This document shows positions 1 through 46,320 of a stretch of DNA of 46,320 bases, one piece after another. Location of the stretch: positions 1-46,320 of IMG/VR virus record IMGVR_UViG_3300008113_000217, one strand, 5' to 3'. Under the pieces are notes generated by a model. The model was not told the DNA's origin. It saw only the letters and a program-made list of their open reading frames with translations, and did not search any database. The stretch's first letter is position 1. The number at the start of each line of letters is the position of its first letter. Origin of the DNA: a virus. Both the position numbers and the translations under genes were made by a program.

Positions 1-30
1 CGATTTGAAAAGCTGTTTGAACGCGCTCAT
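1..30 (-). CDS. 5' end of a gene leaving the window
   Basis: An ATG at 30-28 on the minus strand opens a frame reading MSAFKQLFKS that runs off the left edge. It lies 9 nt after the stop of the 328-residue structural protein, in the same direction and with the tight spacing typical of this block. Only ten codons are visible, so no function can be given; position suggests another tail or baseplate gene. Confidence 0.45.
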   Translation of the reverse strand, partial: MSAFKQLFKS

Positions 31-39
31 GCATTTTTA

Positions 40-1026
40 TTAGTAATCTAATTTAATTCTAATTAATGCCTCTTTAGTAAAATCTTTAACTAATGGTCTT
101 GATAATTTAGCTACAGCTAATAATTCATTATTATCATTGTACATACCAACAGTTGTAATATACGTTTGTGGATTATTAACTAAGCTAGTATATAATAAAT
201 TACCATTTGAATCTATAATAGAAGGATTAGTAGTATAATTAAATTCACTATTTTTTACACGAGTAAAGAAATAACGAGAAGATACTGTTTCTGCTGATTT
301 AGCAGTCATTGGATTTCCTGCTACTCCTGAAGCTGAAATAGCATTAAATATTTTTCCTTGATTGTTATTACTAGCAAATGATTTAGTAACAGGTGCAACA
401 AAAGATGCTACTGAGTTAGACCCACTTGCTTTTAAAACTACAATGTTAAGATCAGGAAACATAAATCCATAATATGTTGAAGCAGCACTTGAAGTAAAAG
501 CTGATCCATTACTACCACTGATTATATTGTAATATCTGTTTTCGCCAATAAAATTAGCTGTACTAGATTCGTTACTGTCATCTGTTAAAAATATTTGAGC
601 ACTACCTGATCTAAGCCTTATATTTAAGGCTCCAGGAAGTAATGATTCTTTATATCTAGCTCTTGAATAATTAATAACATATATATCTTCTGCTGTTGTA
701 GTTCCATCAAAACTAAAATTTACAGTTTCAGTACCGTAAACTAAATTTCTATACTGTCCGTAAACAATACGACTTGGAGATGAGCCTGTTACAGATGAAT
801 TAATTAAAGCTGAGCCTGAACCGTATAAATTACCATATTGTACAGTAAATTGAACAGATGATGAAGGATTAGAAGTAACTAAATCGTATACATTCAAATA
901 ATATTCTGTGTTACTACTTGCTGTAAAGAATGTAGATAATGTATTAGCATCATTACTAAATAAACCTCTTACTACGGTTTCTGAACTTACTACTGAATCG
1001 TCTTGTGCGTATCTTATAAATGACAT
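40..1026 (-). CDS. Virion structural protein, Ser/Thr/Asn-rich
   Basis: A 328-residue protein rich in Ser, Thr, Asn, Gly and Tyr, with no signal peptide, membrane segment or low-complexity tail. The composition and beta-strand-like alternation are typical of tail, baseplate or neck proteins of T4-like phages. It is the last complete gene of a run of large structural genes (1251, 217 and 328 residues) with gaps of about 12-30 nt, so it probably acts in the same particle substructure. I do not recognise a specific T4 counterpart. The start at 1026 is the first ATG after the upstream stop. Confidence 0.7.
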   Translation of the reverse strand: MSFIRYAQDDSVVSSETVVRGLFSNDANTLSTFFTASSNTEYYLNVYDLVTSNPSSSVQFTVQYGNLYGSGSALINSSVTGSSPSRIVYGQYRNLVYGTETVNFSFDGTTTAEDIYVINYSRARYKESLLPGALNIRLRSGSAQIFLTDDSNESSTANFIGENRYYNIISGSNGSAFTSSAASTYYGFMFPDLNIVVLKASGSNSVASFVAPVTKSFASNNNQGKIFNAISASGVAGNPMTAKSAETVSSRYFFTRVKNSEFNYTTNPSIIDSNGNLLYTSLVNNPQTYITTVGMYNDNNELLAVAKLSRPLVKDFTKEALIRIKLDY

Positions 1027-1038
1027 ATTTTATTATTT

Positions 1039-1692
1039 TTAGATTTTATTTACAACTAAAGGAATAGTAATTCTAGCACCACTATCTCTACCTACTACTG
1101 TAATAGTTGTAGTTAATGATGTCAATGTTGTGCCATATAATGTATTGATTGTTGTACCTGTAATGGTAAACGATGTTCCTACTTGGGTTACAGATAATGT
1201 AGCTCCAGTTGTTGTATTTAAAGTAGTTCCAGGAGTTGTTGTGGTTATACCAGTACCTTGGAAAGATGATAATAATCTTCCGTCTGCTACAGTAACTGTG
1301 TATCCACTACTTTCAAATGTACTAGTGGCTCCTAGATAATTTAATGTTTGAGGAGTAATAGTTAATGAAGCTCCTTGTTTAATGGTAATACTATTGTACC
1401 CAATATTAATAACAGGTAATTTAGCTGTTCCACGTGGAAGTGTTACTAATTTATATCTCATCATTTGAGTATCATTAGGTATAGCTTCTAATACAGGGGT
1501 AGCCTCAATAGCTTGTCCATAATATGCTGAGCCTGATGGATGATCAGGATTATATAATGTATAATCAATCTCGTCATCTGCTAAAGCAAATTGAGTTATT
1601 TGAAATGAACCATCATTACGCGCTAATAATTGGCGTCCTTTTGTGGTTAAAATTGCGTCTACTGTTATTGTTGTAGGATTTAATATAGCCAT
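1039..1692 (-). CDS. Virion structural protein with conserved N-terminus
   Basis: A 217-residue protein. The first ~100 residues (TTKGRQLLAR, then FALADDEIDY and the YNPDHPSGS stretch) resemble a type of structural protein I have seen in T4-like phages from aquatic samples; this is memory, not a search. Residues ~120-215 are almost entirely Thr/Val/Gly/Ser and look like a beta-sandwich appendage (Ig-like repeats such as TVADGRLL and TVVGRDSG). A putative late promoter (ATATTTAT) lies ~20 nt before the ATG. Probably an outer tail/baseplate or fibre-attachment component; exact role unknown. Confidence 0.7.
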   Translation of the reverse strand: MAILNPTTITVDAILTTKGRQLLARNDGSFQITQFALADDEIDYTLYNPDHPSGSAYYGQAIEATPVLEAIPNDTQMMRYKLVTLPRGTAKLPVINIGYNSITIKQGASLTITPQTLNYLGATSTFESSGYTVTVADGRLLSSFQGTGITTTTPGTTLNTTTGATLSVTQVGTSFTITGTTINTLYGTTLTSLTTTITVVGRDSGARITIPLVVNKI

Positions 1693-1712
1693 TTGTGTAT
1701 ATTTTTACTGTT

Positions 1713-1720
1713 ATAAATAT
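1713..1720 (-). promoter_or_regulatory. Putative late promoter box ATATTTAT
   Basis: Minus-strand ATATTTAT followed by A, 21 nt before the ATG of the 217-residue structural gene. The same octamer recurs before other structural or membrane genes at 6923, 7728, 11037, 13877, 15138, 16355, 39328 and 46290. Confidence 0.45.
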
Positions 1721-4700
1721 TATAATATTCCGTTTTCTTTTAAAGTTTCAACAACGCCATTTAAATTAGTGGCTAATTCAGGAGACATATATTGTGGTGT
1801 CATATACCCTGGGGCATTACCTACTAATTTGGGGGCGTTTATTACTAGTTTAGATGGGTCTATTTGATATTCTCTAATTAAATATCCATTATTAATAGTA
1901 GTTGCTGTTAAATTAGTTGAAATTGATTTATCTAAATAAAGATAAAGATAAAAAAATGCTGGGGTAAATATTACAGGAGGAGTCATATCAAAAGATATTA
2001 TATTGTATACATAATCTTCATTTTGTAAAAATCTAATTTCTTGACCTACTTTAGGTATAGTTGGTATAGGAGTGTCGTATCCACCAACTCCAGCAAAACT
2101 TTGAGATGTTATATCTTGAGCCCATGGATAATTTAAATCACTATAAATTGTTCCAGCATTTTTTGAATAATAAAATATAGACGCTAAATCACTAGAAGCT
2201 GTTAATACATTTCTACTATTAGCTCCAAAAGACCAAGATGCCTCTAATCGAGTAAGTTGTCTTTTATTAATAATACTACCAGTACTATTACTTTCATAAA
2301 ATGCTAAAGAAGCGGTCACCCACTGAGGATATCCAAGAGTAGTATTACTTCCTGATTCATTAGTTAATATGACTTTAGGCCATAATAAAGCAGGTCTATA
2401 TACTGTTGTTGATTGATCTAAATCTGTTTGAGATGACCCAGCTGGGAGTGTAGTGATTTGTAAGTTAACAACACTATCTTTTACAAAATTATTAATTAAA
2501 TTATAATAGTATGCTGAGCCTGTACTAAAATTTACAGTTGTTTGATTACCATCTTTATCAACTAAACTATTAATCCATAATGTTGATTTATTTACTAACT
2601 CAGGATAAGCACCTCTAATTTCTTTAAATGTTAAGAAAAATGCTTGAAATTTATCTATAGCTGATGTTAGACCAAAAGAACCTGAGTCACCGTTTGTAAA
2701 TTCATTATATCGAGACGATATTATTTTGCTACCATCGTGTCTAGAATTTTTATATGATGTTAAAGATAAATACGAATCTTGTAGTTCAGCTGAAGAAGAT
2801 ATAGAGCTTGTTTTTTGTTCTAAAACAATATCTGGTAATCCTGGATTTTCTATTATTTTTCTAACACTAGATGTTACACTGCTAGATACATTATTAAATA
2901 ATACATTATAATCAGATAAAGCAAATTTTTCAAGACTTATACTTTCAGTAACATCATGTTGTGAATTCCAAACATCAATATCTGTTAAGTATGGATTTTC
3001 ATTACTTGGTATAAAGTAAGTATCGTATAAATTAACTTTACTACCGCTTATTTCTCCATCATAATATGCTGCTTTATCATCTGGTAGATTATCATATAAA
3101 AATCCATATTCTGATCCTATGCTTCCACTATTGATTTCACCCTCATGTATACTTTCAGTTGTGCTCGTAGTAGGGTTAGCATATGCAAACTTATTCCTTT
3201 CTAAAACAGGTGAATTAATTGTAATACCAGTAGATAAACTTGTACGAGCAGGTACAAAACTTTCTAGTGTTTTAAACAATGAATTATCAAAGAACTGAAT
3301 TAAACGGATAAATCCGTTGTAATCTAAATAAGATGAAGTAAAACCAGAATATGAACCTGTTCCCTGTTCAAAATATATTTTGCGTTGAATATCTAAATCA
3401 GGATAAGTGTTGTAATATTGTTGTCTAGGATCTCCTATATATTCATCCATATCCCATGAAGGATTACTAGAAGATATAGATTGAGATATATATAAATCTA
3501 TCTGTGTTTGGGGTGAAAACGATATATCTACAAACTGCAAATCATTATCTAAGTAATCTACAGACGATGTTGGAATTTGTTGGATAGTAGTTAAAGGAGA
3601 TAAAACGCTTCCTGTACTTATAGTATCAGATAATCTAACTTTGTTTGTACTATACCCTTTTAAATATTCAGTTTTTGACTCACCTCCATATTCTTTAACA
3701 TTTAAAATACTACTAGTTACACCAAACATAGTTATTATGTTTTGTAAACCAGCTGTTGTTCCTTTAGTTTTAACTAATAGAGGTAAATTATGATATATTC
3801 GTTTATATAATTCGTATGTTAAGTCTTTTCTAGGTATATTATTTAAGTAGCTACTTGTAGCCGAGAAATCAGTTAATGAACCACTATATATAAAACTACC
3901 GGTATTATTACCTACTATATATTGTTCTAAACTTTCTCCTTCATTACTGTTAAATAAATCTATCCCTAATGATTTTAAAACTTGGTAAACTAAATCATTA
4001 GATATGCCTTTATTTGGATTATTATTAGCTAAATTAATGTCAGTTACTGATTTTAGTAGAATCCAAATATTATCAAAATAATGGCCTATCATATTTAGGA
4101 AAAGTAAATACTGGTTATTATCCGGATCATCTCTTAAGTATGTAGGTATCCCATTGATTAAGTTATTTGCATTTAATTCATCATATATAGAAGCAGATGA
4201 TATAGCATTATTAAACCATACTGATGCTGATGTTGACCCTGTTGGAAATAACGTGTATGGTAGTGTTGAAGTGGATTTAGGCCAAGCGTATGATGTAGAT
4301 TCAAAATAAAGATATGTTTCGTATCCATCAAAATTAGAAATAATATTATTAATACTAGCTGAGTATTTGTTAATCTCTAATTTAAGATAAGGATTAAAAG
4401 AGGCACTAGATGAATAATTTAAAATAAGATTACTGTAGTCTTCTATATCTTTTACTTTATTGTAAAATCCATCCAAACGTTGTTCTACAGAACCAAAAAA
4501 GCTAAAATTATCATAATCAGTATAATCAACATTAATAGCAATACTATTTGATGTTAAAGCATTTGATAATTTATTATAAGTATTAGATTGTGTGAGTTGT
4601 AATGATGAAAATAAGTTATTATATCCTGAGTATTGAGTAGATATTGTATTTATTTCTTTAGAAATAGGGATACTAAAATTAGCTCCTCTTAACATTAATG

Positions 4701-5475
4701 GTGGTGGAGGAGAGATTAAAGTATCTAAATTAATACTAAAAGCATATGGGCTTACTTTTTCTTCAACTACCCATAAATCTGCTTTTTCAATAATATTATC
4801 TGGTAGAGGGTCATAAAGTTTAAATAGGATCTCATACCCAGCATCTATTTTATCTAAAGCTATGTTTACCGTTATAACTTGAGTATTTAAACCAAAGTTA
4901 ACAAGATAATTAATAAAATAAGGAGATGAATTTATTTCATCTATTAAACTATTAGCAATAGTTTCTATTTCTTCATTTGATTTAGAAGTAGAAGCTATAC
5001 TAATTTCTGTTCTATCAGCTGATATTCTTTTTAAGAAAAATGTATCATCAGGTGAACCTACTTTATTTTTAAAGAAATTATATTGTGTTCTAAATTCACC
5101 TGATCTATACCCAGAATCTTGTAAATCTTTTACAGGATCGATTTCAATAGAGGTAAATGAAGAACCGGTATCCGGTGTATTAGAGTTTAATGTTCCTAAA
5201 TCACTATTTGTTATTTGATTTTCTGAGTTAGGAGCAGGAGTAAATGCTGGGGTTAAACCTGAATCTGTTGGAAGTTTAAATTTACTGTAAGCGTAATCTA
5301 ATCCTAATAATGAAGCCCCACTAACATCGTATATAAAATATTCTATATAATCTGTATCAGGATCAAAATAGTTTTGAATTTCTTGTACTCCAATTAATCT
5401 AATATCATCTATTGAGTATCTACTGACAATATCAGTATCTGTTATATTTCCTATTATCTGAATATTATTGGCCAT
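1720..5475 (-). CDS. Very large tail/baseplate protein (1251 aa)
   Basis: The largest gene in the window. The protein has no membrane segments and is rich in Ser, Asn, Tyr and Asp. Residues ~440-560 are more helical, with the stretch LPLLVKTKGTTAGLQN, a pattern I associate with baseplate/tail proteins (P2 gpI-like or large wedge proteins) of aquatic T4-like phages. The C-terminal third is beta-rich and low in charge, as expected for an exposed appendage. Its size and the order after gp25 and gp6 make a T4 gp7-type wedge role possible, but I cannot see diagnostic sequence. Its 5' end overlaps the 115-residue gene by 11 nt, implying translational coupling. Confidence 0.75.
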   Translation of the reverse strand: MANNIQIIGNITDTDIVSRYSIDDIRLIGVQEIQNYFDPDTDYIEYFIYDVSGASLLGLDYAYSKFKLPTDSGLTPAFTPAPNSENQITNSDLGTLNSNTPDTGSSFTSIEIDPVKDLQDSGYRSGEFRTQYNFFKNKVGSPDDTFFLKRISADRTEISIASTSKSNEEIETIANSLIDEINSSPYFINYLVNFGLNTQVITVNIALDKIDAGYEILFKLYDPLPDNIIEKADLWVVEEKVSPYAFSINLDTLISPPPPLMLRGANFSIPISKEINTISTQYSGYNNLFSSLQLTQSNTYNKLSNALTSNSIAINVDYTDYDNFSFFGSVEQRLDGFYNKVKDIEDYSNLILNYSSSASFNPYLKLEINKYSASINNIISNFDGYETYLYFESTSYAWPKSTSTLPYTLFPTGSTSASVWFNNAISSASIYDELNANNLINGIPTYLRDDPDNNQYLLFLNMIGHYFDNIWILLKSVTDINLANNNPNKGISNDLVYQVLKSLGIDLFNSNEGESLEQYIVGNNTGSFIYSGSLTDFSATSSYLNNIPRKDLTYELYKRIYHNLPLLVKTKGTTAGLQNIITMFGVTSSILNVKEYGGESKTEYLKGYSTNKVRLSDTISTGSVLSPLTTIQQIPTSSVDYLDNDLQFVDISFSPQTQIDLYISQSISSSNPSWDMDEYIGDPRQQYYNTYPDLDIQRKIYFEQGTGSYSGFTSSYLDYNGFIRLIQFFDNSLFKTLESFVPARTSLSTGITINSPVLERNKFAYANPTTSTTESIHEGEINSGSIGSEYGFLYDNLPDDKAAYYDGEISGSKVNLYDTYFIPSNENPYLTDIDVWNSQHDVTESISLEKFALSDYNVLFNNVSSSVTSSVRKIIENPGLPDIVLEQKTSSISSSAELQDSYLSLTSYKNSRHDGSKIISSRYNEFTNGDSGSFGLTSAIDKFQAFFLTFKEIRGAYPELVNKSTLWINSLVDKDGNQTTVNFSTGSAYYYNLINNFVKDSVVNLQITTLPAGSSQTDLDQSTTVYRPALLWPKVILTNESGSNTTLGYPQWVTASLAFYESNSTGSIINKRQLTRLEASWSFGANSRNVLTASSDLASIFYYSKNAGTIYSDLNYPWAQDITSQSFAGVGGYDTPIPTIPKVGQEIRFLQNEDYVYNIISFDMTPPVIFTPAFFYLYLYLDKSISTNLTATTINNGYLIREYQIDPSKLVINAPKLVGNAPGYMTPQYMSPELATNLNGVVETLKENGIL

Positions 5476-5812
5476 TTCTACCCGATGTTAATGTCTGTAT
5501 TGTTTGTTGTGCTGTTAAAACTTCTTGTCTTAAAGTAGTTATTTCTGCTAGTAACGCCTGAACGTCATCTGTGTTTAAATTAATTCCTAAATATTCCGCT
5601 TCTTTTTCTAAGATAAATCTATGAGAATCTGCATCTCCTTCTTTAGGAATTTGAAAAAATAATTGTTCATATAACGTAAAAAAATCCTCTAATGTAAAAC
5701 TAAGAGTATCTTCTCCTTGTGTAGTATCAATTAATTGAGAAAATTGAGTATCTACTACTTTAGGAAAATTATCTTTGTCAAATATCTGTTTTTGTATAGG
5801 TATTTTAGACAT
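5465..5812 (-). CDS. Small tail/baseplate-associated protein (115 aa)
   Basis: An acidic, Gln-rich protein (KIPIQKQIFDKDNFPKVVDT at the start) whose residues ~85-110 form a leucine/glutamine heptad-like stretch that could be a short coiled coil. It overlaps the 1251-residue gene by 11 nt and shares its start base with the stop of the 363-residue gene. That tight coupling suggests a chaperone, connector or trimerising partner of the large neighbour. No family recognised. Confidence 0.6.
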   Translation of the reverse strand: MSKIPIQKQIFDKDNFPKVVDTQFSQLIDTTQGEDTLSFTLEDFFTLYEQLFFQIPKEGDADSHRFILEKEAEYLGINLNTDDVQALLAEITTLRQEVLTAQQTIQTLTSGRNGQ

Positions 5813-6903
5813 TATCTTATAACTTTAAAATAATAATCTTGGTTTAAAACTAAAACTTCTTTATTAGACAATACTGTTTTAACTAGTAATTGATAATAAC
5901 GTTCTGGTTGTAATCCATTCATATAAACATCAAAATAATTGCCTTGTGAATCAGCACTTATTTTTGTATAATTAGTGTCGAAATCTACAATAATTTCTTC
6001 AGTATCCAAATCTTTTATTGACCAATATGAAGAAGAAGGTAATATTTTATTATTCAAATATACGGAAGCAGTTTGGAAAGTCCTAGTAGGAAATTTATCT
6101 CTTACATTTACTCTAAAACGTTGTACTGAGTCTTGCTGATATTCGCTCTGATTATTTGTTATAGTAGCTACTATTAAATCAGATGTGATTTGCGTTAATG
6201 AACTACTATAAACTGAGTCATTCCAACGAATTTCTAAACAAGGTGGGTATATAGTATGAGTCTCTGCTGAAAAGTATTTAGTTTCAAATTTAGAAGCAGT
6301 GGTAAATTCTATAGAATTTGAATGTTTTACTATAAATCCTTCATTAGAAATAGAAGAGCTTGACCATGCATTTACAGTATTGGTTACCTTTAATTCAATA
6401 TCTTTTGAACTATTGTGACTGAAGGATTGGCTAGTTTCATATGACCCAGTAAACCATAATCCACCACCTGAATTAGAACCTGTGTATGAACCTGTTGTTC
6501 CTGCTGGGAATCCTATGCCAAACCATGTACTTCCACTTATTTCATCTCTATATTTCCAACTAACACCATCAGTAGTTATGGGTGAATCAGCTAATTTACC
6601 AGTACCCACATTCCAACTTCCGGATATAGGATAACCATATATTGTATAATCTAATGGAATTTCACTAGCATATGCTAGATATAGTTTTAGGTAGGCATCA
6701 TACGTGCTTCCTGAAATTTTATTGCTTATTACGTCTGTAATTTCGCTTTGTGGAAATTTTAATAACAAACGTGATACCTCATTGGTACTTGTTATTGTGT
6801 AAAATGTACTTAATTCTAATATTTCATCTAATCCTGAATTAAGACTATTATAATATGAATACAACGTGGCGCTTTTTTCAGGAAATATTTTATAAACTGC
6901 CAT
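5812..6903 (-). CDS. Structural protein, DNRLRE-like beta-rich (363 aa)
   Basis: Residues ~1-220 show alternating beta strands with a conserved-looking core: LLLKFP, then TYDAYLKLYLA, then WYN/W-rich glycine loops and IELKVTNTVNAW. This resembles DNRLRE-type jelly-roll domains of secreted and phage appendage proteins. The C-terminal ~130 residues form another beta domain (RVNVRDKFPTRTF onward). No signal peptide, so probably a virion component. The putative late box ATATTTAT is ~20 nt upstream. DNRLRE is my reading of the pattern and would need a profile search. Confidence 0.65.
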   Translation of the reverse strand: MAVYKIFPEKSATLYSYYNSLNSGLDEILELSTFYTITSTNEVSRLLLKFPQSEITDVISNKISGSTYDAYLKLYLAYASEIPLDYTIYGYPISGSWNVGTGKLADSPITTDGVSWKYRDEISGSTWFGIGFPAGTTGSYTGSNSGGGLWFTGSYETSQSFSHNSSKDIELKVTNTVNAWSSSSISNEGFIVKHSNSIEFTTASKFETKYFSAETHTIYPPCLEIRWNDSVYSSSLTQITSDLIVATITNNQSEYQQDSVQRFRVNVRDKFPTRTFQTASVYLNNKILPSSSYWSIKDLDTEEIIVDFDTNYTKISADSQGNYFDVYMNGLQPERYYQLLVKTVLSNKEVLVLNQDYYFKVIR

Positions 6904-6922
6904 AAATATAGTTTTTATACAT

Positions 6923-6930
6923 ATAAATAT
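6923..6930 (-). promoter_or_regulatory. Putative late promoter box ATATTTAT
   Basis: ATATTTAT on the minus strand, 20 nt before the ATG of the 363-residue structural gene. Confidence 0.45.
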
Positions 6931-6949
6931 GGCAGTTATAAATTTTTAT

Positions 6950-7018
6950 TTATATATCGTAATTATCTATAAAATCAGGATATTCTTCCTCTATTACTTC
7001 CATAATTTGGTCACTTAG
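6950..7018 (-). pseudogene. Possible frameshifted C-terminus of the 33-aa gene
   Basis: A frame without its own good start reads LSDQIMEVIEEEYPDFIDNY and two more residues, then stop. It begins in the last bases of the MKSQPKKR... gene in another frame. Joined by a frameshift, the two would give a ~54-residue protein with a basic first half and an acidic second half. Alternatively it is a 17-residue peptide starting at its internal Met, or chance. Confidence 0.3.
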
Positions 7019-7116
7019 TTAGCTTTTAAAGAAGCAATTACTTTACGATTTTCTTGTATACGTTTTATATTTTTTAAAACGTTTTTTCTGTTGCGTTTTT
7101 TAGGTTGACTTTTCAT
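7015..7116 (-). CDS. Very basic 33-residue peptide
   Basis: Starts MKSQPKKRNRKNVLKNIKR and continues QENRKVIASLKAN. The start codon overlaps the stop of the lysin gene by one base (TAATG), a sign of coupled translation. The composition (about a third Lys/Arg) suggests nucleic-acid or membrane contact. An in-phase-looking continuation exists in another frame just downstream, so the gene may be truncated by a frameshift. No family recognised. Confidence 0.5.
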   Translation of the reverse strand: MKSQPKKRNRKNVLKNIKRIQENRKVIASLKAN

Positions 7117-7706
7117 TACTTAATATCAGCACTTTCAATTAAAGTATAAGTAAATGATGGGCCATGGATTTTAGCTGCTTCACGAGCAATAACCATGAAT
7201 GCTTCAAAATCAGCTGCTTTTTTAAACACTTGACATCCTTCAGACCAGTTTTCTACATAAGTAGAATCAACACCTGCTTTATGAATATTAATACCAAAAA
7301 TACCTTCTTGTATTTTAGTTTCATCATAAGTCATGTCTTTGTTTGCATCACGATAAACTTTAACTGGTTTAGCTTGTTTTAAAGCCTCATATTTACCTTG
7401 GTGTAAACCTAAAGTGTGTGAACCACGATATTGTCCTTCAACTAAACGAGCAACACCTGCTGCGTTGTGAAATTCTTTTACACCTTTAGTACCTGGATCA
7501 GTTGTGCACTGCCATTGTTTAAATACCCAGTTACCACCTACTTTGTAAGATACAGTCATTGTATCATCAAATACGTTTGTAACTTTGTTACCTGTTGCTG
7601 AGTTACGAACACCAACAATATTTAGATCGTAATCTTTAGTTCCTTCGAACCATACATAACCTTTTGCTTTTACAGCTGCTTCGATTTGTTCTTTTGTGTA
7701 TGCCAT
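7116..7706 (-). CDS. L,D-transpeptidase-like phage lysin
   Basis: A 196-residue protein probably acting on peptidoglycan. The C-terminal half has GIFGINIHKAG, then 12-13 residues later NWSEGCQVF: a His and a Ser-x-Gly-Cys arranged as in YkuD-type L,D-transpeptidases and related phage peptidases. The start is chosen at the internal Met of MAYTKEQIEA (7706), because the 17 upstream residues are poor protein and contain the late box. N-terminal residues ~1-20 (TKEQIEAAVKAKGYVWFEG) are typical of this phage family as I remember it. No signal peptide, so it would need a holin or another export route. Confidence in peptidoglycan action is moderate. Confidence 0.7.
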   Translation of the reverse strand: MAYTKEQIEAAVKAKGYVWFEGTKDYDLNIVGVRNSATGNKVTNVFDDTMTVSYKVGGNWVFKQWQCTTDPGTKGVKEFHNAAGVARLVEGQYRGSHTLGLHQGKYEALKQAKPVKVYRDANKDMTYDETKIQEGIFGINIHKAGVDSTYVENWSEGCQVFKKAADFEAFMVIAREAAKIHGPSFTYTLIESADIK

Positions 7707-7727
7707 AATTATAAGATTTATTTTCCT

Positions 7728-7735
7728 ATAAATAT
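7728..7735 (-). promoter_or_regulatory. Putative late promoter box ATATTTAT
   Basis: ATATTTAT 22 nt before the chosen start of the lysin gene, lying between the lipoprotein stop and the lysin start. It would give the lysin late expression independent of the early-type promoter of the lipoprotein gene. Confidence 0.45.
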
Positions 7736-7749
7736 GGTATATACATGTT

Positions 7750-8406
7750 TTATTCAAAAATTACTTTCATCTCGTAATTCTTAATTTCTTGACGACCAAA
7801 ATCACTATTGAAAACAACTCTCATAAAAATAGTAGCAGTATCCCCAATCATTTCATCATCTAAAAATATATTAATTCCCGGTTGATACGTGTACTTACTG
7901 TAAACTGCTAATATTGTACGAGCATATGGTTTTTCCCATCCTGTGAATTTTTTAGGTATTTGATATCCAACAATATTAGTGGGAGACATAAAATCAGATA
8001 AACCAGCCATTGTGTAAGTACGTGTCCCAACAGGAATTGGATCTTTAAAACGCTTATCCGTGTATAGTCCTAAAAATGAATATACTGGGTATCTATATCT
8101 AACTGTGTCAAACAATACAAAATAATCCGAATCAAAACCTACTTCAATTAATGGAACTTCATTGATTACGTATTTTGGAATTAATTCTGATAGTTCTCCT
8201 CTTATTGTAAAGTAATTTAATCCAATATATTTTATATGGTGATATCCATTTAAATCAATTGAATCTTCTCCAGGACCTGAAATGTAAAAGAAGCCTTCAC
8301 AGTTTCCATTTAAACAAGGGTAAGGCCCTTTTTCTTCTTCATCTTCTGGTTTAACACAAGAAAATAAACTAATGCTTAGTAAAGCAAATAAAATAATTTT
8401 TTTCAT
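7750..8406 (-). CDS. Phage-encoded lipoprotein (218 aa)
   Basis: A clear lipoprotein signal: MKKIILFALLSISLFSC, with Cys17 as the lipidation site, followed by an acidic linker (VKPEDEEEKG). The acid-rich residues right after Cys resemble export signals of Bacteroidota surface lipoproteins. The remaining ~190 residues are beta-rich and soluble with no recognised domain. It sits between late structural genes but is preceded by an early-type promoter (8419-8441), which also overlaps the candidate terminator of the gp6 gene. That arrangement fits a moron-type gene, for example superinfection exclusion; this is inference. Confidence 0.75.
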   Translation of the reverse strand: MKKIILFALLSISLFSCVKPEDEEEKGPYPCLNGNCEGFFYISGPGEDSIDLNGYHHIKYIGLNYFTIRGELSELIPKYVINEVPLIEVGFDSDYFVLFDTVRYRYPVYSFLGLYTDKRFKDPIPVGTRTYTMAGLSDFMSPTNIVGYQIPKKFTGWEKPYARTILAVYSKYTYQPGINIFLDDEMIGDTATIFMRVVFNSDFGRQEIKNYEMKVIFE

Positions 8407-8418
8407 AACCTTTTTTTG

Positions 8419-8441
8419 TAAACATAAGAAGAGGACTTTGC
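8419..8441 (-). promoter_or_regulatory. Early-type promoter (GCAAAG-N9-TATGTTTA)
   Basis: Hexamer GCAAAG, 9 nt, TATGTTTA on the minus strand, directly upstream of the lipoprotein gene. It is the only copy of this promoter family found inside the structural block, and its hexamer lies in the loop of the hairpin at 8431-8448. Confidence 0.6.
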
Positions 8442-8448
8442 CCTCCTC
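8431..8448 (-). terminator. Hairpin after gp6 gene, shared with a promoter
   Basis: Minus-strand GAGGA / TCCTC pair around loop GGGCAAAG, followed by TTCTT. It starts 5 nt after the gp6 stop codon. The stem is short, so termination strength is uncertain. Confidence 0.45.
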
Positions 8449-8452
8449 ATAT

Positions 8453-10276
8453 TTAAAGTATTACTACTCTTCCTTGTATGTCTGTATTAGGGTATCTAAT
8501 CTCAAAAATAGAAGGATCTAATGAAGGATAAATAACTCCATTACTTGTAGCTCCAGGAATATCATATCCATATAAAGAATAAGTAGCTCCTGTTGAATCT
8601 TGTTTATTTATTATTTCAACCTTTACTACTGACTGTACACCTCTTACTCTTAATAATTTAGATGTTATTTCAGATAATATAATAGGTTGATTAATTTGCC
8701 ATTTATCTATATTAAAATGATCTTGTAATGTTGATATACAGTTACTAATTACTTCGTTATTATTAGAACCAGCGGCGGTAGTGATATCAAAATTAACACC
8801 TATATTAATATAAAATGCATCTTTAATATTAATAGCATCAGTTGTCATTCTGTACTCATTAATATAAGTAACTAAATTATTTTTTAAATTACTGGTTGCG
8901 TTGATTAATTGCTTGCTAGAATTATATGCTAGAACGTGCATATCTAATGCTAGTGAATTAGGTGTATTACCACTATTATCTGATGATAATGGTTGAGTGG
9001 CATATACTTTAGCTATACTTCCGTATTCTGAAGGTAAAGATAAGGCTCTTACTATGTAGTCTGTTTTAGTTACAGCTCTCATTTGAGATGAATAAGCATA
9101 TAAAGCATTATTTCTAATTTCTTCAACTTGATCTCCATCTCTACCACCAGTAGCAGGAGCAGGATTATTACTAACCACGCTTTGTAACACTTGGGTAGGT
9201 AAACCTATACCTGGTGGAGTTCCATTCTTAAAATATACTCCAGCGGTATCTATACGTGTTAAATCATTTGATGGTACGTTTGATGTTATACCACCACCAA
9301 CTAAATATCTAACTTGTAGTGTAGTATTAGATGGAGCTAAACCATATTCTCTAGTAAAAAATACAGATGCTTTATTATAGTTATTAGACAAATCCGAAAT
9401 TCCAGGAACTAATCCTAATTGAATATTATCTGGTGTAGGAATAATATTAGTATCAGAAGTATTAGATATTCCAGCTCCAAACTCTAGTTGTACTGTATTA
9501 TCAGATAATAATCTAGATACAAATCGTCTTGGGGTTCTTTGTAGTTGTAATAAATAAGGAACTTGAGAAGCATCTGATCCGGTATTGGCTATCTTTTGGT
9601 ATACTGTTCCTTGAGCTAGATAAGGTACTTCATACCATTGGTTACTATCACTTCCTGTTACGTCTAAAATTTGTAATATATTAGTATCAGTTAAAGTAAC
9701 AGTTTGAAATTTTTGTGGTGTGGTAAAAGTAGAAGTAGAAGTTTTTATTTCAGCTGATATAGCTTTAACTGTTTTTTTAATTAAAAAGAAATTACTATCT
9801 ACAAAACTTACCTCAGCTCCTGTTAAATCAGTAAAGTCTACCGCTTCAGTTGTTATAAAATTTATTCCGGTAGAGGTTGAAGTTATATTTGTATTAGCTG
9901 GGATTATTAAACCATATACTGTATTATTAGGTACAGTTTCTCCTGTTACTACATTTATAGTAGAAGGCATTATTTGATATACATCTAAGTCAACAGAAGA
10001 AGCATATGATGCTTTAGGTCTATATCCCATAACATAAGACATGGCATATAAATTTTCTTTTTCCTTAGCATATAATAAAAAGTTTTCTTGAATTTGTGTA
10101 TCTAAATAAAATGACATTACATCACCTACATAAGAGGCTAGTTCAATGAACATATTTCCTGGAGACGCATCCGAAAAATCGTTGTATGTATTTGGAAAAT
10201 ATGTTTTAGCGTAATTTATTAAATTCGCTTTAAAATCACCAAAACTCTTATTTATGTATGATATATTATTTGCCAT
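8453..10276 (-). CDS. gp6: Baseplate wedge protein, T4 gp6-like
   Basis: A 607-residue protein (T4 gp6 is ~660). The N-terminus carries the signature of the gp6 family of T4-like phages: a helical start (FKANLINYAKTYFPNTYNDF), then SPGNMFIELASYVGDVMSFYLD. The middle contains a baseplate J-like core (SLPSEYGSIAKVYATQP and the preceding GGRDGDQVEEIRNNA). In T4, gp6 dimers hold the six wedges together and drive the hexagon-to-star change. It is followed in the operon order by gp25 on the upstream side (2-nt gap), the usual pairing. High confidence from motif recall. Confidence 0.88.
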   Translation of the reverse strand: MANNISYINKSFGDFKANLINYAKTYFPNTYNDFSDASPGNMFIELASYVGDVMSFYLDTQIQENFLLYAKEKENLYAMSYVMGYRPKASYASSVDLDVYQIMPSTINVVTGETVPNNTVYGLIIPANTNITSTSTGINFITTEAVDFTDLTGAEVSFVDSNFFLIKKTVKAISAEIKTSTSTFTTPQKFQTVTLTDTNILQILDVTGSDSNQWYEVPYLAQGTVYQKIANTGSDASQVPYLLQLQRTPRRFVSRLLSDNTVQLEFGAGISNTSDTNIIPTPDNIQLGLVPGISDLSNNYNKASVFFTREYGLAPSNTTLQVRYLVGGGITSNVPSNDLTRIDTAGVYFKNGTPPGIGLPTQVLQSVVSNNPAPATGGRDGDQVEEIRNNALYAYSSQMRAVTKTDYIVRALSLPSEYGSIAKVYATQPLSSDNSGNTPNSLALDMHVLAYNSSKQLINATSNLKNNLVTYINEYRMTTDAINIKDAFYINIGVNFDITTAAGSNNNEVISNCISTLQDHFNIDKWQINQPIILSEITSKLLRVRGVQSVVKVEIINKQDSTGATYSLYGYDIPGATSNGVIYPSLDPSIFEIRYPNTDIQGRVVIL

Positions 10277-10278
10277 TT

Positions 10279-10689
10279 TTATTGAAATTCTATAGTAACT
10301 TGATCTGGGGTTCCTGAAATATTTAAGGTATAATTAACTGTTACGTTTATGGTATTTGTATCTTCGCTAAAAACCACATCAACATTGCTTATACTTGCTT
10401 GTGGGATATAAGTTGTAAATGAAGCAGCTACTCTATCTTGAATTATACTTTTAAGATTATCTGTCATCCCCTCAAATAATAGATCTTTTATATCAGCCCC
10501 AAAATTAGGGTTCATTATTCTTTCACCTCTATTTGTTAATAAAAGATTAATAACGTTAGATTTTATTTGATCTTTAGTACTATATGTTTTATTAAATACC
10601 CCGGGTCCATTAAAAGGTAGAGATACCCCAATAGCAATATTTTTTTGCAAATCTAAGGGATCTATACGTGTTACTTGAGGTATGGGCAT
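10279..10689 (-). CDS. gp25: Baseplate wedge protein, T4 gp25-like
   Basis: A 136-residue GPW/gp25-family protein. It shows the family's hallmarks: a basic N-terminus with DPLDLQKNIAIGVSLPF, the central LLLTNRGERIMNPNFGADI (the conserved R-G-E-R plus P-x-F-G core), then DLLFEG and a C-terminal beta strand pair. gp25 caps sheath polymerisation and joins gp6 in the inner baseplate core; homologues exist in contractile injection systems. It sits 2 nt from the gp6 gene, in the expected neighbourhood. Confidence 0.9.
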   Translation of the reverse strand: MPIPQVTRIDPLDLQKNIAIGVSLPFNGPGVFNKTYSTKDQIKSNVINLLLTNRGERIMNPNFGADIKDLLFEGMTDNLKSIIQDRVAASFTTYIPQASISNVDVVFSEDTNTINVTVNYTLNISGTPDQVTIEFQ

Positions 10690-10690
10690 G

Positions 10691-11032
10691 TTATCCTAAA
10701 TTACTTAAACCGGCTTTATCCTGAGCAGTCATACTTAATGCAGCATCCATTATAAAATTAGTAAATGGATTTTCATTGGTTTTATCAACAACTAACGGTA
10801 CACCGTTATTAGATACAGTAGGTTGTTCAAAACCAAACATGGCTCCCATTTTACTTCTCAATTGTGCTCTTACATCACCTGCGGCTGAAACATCATTGCT
10901 AGTAAAATTAAATGTTTTATTTTCTTGCAATGGTTTTGCTGGTTTATTTTCATTTAAAATAGCATGTAATTCCTCGCGAACTGCTTCGGCTACTGCCTCT
11001 TTGATTAAATTTTTAAATGTTTTTACATTCAT
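10691..11032 (-). CDS. Small helical structural-block protein (113 aa)
   Basis: The start MNVKTFKNLIKEAVAEAVREE is an amphipathic helix; the rest is polar with a Gly/Met-rich centre (RSKMGAMFGFEQ) and an Asn-rich loop. Small proteins with this KNLIKEAV-type start are common between hub and wedge genes in aquatic T4-like phages, but no role is known to me. Leader is very short: the candidate late box ends 5 nt before the ATG. Confidence 0.55.
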   Translation of the reverse strand: MNVKTFKNLIKEAVAEAVREELHAILNENKPAKPLQENKTFNFTSNDVSAAGDVRAQLRSKMGAMFGFEQPTVSNNGVPLVVDKTNENPFTNFIMDAALSMTAQDKAGLSNLG

Positions 11033-11036
11033 ACGT

Positions 11037-11044
11037 ATAAATAT
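11037..11044 (-). promoter_or_regulatory. Possible late promoter box ATATTTAT
   Basis: ATATTTAT ending only 5 nt before the ATG of the 113-residue gene; if used, the mRNA would be nearly leaderless. Confidence 0.35.
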
Positions 11045-11045
11045 T

Positions 11046-12251
11046 TTAAGCTTGTAAATTTCGTTGGTCTATAATTATTTTTAATTGATCTATTAATATT
11101 TGTGGTTCTAATGTATACGAATAATCACTTTTAACTACTTCTACATTATCTTTATCAAACGCAGCTGCATAGTGGCGTTTAATGCTGTCTTTAACAAAAG
11201 TACGAGGATCTTGATCTTCTTTAATTCTTAATCTAAATCCTTTATAAATTTCATCTTTTGGTTGTTTAATATCATTTAATAATGCATTGAGATTATCAAG
11301 TGAATTTGTGTTTATAGTTTCTATATCTAATTTATTATCAACAGTTTTTAATTGAGCTTTTAAATCATTTAATTCATCAATTATAGGAATTAAAAGAGCA
11401 GTCAGTGTTGCTAATACAATTTGGGCTAACGATAATTTCTTTTGAAGTTCTTCAATTAGCGGTAAAGGAGGAACTGGGAGTAGGAATAATAAAGGAATTA
11501 ATATTTGAGTTACTGTGATTATAATTTGAATAATTTGTAAACTTTCTTGAATTCTTGTAAATGTTCTTTCATTATTATCTAAAACATTATAAGCTGAGTT
11601 ACGACTTACCCGAGCATTATCTAATTGTTCTGGGGTTTGAGCGTTATCTATTATATCGTTAGTATTGTCTACTAAAGTTTGAAGACTACTATTTTGAACT
11701 GCTAATTTAGAAATTAAAATAGTTCCACTCAATATTAAAAGAGGGGCAAATGATTTAGTTGTACTGCTTATTAAAGCAGAAATAGCTTTTGTTTTATTTG
11801 CTTTATTTCTAATATCTTTTCGTTTTTGTTTGTCCTTTTGTTTTTTCTGTTTATCTTTTCTACGTTTTTTAGGATCTTTAGTTATGCTTTGAATCTGATT
11901 TTCAGTATTTTGCTGTTGGTTATTTAATGATTCTTTTTCAGCAGCGTATCTAGCATTTTCACTTGCTACTGCTTCTTTATATTCTTCCTCGGTTAATGTA
12001 GGTTTAGTTGGAGGTTTAGGTTGATACTGATTTTCTAATTTATTTAGATTAGATTTATGTGTTACTTCTAATTCTAATTTTTTCTTTATTATATCTTCTA
12101 ATTTTTGTTGAAGAATTTGAACCTGTCCTAAAGCAGCAGATATTATTTTTTTCTTTGCTGCTTCTTTAACTTGATCACCAAAAGCACTAGGTAAGCCAGT
12201 ACTGGTTAAAGTTTTAGTTATTCCTGGTGATATTAAAGATGATACGTTCAT
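11046..12251 (-). CDS. Coiled-coil and hydrophobic tail protein (401 aa)
   Basis: Architecture: helical N-terminus, coiled-coil-like stretch (~45-125), a very basic patch around residues 125-155 (KKRRKDKQKKQKDKQKRK), a hydrophobic helix (~170-190), a second hydrophobic block (~240-300, ending in LLFLLPVPPLPLIEEL and a following hydrophobic helix), then a soluble C-terminal domain. This mix of coiled coil and membrane-active helices next to the hub protein suggests a part that is delivered into or across the envelope at injection, or a short tape-measure-like component. It overlaps the hub gene by 1 nt. No family recognised. Confidence 0.6.
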   Translation of the reverse strand: MNVSSLISPGITKTLTSTGLPSAFGDQVKEAAKKKIISAALGQVQILQQKLEDIIKKKLELEVTHKSNLNKLENQYQPKPPTKPTLTEEEYKEAVASENARYAAEKESLNNQQQNTENQIQSITKDPKKRRKDKQKKQKDKQKRKDIRNKANKTKAISALISSTTKSFAPLLILSGTILISKLAVQNSSLQTLVDNTNDIIDNAQTPEQLDNARVSRNSAYNVLDNNERTFTRIQESLQIIQIIITVTQILIPLLFLLPVPPLPLIEELQKKLSLAQIVLATLTALLIPIIDELNDLKAQLKTVDNKLDIETINTNSLDNLNALLNDIKQPKDEIYKGFRLRIKEDQDPRTFVKDSIKRHYAAAFDKDNVEVVKSDYSYTLEPQILIDQLKIIIDQRNLQA

Positions 12252-13471
12252 TATGATATGAATACTTGGTTAGAAGCTATATATTTGTCAGTATTTTCAG
12301 GTTTAAACATATCTTTTACCTTTTCCAAATCAGTATTAAGACGGTCAGCAGCTGCTTTTAAAGTAGGAATAGGTGCTCCTGTACTATCAACTGATGGAGA
12401 AGCAGTAGTAGTAAATGTTTGTAATGCTTTTACTAAATCAGATAATAAATCTATTACTTTAAAACCTAATAAAACGGGTTCAAGAGGTAAAGAACCATCT
12501 GTGTTTTTACCTAAATATATATCATTTGAAGTAAGTTGAATAGAATTTCCTACTAAATTAATTCCATTTCCTTTTAAGATAGTATTTGTTTTAGAAAATA
12601 ACATCACTTCATCCTTTTTAGAATTAATTAATATTCTATCACCATTTAGTACAACTTGTGAACTATTATAAGAATCAGGTGATGTTGGTTCTCCAATTAA
12701 TGGAGATTTTAAACCGGTAGAATCTATTTCTATAGGTAAAGCCTGAGTTGACGTTAAATAAATGGAAGAAGCATCTTTATTTATTCGTTCTGAGTATAAA
12801 GGTTGTGGGGTACTATTAAAACTTAATCCGTTGGAAAGTATTAAAATAGGACTTCCATTGTCTCCTATTTTACTCCATTCGTTATAATTTGGGTTATCAG
12901 GATTACTATATAATCCAACGGTACTACCGAAACGAATAGATTGGCCTGTTCGACCAGATAATATATAATCGCCTTCATATGTTATTAAATTTTTTATATT
13001 TCCATTTTCATTATATGTTTTTCCTAAAGGAGAATTACTATCAGAAGATTGAGCATTTTGTTCACTGTTTCCCCAAAGATTAACAGTACATAGCCAATAT
13101 GATATATCTCCTTTAGTATCTTTTTTTGTTTGAGACCCTATAGATGCTCCTGGTAGTATAAGAATTATTTCACTTAATAAAGGATAGTCTTGAATATTAC
13201 TGTAGAAAGGGTAAGCAATATCACATGTATTTAAAAAATCATCTGTCAAACTTCCATTTTCAGTTCGGCTAGCATAATAGTCTTTATAAAATACGGCTCC
13301 TACCCTTTTATTTGCTTTTTCATACATCTTGGCAGTAGGCAGATTAATACCAGTAACTACCCCAAAAACCTTTCCATATGAAGAAATAGAAGCTTCATTT
13401 TGCTCTGTAGTTTTTTTCTTTACAGGGTTGCTTATTTGGTTACTACCTTTTAAACCGTATTTTAAAGCCAT
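12251..13471 (-). CDS. Baseplate hub/spike protein, gp5-like OB fold
   Basis: A 406-residue protein. Residues ~30-150 match the pattern of a gp5/VgrG-type OB-fold domain: GKVFGVVTGINLPTA, then KRVGAVFYKDY, a proline-containing loop, and ISYWLCTVNLWGN. Residues ~170-210 (GDYILSGRTGQSIRFGST) resemble the post-OB segment of spike proteins in T4-like aquatic phages. The C-terminal ~150 residues contain short beta repeats (VLNGDRILINSKKDE, LKGNGINLVGN), as in a beta-helical spike. No lysozyme domain, unlike T4 gp5. Confidence 0.72.
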   Translation of the reverse strand: MALKYGLKGSNQISNPVKKKTTEQNEASISSYGKVFGVVTGINLPTAKMYEKANKRVGAVFYKDYYASRTENGSLTDDFLNTCDIAYPFYSNIQDYPLLSEIILILPGASIGSQTKKDTKGDISYWLCTVNLWGNSEQNAQSSDSNSPLGKTYNENGNIKNLITYEGDYILSGRTGQSIRFGSTVGLYSNPDNPNYNEWSKIGDNGSPILILSNGLSFNSTPQPLYSERINKDASSIYLTSTQALPIEIDSTGLKSPLIGEPTSPDSYNSSQVVLNGDRILINSKKDEVMLFSKTNTILKGNGINLVGNSIQLTSNDIYLGKNTDGSLPLEPVLLGFKVIDLLSDLVKALQTFTTTASPSVDSTGAPIPTLKAAADRLNTDLEKVKDMFKPENTDKYIASNQVFIS

Positions 13472-13472
13472 T

Positions 13473-13862
13473 TTATTCTAAACGTTTTTGTAAATCTTTC
13501 TGAGCAGCCTCTAACAGTTTTGTACCTTCTTCCTTAATAGCATTTTGTTCGTCTAACAATAATTGAATTTCGCTCATATCTATCAACGATTCACTAGTTG
13601 AAGACGAATTATTAGTAGCTCGCTGTGCTATCCCAGCCATTTTTATTAATTGATCATTATTTTTTACGTTAACATCAATTAGATCTTTTATAGTAGGCAT
13701 TAACATTACAGCAGAACCAGCATTAGATGATGCAAGAGGCTTGATAGCCCCTATTAATTCATTGATCTGACTATCAACAGATTTATTATTTTTATGTATC
13801 TGCTTAAATATGTCTGACAATGAAGTATTACCAAAAAGCGTTATATCATCAAAATTGGTCAT
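13473..13862 (-). CDS. Hypothetical structural-block protein (129 aa)
   Basis: A soluble, mostly helical protein with no signal or membrane segment. It begins MTNFDDITLFGNTSLSDIF and ends in a Glu/Lys/Gln-rich helix. It sits 2 nt upstream of the hub/spike gene, so a hub-assembly or chaperone role is plausible but unproven. A late box is 15 nt upstream. Confidence 0.55.
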   Translation of the reverse strand: MTNFDDITLFGNTSLSDIFKQIHKNNKSVDSQINELIGAIKPLASSNAGSAVMLMPTIKDLIDVNVKNNDQLIKMAGIAQRATNNSSSTSESLIDMSEIQLLLDEQNAIKEEGTKLLEAAQKDLQKRLE

Positions 13863-13876
13863 AATCGTTGTTTATT

Positions 13877-13884
13877 ATAAATAT
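13877..13884 (-). promoter_or_regulatory. Putative late promoter box ATATTTAT
   Basis: ATATTTAT followed by A, 15 nt before the ATG of the 129-residue gene at the head of the hub-gp25-gp6 run. Confidence 0.45.
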
Positions 13885-13891
13885 GAGTTAT

Positions 13892-14596
13892 TTAGAACTT
13901 TATATATCCTGTAGAATAATATTCATTATATAATTTAACTCTTAGGGTATTTAATTTTTTAGTTACCTTAGTTATTTGAGGAGTAGAGGCATCTGTTATT
14001 TCACGAATGTATATATATAAAGCTTTTTTATTAAATATTTCCAACGATTCTCTTTTTCGGAACAATTCCATAACGGCGTCTGCTGTTTTAGCATCCTGTG
14101 GTTTGGGGAATAATTTATAAAGATACTTATCAACGTATTTTACGTATAAATCTATAAATAAGTTTAAATTGATATCATCTTCAGATTCCCTTATAGTCCT
14201 ATCTAAAAACGATTTATCTTCCTCAATTTCATCCATTTCTCCATGTTTCTGGAGTTTTTTATAATTATTGTTATTGTATATAATTAGGTATCGTTTAGCG
14301 ATAGTTCCAAAATATGAATACGCTTTACCTTTTCCCTGAGCATATAGATGAAGTTTCTCTAGTAGAAATGTAACCACCTCGTGTTTTAATTCCTCAATAG
14401 TGTTTATATCTGTATAGTAGAATTTGAAGGTATGTATAATGTTTTCTGCTAATTTATAGAAAGCATACCTAATCTTATCATTGTAGATTCTATTCCTTTC
14501 GATTTCATCTGTAGTTTGTAAAAACTCCAGAATGGCGTCCTCAGTTTCTTGGGTAAAATATACACTAGGACCTGTCTTGTTTTGATTATTTTCCAT
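13892..14596 (-). CDS. gp55: Late-transcription sigma factor, T4 gp55-like
   Basis: A 234-residue protein of the divergent sigma-70 group used by T4-like phages to redirect host RNA polymerase to late promoters. Recognisable elements: VYFTQETEDAILEFLQT, then the region-2-like helices ENIIHTFKFYYTDINTIEEL, and GKGKAYSYFGTIAKRYLI, which matches the gp55 family of aquatic T4-like phages as I remember it. The C-terminal ~60 residues form basic helices that could contact the sliding clamp or DNA. Its likely target is the ATATTTAT box upstream of structural genes; T4 gp55 recognises TATAAATA, which is close to the reverse complement of that box. Confidence 0.82.
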   Translation of the reverse strand: MENNQNKTGPSVYFTQETEDAILEFLQTTDEIERNRIYNDKIRYAFYKLAENIIHTFKFYYTDINTIEELKHEVVTFLLEKLHLYAQGKGKAYSYFGTIAKRYLIIYNNNNYKKLQKHGEMDEIEEDKSFLDRTIRESEDDINLNLFIDLYVKYVDKYLYKLFPKPQDAKTADAVMELFRKRESLEIFNKKALYIYIREITDASTPQITKVTKKLNTLRVKLYNEYYSTGYIKF

Positions 14597-14634
14597 TAAT
14601 TACGATGGTAATAAGGAAAGATGTGGTAGCCAAG

Positions 14635-14907
14635 TTATTTTTTAGAAACGTTTTCTAAAAGTTCTTTTAGATCACTTATATCCTTAAATACTTCTTCTAG
14701 CTCGGCATCGCCTTCAACGTACATACGTTCATCTATTTTAGATAAACTAGATATTAGCTGAGATGAAATAAAATCTATATTCTCAATATATTGTTGTTGT
14801 TGAATAACAACTTTTTCTAAAGTAGTATTTTTTCTAATTAAAAAATAAACACCTACTCCCAACAATTCAGCTAGGTGTACTCCTAATACCCATAAAAATA
14901 TTTCCAT
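14635..14907 (-). CDS. Small membrane-anchored coiled-coil protein (90 aa)
   Basis: One N-terminal membrane helix (residues ~4-24, FLWVLGVHLAELLGVGVYFL) followed by a charged helical tail with heptad-like spacing. Predicted to be anchored in the inner membrane with a soluble helical domain. It is 2 nt from the neighbouring 69-residue gene. Could be a holin- or spanin-like accessory, but nothing specific supports this. Confidence 0.55.
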   Translation of the reverse strand: MEIFLWVLGVHLAELLGVGVYFLIRKNTTLEKVVIQQQQYIENIDFISSQLISSLSKIDERMYVEGDAELEEVFKDISDLKELLENVSKK

Positions 14908-14909
14908 AA

Positions 14910-15119
14910 TTATCCGTTATATGTTTGGTTAAAAGCAAAATCAAAATCGTCATGCTCAGTACTAACCAATTCTTTAACTTTTTCTAAGTGTTCTTTTAAT
15001 TGTTCTACGGTTTCAATAAGTTCCTCTTGGGACATACCGCGATTAACTTGAACTTGTAATTTATGTCCAATGTTTTGGGCTTGTGTTAAGCCGTCTATAA
15101 CTTGATTTTTAAATCTCAT
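14910..15119 (-). CDS. Small helical protein (69 aa)
   Basis: A soluble helical protein; residues ~20-55 have leucine/valine heptads (LIETVEQLKEHLEKVKELV) consistent with a short coiled coil. Coupled to the membrane protein gene downstream (2-nt gap), suggesting they act together. A late box is 19 nt upstream. Confidence 0.5.
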   Translation of the reverse strand: MRFKNQVIDGLTQAQNIGHKLQVQVNRGMSQEELIETVEQLKEHLEKVKELVSTEHDDFDFAFNQTYNG

Positions 15120-15137
15120 AATTGTATATGTTTATAT

Positions 15138-15145
15138 ATAAATAT
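15138..15145 (-). promoter_or_regulatory. Putative late promoter box ATATTTAT
   Basis: Minus-strand ATATTTAT within TATATTTATATATAA, 19 nt before the 69-residue gene. Confidence 0.4.
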
Positions 15146-15228
15146 ACGTCGTTCCCCGTCCCCACTGTCTGTCTCTCCCTTTCCTACCTTTTTAACCAAA
15201 CCCGTAGGCAAAAAATACTAAAAATCTT

Positions 15229-15417
15229 TTAGGTATCCAAACTTCCTTCATAGAAAGTAAGAAAAAGTTTAAAATCTTCTTCTAACTCGCTCATTGTTAT
15301 ATTTTCGTAGGCATCTTCATTATCATAATCGTAAATGCCACTAACATATTCCTTAATCTGTAGATCACGATCAACGAACATGTTTTTTAAATTTGATTCA
15401 ACTTCAGGTAAAGTCAT
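15229..15417 (-). CDS. Small acidic protein (62 aa)
   Basis: Acidic, soluble, with no recognisable domain (starts MTLPEVESNLKNMFVDRDLQ). It follows the 309-residue gene by 3 nt and is separated from the next gene by ~110 nt of pyrimidine-rich DNA. Probably co-expressed with the 309-residue protein. Confidence 0.5.
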   Translation of the reverse strand: MTLPEVESNLKNMFVDRDLQIKEYVSGIYDYDNEDAYENITMSELEEDFKLFLTFYEGSLDT

Positions 15418-15420
15418 ATT

Positions 15421-16350
15421 TTAATTAGCTACGGTAAGTGTATCTCCATCAACATCAGTAATATAATACCCATCAAGCCCTGTGTTAAATAAGGTACATT
15501 CCATTTCATAAATAACACCTCTACTATCTATAGCCCGACAAATACCTCCGGTATCTTCATTTAGGCCTACTTCTTCTCCCACATCTTCTAAACTAAACGA
15601 TATTGTTTCCTCTTCTCCATTCACAGTTAATATTTTACATTTAACAGAGTCACCTCTATCTAATTCCCCTACCCCTAATAATTCAGGATCAATTTCCCAC
15701 TCATATTCTTCAGGATTAAAATCCTCCATCATTTTTTTAGATATAATTTTATTATAGTCATTCATATTCAATGTTCGTCCTTCAGAGGCCATACTAATTA
15801 TATTTTCGGCTACATCATGAAGATCCATATCTGTTTTAGCATCTTCACGAGCATACTCAAGTAAACGAATAAATAAAGGTACATCTAATTTAATAACGTC
15901 TTTTGGATTTTCCACCTCTTTTAGCGCACTGCCTTTCCCATTCGCCTTTTTATCCGTATATACGCTTTTAGGCGATTTAACTTGGTTTATTTTAGAGGAA
16001 CGCCTCAACACTTGATTAACCATGTCGATAGCTTGAGGATCAATAAATTCAATTGAGAAAGTACCATTCAATTTATCATCTTCAATAGCATAGCTATCAA
16101 TAGCTATTCCTAATTTTTCAAGGCGATTGATGAATGCTGCTTTATCTTCGGATTTAATAGTGAATTTTTTAATTTCACTTAATCCCTGTTTTTTCTGGGA
16201 TAAATAATTTTTAACCCCATCTTTGTACATGTTGTACATTTTAATAACCTCAACTGGATTATTTTTAATTTGTTGGAGCTTTTCAAGTGGACCAGCCAAA
16301 CTAGGGGTATTTGACATGTATTGGAATAATTCCTCGTAATAATTCTTCAT
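15421..16350 (-). CDS. Hypothetical acidic protein (309 aa)
   Basis: A soluble protein in two parts. Residues 1-130 are helical and basic-to-neutral; residues ~150-205 include VPLFIRLLEYAREDAKTDMD and DVAENIISMASEGRTLNM, a helical segment I have seen in phage proteins of unknown function (it resembles DUF5661-type helices). The C-terminal third (~215-309) is acidic and beta-rich. Its start overlaps the zone of a divergent plus-strand promoter, and a late box sits 5 nt upstream, making this the boundary gene of the structural block. Confidence 0.6.
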   Translation of the reverse strand: MKNYYEELFQYMSNTPSLAGPLEKLQQIKNNPVEVIKMYNMYKDGVKNYLSQKKQGLSEIKKFTIKSEDKAAFINRLEKLGIAIDSYAIEDDKLNGTFSIEFIDPQAIDMVNQVLRRSSKINQVKSPKSVYTDKKANGKGSALKEVENPKDVIKLDVPLFIRLLEYAREDAKTDMDLHDVAENIISMASEGRTLNMNDYNKIISKKMMEDFNPEEYEWEIDPELLGVGELDRGDSVKCKILTVNGEEETISFSLEDVGEEVGLNEDTGGICRAIDSRGVIYEMECTLFNTGLDGYYITDVDGDTLTVAN

Positions 16351-16354
16351 ATTA

Positions 16355-16362
16355 ATAAATAT
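16355..16362 (-). promoter_or_regulatory. Possible late promoter box ATATTTAT
   Basis: ATATTTAT 5 nt before the 309-residue gene, back-to-back with the plus-strand promoter at 16371-16393. Confidence 0.35.
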
Positions 16363-16370
16363 TTGGAGAC

Positions 16371-16393
16371 TTAAAGAAAAAATTTTATCTTTA
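16371..16393 (+). promoter_or_regulatory. Early-type promoter on the plus strand
   Basis: TTAAAG, exactly 9 nt, TATCTTTA and then CATC: the full early-promoter pattern, and the only copy on the plus strand. It ends 18 nt before the tRNA-like gene at 16412, so a transcript would start just ahead of that RNA. Confidence 0.6.
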
Positions 16394-16411
16394 CATCATA
16401 ATAAATAAAAT

Positions 16412-16529
16412 AGTCAGGTGGCGAAAGGATCGGGATATCCCGGTCGTGGTAGACGCAGGTCGTAGGTAGCACCGTTTGCAAACAGCCTTAACGTGGTAAA
16501 CATTACAGGTTCGAATCCTGTCCTGACTA
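16412..16529 (+). tRNA. tRNA-like gene 1, with extra D-loop hairpin
   Basis: Acceptor stem AGTCAGG (16412-16418) pairs perfectly with CCTGACT (16522-16528), and the T arm is ACAGG-TTCGAAT-CCTGT. The D arm has the Leu-like frame TG-GCG ... TGGTAGA-CGC, but a self-complementary 18-mer (16428-16445, GATCGGG / CCCGGTC around ATAT) sits inside the D loop. The 48 nt between D and T arms contain no 5-bp stem with a 7-nt loop that I can find, so no anticodon is assigned. Length 118 nt against the usual 73-90. CCA is not encoded. It has its own promoter and is the only tRNA-like gene on the plus strand. Confidence 0.6.
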
Positions 16530-16547
16530 CAATATAAGTATATACTT

Positions 16548-16766
16548 TTGTCGACACAAAAAGATCGTTTAAAAGAGTTCTTTGACATCTTGCAAAATTT
16601 CCCAAAAGGGGTTAGTCCGAAAATGCGAACGCAAAAATTGGAGATATACGTATATACTGTCGATGGCGAAGAGGTGTTTGCGAGTTGTGAATACGTCACA
16701 TTAAATTTTGTACCAACATCATCCCGCGCATGGACCGCGGCTAGCATGGGGACAGATCGCTATTAG
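16548..16766 (+). CDS. Possible plus-strand protein (72 aa, TTG start)
   Basis: Reads MSTQKDRLKEFFDILQNF then FPKGVSPKMRTQKLEIYVYT and ends TAASMGTDRY. It looks like real protein, with amphipathic helix then strand pairs (EIYVYTVDGEEVFASCEYV). Start is TTG at 16548; an ATG-initiated shorter form (47 residues) is possible at the internal Met. It lies 18 nt after tRNA-like gene 1 on the same strand and could share its promoter. Codon and base composition become GC-richer toward the 3' end than in neighbours. No family recognised; it could still be chance. Confidence 0.4.
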   Translation: MSTQKDRLKEFFDILQNFPKGVSPKMRTQKLEIYVYTVDGEEVFASCEYVTLNFVPTSSRAWTAASMGTDRY

Positions 16767-16902
16767 ATCGCCGGCGGGCCGCTATCGCCTGCACTTCCCT
16801 AGATCTCTTTTGCCCGGCGGGTGATTTTTTATCGAGCGCGCTAGCTCGCGTAAATATTGCTTTATACTAGCACACCTGCGATCATATGCGATAGAGACAA
16901 AA
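16767..16902. other. GC-rich, palindrome-rich island at the late/early border
   Basis: Non-coding stretch clearly richer in G+C than its surroundings. It holds short palindromes (GCCGGC, AGATCT, GCGCGC, CTAG-centred CGAGC/GCTCG) and the word CGGCGGG twice; a CCGCGG/GCTAGC pair lies just before it at 16735-16745. No open frame. Position between oppositely expressed blocks suggests a replication origin, packaging site or recombination site; the sequence does not say which. Confidence 0.4.
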
Positions 16903-16932
16903 GAGCGCATGCTTTTATGTTCGCATGCGCTC
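16903..16932 (-). terminator. Perfect 10-bp hairpin terminator
   Basis: GAGCGCATGC and GCATGCGCTC flank a 10-nt loop. On the minus strand the stem is followed by TTTTGTC, so it should terminate transcripts of the gene ending at 16957, 24 nt earlier. On the plus strand no T-run follows. Confidence 0.75.
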
Positions 16933-16956
16933 AATCGTTTAAACCGTATGTTCTTA

Positions 16957-17352
16957 TTATCCGAATATAATGTCTTGATAGAATACGGTCTGCAGCATTA
17001 CATCAGCTGTTTCCGCATCATCATTTTCAGTAATCATATTCGTCAGATGTTCTATTGGTGTCTGAGCTACTCTCTCATGAACGTCCGATAGATCAATTGT
17101 ACTATTCATTTCACCATCACCTTCTTCATCTATTATAGTTAATGATTTACCTAAACGAAGTACCTCTAATAAAACATCCTCGTAACAGATTCCTTGATCG
17201 GGATTCTTTGATTTGAGGCTCTGCTTAGCGGCTTGATAATCTTGCTCATCTGTTTCTAAGATGAGACCGTAGCCTGAAATGTAAGACAATCCGTTACATA
17301 ATGCATTGTGGAACATTTCTTCTGATTCTTGTGGTGTTAAAATTATTTTCAT
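16957..17352 (-). CDS. Hypothetical acidic early protein (131 aa)
   Basis: Start chosen at the Met of MKIILTPQESEEMFHNAL (17352), because the early promoter lies just upstream at 17375-17397 and would be inside a longer frame. The product is soluble and acidic, with an N-terminal helix and a Gly-Tyr rich strand (LSYISGYGLILETDEQDY). It is the last minus-strand gene before the border island and is followed by a strong hairpin. No family recognised. Confidence 0.65.
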   Translation of the reverse strand: MKIILTPQESEEMFHNALCNGLSYISGYGLILETDEQDYQAAKQSLKSKNPDQGICYEDVLLEVLRLGKSLTIIDEEGDGEMNSTIDLSDVHERVAQTPIEHLTNMITENDDAETADVMLQTVFYQDIIFG

Positions 17353-17374
17353 TTGTTTGTTAATTATTATGAGA

Positions 17375-17397
17375 TAAAGATAGTGGACGAGCTTTGC
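17375..17397 (-). promoter_or_regulatory. Early-type promoter (GCAAAG-N9-TATCTTTA)
   Basis: Upstream of the 131-residue gene. The hexamer is in the apical part of the hairpin at 17383-17405. Confidence 0.65.
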
Positions 17398-17405
17398 CCG
17401 TCCAC
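17383..17405 (-). terminator. Hairpin sharing DNA with a promoter
   Basis: Nine-bp stem GTGGACGGG / CTCGTCCAC (one G-T pair) with loop CAAAG on the minus strand, followed by TATCTTT. It lies between the 71-residue gene and the 131-residue gene. Doubles as the -33 region of the downstream gene's promoter. Confidence 0.55.
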
Positions 17406-17526
17406 TTTTCCTTAAAACAACTAAACAATAATCAAACAAACAATCAATTATTAAACATTATGAAATTGAATTTCGGTGTGATAAATGCTACTATAGCTAA
17501 GTTTTCCGGATCCGCTATTATTTTTA

Positions 17527-17742
17527 TCATTGCATTAGCCCTTTCATTCTTAGGATCTGATGTCTTAATTTCTCGATCTCCTCTTTCTGCTCGCCCATAA
17601 TCATAAAACACATAAATGTAATTGCCATCATCAATACTAAGAAACCAATGATAAAATCTTGATCGCTTTGTGCTTTAACAAACATTAAATACAGTGAGAT
17701 AAAGCCTAATACTACACTGATAATTCCGTTTAAAATTTTCAT
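17527..17742 (-). CDS. Small two-helix membrane protein (71 aa)
   Basis: Two membrane segments (~4-20 and ~30-50: FIIGFLVLMMAITFMCFMIM) joined by a short loop, then a charged C-terminal helix with Glu/Lys/Arg. Probably an inner-membrane early protein. It has its own promoter at 17767. No family recognised; a holin-like or host-takeover role is equally possible. Confidence 0.6.
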   Translation of the reverse strand: MKILNGIISVVLGFISLYLMFVKAQSDQDFIIGFLVLMMAITFMCFMIMGEQKEEIEKLRHQILRMKGLMQ

Positions 17743-17766
17743 ATCGTTTTGTTTTTAATTGTGATG

Positions 17767-17789
17767 TAAAGGTAAGTGGCGAGCTTTGA
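17767..17789 (-). promoter_or_regulatory. Early-type promoter (TCAAAG-N9-TACCTTTA)
   Basis: Upstream of the 71-residue membrane protein gene; the hexamer TCAAAG is exactly the 6-nt loop of the hairpin at 17777-17796. Confidence 0.7.
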
Positions 17790-17796
17790 CTCGCCA
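17777..17796 (-). terminator. 7-bp hairpin whose loop is the promoter hexamer
   Basis: TGGCGAG / CTCGCCA with loop TCAAAG (minus strand). It lies just after the stop of the 62-residue gene, so it can serve as that gene's terminator. Confidence 0.6.
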
Positions 17797-17801
17797 AACA
17801 A

Positions 17802-17990
17802 TTAGTACATTTGATTTTTACAAAAGCGAGTAGTTCGGAATTTTGATTTACTCGTTGAACAAGAAGACATTACCGCAATACCTAGTATAAGTAAAACCCA
17901 TACTACAAATAAAGCTTTAGCTTTGAATTGATGATTTTTTGTTACTTCGAAATCACCGTTCTCTAATTTTGTTACGTTAAAATCTGACAT
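17802..17990 (-). CDS. Small single-pass membrane protein (62 aa)
   Basis: Charged N-terminus (MSDFNVTKLENGDFEVTKNH), one membrane helix (~26-42, LFVVWVLLILGIAVM), then SSCSTSKSK and a basic Cys-containing tail. The SSC motif after the helix resembles a lipobox but the helix is internal, so lipidation is uncertain. Ends 6 nt before the hairpin shared with the next promoter. Confidence 0.55.
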   Translation of the reverse strand: MSDFNVTKLENGDFEVTKNHQFKAKALFVVWVLLILGIAVMSSCSTSKSKFRTTRFCKNQMY

Positions 17991-18014
17991 AATATTTTTG
18001 TTTTAATTGTGATA

Positions 18015-18038
18015 TAAATGTAATAAAAAAGGCTCTGA
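18015..18038 (-). promoter_or_regulatory. Early-type promoter (TCAGAG-N10-TACATTTA)
   Basis: Upstream of the 62-residue membrane protein gene, overlapping the terminator at 18029-18046. Confidence 0.6.
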
Positions 18039-18046
18039 CGAGCCTT
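18029..18046 (-). terminator. 7-bp hairpin with T-tract
   Basis: AAGGCTC-GTCA-GAGCCTT followed by TTTT on the minus strand, 7 nt after the stop of the 59-residue gene. A textbook intrinsic terminator; its loop and 3' arm contain the next promoter's hexamer. Confidence 0.75.
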
Positions 18047-18052
18047 AAATAA

Positions 18053-18232
18053 TTAACCTTGAATCATTATTCCGTTTTCAAATATAACCCAAGCATAATT
18101 TGAATAATGATCATTGGGTTCCATTAACTCTAACTCAGTTAGAACATCATTTAATTCTTCTCTAGTACATGTAGTAGTTAAATTAGAATAAATGTCACTT
18201 GGATTTGGGAAAATTAGATAAGTGTTTTTCAT
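18053..18232 (-). CDS. Hypothetical early protein (59 aa)
   Basis: Begins MKNTYLIFPNPSDIYSNLTT and contains TREELNDVLTELELMEP, a helix, followed by a strand pair (YAWVIFENGIMIQG). A small mixed alpha/beta protein with no signal or membrane segment. It has its own promoter at 18252 and ends 7 nt before a T-tract terminator, so it is a monocistronic unit. Confidence 0.6.
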   Translation of the reverse strand: MKNTYLIFPNPSDIYSNLTTTCTREELNDVLTELELMEPNDHYSNYAWVIFENGIMIQG

Positions 18233-18251
18233 ATCGTTATTAATTGTGATA

Positions 18252-18274
18252 TAAAAATAAATGGGTAGTCTTGA
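18252..18274 (-). promoter_or_regulatory. Early-type promoter (TCAAGA-N9-TATTTTTA)
   Basis: Upstream of the 59-residue gene. The hexamer TCAAGA is exactly the loop of the 6-bp hairpin at 18263-18280. Confidence 0.65.
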
Positions 18275-18280
18275 CTACCC
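18263..18280 (-). terminator. 6-bp hairpin whose loop is the promoter hexamer
   Basis: GGGTAG-TCAAGA-CTACCC then ATTTATTTTT on the minus strand, 9 nt after the stop of the 77-residue gene. Confidence 0.6.
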
Positions 18281-18289
18281 AAATATTAA

Positions 18290-18523
18290 TTAATAATCTA
18301 AATTAAATGTAATGACTTTAGGTCCTATATACTTACCTTCATCATCGAAGATATCATCATCGTCTTCATCAAAATTATCACAACATAAGTCATCGTCTAA
18401 ATCAATGTCTTCTTCTTGTAATTCTAATTTGACTGTGTAATCAGTAGGATCAGTGTTTTTTAAACATATTACTGTTTCTGGATCTTGTTGAGATAGTATC
18501 TCAATTAATTCTTTTACTTTCAT
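18290..18523 (-). CDS. Highly acidic protein (77 aa)
   Basis: Helical start (MKVKELIEILSQQDPETVIC) followed by a strongly acidic stretch rich in Asp/Glu (about residues 36-62, with two Cys). The first ~45 residues resemble a small phage family with the pattern LIEILS..DPETVI. The acidic tail could mimic DNA, a strategy used by several phage anti-restriction proteins; this is inference only. Own promoter at 18548. Confidence 0.6.
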   Translation of the reverse strand: MKVKELIEILSQQDPETVICLKNTDPTDYTVKLELQEEDIDLDDDLCCDNFDEDDDDIFDDEGKYIGPKVITFNLDY

Positions 18524-18547
18524 TGTTTTATTTATTTAATTGTGATG

Positions 18548-18570
18548 TAAATATAAACAACGAATTTTGA
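18548..18570 (-). promoter_or_regulatory. Early-type promoter (TCAAAA-N9-TATATTTA)
   Basis: Upstream of the acidic 77-residue gene; no hairpin at this site. Confidence 0.65.
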
Positions 18571-18581
18571 CTAAACAACAA

Positions 18582-18743
18582 TTATTTCAATCGATATTGA
18601 AGTGTATCATTTACATTGTACTTAGCTGTGCTATAAACAGTGTATGTTAAGGTATCATTCGCTGATTTAGCCTCATACTGGAAACTACCATTGCTGTACC
18701 CACAGCATGATATTATGATTATTTTTGCTATTAATATTTTCAT
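18582..18743 (-). CDS. Tiny exported protein, paralogue A (53 aa)
   Basis: Starts MKILIAKIIIISCCGYSNG: a hydrophobic signal with a Ser-Cys lipobox-like site, so probably a lipoprotein. The mature part (FQYEAKSANDTLTYTVYSTA, then KYNVNDTLQYRLK) is a short beta hairpin-like domain. A clear paralogue sits at 24625-24789. Together they define a small phage family of envelope peptides. A -7-like TATCTTTA lies immediately before the ATG, so the mRNA may be leaderless, but no upstream hexamer is visible. Confidence 0.65.
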   Translation of the reverse strand: MKILIAKIIIISCCGYSNGSFQYEAKSANDTLTYTVYSTAKYNVNDTLQYRLK

Positions 18744-18755
18744 GATATAAAGATA

Positions 18756-18944
18756 TTATCCTTTACCTTCTTCATAGATATCATAACTAGGATCATTATC
18801 ATTTTCTTCTAGTTCTTGATCTAGAGACAAAAAATCACCTTTGAGTGCTTTATCTAAAGCTTCTTCTTCATTGTTTGCTTCAACAACATAAGTGTAAATA
18901 GACGTTATAGGTCTAATTTCATTTACAATAAATCTTTTTGACAT
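18756..18944 (-). CDS. Small acidic protein (62 aa)
   Basis: Starts MSKRFIVNEIRPITSIYTYV then VVEANNEEEALDKALKGD, a strand followed by a helix as in small DpnD/PcfM-like phage proteins, then an acidic tail. Fold resemblance is from memory. Own promoter at 18968; its stop is 12 nt before the next start. Confidence 0.55.
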   Translation of the reverse strand: MSKRFIVNEIRPITSIYTYVVEANNEEEALDKALKGDFLSLDQELEENDNDPSYDIYEEGKG

Positions 18945-18967
18945 AGTATTTTTATTTAATTGTGATG

Positions 18968-18990
18968 TAAAAATAACAAAAAAATCTTGA
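18968..18990 (-). promoter_or_regulatory. Early-type promoter (TCAAGA-N9-TATTTTTA)
   Basis: Upstream of the 62-residue acidic gene, following the terminator at 19005-19026. Confidence 0.65.
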
Positions 18991-19004
18991 CAAACAACAA
19001 AAAA

Positions 19005-19026
19005 AGCGCCTCATTTCTGAGACGCT
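19005..19026 (-). terminator. Strong hairpin with T-tract
   Basis: Minus-strand AGCGTCTCA-GAAA-TGAGGCGCT (one mismatch, GAAA tetraloop) followed by TTTTTTG, 28 nt after the stop of the AT-hook repeat gene. Confidence 0.8.
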
Positions 19027-19053
19027 CTGTCTAATAAAAAACAACTATAACAA

Positions 19054-19449
19054 TCAAGAAACAACTTCTGCTTTAACTACCTTAGGCCTACCCGGTTTGA
19101 TCTGAATACCGGCTGCTAGCTTCTCAGCGCGCGCCTGCATTCTTTGTTGACGGGCTGATCCCTCTACAGCTGGCCTACCTCTGCGCAACAAACCTTCTTC
19201 ACGCAAACGAGTTTTTTCAGCAATACGAATCTGTCTAGGTGAATTTGGATCCACCGGTCTACCTTTTTTCTTGGTAACACCCTCGTTTGTGATGTTGATG
19301 ACAACATTCTCAGTTTGGGGTTCCACCTCTTGTTTGCCTGCGATTGCAGCTTCGATTTCGGCTTTTTTCATTCCGGTAATGTCAATACCTAATGATTTTG
19401 CTTCTGCTTTCATTGCGTTGAATAACGCTAATCCGTTTTGATTTTTCAT
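19054..19449 (-). CDS. AT-hook repeat protein A (131 aa)
   Basis: The C-terminal half carries three Gly-Arg-Pro cores (KKKGRPVDP, RRGRPAVEG, KPGRPKVV) spaced 28-29 residues apart, separated by Arg/Ala/Gln-rich helices (SARQQRMQARAEKLAAG). GRP flanked by Lys/Arg is the AT-hook minor-groove motif, so it probably binds AT-rich DNA. The N-terminal ~50 residues form a helix-turn-helix-sized domain (FNAMKAEAKSLGIDITGMKK). A shorter paralogue is at 20788-21051. Codon use is GC-richer than its neighbours. Likely an early DNA-binding or nucleoid-like factor. Confidence 0.75.
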   Translation of the reverse strand: MKNQNGLALFNAMKAEAKSLGIDITGMKKAEIEAAIAGKQEVEPQTENVVINITNEGVTKKKGRPVDPNSPRQIRIAEKTRLREEGLLRRGRPAVEGSARQQRMQARAEKLAAGIQIKPGRPKVVKAEVVS

Positions 19450-19477
19450 AACCTTTATTTTTTTATTAATTGTGATT

Positions 19478-19500
19478 TAAATGTACAAAATTAGTTTTGA
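19478..19500 (-). promoter_or_regulatory. Early-type promoter (TCAAAA-N9-TACATTTA)
   Basis: Upstream of AT-hook gene A. The hexamer overlaps the last codons of the preceding 58-residue gene. Confidence 0.65.
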
Positions 19501-19667
19501 CCATCAAGTTCTTTTCGCTCAGCAACTAGATACTCGATTTGATCAACAGGCATAGTCATGATCAATTGTCTTAACATTTGATCTTCCATCCCTACTTCTC
19601 TGATGATGTTTTCCATTGTTTCACCATCTACTTCTTTTAATGCGTTGATAATTTCTTGTGTGTTCAT
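19491..19667 (-). CDS. Hypothetical helical protein (58 aa)
   Basis: Starts MNTQEIINALKEVDGETMEN and continues as helices rich in Met and Glu (REVGMEDQMLRQLIM). Soluble, no domain recognised. Its final codons contain the promoter hexamer for AT-hook gene A, so the two genes are packed as tightly as possible. A -7-like TATCTTTA is upstream, with no good hexamer. Confidence 0.55.
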   Translation of the reverse strand: MNTQEIINALKEVDGETMENIIREVGMEDQMLRQLIMTMPVDQIEYLVAERKELDGQN

Positions 19668-19722
19668 AATCGTTTTTATTTATGATATAAAGATAATACA
19701 AATAACTGTGCCTGACACAAAA

Positions 19723-19743
19723 AAAGCGCTCATAGAGCGCTTT
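19723..19743 (-). terminator. 9-bp hairpin with T-tract
   Basis: AAAGCGCTC-TAT-GAGCGCTTT followed by TTTTG on the minus strand, 3 nt after the stop of the 137-residue gene. Confidence 0.8.
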
Positions 19744-19746
19744 AAT

Positions 19747-20160
19747 TTAAATTACTTCGTGCCATCCGTGAACGTTCCAATCTTTTTCTGTTTGACGATT
19801 TTCACTGAATTGAGTTAGATCATCTACTAGATAAAGACAACTGTCGCCACTCACGTAGATGTAGGCTTTGTCTTTAGGTACGGAAAAATCACTATCGATG
19901 TGCAAAACGCAATACATATCTTTTTTGATTTTGTATTCTTCTCCGAATATCTCTTTACCTATCTTCTTGAGCAATGATTTGAATTCTTGATTGTCTTTTA
20001 AAAATTGTTCCCATTGTTTGCCTATACAATCATAACGATTATGCTCGTAATTTAATGCAGGCAAATTCTCAATTTTGATTAATTCAGTAAATGATAATTT
20101 ACTTTTTCCGTGACCTAAAAAGGCCTTAGCAGCAGTGCTGCTGTTGATTGCTGTTGTCAT
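19747..20160 (-). CDS. Hypothetical early protein (137 aa)
   Basis: A soluble mixed protein: N-terminal Ala/Ser/Lys-rich segment, then LTELIKIENLPALNYEHNRYD-like helices (residues ~25-50), and a beta segment with MYCVLHIDSDFSVP and KAYIYVSGDSCLYLVDD. No family recognised. It is a monocistronic unit with promoter at 20188 and a terminator 3 nt after its stop. Confidence 0.65.
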   Translation of the reverse strand: MTTAINSSTAAKAFLGHGKSKLSFTELIKIENLPALNYEHNRYDCIGKQWEQFLKDNQEFKSLLKKIGKEIFGEEYKIKKDMYCVLHIDSDFSVPKDKAYIYVSGDSCLYLVDDLTQFSENRQTEKDWNVHGWHEVI

Positions 20161-20187
20161 AATTCAAAGAACTTATTAATTGTGATG

Positions 20188-20210
20188 TAAATATAATAAA
20201 ATTACTTTGA
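20188..20210 (-). promoter_or_regulatory. Early-type promoter (TCAAAG-N9-TATATTTA)
   Basis: Upstream of the 137-residue gene; the hexamer overlaps the 3' end of the zinc-ribbon gene. Confidence 0.65.
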
Positions 20211-20405
20211 TCTACCAATATTTCTGAAGCTGCTTCGTTGTTTAAAAAATTTACTGTCGGACAAAGGAGCCCTCTTTGGAGCTGGAGCCCCAGGCCCTCC
20301 AGACCATCCTTCCCTCAGCTTCCCTCTTCTACACGCCGGACAAGGATCCCCAGGATCGTACGATAAAAATTGCTTAGAGCATTTATTACACTTAGTTCTC
20401 ACCAT
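20202..20405 (-). CDS. Zinc-ribbon protein (67 aa)
   Basis: N-terminal CNKC and, 14 residues on, CPAC: four cysteines spaced as a treble-clef or zinc ribbon. The rest is a Gly/Pro/Arg/Lys-rich tail (GWSGGPGAPAPKRAPLSDSK). Likely a small nucleic-acid- or RNA-polymerase-binding protein. GC-richer than neighbours in the tail. Its stop overlaps the next promoter's hexamer. Confidence 0.7.
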   Translation of the reverse strand: MVRTKCNKCSKQFLSYDPGDPCPACRRGKLREGWSGGPGAPAPKRAPLSDSKFFKQRSSFRNIGRSK

Positions 20406-20420
20406 AATACATAATAAAAA

Positions 20421-20440
20421 TGGCGCTCAGATAAGCGCCA
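20421..20440 (-). terminator. 7-bp hairpin with T-tract
   Basis: TGGCGCT-TATCTG-AGCGCCA followed by TTTTTATT on the minus strand, 9 nt after the stop of the 78-residue gene and upstream of the zinc-ribbon gene. Confidence 0.75.
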
Positions 20441-20448
20441 AAACCGTA

Positions 20449-20685
20449 CTAATAATCATCAAATAGATCATCATCCTCATCTACATCGTCCCATACACCT
20501 TCTTCGGCGTCCGTCTCTAATTCATCGATCTCTTCTAATTCAGCAATCATGCTATTTACTTGCTGACCCATGTATTCTAAGTCAATGTTGGTGATTACGG
20601 TATTAGATTCCATCGCTTCATCTAATATGTTATTGATTTCCTCTTCTGCTTTACGCAGGTGTCTTAATATTTTTTCCTTATTCAT
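20449..20685 (-). CDS. Acidic helical protein (78 aa)
   Basis: Basic first helix (MNKEKILRHLRKAEEEINNI) followed by acidic helices and a strongly acidic tail (WDDVDEDDDLFDDY). The composition resembles DNA-mimic or chaperone-like small phage proteins. A -7-like TATATTTA lies 15 nt upstream without a clear hexamer. Confidence 0.6.
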   Translation of the reverse strand: MNKEKILRHLRKAEEEINNILDEAMESNTVITNIDLEYMGQQVNSMIAELEEIDELETDAEEGVWDDVDEDDDLFDDY

Positions 20686-20740
20686 GGTACAAAATTTTAG
20701 ATAAATATAATAAAAAGGAATAAAAAAACAAAGAAAAAAC

Positions 20741-20767
20741 CGCCTGCAGGCAAAAAGTCTACAGGCG
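20741..20767 (-). terminator. 9-bp hairpin with T-tract
   Basis: CGCCTGTAG-ACTTTTTGC-CTGCAGGCG (one mismatch) then GTTTTTTC on the minus strand, 20 nt after the stop of AT-hook gene B. Confidence 0.8.
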
Positions 20768-20787
20768 ATTTAGGTAAAAAACCGTTA

Positions 20788-21051
20788 CTAAGCAGCAACG
20801 GTTTCGGTTTGTTTTTTCGGACGTCCGGGACCTACTTTCTCACCGTTAGCAATACGCGCTGCGCGATCAGCTAATTTTTGCTGGCGTTTGCTTGTAGTTG
20901 ATGCTGGACGACCTCTTTTAATTTGATCACCATTAGCGATTCGCTCTGCGCGAGCAGCTAATACTTGTTGACGCTTTGAACCTTCAACTGTTGGACGACC
21001 TTTACGTTTTGATTCTGTTGCAGTAGCAACTGTTGTGTTTTCTGTACTCAT
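20788..21051 (-). CDS. AT-hook repeat protein B (87 aa)
   Basis: Almost the whole protein is two 29-residue repeats: GRPTVEGSKRQQVLAARAER and GRPASTTSKRQQKLADRAAR, each followed by IANG and a basic linker, then a third GRP near the C-terminus. Lys/Arg-flanked GRP cores are AT-hooks; the helices between could fold into an array of DNA-binding units. Paralogue of the 131-residue protein at 19054, lacking its N-terminal domain. A good candidate for an abundant early DNA-coating protein. Confidence 0.75.
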   Translation of the reverse strand: MSTENTTVATATESKRKGRPTVEGSKRQQVLAARAERIANGDQIKRGRPASTTSKRQQKLADRAARIANGEKVGPGRPKKQTETVAA

Positions 21052-21085
21052 AACCTTTATTATTTATTTTTTAAATTTAACGATG

Positions 21086-21108
21086 TAAATATACGACTTG
21101 AGTTTTGC
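21086..21108 (-). promoter_or_regulatory. Early-type promoter (GCAAAA-N9-TATATTTA)
   Basis: Upstream of AT-hook gene B; spacing exactly 9 nt. Confidence 0.65.
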
Positions 21109-21444
21109 CTTCCAACATTTTTTGTTGCAAAAAATTCGTAGTAAAAAGAAATTGGCTACAAGATACAAACAAAAGCTTTGCCAAGCACAAAGATAGCCTG
21201 CACAAAAGTGCTAGGTTTTCTAAAAATTTGTTCGTACATTGGTAATCATTTTCTGGATTACTACAGTTGCTAAATTGTTTGTTGGTGATTATTGTCTGAA
21301 CCTACCACAGTTTACATATTTGTTTGTTCGTACTGACTATAACCGTTGGCGGTGCTACAAAGGGCTGTGCTACTAGGTTGAGTAACTCACGGGCTACTTA
21401 GACGAATTCATCGTTTGAACAACAATAAATATACGAGAACAAAA
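21109..21444. other. Long non-coding interval, possible ncRNA
   Basis: No open frame longer than about ten codons on the minus strand. Contains a hairpin (GTAATC-CAGAAAAT-GATTAC), a GCAC-TTTT-GTGC hairpin, and TACGAACAAA twice. A TATATTTA-type -7 box sits at its upstream end (21426-21433) right after a strong terminator, so it could be a separate transcription unit. I see no known RNA family. Confidence 0.35.
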
Positions 21445-21469
21445 AAAGACAACCATTACAGTTGTCTTT
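21445..21469 (-). terminator. 9-bp hairpin with T-tract
   Basis: AAAGACAAC-TGTAATG-GTTGTCTTT followed by TTTTG on the minus strand, ~30 nt after the stop of the 87-residue gene at 21500. Confidence 0.8.
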
Positions 21470-21499
21470 CCTTAACTAAATTTGCGCGTTTGCTTTGCG

Positions 21500-21763
21500 T
21501 TATCTGTGCGGCTTATATTCCTTCGCCATCCTATCCGCTCCTAATCCTTCATACTTAAGTAATGCGTTAGCAATATACATTTGAAAACGTTGAATTGTTT
21601 TACATTCATTAATTGCTTTTAAAATTGACTGTTTGTCTTTGTCGTTGATGTTTTTTGACTGAACAAATTCGATTGTGTTTTGCTTTGCAAAATTCAGATC
21701 GGCTGTGTTGAATACTACTTCTGAAATCTGTTCAAAAATAGACTTGATTTGTACTTTTGACAT
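21500..21763 (-). CDS. Hypothetical helical protein (87 aa)
   Basis: Starts MSKVQIKSIFEQISEVVFNT and is predicted helical throughout; the C-terminus is basic (ADRMAKEYKPHR). No signal, no membrane segment, no family recognised. Complete transcription unit: promoter at 21784, terminator at 21445. Confidence 0.65.
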   Translation of the reverse strand: MSKVQIKSIFEQISEVVFNTADLNFAKQNTIEFVQSKNINDKDKQSILKAINECKTIQRFQMYIANALLKYEGLGADRMAKEYKPHR

Positions 21764-21783
21764 GTTGTTTGTTGTTTATGATG

Positions 21784-21806
21784 TAAATGTAGGCAAAAAA
21801 TCTTGC
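21784..21806 (-). promoter_or_regulatory. Early-type promoter (GCAAGA-N9-TACATTTA)
   Basis: Upstream of the 87-residue gene. A small inverted repeat (GGCAA/TTGCC, 21792-21807) overlaps the hexamer. Confidence 0.65.
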
Positions 21807-21807
21807 C

Positions 21808-22128
21808 AAAACAACAAAAAAGAACAAAAAGAACGTAAAAAATTGGTACAAAATGCGTGAAAAGTATATCTGGATATATGGTCGAGTTGTAAGATGGGTG
21901 TTGGTGTGTACAATTTTCTCGATCTGCACCAATTCATCACCACCAATCACCACAACTCATTCCACCCATCACCCTAATCTTATTTTTCGAGCGCCCGAAA
22001 CTCTCTTTTCAATTTCCCTACACTCTAGTTTTTGTCATCCGTTACTACCTTTTCGTATCACCTAACCTCCATTACCTTCAGCGCCACTTTGCGCATCTTT
22101 AGTGCATCTAACACATTTGTTATTTTAG
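21808..22128. other. Non-coding interval downstream of tRNA-like gene 2
   Basis: On the minus strand this ~320 nt follows tRNA-like gene 2 without a convincing start codon or protein-like frame; a GTG-initiated frame exists but its product is poor (long Phe runs). It holds a purine-rich GGTGATGGGTGG-type stretch. It may be the 3' trailer of the tRNA-like transcript or a separate RNA. Confidence 0.35.
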
Positions 22129-22211
22129 TAGTCAGGACAGGATTCGAACCTGCTTTAGGGCTTACGACCTATGATATTCTATTTACGACAACACCATGTC
22201 GCCACCTGACT
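22129..22211 (-). tRNA. tRNA-like gene 2
   Basis: Same acceptor stem (AGTCAGG/CCTGACT) and nearly the same T arm (GCAGG-TTCGAAT-CCTGT, one G-T pair) as the other three. D arm GCGA(C)-ATGGTGTT-(G)TCGT. The 31 nt between D and T arms do not form a 5-bp/7-nt anticodon arm; the best pairing is TAGG-TCGTAAGC-CCTA, with an 8-nt loop. It starts 18 nt after the stop of the 63-residue gene and its leader (ATAAAAT) matches that of tRNA-like gene 1. Length 83 nt; CCA not encoded. Confidence 0.6.
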
Positions 22212-22228
22212 ATTTTATTATTCTGGAT

Positions 22229-22420
22229 TTATATTATTCTCCATTTAAATTCATTTGTTTGTCCTATCTCATCTCCCACATCATTACTCCAAAGTATCAA
22301 CATAGTATTTTCCTTATCATTTAACAATGATTTGAACCATTCCAATTCTTCCACATCATTGTGGCTATACCACAACTCATCATCTATTTCTATTTCACAC
22401 TCTATTTTTAGTTTTGCCAT
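22229..22420 (-). CDS. Small acidic protein (63 aa)
   Basis: Start chosen at the Met of MAKLKIECEIEIDDELWYSH (22420). Strand-helix-strand character, with VEELEWFKSLLN helix and TMLILWSNDVGDEIG. It overlaps the upstream 85-residue gene by 26 nt, so translation is probably coupled, and tRNA-like gene 2 follows its stop by 18 nt. No family recognised. Confidence 0.55.
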   Translation of the reverse strand: MAKLKIECEIEIDDELWYSHNDVEELEWFKSLLNDKENTMLILWSNDVGDEIGQTNEFKWRII

Positions 22421-22652
22421 AGGTTTCGTTGTAATATTGTTCAAATTCTTCTTTATGAAACTTTAATGAATTTTCTCCATTAACATAGTTCTTTTTAATA
22501 TATTCAAACATCTCTTCCTTCTCCATTGCTTTGGCTTGTTGGAATTCTTCTTTAAAAGCTACATAAAAAGACATGGCAATAAAACTATCACTATCTTTTG
22601 TGGCTATTTTTTCCATTAACCATTCTACTGCTGTCTGTTTTTTATTTTCCAT
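22395..22652 (-). CDS. Phage protein of common helical family (85 aa)
   Basis: The start is fixed by a strong Shine-Dalgarno AAGGAGGT five to six nt before the ATG at 22652 (MENKKQTAVEWLMEKIATKD). Motifs TAVEWLMEKI, AKAMEKEEMFEYI and HKEEFEQYYNETYG match a small protein I have seen in many phages of unknown function. It overlaps the next gene by 26 nt. A Shine-Dalgarno this clear is rare in the window. Confidence 0.7.
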   Translation of the reverse strand: MENKKQTAVEWLMEKIATKDSDSFIAMSFYVAFKEEFQQAKAMEKEEMFEYIKKNYVNGENSLKFHKEEFEQYYNETYGKTKNRV

Positions 22653-22657
22653 TGTTA

Positions 22658-22663
22658 CCTCCT
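22658..22663 (-). promoter_or_regulatory. Strong ribosome-binding site AGGAGG
   Basis: AGGAGG on the minus strand, 5 nt before the ATG at 22652 and immediately after the stop of the upstream gene. Most genes here lack such a site, as expected for a Bacteroidota host. Confidence 0.65.
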
Positions 22664-22854
22664 TATTGTTTTGTTTCATCTTCACCCTCATCTAACCCAA
22701 ACTCATCATACACATGTTCCATAACATTATATGCTTGTTCACCCGATAGAAAATGACTTATAATCAGATCTAGTATTTGTGAATCCTGATAACCAAATTC
22801 TCTTAGGTTATCTAACATTGCAATAGCATTGTTTCTGTTTCGTAGTGTTGCCAT
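22663..22854 (-). CDS. Small acidic protein (63 aa)
   Basis: Starts MATLRNRNNAIAMLDNLREF; residues ~28-50 (ILDLIISHFLSGEQAYNVMEHV) look like a helical hairpin, then an acidic tail ending DETKQ. Soluble, no family recognised. 6 nt from the upstream gene stop. Confidence 0.55.
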   Translation of the reverse strand: MATLRNRNNAIAMLDNLREFGYQDSQILDLIISHFLSGEQAYNVMEHVYDEFGLDEGEDETKQ

Positions 22855-22860
22855 TGTTAT

Positions 22861-23088
22861 TTATTCATTAGGGACAGTAAAAATACCTATGTCAACTACT
22901 TGTACTTGTTTACCAACAAGATCATCAATAAAATATTTACAACCCCGTTCATCATAAAACATCATATCATCATTCCAATCCATTGGATTGTTCAAAACGG
23001 AAAATATATTATGGCCCTTTGCTGAGCTTTCTGTTCTACCCCAGTTATCAATAACCTCCGAGTAGTAAACAATTTTGATTGGTGTCAT
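22861..23088 (-). CDS. Small protein (75 aa)
   Basis: Mixed alpha/beta with a Trp-rich middle (NPMDWNDDMMFYDERGCKYF) and a beta C-terminus (VGKQVQVVDIGIFTVPNE). No signal or membrane segment, no family recognised. Between small genes with 2-6 nt gaps, so it belongs to a short operon. Confidence 0.55.
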   Translation of the reverse strand: MTPIKIVYYSEVIDNWGRTESSAKGHNIFSVLNNPMDWNDDMMFYDERGCKYFIDDLVGKQVQVVDIGIFTVPNE

Positions 23089-23090
23089 CG

Positions 23091-23252
23091 TTACTTAATT
23101 TTACCTTCTAAATGTGAAATAGCTACTTCAATTGCACCCTGTAAATAACCTACTATTTGAGCGTGTGGTATTTTATTATCCCACTGTTGTTCAGATGAAG
23201 CTAAACCTGTTTTTAACGCTTCAATTACTGCTTCAATTTCTTGTTTTGACAT
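23091..23252 (-). CDS. Small helical protein (53 aa)
   Basis: MSKQEIEAVIEALKTGLASS start, then QWDNKIPHAQIVGYLQGAIE. Helical, with a pattern (YLQGAIEVAISHLE) I have seen in small phage proteins of unknown role. Own promoter at 23277. Confidence 0.6.
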   Translation of the reverse strand: MSKQEIEAVIEALKTGLASSEQQWDNKIPHAQIVGYLQGAIEVAISHLEGKIK

Positions 23253-23276
23253 AACCTTAATTTATTAATTGTGATG

Positions 23277-23300
23277 TAAATGTATAAAGGAGGGCTTTGC
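23277..23300 (-). promoter_or_regulatory. Early-type promoter (GCAAAG-N10-TACATTTA)
   Basis: Upstream of the 53-residue gene. The hexamer is in the apical part of the 8-bp hairpin at 23288-23306. Confidence 0.65.
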
Positions 23301-23306
23301 CCTCCT
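23288..23306 (-). terminator. 8-bp hairpin shared with a promoter
   Basis: AGGAGGGC-AAA-GCCCTCCT on the minus strand, starting at the very stop codon (TAG) of the 48-residue gene and followed by TTAT. Confidence 0.65.
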
Positions 23307-23451
23307 AATCAACTTGAGTTTTAACCCAATCATGCAATGCTATTATTTCTTCGTAGAATTGATAAACATCCATATCACCATCTTTAATAGCATCACGAAA
23401 ATTTTCAATATCGTTTATTAACGTATTTAGTAAATATTCTTGTTCTGACAT
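23305..23451 (-). CDS. Small acidic helical protein (48 aa)
   Basis: MSEQEYLLNTLINDIENFRD start, then DAIKDGDMDVYQFYEEIIAL. All-helical and soluble. Its stop codon TAG is the first part of the terminator-promoter hairpin at 23288-23306. No family recognised. Confidence 0.6.
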   Translation of the reverse strand: MSEQEYLLNTLINDIENFRDAIKDGDMDVYQFYEEIIALHDWVKTQVD

Positions 23452-23474
23452 ATTATTTATTTATTATTACTTAG

Positions 23475-23497
23475 TAAATATAACATCCTACTTCTCA
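23475..23497 (-). promoter_or_regulatory. Weak early-type promoter (TGAGAA-N9-TATATTTA)
   Basis: Spacing matches the family but the hexamer is divergent; it overlaps the end of the 65-residue gene. A near-copy lies at 23688-23710. Confidence 0.4.
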
Positions 23498-23685
23498 GAA
23501 GCCAAACATGTTTTAACTTTTGATAAAACAAATTCATAAATATCTTGTTCATCAAAACCTTCTTCAATCCAATTTTTACTTAGGATTTTAATAGTTTGTT
23601 CTAAAATTTCTACATGTTTAGTAGGACTCATACCTTCCATGTAATCTAATTTTTCTAAAAACATATTATTTATTAATTGTGACAT
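23488..23685 (-). CDS. Small helical protein ending LASEK (65 aa)
   Basis: MSQLINNMFLEKLDYMEGMS, then helices with KHVEILEQTIKILSK, ending TCLASEK. The last ~25 nt plus the following promoter are nearly the same as at the end of the 79-residue gene (ending LASEE), pointing to a duplicated gene-end module. No family recognised. Confidence 0.55.
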   Translation of the reverse strand: MSQLINNMFLEKLDYMEGMSPTKHVEILEQTIKILSKNWIEEGFDEQDIYEFVLSKVKTCLASEK

Positions 23686-23687
23686 TG

Positions 23688-23710
23688 TAAATATAACATT
23701 CTACTCCTCA
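23688..23710 (-). promoter_or_regulatory. Weak early-type promoter (TGAGGA-N9-TATATTTA)
   Basis: Near-copy of the element at 23475-23497; overlaps the stop of the 79-residue gene. Confidence 0.4.
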
Positions 23711-23940
23711 GAAGCCAAATATTCATTTAACCCTACTAAATAACCTACTAACTCAGCTTCAACTACTTCATTAAAGATATTACTATTAACCAAACCATCA
23801 ATTGTATCTTTAATATAAAGTAAGGCATTATAATTTTGTTTTTCAAAATCCTCACCATTCCAAGTATCAATAAATTGTTCTGCTACAGCCCAACCATGTT
23901 TACTTTCAATAATTCCTGAGGTAATCGTTTCTATTCTCAT
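23701..23940 (-). CDS. Small helical protein ending LASEE (79 aa)
   Basis: MRIETITSGIIESKHGWAVA then WNGEDFEKQNYNALLYIKDT, then a helix ending GLNEYLASEE. Soluble; the YIKDTIDGLVN helix pattern is common in small phage proteins. Shares its 3' end with the 65-residue gene downstream. Confidence 0.55.
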   Translation of the reverse strand: MRIETITSGIIESKHGWAVAEQFIDTWNGEDFEKQNYNALLYIKDTIDGLVNSNIFNEVVEAELVGYLVGLNEYLASEE

Positions 23941-23945
23941 ATTAT

Positions 23946-24158
23946 TTATTTATTAGAGTTAAACATATTGGAATAAACCTTATTACACACCTCACAATTG
24001 GCCTCAGTCAATCCCTCAATACGAGCCCAATTAGTTGCTAATGCAGGGGTACCACATAAGTTACCTTTACCTGATTCATAGATGTGAGCGTTGTTACTCC
24101 ATACTGTGCCTTTGTTTCCGTAAATACTAAACTGTGATTTTAATTCTGCTACTTTCAT
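23946..24158 (-). CDS. Small Cys-containing protein (70 aa)
   Basis: MKVAELKSQFSIYGNKGTVW then IYESGKGNLCGTPALATNWA and EANCEVCNKVYSNMF. Three cysteines (Gly-Cys-Gly and Cys-x2-Cys) could bind a metal ion, as a minimal treble clef. Soluble. Own promoter at 24182. No family recognised. Confidence 0.55.
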   Translation of the reverse strand: MKVAELKSQFSIYGNKGTVWSNNAHIYESGKGNLCGTPALATNWARIEGLTEANCEVCNKVYSNMFNSNK

Positions 24159-24181
24159 GTTTTAATTTATTAATTGTGATG

Positions 24182-24205
24182 TAAATGTACGAATAGTAGT
24201 CTTGC
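24182..24205 (-). promoter_or_regulatory. Early-type promoter (GCAAGA-N10-TACATTTA)
   Basis: Upstream of the 70-residue gene, full consensus including CATCACAATTAAT after the -7 box. Confidence 0.65.
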
Positions 24206-24228
24206 CAAACAAATAAACATTTTTTATG

Positions 24229-24327
24229 TTATACAGATAATAAAATTAATGTTAATGGTAAAAATGTTAAGATAATGCTTACAATAGCACTAAATAAATC
24301 TTCATGTTTCTTGATAAATTGTTTCAT
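24229..24327 (-). CDS. Tiny membrane protein (32 aa)
   Basis: MKQFIKKHEDLFSAIVSIIL followed by TFLPLTLILLSV: a basic N-terminus and a single membrane helix. A longer frame through tRNA-like gene 3 exists but is a shadow; the start is set at the Met directly downstream of that RNA (24327). Small membrane peptides encoded next to tRNA-like genes recur here (also at 33724). Confidence 0.5.
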   Translation of the reverse strand: MKQFIKKHEDLFSAIVSIILTFLPLTLILLSV

Positions 24328-24350
24328 TTCAGTTTTGTTTTTAAAGTTAG

Positions 24351-24457
24351 TAGTCAGGACAGGATTCGAACCTGTATGCGTAACTTTCTTGGCCCCTCCC
24401 CAATGGCACGCTGTCCACTCGTTAATATAAGCGTCTAACCAATTCCGCCACCTGACT
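24351..24457 (-). tRNA. tRNA-like gene 3, with long core
   Basis: AGTCAGG/CCTGACT acceptor and ACAGG-TTCGAAT-CCTGT T arm identical to tRNA-like gene 1. D arm is classic Leu-type (TGGCGGAATTGGTTAGACGC). The 55 nt between D and T arms are about 20 longer than a normal type II tRNA. They contain TTGG-GGAGGGG-CCAA, which would fit a long variable arm, but no 5-bp/7-nt anticodon arm; an alternative ACGCT/AGCGT stem would disrupt the D arm. Starts 7 nt after the stop of the 34-residue membrane protein gene, so it is probably cotranscribed. Confidence 0.6.
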
Positions 24458-24464
24458 ATGTTTT

Positions 24465-24569
24465 TTACATAAAGATTGCCATTAATAAACAAGCAATCAA
24501 TATAATGGTTATTCCAACTGTTCCTCCAAATGATTTAGTTTCCAATTGGTTTATTATGAACTTTTTCAT
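24465..24569 (-). CDS. Tiny membrane protein (34 aa)
   Basis: MKKFIINQLETKSFGGTVGI then TIILIACLLMAIFM: amphipathic start and one membrane helix. First gene of the transcript from the promoter at 24593, which then reads into tRNA-like gene 3 and the 32-residue membrane peptide. No family recognised. Confidence 0.6.
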   Translation of the reverse strand: MKKFIINQLETKSFGGTVGITIILIACLLMAIFM

Positions 24570-24592
24570 ATTATTTAATTTTTATTATGATG

Positions 24593-24616
24593 TAAATATA
24601 TAAACAATAATCTTGC
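24593..24616 (-). promoter_or_regulatory. Early-type promoter (GCAAGA-N10-TATATTTA)
   Basis: Drives the 34-residue gene and, by proximity, tRNA-like gene 3. Confidence 0.65.
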
Positions 24617-24624
24617 CAATCAAA

Positions 24625-24789
24625 CTATCTTACAGTGTATTGGATCGTATCACCAACATTGTACTTTGTAGTGCTATAAACACTGTACGTAGTACTGTCT
24701 TTTGGTGATTTAGCCTCGTAGTGATAAGTACCATTACTGTACTCACCACAACATACAATTACAAATAATTTTATGATAAGTGTTTTCAT
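24625..24789 (-). CDS. Tiny exported protein, paralogue B (54 aa)
   Basis: MKTLIIKLFVIVCCGEYSNG, then TYHYEAKSPKDSTTYSVYST and TKYNVGDTIQYTVR. Aligns residue by residue with the 53-residue protein at 18582 (shared YSNG, YEAKS, VYST, KYNV, DT.QY). The hydrophobic start ends at a Cys pair, consistent with a lipoprotein. Its start overlaps the stop of the 87-residue gene (ATGA). Two diverged copies in one genome imply a maintained envelope function. Confidence 0.65.
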   Translation of the reverse strand: MKTLIIKLFVIVCCGEYSNGTYHYEAKSPKDSTTYSVYSTTKYNVGDTIQYTVR

Positions 24790-25049
24790 AGCGCCTCAAT
24801 TTGAGTTAATAATTCATCAACTTCATTATCCTGCAAATAACCTAACACATCACTTGTTATTGGTGTAGTGTAACATATGTCCCATTCTTCCTCATTACCT
24901 TTAATTACGGCTAGCTCCCACAATCCCCTATTTCCACCATATGAGAATTCATGTTGAACAATTGATGCTCCATATCCGTTTGGATAGAAAACTAAATACT
25001 GAATACCGGTGTCGTATACAACACGACTTGGCAATGATTTAAATGACAT
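24786..25049 (-). CDS. Hypothetical beta-rich protein (87 aa)
   Basis: MSFKSLPSRVVYDTGIQYLV then FYPNGYGASIVQHEFSYGGN and WELAVIKGNEEEWDICY. Soluble, beta-rich; the pattern (YGASIV, WELAVIKG) is reminiscent of small phage proteins with unknown function. Overlaps the paralogue-B gene by 4 nt (ATGA). Confidence 0.6.
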   Translation of the reverse strand: MSFKSLPSRVVYDTGIQYLVFYPNGYGASIVQHEFSYGGNRGLWELAVIKGNEEEWDICYTTPITSDVLGYLQDNEVDELLTQIEAL

Positions 25050-25069
25050 ATTGTTTTAATTTATTGATG

Positions 25070-25092
25070 TAAAGATAATATTTTAGCTTTGC
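25070..25092 (-). promoter_or_regulatory. Early-type promoter (GCAAAG-N9-TATCTTTA)
   Basis: Upstream of the 87-residue gene and its paralogue-B partner. Confidence 0.65.
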
Positions 25093-25103
25093 CAATCCAC
25101 CAT

Positions 25104-26057
25104 TTAAATTTCTGCAATAACATCATTCTCATCAATGTCAGTTGGAGTTGGTGTACGATTAGCCCATTCTGATATAGCTTGTTGGAGATGAGCTCTTGCT
25201 TCTTGTACTGGGTTTGGGCGAGGTTCTGCTATCTCGTTCTCTAATAATGTATATTTGCTCATAATTAGACGTTCTTCTGCTTCAACTAATTCCTCACTAC
25301 GTAAATCAGCGTTTGTAACCTTATTAGCTATTTGTTCTTTGATAATGTCTAATACAAAACTAGGTAAATCTGATTCCATTGAATCTATACGATCGTCTTT
25401 AGCATTCCAAAAACTAGTTTCCTTATCATAATCAGAGTTAATATTATGGAAAAATGCTACTTTATCACCTGTTTTTGTGTTTATACAATAAATCAATATA
25501 CCACGACGTATGTACCTAAAAAAGTGTTCACTTTCATTTTTCATTGCAGTACACCATTTAGTACCATAACCATATTTGACTGATGATTCGTGTGACAGCG
25601 GTTTGATAACCAGCCAATCTCTATCATCATTTAAAACGATAATTTGTTTTTCTAATTCCTTATCATTTAATCTTAACTCAGCCAAACCAATAGCTTTACT
25701 TAAATCAGAAAGAGTTGAGTAAGTTGATATATCGTTATTGGCAATAAGTTGTCTTTCATTTAACTCATGGAATTTGTAAACATTAGACAAATCGCTGTGT
25801 TCAAAAAGACGTAAAAACTCATGAAACAATACTTTGGTAAAACGATCTTGATTTTTTATTGTTTGAGGACATCCTACCTCTATGAATTCATCAAGATATG
25901 AATCTATATCTCTAAGTCCTAAAAATCTTTGTTTGATACTTGCTACAAACAAATCAACATATTTTGATTTACCTGATGGGTCTATCATTTGGATAACATC
26001 CATCAATGTTAAATTCAAAAAATCATGTTGTTTTTTTAATGTTTTAACTTTGCTCAT
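25104..26057 (-). CDS. Hypothetical protein with Trp-Cys-Thr-Ala motif (317 aa)
   Basis: Helical N-terminus (~1-110), then a core with YGYGTKWCTAMKNESEHFFR, followed by GILIYCINTKTGDKVAFF. The G-x-G-T-x-W-C-T-A / aromatic-x2-Y pattern recurs, as I remember it, in phage proteins of unknown function; I cannot name the family with certainty. The C-terminal ~70 residues are helical with a Pro/Glu-rich linker (EIAEPRPNPVQEARAHLQ). No signal peptide. The Trp-Cys pair and conserved glycines suggest an active or ligand site. Confidence 0.6.
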   Translation of the reverse strand: MSKVKTLKKQHDFLNLTLMDVIQMIDPSGKSKYVDLFVASIKQRFLGLRDIDSYLDEFIEVGCPQTIKNQDRFTKVLFHEFLRLFEHSDLSNVYKFHELNERQLIANNDISTYSTLSDLSKAIGLAELRLNDKELEKQIIVLNDDRDWLVIKPLSHESSVKYGYGTKWCTAMKNESEHFFRYIRRGILIYCINTKTGDKVAFFHNINSDYDKETSFWNAKDDRIDSMESDLPSFVLDIIKEQIANKVTNADLRSEELVEAEERLIMSKYTLLENEIAEPRPNPVQEARAHLQQAISEWANRTPTPTDIDENDVIAEI

Positions 26058-26245
26058 ATTCTGATGTTTAGAATATCTTTTTTAATGTAACTAAGTTTAA
26101 GTTGATTTGTTTTAACAAAACTAGATTGAATATCGATTAACTCACAGACAATAAACTTATCTTCAACTTCAACCGACTTAAGAGCATAACTGAGTTGACA
26201 TTTAAGTAAATTATCAGGAGTATATCTTATCTTGAATTTAATCAC
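26054..26245 (-). CDS. Small beta-rich protein (63 aa, GTG start)
   Basis: Starts at GTG overlapping the stop of the 46-residue gene (GTGA). Reads MIKFKIRYTPDNLLKCQLSY then VEVEDKFIVCELIDIQSSFV. Beta-rich, soluble, no family recognised. Overlaps the 317-residue gene by 4 nt, so translation is coupled in both directions. Confidence 0.5.
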   Translation of the reverse strand: MIKFKIRYTPDNLLKCQLSYALKSVEVEDKFIVCELIDIQSSFVKTNQLKLSYIKKDILNIRI

Positions 26246-26382
26246 TTTCTTTTTCTAGGTTTGTAATTGAATTCGGCTTCGTCTTCAACAATAATTTGTT
26301 TTTTGGGTTTACCATACTTATTGTTCTTTTTCATTTGCTCTAACCAAGCACTTAAGCATTCCCATTTTAATCTTTGACTCAT
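26242..26382 (-). CDS. Basic small protein (46 aa)
   Basis: MSQRLKWECLSAWLEQMKKN then KPKKQIIVEDEAEFNYKPRK, ending basic. A helix followed by a Lys-rich tail; possible nucleic-acid contact. Its stop overlaps the GTG start of the downstream gene. Confidence 0.55.
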   Translation of the reverse strand: MSQRLKWECLSAWLEQMKKNNKYGKPKKQIIVEDEAEFNYKPRKRK

Positions 26383-26385
26383 ATA

Positions 26386-26541
26386 TTAGTTATTAATAGG
26401 TGTATATTGACGAATTTTAATACCAGCATACTTTGACTCTAACATAGCCTTAGCATACGACCATTGAGAGGCCTCAACTACTTCTGTAAGTGACCTACCG
26501 TTAGCGGCAGGTGTAGTGAATGTAACTTTCCATTTATACAT
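26386..26541 (-). CDS. Small helical protein (51 aa)
   Basis: MYKWKVTFTTPAANGRSLTE then VVEASQWSYAKAMLESKYAG: two strands and a helix as in small ferredoxin-like phage proteins. Soluble, no family recognised. Own promoter at 26563. Confidence 0.55.
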   Translation of the reverse strand: MYKWKVTFTTPAANGRSLTEVVEASQWSYAKAMLESKYAGIKIRQYTPINN

Positions 26542-26562
26542 AATCTTCTTTATTTATTGATT

Positions 26563-26585
26563 TAAAGATAATAAAATCGTTTTGC
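26563..26585 (-). promoter_or_regulatory. Early-type promoter (GCAAAA-N9-TATCTTTA)
   Basis: Drives the 51-residue gene and the small genes after it. Confidence 0.65.
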
Positions 26586-26590
26586 CTTCC

Positions 26591-27148
26591 CTAATCTAAG
26601 GCATAATAAAATCGTTGTTGATTGTATTTGGCAACCTGATTTGACTCAGCCAATACACGATACGCTTGATTTGTATTATCATACACTCGCTCGAGTGATG
26701 ATTCAGCCAGTAGTTGTTGACCTAATATTTGAGCAAACATATCATTTGATTCATTTACTTGTTCTTGAGTTGAAGGTATCCCACAATAAACAGACTCACC
26801 TACTTCAGATACAAACATACCTGAATATATTCCATTCAAACCATACCAATCAACAAATTTATCTGCATTACACCAAATAAACACGCTATTGTCTTTCTTT
26901 CTAAGAACCCCTACTACATTGTGGTCTATGATAAATCCATTTGTATTTTTAAATTTTCCAACTGAAAATAATCCAAATGGTGCTCCATGCCCCATCATCA
27001 TAACTTGATCATGTTGGTCAATCATATCTATAACCTGCTCTTTGGTTACCCCACCTGTAACTACAGTTGTATTAGGTAACTGTTGATATATAGGGCGTAG
27101 AAAATCTGTAGACCTATCATCAGGATGTATTACTAAAATCTTTTTCAT
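26591..27148 (-). CDS. Caspase-like (clan CD-type) protein (185 aa)
   Basis: Shows the two signature elements of clan CD cysteine proteases in the right order and spacing: a hydrophobic strand ending VMMMGHGAPFGLF (His in Gly-His-Gly) and, ~33 residues later, NSVFIWCNADKFVDWYGL with a Cys after a hydrophobic strand. The N-terminus (MKKILVIHPDDRSTDFLRP) begins an alpha/beta sandwich. In bacteria such folds act in cell-death and defence systems (metacaspases, CHAT, TPR-CHAT). Phage roles are largely unknown. Catalytic function is inferred from the His/Cys dyad only. Confidence 0.65.
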   Translation of the reverse strand: MKKILVIHPDDRSTDFLRPIYQQLPNTTVVTGGVTKEQVIDMIDQHDQVMMMGHGAPFGLFSVGKFKNTNGFIIDHNVVGVLRKKDNSVFIWCNADKFVDWYGLNGIYSGMFVSEVGESVYCGIPSTQEQVNESNDMFAQILGQQLLAESSLERVYDNTNQAYRVLAESNQVAKYNQQRFYYALD

Positions 27149-27159
27149 ATTATAAAGTA

Positions 27160-27182
27160 TAAAGATAAGAAAGGGGTTTTGA
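27160..27182 (-). promoter_or_regulatory. Early-type promoter (TCAAAA-N9-TATCTTTA)
   Basis: Upstream of the caspase-like gene; hexamer in the hairpin loop region at 27173-27189. Confidence 0.7.
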
Positions 27183-27189
27183 CAACCCC
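27173..27189 (-). terminator. 6-bp hairpin shared with a promoter
   Basis: GGGGTT-GTCAA-AACCCC followed by TTTCTT on the minus strand, about 55 nt after the stop of the 56-residue gene. Its loop is part of the promoter hexamer. Confidence 0.6.
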
Positions 27190-27245
27190 AATCTTACACA
27201 ATTAAAAACTAAAACACATGTGCCACAAACAAAGCACAGTTTCTT

Positions 27246-27416
27246 TATTCGAAATACAACATTTCAACGCACGCTTGGTGATCAAACATACCCATATCTT
27301 CAAACATTGAATATGCACCATCTGGGTCTGATACAGATACAACTTCAATTACTTCGTGAACTACGTTTGCGCCAAATTCCTCTATAGCGTCTTGTATTTT
27401 ATTATCTGTTGTCATA
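27246..27416 (-). CDS. Small acidic protein (56 aa)
   Basis: MTTDNKIQDAIEEFGANVVH then VIEVVSVSDPDGAYSMFEDM and HQACVEMLYFE. Helical and acidic with one Cys; soluble. Immediately follows the stop of the 63-residue gene. No family recognised. Confidence 0.6.
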
Positions 27417-27608
27417 TTATTCTCTCCACCATTTATAGTGATCGGGTGATGTATTTAATATACGTTTAGAGGGTTTTGGTTTGCGACCTCGTTTTGGACG
27501 ACGTTCCTCCAAATCCTCTGGTTCTATTTTAGGCCATTTTGAAGCTGGGTTTTCGTAAAATGCTTTTTTACGTTCTTCATATGGAATATCATTCATTTCA
27601 TTTTCCAT
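27417..27608 (-). CDS. Basic small protein with AT-hook-like core (63 aa)
   Basis: MENEMNDIPYEERKKAFYEN, then a basic stretch with RRPKRGRKPKPSKR, where RGRKPKP resembles a GRP-type AT-hook. The ATG starts only 5 nt after the promoter's -7 box, so the mRNA is probably leaderless. Soluble; likely DNA-binding. No family recognised beyond the AT-hook-like core. Confidence 0.55.
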   Translation of the reverse strand: MENEMNDIPYEERKKAFYENPASKWPKIEPEDLEERRPKRGRKPKPSKRILNTSPDHYKWWRE

Positions 27609-27612
27609 GATT

Positions 27613-27635
27613 TAAATATACAAACTTTATTTTGC
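27613..27635 (-). promoter_or_regulatory. Early-type promoter (GCAAAA-N9-TATATTTA)
   Basis: Drives the 63-residue AT-hook-like gene; box-to-ATG distance implies a leaderless transcript. Confidence 0.65.
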
Positions 27636-27650
27636 CTTCCAAAATATATT

Positions 27651-27959
27651 TTAAATTAATGCTGTTAACCATTTTGCAAACAAATAACCACTATATGCTC
27701 CTAAAGCAGCGGCCATAGGTAATACTATAAACTTGCCTAATTTAGTTTCATACTTATTCCTATTCAATATAAATGAAATTAAAGTATAGTACAGTATGAA
27801 ATTAATAAACACAGCTATGTCTATTTGTTTAGCCATAAACACTACAATACTATTACCTAAAAATCCCCAACCATAATTAACTAATGATTCTTGAATAATT
27901 TCTAGTGGTGTTGTTTTGGCGTCTAGTATTTTGATTTTTTTATTTATATGTTTTTTCAT
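27651..27959 (-). CDS. Membrane protein (102 aa)
   Basis: Three hydrophobic segments (~32-45, ~50-65, ~78-100: IVLPMAAALGAYSGYLFAKW) separated by short charged loops. Probably an inner-membrane protein. Overlaps the next gene by 4 nt. No family recognised. Confidence 0.6.
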   Translation of the reverse strand: MKKHINKKIKILDAKTTPLEIIQESLVNYGWGFLGNSIVVFMAKQIDIAVFINFILYYTLISFILNRNKYETKLGKFIVLPMAAALGAYSGYLFAKWLTALI

Positions 27960-28186
27960 TTATTTAAACTATTAGAAATACCACATTTGTGTTTATGTTG
28001 AACATACCATAATATCCTAAATGTCCCTAAAACAAAAAAGTAAGTATCAAATTCATTTATCTCATCTGTTGATTTACATATACCTGTATGGTAAGCTGGT
28101 ATTTTTGTTTTAATAGTCTTAGCTGATTTAGGGAAAGTTTCAAATGATATACTATATCGCTTTGTTAATTTGAATGATTTATACAT
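27956..28186 (-). CDS. Hypothetical basic protein (76 aa)
   Basis: MYKSFKLTKRYSISFETFPK then KSAKTIKTKIPAYHTGICKS and a hydrophobic-aromatic stretch FFVLGTFRILWYVQHKHKCG. Basic, with one Cys near the end; could be a peripheral membrane protein. Overlaps the neighbouring membrane gene by 4 nt. Confidence 0.55.
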   Translation of the reverse strand: MYKSFKLTKRYSISFETFPKSAKTIKTKIPAYHTGICKSTDEINEFDTYFFVLGTFRILWYVQHKHKCGISNSLNK

Positions 28187-28189
28187 AAT

Positions 28190-28441
28190 TTACTTATTGT
28201 TATTAAATTTATAAATATAAGTTGTATCACATTTACCATCAACACATTCAATTTTTATTGATGGTGTGATTTGTTTTTTAATTTCAAATGATTGCTTATC
28301 ATTCCAACCCACATACATACTTAATATTACTAACGCAAATAAAGCAAATATAAATGTTCCTATATAATCATTATATCTATCTATAATAAACATTGCTATA
28401 AGTAAACATACTAATACAAATACTATTATTAATTCTATCAT
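28190..28441 (-). CDS. Small membrane protein (83 aa)
   Basis: Start chosen at the internal Met (28441) because it overlaps the stop of the upstream gene as ATGA; the longer frame adds a basic tail with no support. Two membrane helices (~1-18 and ~25-46) followed by a beta/charged C-terminus (QFEIKKQITPSIKIECVDGK-like). Inner-membrane protein of unknown role. Confidence 0.6.
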   Translation of the reverse strand: MIELIIVFVLVCLLIAMFIIDRYNDYIGTFIFALFALVILSMYVGWNDKQSFEIKKQITPSIKIECVDGKCDTTYIYKFNNNK

Positions 28442-28683
28442 AATTTTTCTATTTCTTGTTTTACCAATTGCCAATAATGCATTACCATATCTTCATTTAC
28501 CAAATTGAATTTTAGTAGCACATTCCTTTCTGCTTTTTCTATTTCATCTACTGCTATTAAAGCACATTGTTTTACTCTTTGATTACTACCACCCAATGCA
28601 GTATCCAAAACAACTAAATTATATTTTTGAATCAGCTCTATTGCTTTTTCTCTCGGTGTCATAATCTCTTTTAATTTTTTCAT
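28438..28683 (-). CDS. Small phage protein with ALIAVDEI motif (81 aa)
   Basis: MKKLKEIMTPREKAIELIQK then SNQRVKQCALIAVDEIEKAE, then helices ending VKQEIEKL. The CALIAVDEI pattern is a family I have seen repeatedly in phages of unknown function. Overlaps the 83-residue membrane gene by 4 nt and the upstream 87-residue gene by ~65 nt. Confidence 0.65.
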   Translation of the reverse strand: MKKLKEIMTPREKAIELIQKYNLVVLDTALGGSNQRVKQCALIAVDEIEKAERNVLLKFNLVNEDMVMHYWQLVKQEIEKL

Positions 28684-28882
28684 TTATCGCCTCAGCGATG
28701 AATTTACCTACTTCATCCTGAAATTTAGCAGCCTCATCTTCTGTATCAAATTCATGTTGTAAAGCACCCCAACCTCTAACTTCTCCAATCATTTGACTCC
28801 CACCATCATCATCTTGTTTACTCCATAGGTACTGACCAAATGGATCATAATAAACATCTTTAAGCCATTCTTTTAATTTCAT
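28619..28882 (-). CDS. Hypothetical helical protein (87 aa)
   Basis: MKLKEWLKDVYYDPFGQYLW then SQMIGEVRGWGALQHEFDTE and a long basic C-terminal helix (NEKIKRDYDTERKSNRADSK). Soluble. Its C-terminus overlaps the next gene, so the pair is translated in coupled fashion. Confidence 0.55.
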   Translation of the reverse strand: MKLKEWLKDVYYDPFGQYLWSKQDDDGGSQMIGEVRGWGALQHEFDTEDEAAKFQDEVGKFIAEAINEKIKRDYDTERKSNRADSKI

Positions 28883-29175
28883 ATTTCAACTTCATATTTT
28901 GTATGTGGATAATAATCTAAACAATACACTTTAACCTTATCTTTTATAATCTCACCTCCAAATAAAAACTCATACTCATAATATCCCTCATAAGCATCAC
29001 CATATTTAGATTGGTAAGGTATAAATCCTAAACATTTTGCTGTTTCATCTTTACCTATACCATACCATTCATCTAATGCTAATCTTAAATCTCCAAATGT
29101 TGATGCTGTTGTTAATGGTATATTTTCATCTGAATCAACTGCTAAGTATGTTACTTTAATTCTTGTTTGTTTCAT
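28879..29175 (-). CDS. Hypothetical mixed alpha/beta protein (98 aa)
   Basis: MKQTRIKVTYLAVDSDENIP then WYGIGKDETAKCLGFIPYQS and EYEFLFGGEIIKDKVKVYCL. Beta-rich with one central Cys; soluble. Overlaps the upstream gene by 4 nt. No family recognised. Confidence 0.55.
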   Translation of the reverse strand: MKQTRIKVTYLAVDSDENIPLTTASTFGDLRLALDEWYGIGKDETAKCLGFIPYQSKYGDAYEGYYEYEFLFGGEIIKDKVKVYCLDYYPHTKYEVEI

Positions 29176-29501
29176 AATTTATTCAAATCTTCTTTTAATC
29201 GTCTTAAAAATGATTCTTCACCATCATCACCACTCACCAACCAATCTATTCGTTGAGCATAGATTTCAGCTTTTCTAAGTATGTCTAATCCCTCTTTAAA
29301 CTTATCAATTACTTCATCAGAGTATTTATGATGATACAATTCATTGGGGTGTCGTTCATAAAAATCATCTCCATACCATCGTTGATTTTCTTTAATCAAC
29401 TCATCATCTATTTTCTTACCATTCTTTTCAATAAGTCGTTCTACACTATCAGCTATTTCTCTGATACGGTATTGATTATAATCAAAATGTCCTCCACTCA
29501 T
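29172..29501 (-). CDS. Phage MSGGHFDY-family protein (109 aa)
   Basis: Opens MSGGHFDYNQYRIREIADSV and continues with a helical domain (VIDKFKEGLDILRKAEIYAQ) ending in an acidic tail. This N-terminus marks a small phage protein family I have seen in many genomes; function unknown. A promoter with the full consensus sits at 29522. Overlaps the next gene by 4 nt. Confidence 0.65.
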   Translation of the reverse strand: MSGGHFDYNQYRIREIADSVERLIEKNGKKIDDELIKENQRWYGDDFYERHPNELYHHKYSDEVIDKFKEGLDILRKAEIYAQRIDWLVSGDDGEESFLRRLKEDLNKL

Positions 29502-29521
29502 ATTATTATTTTCTTACATTG

Positions 29522-29544
29522 TAAATGTAACAAACTTATTTTGA
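29522..29544 (-). promoter_or_regulatory. Early-type promoter (TCAAAA-N9-TACATTTA)
   Basis: Drives the MSGGHFDY-family gene and the chain of small genes after it; the hexamer overlaps the last codons of the glucosaminidase gene. Confidence 0.65.
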
Positions 29545-30123
29545 TGAGCCAAATCTCATTTTTAAATTTTCTCTATTAATCATATCCTTTAATATTGAAA
29601 CATAATTAGGATTCTCAGCGTATGATTGAGATAAATAATCAAAATACAGTTCTTCAGTTGTAATGTTTGATAGATATTTACATTGATAAAATGAGTAATC
29701 TAAAACTGATTCATACCATGTATGATAATAAGCATGGTTATTTTCAGTTCCTTTAGCAGTTGTTATACGTTGATGTGCTTCACGCATACCGAACAGATTA
29801 TTATTTTCCCTAAATACTTTACTTGTAAAATTACCTGTTTCAAGTTTTGCTTGAGCTAATACTATGTGAGGGAATTTAATGTTTAATTCTTTTAGTTTTT
29901 CAATTAATTTGTCTTCTGAGAATTTATTATACTCTTGAATAACAATCAATTTTTCTTCCTCAGATAAACTGAGTAAAACATTTTTACCCAATTTATAGCC
30001 TGAGTAAAATAAAATAGAACCTAATACTGTTGTCACAATAATAGTGATGACAATAATTTTACCTACTACATTAATTGGTTTTGGTTGTAGTGTTTTGGGA
30101 TCAATTCTAAAGATGTTTTTCAT
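29536..30123 (-). CDS. Membrane-anchored glucosaminidase (GH73-like, 195 aa)
   Basis: The start is fixed at the internal Met of MKNIFRIDPKTLQPKPINVV (30123), because a strong early promoter lies between this point and the longer frame's start. One membrane helix (~24-42) anchors an exported domain with the GH73 pattern: FPHIVLAQAKLETGNFTSKV (catalytic Glu in L-E-T-G), then NNLFGMRE and a Tyr-rich C-terminus (SQSYAENPNYVSILKDMI). It should cut glycan strands between GlcNAc and MurNAc. Early expression and anchoring suggest wall modification rather than lysis timing. Confidence 0.75.
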   Translation of the reverse strand: MKNIFRIDPKTLQPKPINVVGKIIVITIIVTTVLGSILFYSGYKLGKNVLLSLSEEEKLIVIQEYNKFSEDKLIEKLKELNIKFPHIVLAQAKLETGNFTSKVFRENNNLFGMREAHQRITTAKGTENNHAYYHTWYESVLDYSFYQCKYLSNITTEELYFDYLSQSYAENPNYVSILKDMINRENLKMRFGSSK

Positions 30124-30137
30124 ATTATTTGTTTTTA

Positions 30138-30160
30138 TAAAGATAATAAAGGGGCTTTGA
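30138..30160 (-). promoter_or_regulatory. Early-type promoter (TCAAAG-N9-TATCTTTA)
   Basis: Upstream of the glucosaminidase gene; hexamer in the loop region of the hairpin at 30151-30167. Confidence 0.7.
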
Positions 30161-30167
30161 CAGCCCC
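30151..30167 (-). terminator. Hairpin shared with a promoter
   Basis: GGGGCT-GTCAA-AGCCCC followed by TTTATTATC on the minus strand, 6 nt after the stop of the RNA ligase gene. A 6-bp stem with a 5-nt loop. Confidence 0.65.
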
Positions 30168-30172
30168 TATCT

Positions 30173-31333
30173 TTAGTGTGAATCTCCAACATCATGTTTT
30201 TCACTCCAAATTAAATAATCTGGGTTAATACACTTGTACACTTTATTTCGTTCTCCTGATGTATGTTTAATAACAATACCTTCATGTGGTACTTTAGTAT
30301 CTTCAATATTATTATTGAATGTATATTTGTCTTGCATTTCTTGATTCCAATAACCTATATATAAAACAGGTACGTGTGGTAAATCAATACCACCGATAAA
30401 ATCAAAAGCCTTCCCAGCCATTGTGTAGTAAGTTTGCTCAGTAGATAAATAATTACCATTCCATATAATATCAAACCCAGCAAACTCTAATTCTTTTAAT
30501 CCGTAATCATAATTCTTTTGAATACCAGGACCATATATCTCACCATAAACCACTATCCCATTTCCAATTTCTGATGGTTTATGATTTTTAACAAACGCCC
30601 ATAATTTATTTTTAATGTCGTATTTTTCAGCTACTGTTCTCCATACGTCTGTATCATAGAAACCTTGTGAGTCACTACCTTTTTCTACATTATGAGAACC
30701 ATAAACATATTCATAGTCAATCCATTTATCAGCTAAACCAAAGAATTTCTTTAACTTATCCCAGAATGATAATTTATTTTTCTTAACAATACCATAACGA
30801 GCATTAGTACCATGTAACTTACGGGTGATTTGAACTTCATCTTCTTCAGTAAACATACCGCTAACATTTTTAGCATTAGGAAATTTATAGTATACTTGGA
30901 AGTTTGGATTCTGGTGGTATTTAATTTTACGACCTGAAGACAATTGTACTTGTACTGCTGGTGGTTCGTATTTATAGATTTTAAATAAATCCATCATATC
31001 AGCACCTTCAGCCCATTTAGCTTTAGGATGTGTTAATTTCTCAGCATATCTAAATGGAATAATTAAACATTCACTATATACTCCTCTCAATTTAACAGTA
31101 CGTACACGTTGACCTTTTCTTAAATAATTAGTCACGCCCATACTATCTGATAACTCTTGAGGTATAACAGCATCGGTAGTAGCTATGATTACTAAATCAC
31201 CTACACTGTATTCACCTTTTTTAGTAATACAATTCCATCCACCAGCAACAACTTGTTCAATGTTGTCTGCACCTGGGATTGGTTTTACTTCGTTGATTGT
31301 TGTAACATAACAAACACTATTATTATTTTCCAT
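30173..31333 (-). CDS. RNA ligase, Rnl5/DraRnl-like (386 aa)
   Basis: N-terminal ~110 residues form an OB-fold-like domain (ENNNSVCYVTTINEVKPIPG, then CITKKGEYSVGDLVIIATTD), as in Deinococcus-type RNA ligases. The catalytic domain has QITRKLHGTNARYGIV, where the lysine is motif I (K-x-H/D-G-T-N), followed by a YGEIYG motif III-like strand, EGIVIKHTSGE as motif IV and NKVYKCINPDYLIW as motif V. It should join RNA ends, likely repairing tRNAs or mRNAs cut by host defence nucleases. The broken DNA ligase gene lies directly upstream. Confidence 0.85.
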   Translation of the reverse strand: MENNNSVCYVTTINEVKPIPGADNIEQVVAGGWNCITKKGEYSVGDLVIIATTDAVIPQELSDSMGVTNYLRKGQRVRTVKLRGVYSECLIIPFRYAEKLTHPKAKWAEGADMMDLFKIYKYEPPAVQVQLSSGRKIKYHQNPNFQVYYKFPNAKNVSGMFTEEDEVQITRKLHGTNARYGIVKKNKLSFWDKLKKFFGLADKWIDYEYVYGSHNVEKGSDSQGFYDTDVWRTVAEKYDIKNKLWAFVKNHKPSEIGNGIVVYGEIYGPGIQKNYDYGLKELEFAGFDIIWNGNYLSTEQTYYTMAGKAFDFIGGIDLPHVPVLYIGYWNQEMQDKYTFNNNIEDTKVPHEGIVIKHTSGERNKVYKCINPDYLIWSEKHDVGDSH

Positions 31334-31359
31334 AACTTAAAGTTTTATTTCAAATCTAT

Positions 31360-32212
31360 TTACTCATAAGAATCTCTATCAATTTTAATTACATATGGAA
31401 ATCTTGGAACACCATCAGGTGTTAAATTAAAATACTTAACTGTTGCTTGTTTACCTATTAATGTGTCTTTTTGTTTCCACATTTCAGTACATTCTTCCCA
31501 ATTGAATTTAGGTGAGGCATTAAATCGTTTACCATCTTTATTTTCAAATACAAATGATCCTATCATACCTGTTTTATTACCACCACCTTCTTCAATATCA
31601 AGTATAGTATATTCTTCATCAATAAATGATTTATGTTTGAGTAATGATTTAGAACGTTTGTTTTCATATTCATTATCTAAACGAATCATTTGACCTTCAT
31701 AACCTTGTTCAACATACTCAAAATAATAATTTTCTATATCTTCATCATCAAAACATTGATGAGTATCAACTAATACACAACATTCAGGTAATTGTAAACT
31801 CCACAATTTATTATATCTATCTGAAAATACTCCACTATATGAAGGTAAATCATAAATGTGATACTGGATTGATTCAGCGCTTTTTTCTAAATCTTGTGCT
31901 GTTGGTTTAGTTTTCTTAACTAACGAGCATATAGCATTGAAATCATTTGCGAATTTATCTGCGTATGATGTCGTTTATATTTTCAAACGAACCTAATTCA
32001 ATACGTTTACGATGTATTGCTTGTGCTTCTTTAAGTGCTTGCTCTTCTGCTGTGCAATATGATTTGGCTTCACAACACGTCCATTCACTTGTTGTTTTAA
32101 TACCATCAGTATAACCTGATATTGTTCTATAGCAGTTATTCTCAACTTCAATAGTCCATTGAGTAACTTTACCTGTTGTTGATCGTTTGTATAGTGTGTT
32201 TAATAGTACCAT
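31360..32212 (-). pseudogene. DNA ligase gene broken by an internal deletion
   Basis: Two frames read together as one ligase. The upstream part (31955-32212) has the N-terminal domain of phage ATP-dependent DNA ligases: LYKRSTTGKVTQWTIEVEN, then EWTCCEAKS and the AEEQALKEAQAIHRKR helix. The downstream part, in another frame, resumes at YADKFANDFNAICSLVKKTK and carries IQYHIYDLPS, EGYEGQMIRL (motif IV) and LLKHKSF (motif V), then the OB domain. Missing between them are roughly 100-150 residues that would hold the nucleotidyl lysine (K-x-D-G). So a frame-changing deletion removed the active site. The C-terminal open frame has no good start codon before 31806. Confidence 0.75.
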
Positions 32213-32213
32213 A

Positions 32214-32495
32214 TTAATTACTTGCTCTATGTGGTTGATTATCGTTTACGTTTTCAGTTGTTTTTGGTGGTGGAGGTGGTGGTGTTGATTCTTTAGATTT
32301 TATAATAAAGTAAAATTTATCATTATTTTCTAATCCGTACTCTGCCACTTCATATATATCCAAATCAACTACTTTACGTTCATGTATTAAAAAACGAGCT
32401 ATAATATCAATACGCTCTGTACCTTGAAGTTCATAAGTGACTTTTGTTTTTTTATCTTTATAAAACAAACTAATAAATCTTTTACCCCAATCCAT
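32214..32495 (-). CDS. Hypothetical protein with Pro tract (93 aa)
   Basis: MDWGKRFISLFYKDKKTKVT then GTERIDIIARFLIHERKVVD, then a strongly proline-rich stretch (ESTPPPPPPKTTENVNDNQ). Soluble; the proline run suggests a spacer between a small domain and its C-terminus. Lies 1 nt upstream of the broken ligase gene. Confidence 0.55.
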   Translation of the reverse strand: MDWGKRFISLFYKDKKTKVTYELQGTERIDIIARFLIHERKVVDLDIYEVAEYGLENNDKFYFIIKSKESTPPPPPPKTTENVNDNQPHRASN

Positions 32496-32510
32496 AACCT
32501 TTATTTTTAA

Positions 32511-32717
32511 TTAATTAAGGAAATCTAATATAATTTCCTTGCCAAAAGAACCTCTTTTGATCGTCTCAAATTGCTCGATGTTAGTAAGTGGTTTGGCATC
32601 AGATAATTCAAATGACCATCTAAATTTACCTCCGTTATGTAGCCCAGCAAAATAACCATCATCGCTTATCACAATAAATTCTTTGGGTGGAATCCATTTT
32701 TTACGTTTCTTTACCAT
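32511..32717 (-). CDS. Small basic protein (68 aa)
   Basis: MVKKRKKWIPPKEFIVISDD then GGKFRWSFELSDAKPLTNIE, beta-rich with a basic start. Soluble; could bind nucleic acid through the KKRKK start. Overlaps the 233-residue gene by 7 nt. Confidence 0.55.
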   Translation of the reverse strand: MVKKRKKWIPPKEFIVISDDGYFAGLHNGGKFRWSFELSDAKPLTNIEQFETIKRGSFGKEIILDFLN

Positions 32718-33412
32718 CTGCTGCCTTTTAGTTGACCTTCTGTTATCTCAGCATTCAAATATAATATAACATTATCTGTTAGTTTTTTAAGTGCTTGTGC
32801 TCTTTCTTCTATCTCAATCCTTAGCTCAGCACCATATTTTTCTAATAAACGTTCTTTAGCCATTTCCTTTAATTCAGGTATTGGTCTTAGTTCATCGGCC
32901 CAACGTGCAATTAAATACTTATCACATATTGATTCTGTGGTACCATAGTAATCAAAACCTACAGTCTCAGCATAGTTTTTAGCTTGTTCACTTGAATCAA
33001 ACAACATATCTTTATTGTTTGTATCTTTAAGACGATTATATGATTTATTGTATGGAGTCCATTTTTGTACATAACCTACAGCAAATGGATCAGGTGATTT
33101 ATCATCATACCATATTTCAATTTTAGTGAAATGTTTTTCTTTTACTGAGTATCCTATTTGCCTAAGTACCTCAAGAGGTATAGTTGTTTTACTATACGTC
33201 TTAAAATCAGTACTTGCAGGACATAATGTTTTAAAAATAAGATTCATTGAATTGTTAATGTGAGGATATGGAATAGGTGATTCTGCTTTTCTAACAAAAT
33301 CTAATTGAGATTCCATCCCCAATTCATTAGCTAACTCTTTCCATTCATCTAATGCTTCAATTTGAAACATGATGTCATTTAATTCTTCGTTTTGGTAAAT
33401 TTGTACGGCCAT
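32711..33412 (-). CDS. Hypothetical helical protein (233 aa)
   Basis: Helical N-terminus (MFQIEALDEWKELANELGM), then a beta segment (KIEIWYDDKSPDPFAVGYVQ), and a long C-terminal helix (IELEIEERAQALKKLTDNV-like). One internal Cys pair (CPAST, CDKYL). Soluble, no signal. Promoter at 33427. I do not recognise the family; a regulator or nuclease inhibitor are both possible. Confidence 0.6.
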   Translation of the reverse strand: MAVQIYQNEELNDIMFQIEALDEWKELANELGMESQLDFVRKAESPIPYPHINNSMNLIFKTLCPASTDFKTYSKTTIPLEVLRQIGYSVKEKHFTKIEIWYDDKSPDPFAVGYVQKWTPYNKSYNRLKDTNNKDMLFDSSEQAKNYAETVGFDYYGTTESICDKYLIARWADELRPIPELKEMAKERLLEKYGAELRIEIEERAQALKKLTDNVILYLNAEITEGQLKGSRW

Positions 33413-33426
33413 AACATTTATTTTTG

Positions 33427-33449
33427 TAAATATAAGTAAAGTATTTTGC
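33427..33449 (-). promoter_or_regulatory. Early-type promoter (GCAAAA-N9-TATATTTA)
   Basis: Drives the 233-residue gene and the genes after it; the hexamer sits 4 nt after the stop of the 89-residue gene. Confidence 0.65.
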
Positions 33450-33452
33450 CTA

Positions 33453-33722
33453 CTATAATCCTTTTTTCGAAAGATGTTTTAATGTTTCTAAATCATCATT
33501 ACTAATGAATCTTCTATTATCCCATACTTTATCAAGTATATCAGCTAATTCTTTTTCTAAATTAGTTTGAGGTATTCTACTTTCCCAAATAGCAACCTCA
33601 GCATTAAGTTCTTTAGGTATAATACCTTCCTCATATAACGCCTCAGCCATTTCTTGTTTTTCATACTTAGACATATCCCACATCAAATCGTCTATGTCTA
33701 TGTCAACTGTGATACTTGCCAT
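33453..33722 (-). CDS. Acidic helical protein (89 aa)
   Basis: MASITVDIDIDDLMWDMSKY then KQEMAEALYEEGIIPKELNA and WESRIPQTNLEKELADILDK. Acidic, all helical; the IDIDDLMWDMSKYEKQEMAE pattern occurs in phage proteins I have seen. Soluble. A Shine-Dalgarno-like GGAG lies upstream. Confidence 0.6.
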   Translation of the reverse strand: MASITVDIDIDDLMWDMSKYEKQEMAEALYEEGIIPKELNAEVAIWESRIPQTNLEKELADILDKVWDNRRFISNDDLETLKHLSKKGL

Positions 33723-33723
33723 A

Positions 33724-33975
33724 CTATGCTTCTCCTTTTATTTTATTGTGATTATATAATTTATTTAATTGTTCAATTTCAGATGCTTCTTTAAGTGCTT
33801 GAACTAGTGTCATATGAGCAATCATTATGTTTCTGATGTCCTCATTCTGACGAGATTGTTCTTCACTTATTGCATTTAATTCACTATTAATTTTATTAAT
33901 GTGTATTACACAATATATCGCAAGCGAGGTAACTATCGCTAATAATGTTGAGAGAATTGTTATCGCTATAATCAT
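33724..33975 (-). CDS. Single-pass membrane protein (83 aa)
   Basis: MIIAITILSTLLAIVTSLAI then an alpha-helical tail (ELNAISEEQSRQNEDIRNIM). One N-terminal membrane helix and a soluble helical domain. It starts 13 nt after tRNA-like gene 4, repeating the pattern of a small membrane protein next to a tRNA-like gene seen at 24229. Confidence 0.6.
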   Translation of the reverse strand: MIIAITILSTLLAIVTSLAIYCVIHINKINSELNAISEEQSRQNEDIRNIMIAHMTLVQALKEASEIEQLNKLYNHNKIKGEA

Positions 33976-33988
33976 ATTTTGATGTTAG

Positions 33989-34057
33989 TAGTCAGGACAG
34001 GAATCGAACCTGTGTCTCCCATACCAATATGGGGCGTTACCACTACGCTACCTGACT
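33989..34057 (-). tRNA. tRNA-like gene 4, with 6-nt anticodon loop
   Basis: Same acceptor stem (AGTCAGG/CCTGACT); T arm ACAGG-TTCGATT-CCTGT, one loop base different. D arm GCGT-AGTGGTA-ACGC. The anticodon-arm position forms CCCAT-ATTGGT-ATGGG: a perfect 5-bp stem but a 6-nt loop, and there is no base between it and the D stem. If T33 is the second loop base, the anticodon would be TGG (proline), but the loop is one base short of normal. Length 69 nt; the core may be degenerate. CCA not encoded. Confidence 0.65.
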
Positions 34058-34189
34058 AATGATCCTGCAGGACCTGCCTTTTTCTGTTTATTGACGGATT
34101 ACAAAAGACAAACGTCATCCGTTCTCACCCACCTTGAAAATCCTTCCTGTGCACAGAACAAGAAAATGGGGCGGGGTTGTTTCTACTTA
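34058..34189. other. GC-richer non-coding leader of tRNA-like gene 4
   Basis: 132 nt without a gene, less AT-rich than the neighbours, with a CCTGCAGG palindrome near the tRNA-like gene and an ACGGAT/ATCCGT inverted pair 17 nt apart. No open frame and no copy of the early promoter. Possibly a transcribed leader or a remnant of an insertion. Confidence 0.35.
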
Positions 34190-34351
34190 TTATTTGATGA
34201 ATTGATGTATAAAGTCTGCTATAAAAATACCAACAGCAATACTTGTTAATACTAAATTTGTTCCTAAACGCTTACGTTCATCCTTGATAAATGGTTTTGG
34301 AATCCATGAGGCTATAATAAACAGCCAACCGATAATAAATACTATACTCAT
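34190..34351 (-). CDS. Small two-helix membrane protein (53 aa)
   Basis: Start set at the Met of MSIVFIIGWLFIIASWIPKP (34351), because the promoter box lies upstream of it inside the longer frame. Two membrane segments joined by a basic loop. Inner-membrane protein; role unknown. Confidence 0.6.
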   Translation of the reverse strand: MSIVFIIGWLFIIASWIPKPFIKDERKRLGTNLVLTSIAVGIFIADFIHQFIK

Positions 34352-34372
34352 AACTTTAAATTTTAATTTACT

Positions 34373-34395
34373 TAAATATAATATTTTTGTTTTGC
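34373..34395 (-). promoter_or_regulatory. Early-type promoter (GCAAAA-N9-TATATTTA)
   Basis: Drives the 53-residue membrane gene; it lies just after the stop of the 129-residue gene. Confidence 0.65.
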
Positions 34396-34403
34396 CCTCC
34401 AAA

Positions 34404-34793
34404 CTAATCCCACCAATAGTTAAAATATTTTTCCATCATTCTACAAAACAATCTCCAATCTCTTTCTTCTAACTGGCTTGACAATAATAGGTCTTCATGT
34501 GTTTGACCTCTACTCCACCAATACTCAGTATAATAATTATTTTTTCTACGCTCAAGTATTTGAATACATAATTTTAATGCTTTAAGTGCTTTACTAGCAT
34601 AATATGACTCCCAATTAACATAAGTGGTATCTGGGTTAGAGAATCGTTTATACATGTTATTTAACTTAAATAACAACATATCCTCAATATAACCATGATC
34701 CCAGTCTCTATCATTCCATATTACTGAAAACCACTTAATTAAGTTTTTAATACTTCTATAAATGTAATATATGTTGGTATTAAGTTTATTCAT
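34404..34793 (-). CDS. Hypothetical Trp/Tyr-rich protein (129 aa)
   Basis: MNKLNTNIYYIYRSIKNLIK then WNDRDWDHGYIEDMLLFKLN, rich in Trp and Tyr, with a repeated aromatic-basic pattern (TEYWWSRGQTHEDLLLSSQL). Soluble; possibly nucleotide- or nucleic-acid-binding, but no family recognised. Overlaps the secreted-protein gene by 4 nt. Confidence 0.6.
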   Translation of the reverse strand: MNKLNTNIYYIYRSIKNLIKWFSVIWNDRDWDHGYIEDMLLFKLNNMYKRFSNPDTTYVNWESYYASKALKALKLCIQILERRKNNYYTEYWWSRGQTHEDLLLSSQLEERDWRLFCRMMEKYFNYWWD

Positions 34794-35221
34794 TTATTTT
34801 CTTCTATTTCAATTACAGTAATTTTACCTGTTGTTTGTTCTAAAAATATAGTATAATATCTTATTGCAATATCAGGATCTTTACCATATTGACCAATAAC
34901 AAGTACATACCCATTATTGGTTTCAGAATGTAGTTTAAAAATTTTCTCCTCAGGTTTATAATAACGTTTAGTTAAATAGGTTCTTATTTCAGAATAAGTT
35001 ACATATTTATTTTTTACTTTATTACCATTAATATGAGTTATTAAAATATTATCTAAACATAATGTATCAAATTTAAACATACGATTCATTGCTTTAACAT
35101 ACATAGTTGGGTCAATAGCAGCATATGTTTTTATAGCTTCATACTCAGTGTCATTAGTTTGAGCACTTACATTTGTTGCTAAAACTAAAGCAACAATCAT
35201 TGTTTTTAAATAATCTTTCAT
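34790..35221 (-). CDS. Secreted protein with Sec signal (143 aa)
   Basis: Signal peptide MKDYLKTMIVALVLATNVSA with cleavage after AQ-type site, then a soluble beta-rich domain (TYVTYSEIRTYLTKRYYKPE). A host-exported product; periplasmic or secreted. Its promoter at 35232 overlaps the end of the 50-residue gene. No family recognised. Confidence 0.65.
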   Translation of the reverse strand: MKDYLKTMIVALVLATNVSAQTNDTEYEAIKTYAAIDPTMYVKAMNRMFKFDTLCLDNILITHINGNKVKNKYVTYSEIRTYLTKRYYKPEEKIFKLHSETNNGYVLVIGQYGKDPDIAIRYYTIFLEQTTGKITVIEIEENK

Positions 35222-35231
35222 AATCTTATTT

Positions 35232-35253
35232 TAAATATAATATATTATCTTGA
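35232..35253 (-). promoter_or_regulatory. Early-type promoter (TCAAGA-N8-TATATTTA)
   Basis: Drives the secreted 143-residue gene; the hexamer overlaps the stop codon of the 50-residue gene. Spacer is 8 nt rather than the usual 9. Confidence 0.55.
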
Positions 35254-35397
35254 CATAGAAAAAGACTCTTTCGAGTCTTTACTATTTTTTCTTGAATATA
35301 TCTTACCACTTGGTTTTACTTTAGAGAGCATCCGTCGCCTAATTAATTGGGCCAGGTGTCGTTCGTTGTATCCCTCTATTTTGTTCTTGTTTTTCAT
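35245..35397 (-). CDS. Basic small protein with terminator in its 3' end (50 aa)
   Basis: MKNKNKIEGYNERHLAQLIR then RRRMLSKVKPSGKIYSRKNS, ending SKDSKESFSMSR. Basic and helical. The coding sequence itself contains the 8-bp terminator hairpin (codons for SKDSKESF) and then the next promoter's hexamer at its stop codon, an unusually compressed arrangement. Confidence 0.55.
   Translation of the reverse strand: MKNKNKIEGYNERHLAQLIRRRMLSKVKPSGKIYSRKNSKDSKESFSMSR
35261..35280 (-). terminator. 8-bp hairpin inside the 3' end of a gene
   Basis: AAAGACTC-GAAA-GAGTCTTT followed by TTCTAT on the minus strand, located within the last 12 codons of the 50-residue gene. Confidence 0.65.
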
Positions 35398-35402
35398 ACA
35401 TA

Positions 35403-35425
35403 TAAATATACAAAACGAGTTGTGC
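35403..35425 (-). promoter_or_regulatory. Early-type promoter variant (GCACAA-N9-TATATTTA)
   Basis: Upstream of the 50-residue gene. Spacing fits, hexamer is a variant (GCACAA). Confidence 0.5.
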
Positions 35426-35451
35426 CGACACTATTAATTTGATAAAGTGAT

Positions 35452-36168
35452 TTAATTATTATGATAATCTATTAATTTCCACTCTCCATGTTTTTTTTCT
35501 ACTAATGCTGTACAATTTTCACACCAATCTCCTGAATTGAGGTATTCTTTTTTTATTGCTGGTTGATGGATATGACCACAAATAGCTATGTCACATCCTT
35601 TTTGTTTTGCTAATCGTGTAGCATTATCTTCAAAATCATTTATAAAATTAGTTGCTTTTTTTATACCGTTTTTAATATCTTTAGATATAGAATAATAAGG
35701 TAATCCTTTAAATGATCTCCATCTATTATACCATCTATTTATCCAAAGTGCAATGTCATATCCAATACTACCGATATATGCTAACCATTTTACTTTTGTG
35801 ATAAAAATATCTAACACATCCCCATGAAAAATATAATAACGTGTTTTATTTGATTGGTGAATCCAATCCTCTACAATTTTAATATTTCCAAGATGAAATG
35901 GAAGAAAATCTTTTAAAAACTCATCATGATTACCTCTTATCCAAATAACCTCTGTGTCTGTTTCAGATATTTTTAAAAGTTTTCTAATTATTTTTGTATC
36001 TTTTTTAGTCCATTTAGACCCACGTTTTAGGGCCCATCCATCAATTATATCACCATTTAGTATTAAAGTATCAGTTTCAAGTTTTTCTAAAAATCCTAAG
36101 ATATCATCTCTTCTAGATGCTTTACTTCCTAAATGTAAATCTGATATAATTACTGTGTTATATCTCAT
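35452..36168 (-). CDS. UDP-2,3-diacylglucosamine pyrophosphatase-like phosphoesterase
   Basis: A calcineurin-type metallophosphoesterase with motifs SDLHLGSKASR, NGDIIDGW, WIRGNHDEFL and GHIHQPAIKK at the expected spacing for the LpxH-like subgroup. The shorter start (36168, MRYNTVIISDLHLG) overlaps the upstream stop as ATGA and fits better than the one at 36174. LpxH acts on lipid A precursors in Gram-negative bacteria, so this gene may modify host outer-membrane lipid; a general phosphatase remains possible. It follows the glycosyltransferase gene in a two-gene unit. Confidence 0.75.
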   Translation of the reverse strand: MRYNTVIISDLHLGSKASRRDDILGFLEKLETDTLILNGDIIDGWALKRGSKWTKKDTKIIRKLLKISETDTEVIWIRGNHDEFLKDFLPFHLGNIKIVEDWIHQSNKTRYYIFHGDVLDIFITKVKWLAYIGSIGYDIALWINRWYNRWRSFKGLPYYSISKDIKNGIKKATNFINDFEDNATRLAKQKGCDIAICGHIHQPAIKKEYLNSGDWCENCTALVEKKHGEWKLIDYHNN

Positions 36169-36863
36169 GACCAATACTTATAATCTTGTTTATAAAAATT
36201 ATCATCATTCCTATTAAACCAACATTTTATCATTAGTTTAGCCATATACCAAAATCCTTTACGTTCAAATCGTCTATCTGATGTATAAATATATTGGTTA
36301 AATATTTTAAAATGTTTAGAATTTGCTTTCATTGATAAATGAAAATCCTCAGCAAATTTATCTTCTTCATTAAACTTACCTAGTTCCTTAAAATACTCAG
36401 AATTAAACAACATAAATCCTCCAACAGCAAAAGGAGTCTTGAAAGATATAATCCATTGTACTAGGTCAAATAATTTATATATTAAAGCATATTTTAAATT
36501 ATATGTTGTAATATGGCAAGTAGCTAATTTAATATTCTTATTAACTATTGTTTTTAACATATTTTCTAATGGTATTTTAGATATATCCATATCAGCATCT
36601 AAAAATAAAACATAAGGTGTTTTAACATGTTCAAATCCATTATTACGTGCTATCGCGGGTAAACCACCATTAATTATTTTAATATAATCATTAGTTATAA
36701 AATTAATACCTTTTAAATAATCTAAAGTATCATCATTAGATGAATCAGCTATAATAACATTACAATCGTGATAAGCTAATATTTTAATTAAGGTAGAGGC
36801 TAAACCTACTCCCTCATTTTTACATGGAATAACTATTGTTAAATTGTCTTTAAGAAAACTCAT
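36165..36863 (-). CDS. Glycosyltransferase family 2 (232 aa)
   Basis: GT-A fold signatures: LTIVIPCKNEGVGLASTLIK, then DSSNDDTLDYL and LFLDADMDISK (the D-x-D metal site). C-terminal part ends in a basic helix (CWFNRNDDNFYKQDYKYWS). No membrane anchor visible. Likely modifies a surface glycan or glycosylates DNA/protein; the adjacent LpxH-like gene favours an envelope role. Overlap of 4 nt (ATGA) with that gene implies coupled translation. Confidence 0.8.
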   Translation of the reverse strand: MSFLKDNLTIVIPCKNEGVGLASTLIKILAYHDCNVIIADSSNDDTLDYLKGINFITNDYIKIINGGLPAIARNNGFEHVKTPYVLFLDADMDISKIPLENMLKTIVNKNIKLATCHITTYNLKYALIYKLFDLVQWIISFKTPFAVGGFMLFNSEYFKELGKFNEEDKFAEDFHLSMKANSKHFKIFNQYIYTSDRRFERKGFWYMAKLMIKCWFNRNDDNFYKQDYKYWS

Positions 36864-36868
36864 AACTT

Positions 36869-37888
36869 TTAATTTGATAAAGGAAGTTTAATCGAAGGAT
36901 GATATTGATAGTTTTCTAATTCAAAATTAACTTGACTGTTAATAGCTTCATCTAGTCCTTTATGTTCTAAATTAGCTAGGAATATTGGATTCATTTTTAA
37001 TGTTGGGAGTGGATAAGGTTCTCTAGTTAACTGTTCTTTAATACCTTCTATTTGATTTAAATAAATATGAGCATCTCCTATATTAATAATAAGGTCATCA
37101 GGTACCATATTTACTATTTTGGCTATAATTTCTAATAATAAACCGTAACTTGCTATATTAAATGGTAATCCAAGAGGTACATCATTAGATCTTAAATTAA
37201 CCATTATGCTTAAATAACGTTTTCCTTCTTTTTCAACAGAGTACATTTGCCAAAAGTTATGACAAGGAGGAAGAACCATTTGGTCTAATTCACCTACATT
37301 CCAAGCAGAAACCATTAGTCGTCTTGAGTCTGGGTTTGTTTTGAGTTCGGAGATTAAGTTTTGGATTTGGTCTATACCTTGTTTGCTTATAAATTCTTTA
37401 TAAGGGTGTTTTTCTATTCCATTTTCAACTCTTAAAACAATGGATGTATCTAAATCTATTTGTTTTTCTTCACCCCAACTTCTCCATTGTTTACCGTAGA
37501 TTGGTCCTAATTCACCCCACGTCTTAGCAAACTCATCATCTGTTTTGATTTTGTTGATGAATTCTTCTTTTGTAATTTCAGGACATTTAGGGCATGTTCT
37601 TCTAAACTCATTAATATATCGCGTCCATGCATCACCAACCCAAATAGTATTTCCTTGCTCTAACAACCATTTCAAATCAGTCCGGCCGTTAAGGAACCAT
37701 AATAACTCAGTTACAATTGATTTCCAATGAAGTTTCTTTGTTGTAAGTAATGGAAAACCTTCATTCATACGATGACGTATTTGCTTTCCAAATAATGATA
37801 ATACCTCACCATTACGGGTTTGTTTTTTAGTTCCATACTCTAATATATCTTCTAATAGAGTAATATAGTGTTTATCTAGTGCGTTCAT
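36869..37888 (-). CDS. thyA: Thymidylate synthase
   Basis: A 339-residue ThyA-type enzyme making dTMP from dUMP with methylene-tetrahydrofolate. It carries RNGEVLSLFGKQIRHRM, LHWKSIVTELLWFLNGRTD, GELGPIYGKQWR, the catalytic PPCHNFWQMY, and DSRRLMVSAWNVGEL. The start is set at MNALDK (37888), which overlaps the upstream stop as ATGA, rather than 12 nt earlier. It is longer than the bacterial enzyme because of an insertion near residues 100-145 with a C-x2-C pair (RRTCPKCPEITKEE), a feature of several phage enzymes. It serves phage DNA synthesis. Confidence 0.92.
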   Translation of the reverse strand: MNALDKHYITLLEDILEYGTKKQTRNGEVLSLFGKQIRHRMNEGFPLLTTKKLHWKSIVTELLWFLNGRTDLKWLLEQGNTIWVGDAWTRYINEFRRTCPKCPEITKEEFINKIKTDDEFAKTWGELGPIYGKQWRSWGEEKQIDLDTSIVLRVENGIEKHPYKEFISKQGIDQIQNLISELKTNPDSRRLMVSAWNVGELDQMVLPPCHNFWQMYSVEKEGKRYLSIMVNLRSNDVPLGLPFNIASYGLLLEIIAKIVNMVPDDLIINIGDAHIYLNQIEGIKEQLTREPYPLPTLKMNPIFLANLEHKGLDEAINSQVNFELENYQYHPSIKLPLSN

Positions 37889-38283
37889 CTTTTTATCCAT
37901 TTTCTATCTGAGTTAAGTGTAAATGCACCTATAAAATCATTATCTTTATTCCAATCTTTTGGTGATAATAATGATAGTGTATTTACACCATTAAAATTAT
38001 ATAAGTAATATGTTTCACCAACAATTGGGTCAAATGAAATTTTTGATCCCCAAACCATTAATGAGTCCATATATTCTTTTTGAAGCGTTTCTATTGATTG
38101 AATTATTTCTTCTCGTTGACGATTAAATACATCAATCATTTTTTTAGAAGCTTCATTTTTAACTAAACCAATATCTGGTAGTTCAAATTTTGGTGAACCA
38201 ATAGTTGTTGGATAATGTTTTGTGTTAGCATTATATTCATTTAATTCATCCCAAACAACAATATCTGGTTTCTTTTTATTCAT
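37885..38283 (-). CDS. Hypothetical protein (132 aa)
   Basis: MNKKKPDIVVWDELNEYNAN then FELPDIGLVKNEASKKMIDV, mixed with a basic patch (RQREEIIQSIETLQKEY). C-terminal half beta-rich (GETYYLYNFNGVNTLSLLSP). Soluble, no family recognised. Overlaps thymidylate synthase by 4 nt. Confidence 0.6.
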   Translation of the reverse strand: MNKKKPDIVVWDELNEYNANTKHYPTTIGSPKFELPDIGLVKNEASKKMIDVFNRQREEIIQSIETLQKEYMDSLMVWGSKISFDPIVGETYYLYNFNGVNTLSLLSPKDWNKDNDFIGAFTLNSDRKWIKR

Positions 38284-38458
38284 CTGTCTTAATATATCTA
38301 TCTACTAATTCAACACCCCAATCATTAGCTACTAATAGACCTTTGATTGCTTGAGCTACTTCAGGCATTGTGACATCCCAAGGTAATTCCGCTGTTACTG
38401 TTTTACCATTTGACTTAATGGTAATAATTGTTGGTTCTGTGTTTATCATACTACTCAT
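38276..38458 (-). CDS. Small protein (60 aa)
   Basis: MSSMINTEPTIITIKSNGKT then VTAELPWDVTMPEVAQAIKG, a beta-rich start followed by a helix. Overlaps both neighbours, so part of a coupled operon. The shape (GKTVTAELPWDVTMPEVAQA) resembles small single-domain phage proteins of unknown role. Confidence 0.55.
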   Translation of the reverse strand: MSSMINTEPTIITIKSNGKTVTAELPWDVTMPEVAQAIKGLLVANDWGVELVDRYIKTDE

Positions 38459-38645
38459 GTAATGATTTACTTACTTGTTGATATGATAAACGGATATGGT
38501 TTGCTATTTCATTAAATGAAAATCTTTCTATTTCCATTTTTTTAACTTTAGGACCATTAGGAAATTCTTTTTTTAGAATAGTACTTGCTGTTTTTAATTG
38601 GTGACCTGTAAAACTTCCTAATTTAAACATTTCAAAATATCTCAT
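38451..38645 (-). CDS. Small helix-turn-helix-like protein (64 aa)
   Basis: MRYFEMFKLGSFTGHQLKTA, then FPNGPKVKKMEIERFSFNEI and ANHIRLSYQQVSKSLHE. The last ~25 residues resemble a recognition helix pair (FNEIANHIRLSYQQVSKSL), so a DNA-binding role is plausible. First gene downstream of the promoter at 38663. Confidence 0.55.
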   Translation of the reverse strand: MRYFEMFKLGSFTGHQLKTASTILKKEFPNGPKVKKMEIERFSFNEIANHIRLSYQQVSKSLHE

Positions 38646-38662
38646 AACTATTTATTTTTTGA

Positions 38663-38685
38663 TAAATGTATGAAAGGTATTTTGA
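38663..38685 (-). promoter_or_regulatory. Early-type promoter (TCAAAA-N9-TACATTTA)
   Basis: Drives the HTH-like gene and, through overlaps, the unit down to the LpxH-like gene including thymidylate synthase. Confidence 0.7.
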
Positions 38686-38697
38686 CGAGCAAAATAA

Positions 38698-38715
38698 AAG
38701 CTTCCGAAGAAGCTT
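38698..38715 (-). terminator. 7-bp UUCG-loop terminator
   Basis: AAGCTTC-TTCG-GAAGCTT followed by TTATTTTG on the minus strand, 8 nt after the stop of the 105-residue gene. The extra-stable UUCG loop marks the end of the envelope operon. Confidence 0.85.
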
Positions 38716-38722
38716 ATTTTAT

Positions 38723-39040
38723 TTAATATCTATTTGAATCTATAGGAATAATATTAAAAACCTCTTTAATAACTACTAGTTCATGTTTTGTTGTTTCTAA
38801 TGTAGATTCTAACATTTGTTTTTCTTTTTTTAGTTTACAAACGGCTTCATGTAACTCATCTATTTTTTCCTTTTGACGTTGATCTGCTATTTTTATAATA
38901 GTGTCTGCTTTAGAGATATGTTCTTCATTTTTAATTATCATAACATCAATTTCTGTATCTCTACTATTTTGTTTAGTTGATGTAGCAGTTGTAATTATTA
39001 ATAATAATATTAATGAAATTGAAATTAATGTTGCTTTCAT
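38723..39040 (-). CDS. Membrane-anchored coiled-coil protein (105 aa)
   Basis: N-terminal membrane/signal helix (MKATLISISLILLLIITTAT), then a coiled coil (residues ~50-85, AVCKLKKEKQMLESTLETTK). Structure resembles an inner-membrane spanin (i-spanin) or other periplasm-spanning lysis part. It pairs with the 93-residue coiled-coil gene upstream. No lipobox, so it is not an o-spanin. Confidence 0.6.
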   Translation of the reverse strand: MKATLISISLILLLIITTATSTKQNSRDTEIDVMIIKNEEHISKADTIIKIADQRQKEKIDELHEAVCKLKKEKQMLESTLETTKHELVVIKEVFNIIPIDSNRY

Positions 39041-39318
39041 TTTTGATTCATTTGGGTTAATATTTCAAGTCTAGTTACTGCTACAGCTAGAGCACTGTCT
39101 GAACGTTTAAGAGCTGTTGATAATAAATCTACTTTATTTTCTAAAATAATTATTTTTTCTTCATGTTTGGTAATTTGTGATTGATAATTCATTTTACCAT
39201 CAATATAAAGATAACCAATAACAATTAATGCTATAAATAATAATCCTTTTACTGGATCTTTTGAAAACTGTTCAAAACTAATGGGAGTTTTAGGCATTTT
39301 ATCGTTATTTTTTGTCAT
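39037..39318 (-). CDS. Membrane-anchored coiled-coil protein (93 aa)
   Basis: Cytoplasmic basic start, one membrane helix (~25-40, VKGLLFIALIVIGYLYIDG), then a heptad coiled coil (KHEEKIIILENKVDLLSTAL). Likely N-in with a periplasmic coiled coil, as an i-spanin would be. Overlaps the 105-residue partner gene by 4 nt. A late box lies just upstream. A shorter start at the second Met (MPKTP) is possible. Confidence 0.6.
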   Translation of the reverse strand: MTKNNDKMPKTPISFEQFSKDPVKGLLFIALIVIGYLYIDGKMNYQSQITKHEEKIIILENKVDLLSTALKRSDSALAVAVTRLEILTQMNQK

Positions 39319-39327
39319 TAATTAATA

Positions 39328-39335
39328 ATAAATAT
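39328..39335 (-). promoter_or_regulatory. Putative late promoter box ATATTTAT
   Basis: ATATTTAT 10 nt before the 93-residue coiled-coil gene, between it and the secreted-protein genes. Confidence 0.4.
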
Positions 39336-39358
39336 GTTGATTTTATTGAAGATTAAAT

Positions 39359-39796
39359 TTACTTTAATGCCTCTTGTATTGCCATTTTTAATGCTATTGA
39401 TAACGTGGTTTGTTGAAATGGTACGCCATTATCTAATTCTAATAGCATAGATTTAGCTTGTGTTTTGTATCGTCCTGAGCCAGAGTGCATACTTTTTCCA
39501 ATAGATATAGTCACACGTACCTCAGTTATTTTATTACTGATAGCAAACCCTCCAATACGAAATGTGTTTTCAGGTACACCTATATAAGTTACATTAACTG
39601 TTACAGGTTCACCTGTACATAGTGAATATCCTTTTTCTTGTAATAGATCTTCTGTAATGGCTTTTATTCCAAACAGTACATTTCTGTTTTCTAATTGTTT
39701 AATCTCTGCAGTTGAGTATACAGAATCAATTTGTACACATTGACTTATACCTATAAATGGTATGAATAATAAAATAAAAAATATTAGTTTTTTCAT
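39359..39796 (-). CDS. Secreted beta-rich protein (145 aa)
   Basis: Signal peptide MKKLIFFILLFIPFIGISQ (SQ-type cleavage, as in Bacteroidota Sec substrates), then a beta-rich domain with GEPVTVNVTYIGVP and VRVTISIGKSMHSGSG. The strand-turn pattern resembles small periplasmic/outer-membrane assembly factors; an accessory of the CsgG pore is possible but not shown. Overlaps the next gene by 4 nt. Confidence 0.6.
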   Translation of the reverse strand: MKKLIFFILLFIPFIGISQCVQIDSVYSTAEIKQLENRNVLFGIKAITEDLLQEKGYSLCTGEPVTVNVTYIGVPENTFRIGGFAISNKITEVRVTISIGKSMHSGSGRYKTQAKSMLLELDNGVPFQQTTLSIALKMAIQEALK

Positions 39797-40626
39797 AGTT
39801 TAAAAGTTGTTCCTATTAATATGTTATGCATTACTCCCCATTTTGGGGTTGTATTTATGTTAGCTCTATGAGTTAAGTTTAGTTTAAAATATTTAGACAA
39901 TTTAATTCCTATACAACCACCAGTAATAGCATTAAAAGTAGAAGATGTACTTATATAATCCATACCAATATCATAATAAGGAGAACACATTGTGATGAAT
40001 GCTTCTGATCTAAAATCTATATATTTTGTTATAACAAACTCTTTCTGAGTTATTAAGACTAAATAAGGTACAGCTACAAAATAAGCATCTTTATCAGTAC
40101 TTTTACCATTTGCTACAACTCCAACTCCTATTTGAGTTCCTAAAGTAAGACCTTTAATAATTTTAGGTTCCCAAATTCTAGTTACACTAGCGCCTGTATT
40201 TAATGCCATCCCCATTCTACCAAAATTTATATGGTAATACCAATCTTTATATCTATAATAAACTGAGTATGCCTGTTGAGTTAAATCAAATGTAATAATA
40301 GCATTCACTCCATAACCTTTTTTAAGATTGAGTTTACTCCAACTCAAACTAGTACCAGGTCTAAATGAGAATTCTTCATAAGTTGGACTCCCAACTAACA
40401 TAAAGTCAGCAGCATTATATATTTGATTAGGCTTAATTATTGAACCTCCACCAAATGATCTAGATTGTGACCCAGCTATATTATTTTGAGTGTTACCAAA
40501 ATCTTCACGAGGTGATGATGTAGATTTAACTGGAGGTGGAGGAGGAGGTGGTGCAGGTGGATTTGGCTGTGCAAACATACCTAATGGTAAGAACAATAAA
40601 ATAAAAAATAATAATTTAGTTTGCAT
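39793..40626 (-). CDS. Secreted outer-membrane-type protein (277 aa)
   Basis: Signal peptide MQTKLLFFILLFLPLGMFAQ, then a proline run (PNPPAPPPPPPPVKSTSSP) and a beta-rich body with alternating hydrophobic strands (YYRYKDWYYHINFGRMGMAL), as in outer-membrane beta-barrel or adhesin-like proteins. The proline spacer is unusual in a phage product. Part of the 39.3-46.2 kb envelope operon; overlaps both neighbours. Confidence 0.65.
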   Translation of the reverse strand: MQTKLLFFILLFLPLGMFAQPNPPAPPPPPPPVKSTSSPREDFGNTQNNIAGSQSRSFGGGSIIKPNQIYNAADFMLVGSPTYEEFSFRPGTSLSWSKLNLKKGYGVNAIITFDLTQQAYSVYYRYKDWYYHINFGRMGMALNTGASVTRIWEPKIIKGLTLGTQIGVGVVANGKSTDKDAYFVAVPYLVLITQKEFVITKYIDFRSEAFITMCSPYYDIGMDYISTSSTFNAITGGCIGIKLSKYFKLNLTHRANINTTPKWGVMHNILIGTTFKL

Positions 40627-41767
40627 TTCCTGTTCTTATAATATAAAAGTTTGTTGTTCCGTTTTGAGATGGATTATCAAGTATAGATGTAGATGTACCT
40701 GGGATTGTAGGTCTTAAATCAACTGTATTAGTCTTAATAATATTTGTATTTGTTAGTGTAAAGTATCGAGCAACTGGTACTTTCCATTTTCTTTTTTGTA
40801 TTTGTAAGTATAAATCTGAAACTGAAAACATAGTATCATTATTAATGTCATAACGATAATAATCTCCTGAGTTAGAGGCCCGCTGACTTAAAATAATCCT
40901 AGATAAATCTAACCAATCTGTTGATGTATTACTTATACTAGTGGGTGGTTCAGCTACTATCCTAAATTGGAATGAATTGATATCTAATTCTAATCCAGTA
41001 AATAAATAAGAACCATTAAAAGCTGATAGTTGGGTATTAGTTAACTGCCAAGTAGTATCAGCAGCTGCTGGAGTGAATCTATATGATTCACCTGTACTAA
41101 TACTCCATTGAGATGCATTTTTGCCACCTAATGGAACTACAGTATTAAAATTAGTACTTATTAAACCTGCTGTTGCATTATTACCACTACATAAAGGTTT
41201 ACTTAAATAGTTTATATCAATTACATTGGTTGTTTCATATAATATAAATTGAAATGTATGTAAATTAGTTCTACAACCATAGTGTGGTACTTGAAAAAAT
41301 GATACAACTAACATTCTATTTGGGGCTGATCCTATTGTAGTATAACGAATATTAGATGCCCCTGGTAATAAGTCTTCCCAATCAGCTAGTATAGCGTTTG
41401 TTGGTGAACCAGCATTTGGGATAAATGCAGCTGTATAACCTGTTGTTTGCCCAGCACTAAAACCAATCCAACCATTAGATCCAACATAAAATTGAGTATA
41501 GAAATTATTGAAGTATTTAAATGTGAATCCAATATTAAAGGGTCCATGTGTTGCATCATCAGAAGATTGTATAACAGTGCCCACATTATATGGTTGAGCT
41601 GAGTATGTTGGCTCAGTTATACTATATACAGATGTTCTTTTTGTAAATAATTTAACAGGTATATTTCCAACACCTATATTATTTATATTGAATATAGAAC
41701 CTTGATGTCTAAAATCCTGTGATAAAACACAAATTGGTAGTAATAATAAAAGTAATATTAGTCTCAT
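40616..41767 (-). CDS. Secreted protein with dockerin-like segment (383 aa)
   Basis: Signal peptide MRLILLLLLLPICVLSQ, then ~250 residues of beta-rich, Gly/Ser/Thr-rich sequence with one Cys pair (GCRTNLHTF ... PLCSGNN), reminiscent of secreted adhesins with nidogen-like domains. Residues ~285-325 carry YYRYDINNDTMFSVSDLYLQ, matching the F-helix/Ca-binding-loop pattern of dockerin type I repeats. Dockerins bind cohesins, and the T9SS protein upstream has cohesin-like domains, so the two may pair on the surface. Overlaps both neighbours by a few nt. Confidence 0.6.
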   Translation of the reverse strand: MRLILLLLLLPICVLSQDFRHQGSIFNINNIGVGNIPVKLFTKRTSVYSITEPTYSAQPYNVGTVIQSSDDATHGPFNIGFTFKYFNNFYTQFYVGSNGWIGFSAGQTTGYTAAFIPNAGSPTNAILADWEDLLPGASNIRYTTIGSAPNRMLVVSFFQVPHYGCRTNLHTFQFILYETTNVIDINYLSKPLCSGNNATAGLISTNFNTVVPLGGKNASQWSISTGESYRFTPAAADTTWQLTNTQLSAFNGSYLFTGLELDINSFQFRIVAEPPTSISNTSTDWLDLSRIILSQRASNSGDYYRYDINNDTMFSVSDLYLQIQKRKWKVPVARYFTLTNTNIIKTNTVDLRPTIPGTSTSILDNPSQNGTTNFYIIRTGNAN

Positions 41768-43032
41768 AACGTTAATTTTGCTCCAAACAATAATTGATAA
41801 TTTAATACATTTTCAGTTACTGAATAAGTAGTACCACCAGTTAAACCCATTCTAAATGCTTTTGTAACTGCGTAGTTTATATTTAAAAATGGTATTGCAA
41901 TTGGTTTAGCTTCAAACACTTGTTCGGTATAATATTTCATATAAGGAACATATATAGCTGCTAATATTGCTACAGCATCTATTTTATTTGTTATCTTACC
42001 TCTATACATTCCACCTGCTATTGCTACTGCTGCTGTCATTGGTTGCTTATACATTGTCCCATACACACCAGCTGCTCCGTATAACCAAGTAACCTTTTTT
42101 AAATTATCTATACGTATAAATACTAAAGTATTTGTAAAAGTATTAGGTAGTAATGATACACTGTTAGATACTAAGTCAATATGTTTTCTTTGTGTTTTAG
42201 TTGTTATCCAAGACTTAAATACTGAGACGTTACCAACTTGTGCTTTTATAGTAAAATCAGCTGATGCACCCCAAGATGATTTGCCATCACCTTTCATTCT
42301 AATATAACTAGTTGTTATCCTACTATCTTGTAAATTATCAGATGCTCGTTGAACACCTACAATATCCCCAGTTAATAAAATAGCTGGTTTTTGTCTTTGA
42401 GTTGCTGATGCTTGACTAGTAGTTCTATTAGTACTAGAACCTGTATTAACATTTGTTTCTTGCTCTACCTTTTCATCTTCAACCTCTGTTTTAGGTTTAG
42501 ATTTTTCATCAGTACTGCTGTTGGGGTTAGACGAACCACCGCCACTCCCACCACCAGAATTATTATTGCTTTCATCTTTTTTCTCTTCTTTCTTTTCTTC
42601 TTCTGTTTTACCTTCAGTAGCATTTGCTGCTGATGCTGCTCCTACTGAGGCTGTACCACCAAAATTGCTTACTGTATTTATTAATGTATTTAATGATAAA
42701 ACATTTGTTACAATGACATTAGATATGTTTAAAACATTATCTGTAATTACATCAAATCCAACAGAACCACATGGATTACCTTTACCATATTTACTATAAA
42801 CACCATTTGCCCAAACATCAAATTCTCCACTCTGTAATTGTTGAGGAGTGAAGTTTTGTATTTGACCATAATAAGTTACAGTAACTGGAAAGTTTCCGTT
42901 TTGTGATGGTACTTCAAGTTTTTTAATTTCTTTAGTACAAGGATCAATATATGAATAAGTTATCGTTTGTCCAAACGATAGTGTACTTAAGAAAAGTAAG
43001 ACAACAAGTAAATTATTTTTCAAAAATGCCAT
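41764..43032 (-). CDS. Secreted low-complexity and barrel-like protein (422 aa)
   Basis: Signal peptide MAFLKNNLLVVLLFLSTLSF with FG-type end; residues ~135-215 are Glu/Lys/Ser/Gly repeats (EEEKKEEKKDES, GGGSGGGSSNPNSS), a flexible spacer; the C-terminal ~200 residues have alternating strands (MTAAVAIAGGMYRGKITNKI), as in an outer-membrane barrel. Overlaps the CsgG-like gene by 20 nt and its partner by 4 nt, so translation is coupled. Likely an outer-membrane or surface component. Confidence 0.6.
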   Translation of the reverse strand: MAFLKNNLLVVLLFLSTLSFGQTITYSYIDPCTKEIKKLEVPSQNGNFPVTVTYYGQIQNFTPQQLQSGEFDVWANGVYSKYGKGNPCGSVGFDVITDNVLNISNVIVTNVLSLNTLINTVSNFGGTASVGAASAANATEGKTEEEKKEEKKDESNNNSGGGSGGGSSNPNSSTDEKSKPKTEVEDEKVEQETNVNTGSSTNRTTSQASATQRQKPAILLTGDIVGVQRASDNLQDSRITTSYIRMKGDGKSSWGASADFTIKAQVGNVSVFKSWITTKTQRKHIDLVSNSVSLLPNTFTNTLVFIRIDNLKKVTWLYGAAGVYGTMYKQPMTAAVAIAGGMYRGKITNKIDAVAILAAIYVPYMKYYTEQVFEAKPIAIPFLNINYAVTKAFRMGLTGGTTYSVTENVLNYQLLFGAKLTL

Positions 43033-43702
43033 CTTTAATCATCCTTGTTACAACACGAGAACAACCTGTTTCCAAAGCTTTTCTTGTTGATATACCAACG
43101 GTTGATTGGGCAAATTTCATTTCAATTGATTTTAAAAACGATTGACCGTATTGAGTAGCTTCACCTAAACCAGAACCTACTCTAACTTGTCCTGACTCAG
43201 CGTCTACAAATCTAACTTGTAAACCTAAACGAGTAGTTACTTCTAATTGTTTTTTACCAGCTACAAATGTTTCTTGTTCATCAACTGAGAAGTCATATAC
43301 TTCAATATACACAAAAAACTTAGCTAATTTAATTTTACCTTTACCGTCTAATTTATTTTCAGTAAAACCTTTGTTACTAGCTTGAAACTGCTTAACCATT
43401 TTTAATTTTATCTCTTCCTTATCTTCAGTGAATTCAAAACGGTTAGTACCTTCTAGATAATCTAAAGCAATATTAGTTACACCTAATCCTACATTCTTTT
43501 CTTTAAGTACAGGATACATATTTAAAACATTATCACTAATACCAATAGATAAAATTTGAATTGGTATTTGTTTACCATCATAATCACTTACAGTGGTAAT
43601 AGACTGTTTCTTTTCAAAGTCGGCTTGGTATGTTTCAGTTCTAGTTGTACCACATGACACTAACACCAAAATAACTAAAACAGATATTAATTTATTTACC
43701 AT
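43013..43702 (-). CDS. CsgG-family outer-membrane pore lipoprotein (229 aa)
   Basis: Lipoprotein signal MVNKLISVLVILVLVSC with Cys17 as lipidation site. The mature protein matches the CsgG family pattern: VGLGVTNIALDYLEGTNRFE, then FFVYIEVYDFSVDEQ and TTRLGLQVRFVDAESGQVRV, followed by GEATQYGQSF and a C-terminal helix. CsgG forms a nonameric outer-membrane channel; in E. coli it exports curli subunits. Why a phage encodes one is open: export of phage proteins, or outer-membrane permeabilisation for exit. Family call is from pattern memory. Confidence 0.7.
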   Translation of the reverse strand: MVNKLISVLVILVLVSCGTTRTETYQADFEKKQSITTVSDYDGKQIPIQILSIGISDNVLNMYPVLKEKNVGLGVTNIALDYLEGTNRFEFTEDKEEIKLKMVKQFQASNKGFTENKLDGKGKIKLAKFFVYIEVYDFSVDEQETFVAGKKQLEVTTRLGLQVRFVDAESGQVRVGSGLGEATQYGQSFLKSIEMKFAQSTVGISTRKALETGCSRVVTRMIKDGIFEK

Positions 43703-44058
43703 GGTGCTTCTTCTTCTTTAGGTTTATCTTCTTTTTTCTTTTCTTCCTTAGCAGGAACTTGTTTCTCAACTACTCTTTCTCTGATAACAGTTGGAGCAGC
43801 AGTTTTTTGCTGTTGAGTGTTTTCTTGATTTTGCTGAACATTAATAATAACAGGAGCAGGAGCTGGTACAGCGGATACTGGATGTCCAGCTGAGTCTACT
43901 TGTACTACTTTTTCTTCTTTGGTTTCACTATGACCACCAAATATAGTAGTACCTAAATAAGCTCCTCCACCTGTAATAAGTGTTGTTAATGTTGCAATAA
44001 TAGTCTTTTTCAATCCTGAAAAAGTACCTTCGTTTGTTTCATTTGTTTCTTCTGACAT
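43696..44058 (-). CDS. TonB-like single-pass protein with Pro/Glu/Lys tail (120 aa)
   Basis: Cytoplasmic acidic start, one membrane helix (~16-42, GLKKTIIATLTTLITGGGAY), then a periplasmic tail alternating Pro/Ala (PVSAVPAPAPVIINV), Gln-rich (QQNQENTQQQK) and Glu/Lys-rich (KEEKKKEDKPKEEEAPW). The layout is that of a periplasm-spanning strut such as TonB or TolA linkers, though no TonB C-terminal domain is present. Could link the inner membrane to the CsgG-like pore beside it. Overlaps the CsgG-like gene by 7 nt. Confidence 0.6.
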   Translation of the reverse strand: MSEETNETNEGTFSGLKKTIIATLTTLITGGGAYLGTTIFGGHSETKEEKVVQVDSAGHPVSAVPAPAPVIINVQQNQENTQQQKTAAPTVIRERVVEKQVPAKEEKKKEDKPKEEEAPW

Positions 44059-44076
44059 GATTTTTCCTTTCTAAAT

Positions 44077-45963
44077 TTATAACGTTATACCTGATATTAC
44101 TTTTTTACTTGATATTATTTTACCATCACATTCCATAATAGCGAAATATGTACCTCCTACTAATCCAGCTAAATCTGCAGTGTATCTGTATTGGCCTTCA
44201 GGCATCCTAGTATCAATAACATTTACTACTTTATTACCATATATATCAACAAAATACACTGTAGTATTAGAATTAGCAGGTACATTAAATTGTACAGCTA
44301 CCATACCGGTTGTTGGATTAGGATAAATTAAAATGTCTGCTACATCTGTACCTACATTAACTGTTGGATATTGTACTCTTTGAACTTCAATCCTACCATC
44401 AGTTGGTCTGATACGTAAATCATCTGCAAATGTATTACCAACAAATTTACGAGTTACATATATAGGACTAGCTGCCCAATCTTGTTTTGGTTTTAAGGCT
44501 TTAAATTGTAATACAACTACCTCTTCACCATCAACAATATTATTTTGATTTGACATATCAACACCACCCCATTCAACTATACCATCATTTGGATTAGTGA
44601 ATGATAACCATTTACCAACTTTTTCTTTTGTCACTACACCTTTAAATTCTAATAATGATTTATCATATTTTAAAGCCAATTGAAATGCTCCTAATGATTG
44701 ATTACCGATTAATGCTTTAACTGGTATATTAACTAAGTTACCTTCTTCTACATTTAATGTTGGTAAATTAATTTCTATCTCTTGTAAATTAGCATAGTAT
44801 TCTGTGGTTTGGTCTATAATAAAGTTAGGAGCATTGTTAGGATTAATAATTTTGATTGGCACTAACTTAGCCATACGGAAACCTGTTTGATTAGCATCAC
44901 CTGAGGCTAACACATATACTCTTACCGAGTCAACTCCAGGTATAATTGTATAAGAATAATTCACAACACCAGGAATAGTTAAACTATAGTTTATAGTAGA
45001 ATTATTTATGATAGTATCATATTGAGACTTAGTGAAGAATCTAACATCAGGTACATTATAAGATGTAAATCTACCAGCAATCCTATTAAAGATACTATAT
45101 ACGTCAGCGATGGTTATTTCACCTGAACCATTTACATCTGAGGCATGGTAATCAAATCCAGTAGGTGTTTCTAATCCAGTAACAAATCTATTTACTTTTT
45201 GAGCGTCGGCTGCTGTTACAACATTACCCAATGATAAAGTATCACCTTTAACTTCAATTTTAGCATTATACCAAGTAGTATCTATATCAGCCTCAAAATT
45301 AAATTTACCACTTAAATCAGTAGTATCAACTTTAACTAAACTCCAAGTAGTAGATGCTTTAGGTTTCTTATATAAACCAACTGATAAGTTTTTAGTAAAT
45401 GAACCTGACACATTAACAAATGTACCATGAAAAGATATATTTGGTCTTAAGAATTTACCACCCGCGTTAAATTTAGTTAATACTGTATCTTTGCCTTCTG
45501 AGGTTGACGCAACAGTAGGATATAAATTGTCAAATATTAAGTTTGATATATTTGCTAAATTTTGAAATATGCTATCTGCTTTATGTTCAAATTTAATATT
45601 AAACATTTGTCCAGAAGCATAAGTAAAATTACTATCAGTACCTGTATATACAACAGTAGTTATTATTCTATTCCCAACAACATGAGTTTGTAGATACTGA
45701 CTTGGGTCAATAGTAGATAATGATAATACTGGGTTGATGAATGCTGCTGTATCATATCTTAAAGCAAACTGCAAACCAGTTATTTTAGTACTAGTTGTGT
45801 TGTTGTAGCAAATTTTAACATTTGTTTCTTTTGATACAGATGTCCCTACAGGATAAACTGAATCTATTATAATAGAATTACCACTTGGTGTAGGGCAAGT
45901 TTGGCCATAGCTCGGCACATATAGCAGAGCTATTAAAGAAATTAACAGAAATAAATTTTTCAT
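44077..45963 (-). CDS. T9SS-sorted protein with cohesin- and dockerin-like domains (628 aa)
   Basis: Signal peptide MKNLFLLISLIALLYVPSYG then QT. Two cohesin-like segments: residues ~45-165 (TKITGLQFALRYDTAAF) and ~405-515 (LGAFQLALKYDKSLLEFKG, then WGGVDMSNQ and VVVLQFKALK). Between them a dockerin-like motif, DVNGSGEITIADVYSIFNRI. The C-terminus (~545-628: LIYPNPTTGMVAVQF ... GLVGGTYFAIMECDGKII) is a type A type-IX secretion sorting domain, which in Bacteroidota directs export across the outer membrane and attachment to the surface. A T9SS cargo in a phage is remarkable; it implies use of the host T9SS. Confidence 0.78.
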   Translation of the reverse strand: MKNLFLLISLIALLYVPSYGQTCPTPSGNSIIIDSVYPVGTSVSKETNVKICYNNTTSTKITGLQFALRYDTAAFINPVLSLSTIDPSQYLQTHVVGNRIITTVVYTGTDSNFTYASGQMFNIKFEHKADSIFQNLANISNLIFDNLYPTVASTSEGKDTVLTKFNAGGKFLRPNISFHGTFVNVSGSFTKNLSVGLYKKPKASTTWSLVKVDTTDLSGKFNFEADIDTTWYNAKIEVKGDTLSLGNVVTAADAQKVNRFVTGLETPTGFDYHASDVNGSGEITIADVYSIFNRIAGRFTSYNVPDVRFFTKSQYDTIINNSTINYSLTIPGVVNYSYTIIPGVDSVRVYVLASGDANQTGFRMAKLVPIKIINPNNAPNFIIDQTTEYYANLQEIEINLPTLNVEEGNLVNIPVKALIGNQSLGAFQLALKYDKSLLEFKGVVTKEKVGKWLSFTNPNDGIVEWGGVDMSNQNNIVDGEEVVVLQFKALKPKQDWAASPIYVTRKFVGNTFADDLRIRPTDGRIEVQRVQYPTVNVGTDVADILIYPNPTTGMVAVQFNVPANSNTTVYFVDIYGNKVVNVIDTRMPEGQYRYTADLAGLVGGTYFAIMECDGKIISSKKVISGITL

Positions 45964-45971
45964 TTTATTAC

Positions 45972-46247
45972 TTATTGAATTTCTTCCTCGTTACTTTTAT
46001 CTGTGTTTTCGCTGTTACCTTTTTTGTTTAGCCACTTATCAACTGAGGCAATACCGAATGAACCTAACACAATGACCATAAAGCCATCAAATATAAATTC
46101 ATTAAGTACTAATGGGTTTCCAAAATACCCAGTGACTAAATCTACTCCTAATGCTATTACAAGCATAAAGAAAGCAATAAATCCAACTACTGCTTTTTCA
46201 TTGATGGAATTATTGTCATCAAATAATTGTTTAAAAAAATTTTTCAT
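45972..46247 (-). CDS. Holin-like membrane protein (91 aa)
   Basis: Two membrane segments (~19-38, VVGFIAFFMLVIALGVDLV; ~50-70, FDGFMVIVLGSFGIASVDK) with a short loop, a Lys-rich turn and an acidic C-terminal tail (NTDKSNEEEIQ). The size, two helices and charged tail resemble small phage holins that control lysis timing. First gene of the envelope operon; a late-type ATATTTAT box is 43 nt upstream. Confidence 0.6.
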   Translation of the reverse strand: MKNFFKQLFDDNNSINEKAVVGFIAFFMLVIALGVDLVTGYFGNPLVLNEFIFDGFMVIVLGSFGIASVDKWLNKKGNSENTDKSNEEEIQ

Positions 46248-46289
46248 AAGTCTGTGTTTTTAATTGTTTTAACATAGACTTGATTGACG

Positions 46290-46297
46290 ATAAATAT
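46290..46297 (-). promoter_or_regulatory. Putative late promoter box ATATTTAT
   Basis: ATATTTAT at the head of the envelope operon, 43 nt before the holin-like gene; the longer leader could hold regulatory structure. Confidence 0.4.
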
Positions 46298-46320
46298 GCT
46301 AGTTTTTAAAATTACATTAT

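Follow-up and report, generated by a model that had tools for sequence, protein, structure and literature searches.

A conserved phage cassette encoding cohesin, dockerin, type IX secretion and CsgG-fold proteins, with a possible role in lectin display on infected Bacteroidota cells

Organisation of the operon

The stretch of DNA analysed here (the window), a viral record 46,320 bases in length, carries T4-like baseplate genes and reads as a fragment of a T4-like phage of Bacteroidota. The operon of interest occupies positions 39359-46247 and lies entirely on the minus strand, as do all features described below, with overlaps of 4-20 bases or gaps of 8-18 bases between adjacent genes. In order of transcription, the genes encode a holin-like protein (HOL), a 628-aa scaffold, a 120-aa strut protein (STRUT), a 229-aa CsgG-fold protein, and the proteins P422, P383, P277 and P145. 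An earlier note on this DNA had claimed a single tight operon, and every ORF is indeed found where it had been placed, on the minus strand and with overlaps or hardly any gaps between neighbours. The four further secreted proteins that it listed are likewise real, and correspond to P422 (a 12-strand barrel), P383 (a dockerin protein), P277 (barrel-like, and a relative of P422) and P145 (distantly CsgG-like). The close spacing of minus-strand genes extends past the operon, to thyA and to glycosyltransferase-like and phosphoesterase-like genes.

The first gene product, HOL (45972..46247, 91 aa), is a holin-like protein with two transmembrane (TM) segments, recognised as two hydrophobic stretches in the sequence; it has no holin family match in Pfam, PHROGs or NCBIfam.

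The scaffold and the dockerin protein P383

The 628-aa scaffold (44077..45963) consists of a signal peptide, a first cohesin, an SdrD-like spacer, a dockerin, a second cohesin and a type A sorting tail of the type IX secretion system (T9SS). Cohesin-like domain 1 (residues 24-172; 45448..45894) is matched in the window by the family HMM at 2.6e-55 and is conserved in gene 14 of the cultured Flavobacterium phage immuto_2-6A (hereafter immuto), while cohesin domain 2 (residues 395-540; 44344..44781) matches Pfam Cohesin at 1.5e-8 over residues 397-500, as well as the structures 6kg8 and 6kgc. Over the whole protein, the Pfam Cohesin match covers two stretches and stands above the gathering score. 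The C-terminal sorting domain (44080..44331), with the motifs YPNPTTG and GGTYFAIMECDGKIISSKKV, matches Por_Secre_tail at 4.3e-8. In the case of the dockerin-like segment (residues 243-300; 45064..45237), the Dockerin_1 match of 0.0014 falls under the Pfam gathering score; the segment has a canonical loop, DVNGSGEITIADVY, and a degenerate first repeat. The domain calls are independently supported, since a profile of the scaffold family matches solved structures of a cohesin (6kg8, 2.3e-6), a dockerin (4uyp_B, 0.012) and a T9SS tail (8glk_D, 4.1e-4). The Pfam and PDB profile matches bear out the earlier description of a T9SS type A protein with two cohesin-like segments and one dockerin-like segment, and the cohesin/dockerin and CsgG folds on which the note had staked its reading were found. 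Having both a signal peptide and a Por_Secre_tail, the scaffold classifies as T9SS type A cargo, and its exposure at the cell surface is predicted from these sequence features.

With HMMs built from the relatives, the order cohesin-dockerin-cohesin-tail was found in 54 loci. In the immuto group the scaffold is divided over two genes, one for cohesin 1 and dockerin and the other for cohesin 2 and tail, and a group of eight loci (the L030 group) has a version that lacks the T9SS tail. Por_Secre_tail is present in 35/37 scaffold relatives, and the motif of the second dockerin loop is canonical in 28/37, four of the 37 rows comprising cohesin 2 and tail only. Type I dockerins are defined by two F-hand repeats with Ca2+ loops; here the first repeat is degenerate, the sequence matches are weak, and the Pfam scores are mostly under the gathering threshold.

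P383 (40616..41767) is a secreted protein with a beta-rich head (approximately residues 55-236) followed by a constant dockerin module (dockerin HMM 4.4e-3) that has the loop DINNDTMFSVSDLY at residues 307-320; a dockerin-like segment in one further secreted protein, as previously claimed, is therefore present. The dockerin module and a C-terminal domain are common to the relatives of P383, with the dockerin loop present in 37 of 42, and the head families found among these 42 are Lectin_C (28), LamG (11), PA14 (6), GEVED (1) and LCCL (1). The EPN/WND signature occurs in 29/42; EPN...WND is a signature of Ca2+-dependent sugar binding. The head of the window's own P383 has no Pfam match, and the Lectin_C and EPN/WND assignments cover the relatives, not the window protein, whose nearest relatives by head (at L045 and L077) are 54% identical. 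A domain related to the window head was also seen in a 634-kb uncultured phage. Neither in the P383 heads nor in the scaffold was a catalytic domain recognised.

The heads are exchanged between near-identical phages. For instance, L012 and L014 are 97-100% identical in the neighbouring genes and 89% identical in the dockerin tail, while their heads are only 31% identical. Similar swaps are seen for L022/L023 and L025/L028; in these exchanges only the head is replaced, the neighbouring genes of the two phages being 89-100% identical. A diversity-generating retroelement was considered as the source of lectin variation and rejected: 20 records contained no recognisable reverse transcriptase, and the variation takes the form of whole-head exchange. 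In most relatives, then, the dockerin protein is a lectin that can be exchanged, which provides the scaffold with a cargo to display.

The CsgG-fold protein and other envelope components

The 229-aa protein (43013..43702) overlaps the genes for STRUT and P422, and has no sequence-level CsgG match in Pfam, NCBIfam, PHROGs or the PDB. A PDB sequence search with the CsgG-like profile returned a chance match only, and direct comparison with E. coli CsgG by single-sequence hhalign gave a colinear register with a score that was not significant, the match being weak and confined to one 23-residue stretch; a fold search was needed. When the AlphaFold2 model (mean pLDDT 71.6) was searched with Foldseek, the first 18 PDB places were all CsgG (best 1.5e-7, probability 1.00, TM ~0.5), with PelC, LptE and other lipoprotein relatives in lower places, and the best match in BFVD was a phage CsgG (1.1e-6). 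Because CsgG structures take the top Foldseek ranks, the designation CsgG-family is right at the level of the fold.

The fuller designation, a CsgG-family pore lipoprotein, survives only in part. The CsgG fold stands, as does a lipobox (LVSC) in the window protein, but only 21/88 relatives appear lipidated and the membrane hairpins are doubtful. The first hairpin is present but with invariant E142/E144, and the second, which carries the invariant E181, is approximately 12 residues shorter than in E. coli CsgG; with short hairpins and invariant acidic residues, a pore of the CsgG type is doubtful. Since the pore-making hairpins are unconvincing, the neutral name CsgG-fold protein is used here; the protein probably forms a ring, and a pore is at most putative. 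Curlin subunits (CsgA/B), CsgE and CsgF were not found among the operon proteins with Pfam, NCBIfam or PHROGs. P145 (39359..39796), also secreted, is a distant relative of the CsgG-fold protein, the two aligning by hhalign with a probability of 97.2% and 18% identity over 152 columns.

For P422 (41764..43032), which starts with a signal peptide, AlphaFold2 predicts a small N-terminal domain with a Y.DPC motif, a helix, a disordered low-complexity linker and a 12-strand outer-membrane beta-barrel at residues 217-421, with the COG4313 channel, KdgM, NanC and FapF as Foldseek neighbours. P277 (39793..40626), composed of a signal peptide, a Pro-rich segment and a barrel-like C-terminus ending ...GTTFKL, clusters with P422 by blastp.

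STRUT (43696..44058) has a single N-terminal TM segment rich in small residues, followed by a variable Pro/Gln/Glu/Lys-rich tail that ends ...EEEAPW. When relatives are aligned, the C-terminal residue is tryptophan in 81/81 distinct sequences, and an invariant last residue behind a variable tail is suggestive of a docking peptide. The LKK ahead of the TM segment and the acidic residues behind it suggest an N-in/C-out orientation. TonB homology was rejected, there being no family match in Pfam, NCBIfam or PHROGs; of the 'TonB-like strut' of the earlier note, the single-TM, Pro/Gln/Lys-rich strut is thus retained and the kinship with TonB is not.

Conservation and genomic context

A search of the viral collection with the CsgG-like protein yielded 93 relatives, of which 80 were kept, and in the 81 loci compared (immuto included) relatives of P422 are present in 78, of STRUT in 76, and of the scaffold or P383 in 77. 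With P145 as bait, 220 relatives were found and 80 kept, and 76 loci were fetched, 16 of the 76 contigs being already in the CsgG-query set. The CsgG-like protein, P422, STRUT, cohesin and T9SS tail are all encoded in 54/76 of these loci, and one more has the first three (55/76). The remaining 21 lack the upstream genes because P145 lies within 3.9 kb of the locus start, where these genes are cut off; every locus long enough to judge had the CsgG-like, barrel and STRUT genes. In total, the cassette is present in immuto and in more than 130 viral contigs, one of them 434 kb in length, and conservation of the whole set on this scale excludes a chance assembly. The envelope and surface genes, which according to the note could build one structure, do form one conserved cassette, and its cohesin, dockerin and T9SS components are real.

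Searches of the phage collection with the CsgG-like protein, the scaffold and P422 matched immuto isolates only. A bacterial or prophage origin for the locus was rejected, as a pattern-based and hence non-exhaustive scan of the genome collection gave only two contigs, both from metagenome-assembled genomes (Flavobacterium and an uncultured member of Bacteroidetes). Cohesin matches are confined to one or two cassette proteins in 19/19 large phage records, and in the immuto loci cohesin/dockerin HMMs match genes 13-15 only, gene 13 encoding the dockerin protein with a C-type lectin head and genes 14 and 15 the cohesins. With cohesin confined to the cassette, no virion protein was found to supply a partner, and P383 would be the natural client of the scaffold.

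By a simple rule, signal peptides are present in the large majority of cassette members, which, together with the T9SS tail, means that the products leave the cytoplasm while the infection proceeds. In immuto, which infects Flavobacterium and in which most cassette genes are annotated as hypothetical, the cassette adjoins replication genes, following ribonucleotide reductase and a nuclease gene that starts with a signal peptide, and lies away from the head and tail clusters. This position, taken with the signal peptides and the T9SS tail, favours a role at the surface during infection. For immuto, no paper on virion proteomics was found in the open-licence literature.

Possible functions of the cassette

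The reading that we prefer, tentatively and short of calling it probable, is that the cassette encodes an exported complex that presents lectins at the surface of the infected cell, most likely so as to change what this surface binds. The complex would be made in the infected Bacteroidota cell and exported, rather than becoming part of the virion. The scaffold would act as a small scaffoldin that the host T9SS places on the outside of the outer membrane, with its cohesins holding the dockerin tail of P383 and the exchangeable head of P383 binding glycans (in most relatives as a C-type lectin of the Ca2+ type). Underneath the scaffold, an envelope-spanning base would be formed by the CsgG-fold protein, probably as a ring with P145, by the P422 barrel and by STRUT in the inner membrane, the C-terminal tryptophan of STRUT probably serving as a plug that docks in the base. 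As for the benefit to the phage, our first choice would be that glycans are covered and competing phages adsorb less (superinfection exclusion), and our second choice adhesion. Several points count against display. P383 is without a sorting tail of its own, leaving its route to the surface unexplained, and the L030 group is without the T9SS tail, while the GH19 endolysin found nearby in a part of the loci (see below) fits lysis better. Moreover, the dockerin sequence matches are weak, and the modules may no longer bind each other. Masking of the phage's own receptor by the lectin is not favoured, because phages of the immuto group that share one type of lectin (72% in L080) have largely different tail spikes; when a correlation of lectin head with tail fibre was sought among immuto-like genomes, the spikes differed among all of them, which speaks at most slightly against masking.

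The main rival, which we consider rather unlikely, is a function in lysis and egress, whereby STRUT in the inner membrane and the CsgG-fold protein with P422 in the outer membrane would behave like a spanin or a gated pore, breaking the outer membrane once the endolysin has acted, and the lectins would loosen or crosslink surface glycans. The gene for an inner-membrane protein overlaps that for an outer-membrane lipoprotein, as in a spanin layout, and a role in lysis has been proposed for CsgG of phage Melnitz (PMC9004378). A GH19 endolysin lies within 8 kb in 25/81 loci, HOL relatives are found at most 8 kb from the CsgG-like gene in 26/81 and a two-TM gene in 45/81, and in the L030 group the CsgG-like gene sits between holin-like genes and the adjoining GH19 endolysin; at L072, a class 3 lipase gene precedes the CsgG-like gene. 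Because some lineages have the cassette beside endolysin and holin-like genes, an involvement in lysis has to be taken seriously. Endolysin linkage is, however, limited to some groups. The immuto holin and chitinase lie approximately 30 kb from the cassette, and a separate lysozyme is encoded; even the HOL relative of immuto (L085:8898-9284, gene 79) is located there, directly upstream of the GH19 chitinase/endolysin and annotated holin genes 80-81. Lysis would not require a T9SS scaffold with lectin heads that can be swapped, and the CsgG hairpins do not appear to be membrane-spanning. The contention of the earlier note that this is more host-surface engineering than lysis needs is supported.

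An unlikely explanation, though one that the variable glycan-binding heads would fit if partners are diverse, is that the lectin coat sticks infected cells to other cells or particles and so brings progeny to new hosts ('sibling capture'). Adhesion of this kind has been proposed for the curli genes of pelagimyophages (PMC7029224), but no amyloid subunit is recognisable here, and Melnitz, a different system, gave no clumping (PMC9004378). Tethering of the infected cell to polysaccharides by cohesin/dockerin and carbohydrate-binding heads, as an auxiliary metabolic module for nutrient or substrate capture, seems improbable: PA14, LamG and C-type lectin heads are all carbohydrate-binding families, and another phage, Cryophage, has T9SS-tailed glycoside hydrolases and a PA14 protein (PMC7468147), yet neither the heads nor the scaffold of the cassette has a catalytic domain and the base components would be superfluous. 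It is quite improbable that the CsgG-like ring and a FapF-like barrel form a secretion device for a filament-forming protein not yet recognised. Both structural neighbours are exporters of functional amyloid, and an Ala/Gly/His-repeat protein is encoded between STRUT and the CsgG-like gene in some relatives; 12-strand barrels, however, match FapF and sugar porins alike, and the repeat protein occurs in few loci and is without an obvious signal peptide. Lastly, receptor-binding proteins of phages can have C-type lectin folds, and the lectins could in principle end up on tails or capsids. Loading of exported parts onto virions, which the note had entertained, is nevertheless hardly credible given the signal peptides or N-terminal TM segments, the T9SS tail of nearly all scaffolds, the confinement of cohesin to the cassette and the position of the cassette outside the structural clusters of immuto.

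Returning to lectin display, a broader proposition can be formulated, which we regard as possible but doubtful: that many phages of Bacteroidota, jumbo phages among them, erect a cellulosome-like cohesin-dockerin display of lectins on the infected cell, anchored by the host T9SS and an envelope-spanning base of CsgG-fold ring, 12-strand barrel and Trp-ended strut, and swap heads among near-identical phages to tune which glycans, and thus which rivals or neighbours, are bound. If display is true, exchangeable lectins serve phages to remodel the infected cell surface, and in a major aquatic phylum interactions among phages and between phages and the community would gain a new layer.

Relation to known systems

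Phage CsgG genes and phage T9SS cargo are each already known, separately, and no report of a phage cohesin-dockerin system or of this cassette was found in the open-licence literature. Pelagimyophages and Melnitz carry CsgG/CsgF genes of unproven function (PMC7029224, PMC9004378), and why aquatic phages have CsgG-like genes was termed a mystery in 2020 (PMC7029224). The puzzle becomes directly testable with a cassette that is conserved, closed and present in a cultured Flavobacterium phage. Like the cassette, these systems have an operon in which a phage gene for a CsgG-fold protein is grouped with genes for other exported proteins. In pelagimyophages and Melnitz, however, the partner is CsgF and the similarity to bacterial CsgG is direct at the sequence level, whereas here the resemblance is confined to the fold, and the CsgG-fold protein is accompanied by a 12-strand barrel, a Trp-ended strut and a lectin system with cohesin and dockerin. 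PelC and LptE belong to the same fold class as the CsgG-fold protein at 5-15% sequence identity, and FapF resembles the P422 barrel with its N-terminal region, a likeness that is generic to 12-strand barrels and again at 5-15% identity; unlike the PelC, LptE and FapF systems, no polysaccharide or amyloid genes were recognised nearby.

The cassette shares with Cryophage (PMC7468147) the presence of phage genes with type A sorting tails, including one for a PA14 protein, that vary between close phages. In Cryophage it is the variable cargo itself (an endoglucanase, a GH39 protein and the PA14 protein) that bears the tails, whereas the cassette is a conserved multi-gene set with a cohesin scaffold, the variable domain being on a separate dockerin protein. 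In this respect the arrangement is like that of cellulosome scaffoldins, where the cohesins of a surface scaffold are combined with dockerin-tailed clients bearing exchangeable heads, binding between the modules being in this case a prediction. The cassette differs from cellulosomes in that it has no enzymes, two cohesins and a degenerate first dockerin repeat, and in that it is phage-encoded, with anchoring by T9SS.

Neighbouring genes of the cassette

In 16 loci of related viral contigs, the envelope cassette is adjoined by a gene (for instance, L002:9935-10513 and L032:453-1076) whose product, a DNA/RNA non-specific endonuclease, carries a signal peptide at its N-terminus; the counterpart in the cultured Flavobacterium phage immuto_2-6A is gene 12. 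In the periplasm, such an endonuclease could cut DNA entering from rival phages; alternatively, it could clear host DNA at lysis. A secreted 157-aa protein with a zinc-protease-like HESHH motif (L048:7089-7562), for which no Pfam match was found, is encoded close to the cassette in 20 loci. In the L072 lineage, a class 3 lipase gene (L072:641-1384; Lipase_3, 5.6e-27) immediately precedes the CsgG-like gene, a position held by a 247-aa gene in L073 and L050.

The immuto copy of an Ala/Gly/His-repeat protein (AEAHA...; L085:10550-11389, L063:432-1421) adjoins the holin and chitinase, and six relatives have it between the Trp-ended, single-TM STRUT and CsgG. Close to the cassette in 13 loci is a gene for a coiled-coil protein whose C-terminus is hydrophobic and colicin-like (L036:5057-5959); in the L030 group, eight loci where the cohesin protein lacks a T9SS tail, this gene adjoins the GH19 endolysin. 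After the tail-less protein comes a 122-aa lipoprotein, tail-like in appearance (L030:8239-8607), that may represent a lipid-anchor substitute for T9SS sorting.

A relative of the exchangeable head of the window's dockerin protein P383 is encoded by a 634-kb uncultured phage (LR745206.1:25927-26517; 42% identity over the domain).

Elsewhere in the window are two endolysin-like genes (7116-7757 and 29536-30204; PHROGs endolysin matches of 3e-11 and 1.9e-15), and lytic enzymes of the phage are therefore encoded outside the cassette. ARAGORN additionally identified a tRNA-like gene (window 33988-34057) whose anticodon has two bases; this may be a decayed tRNA.
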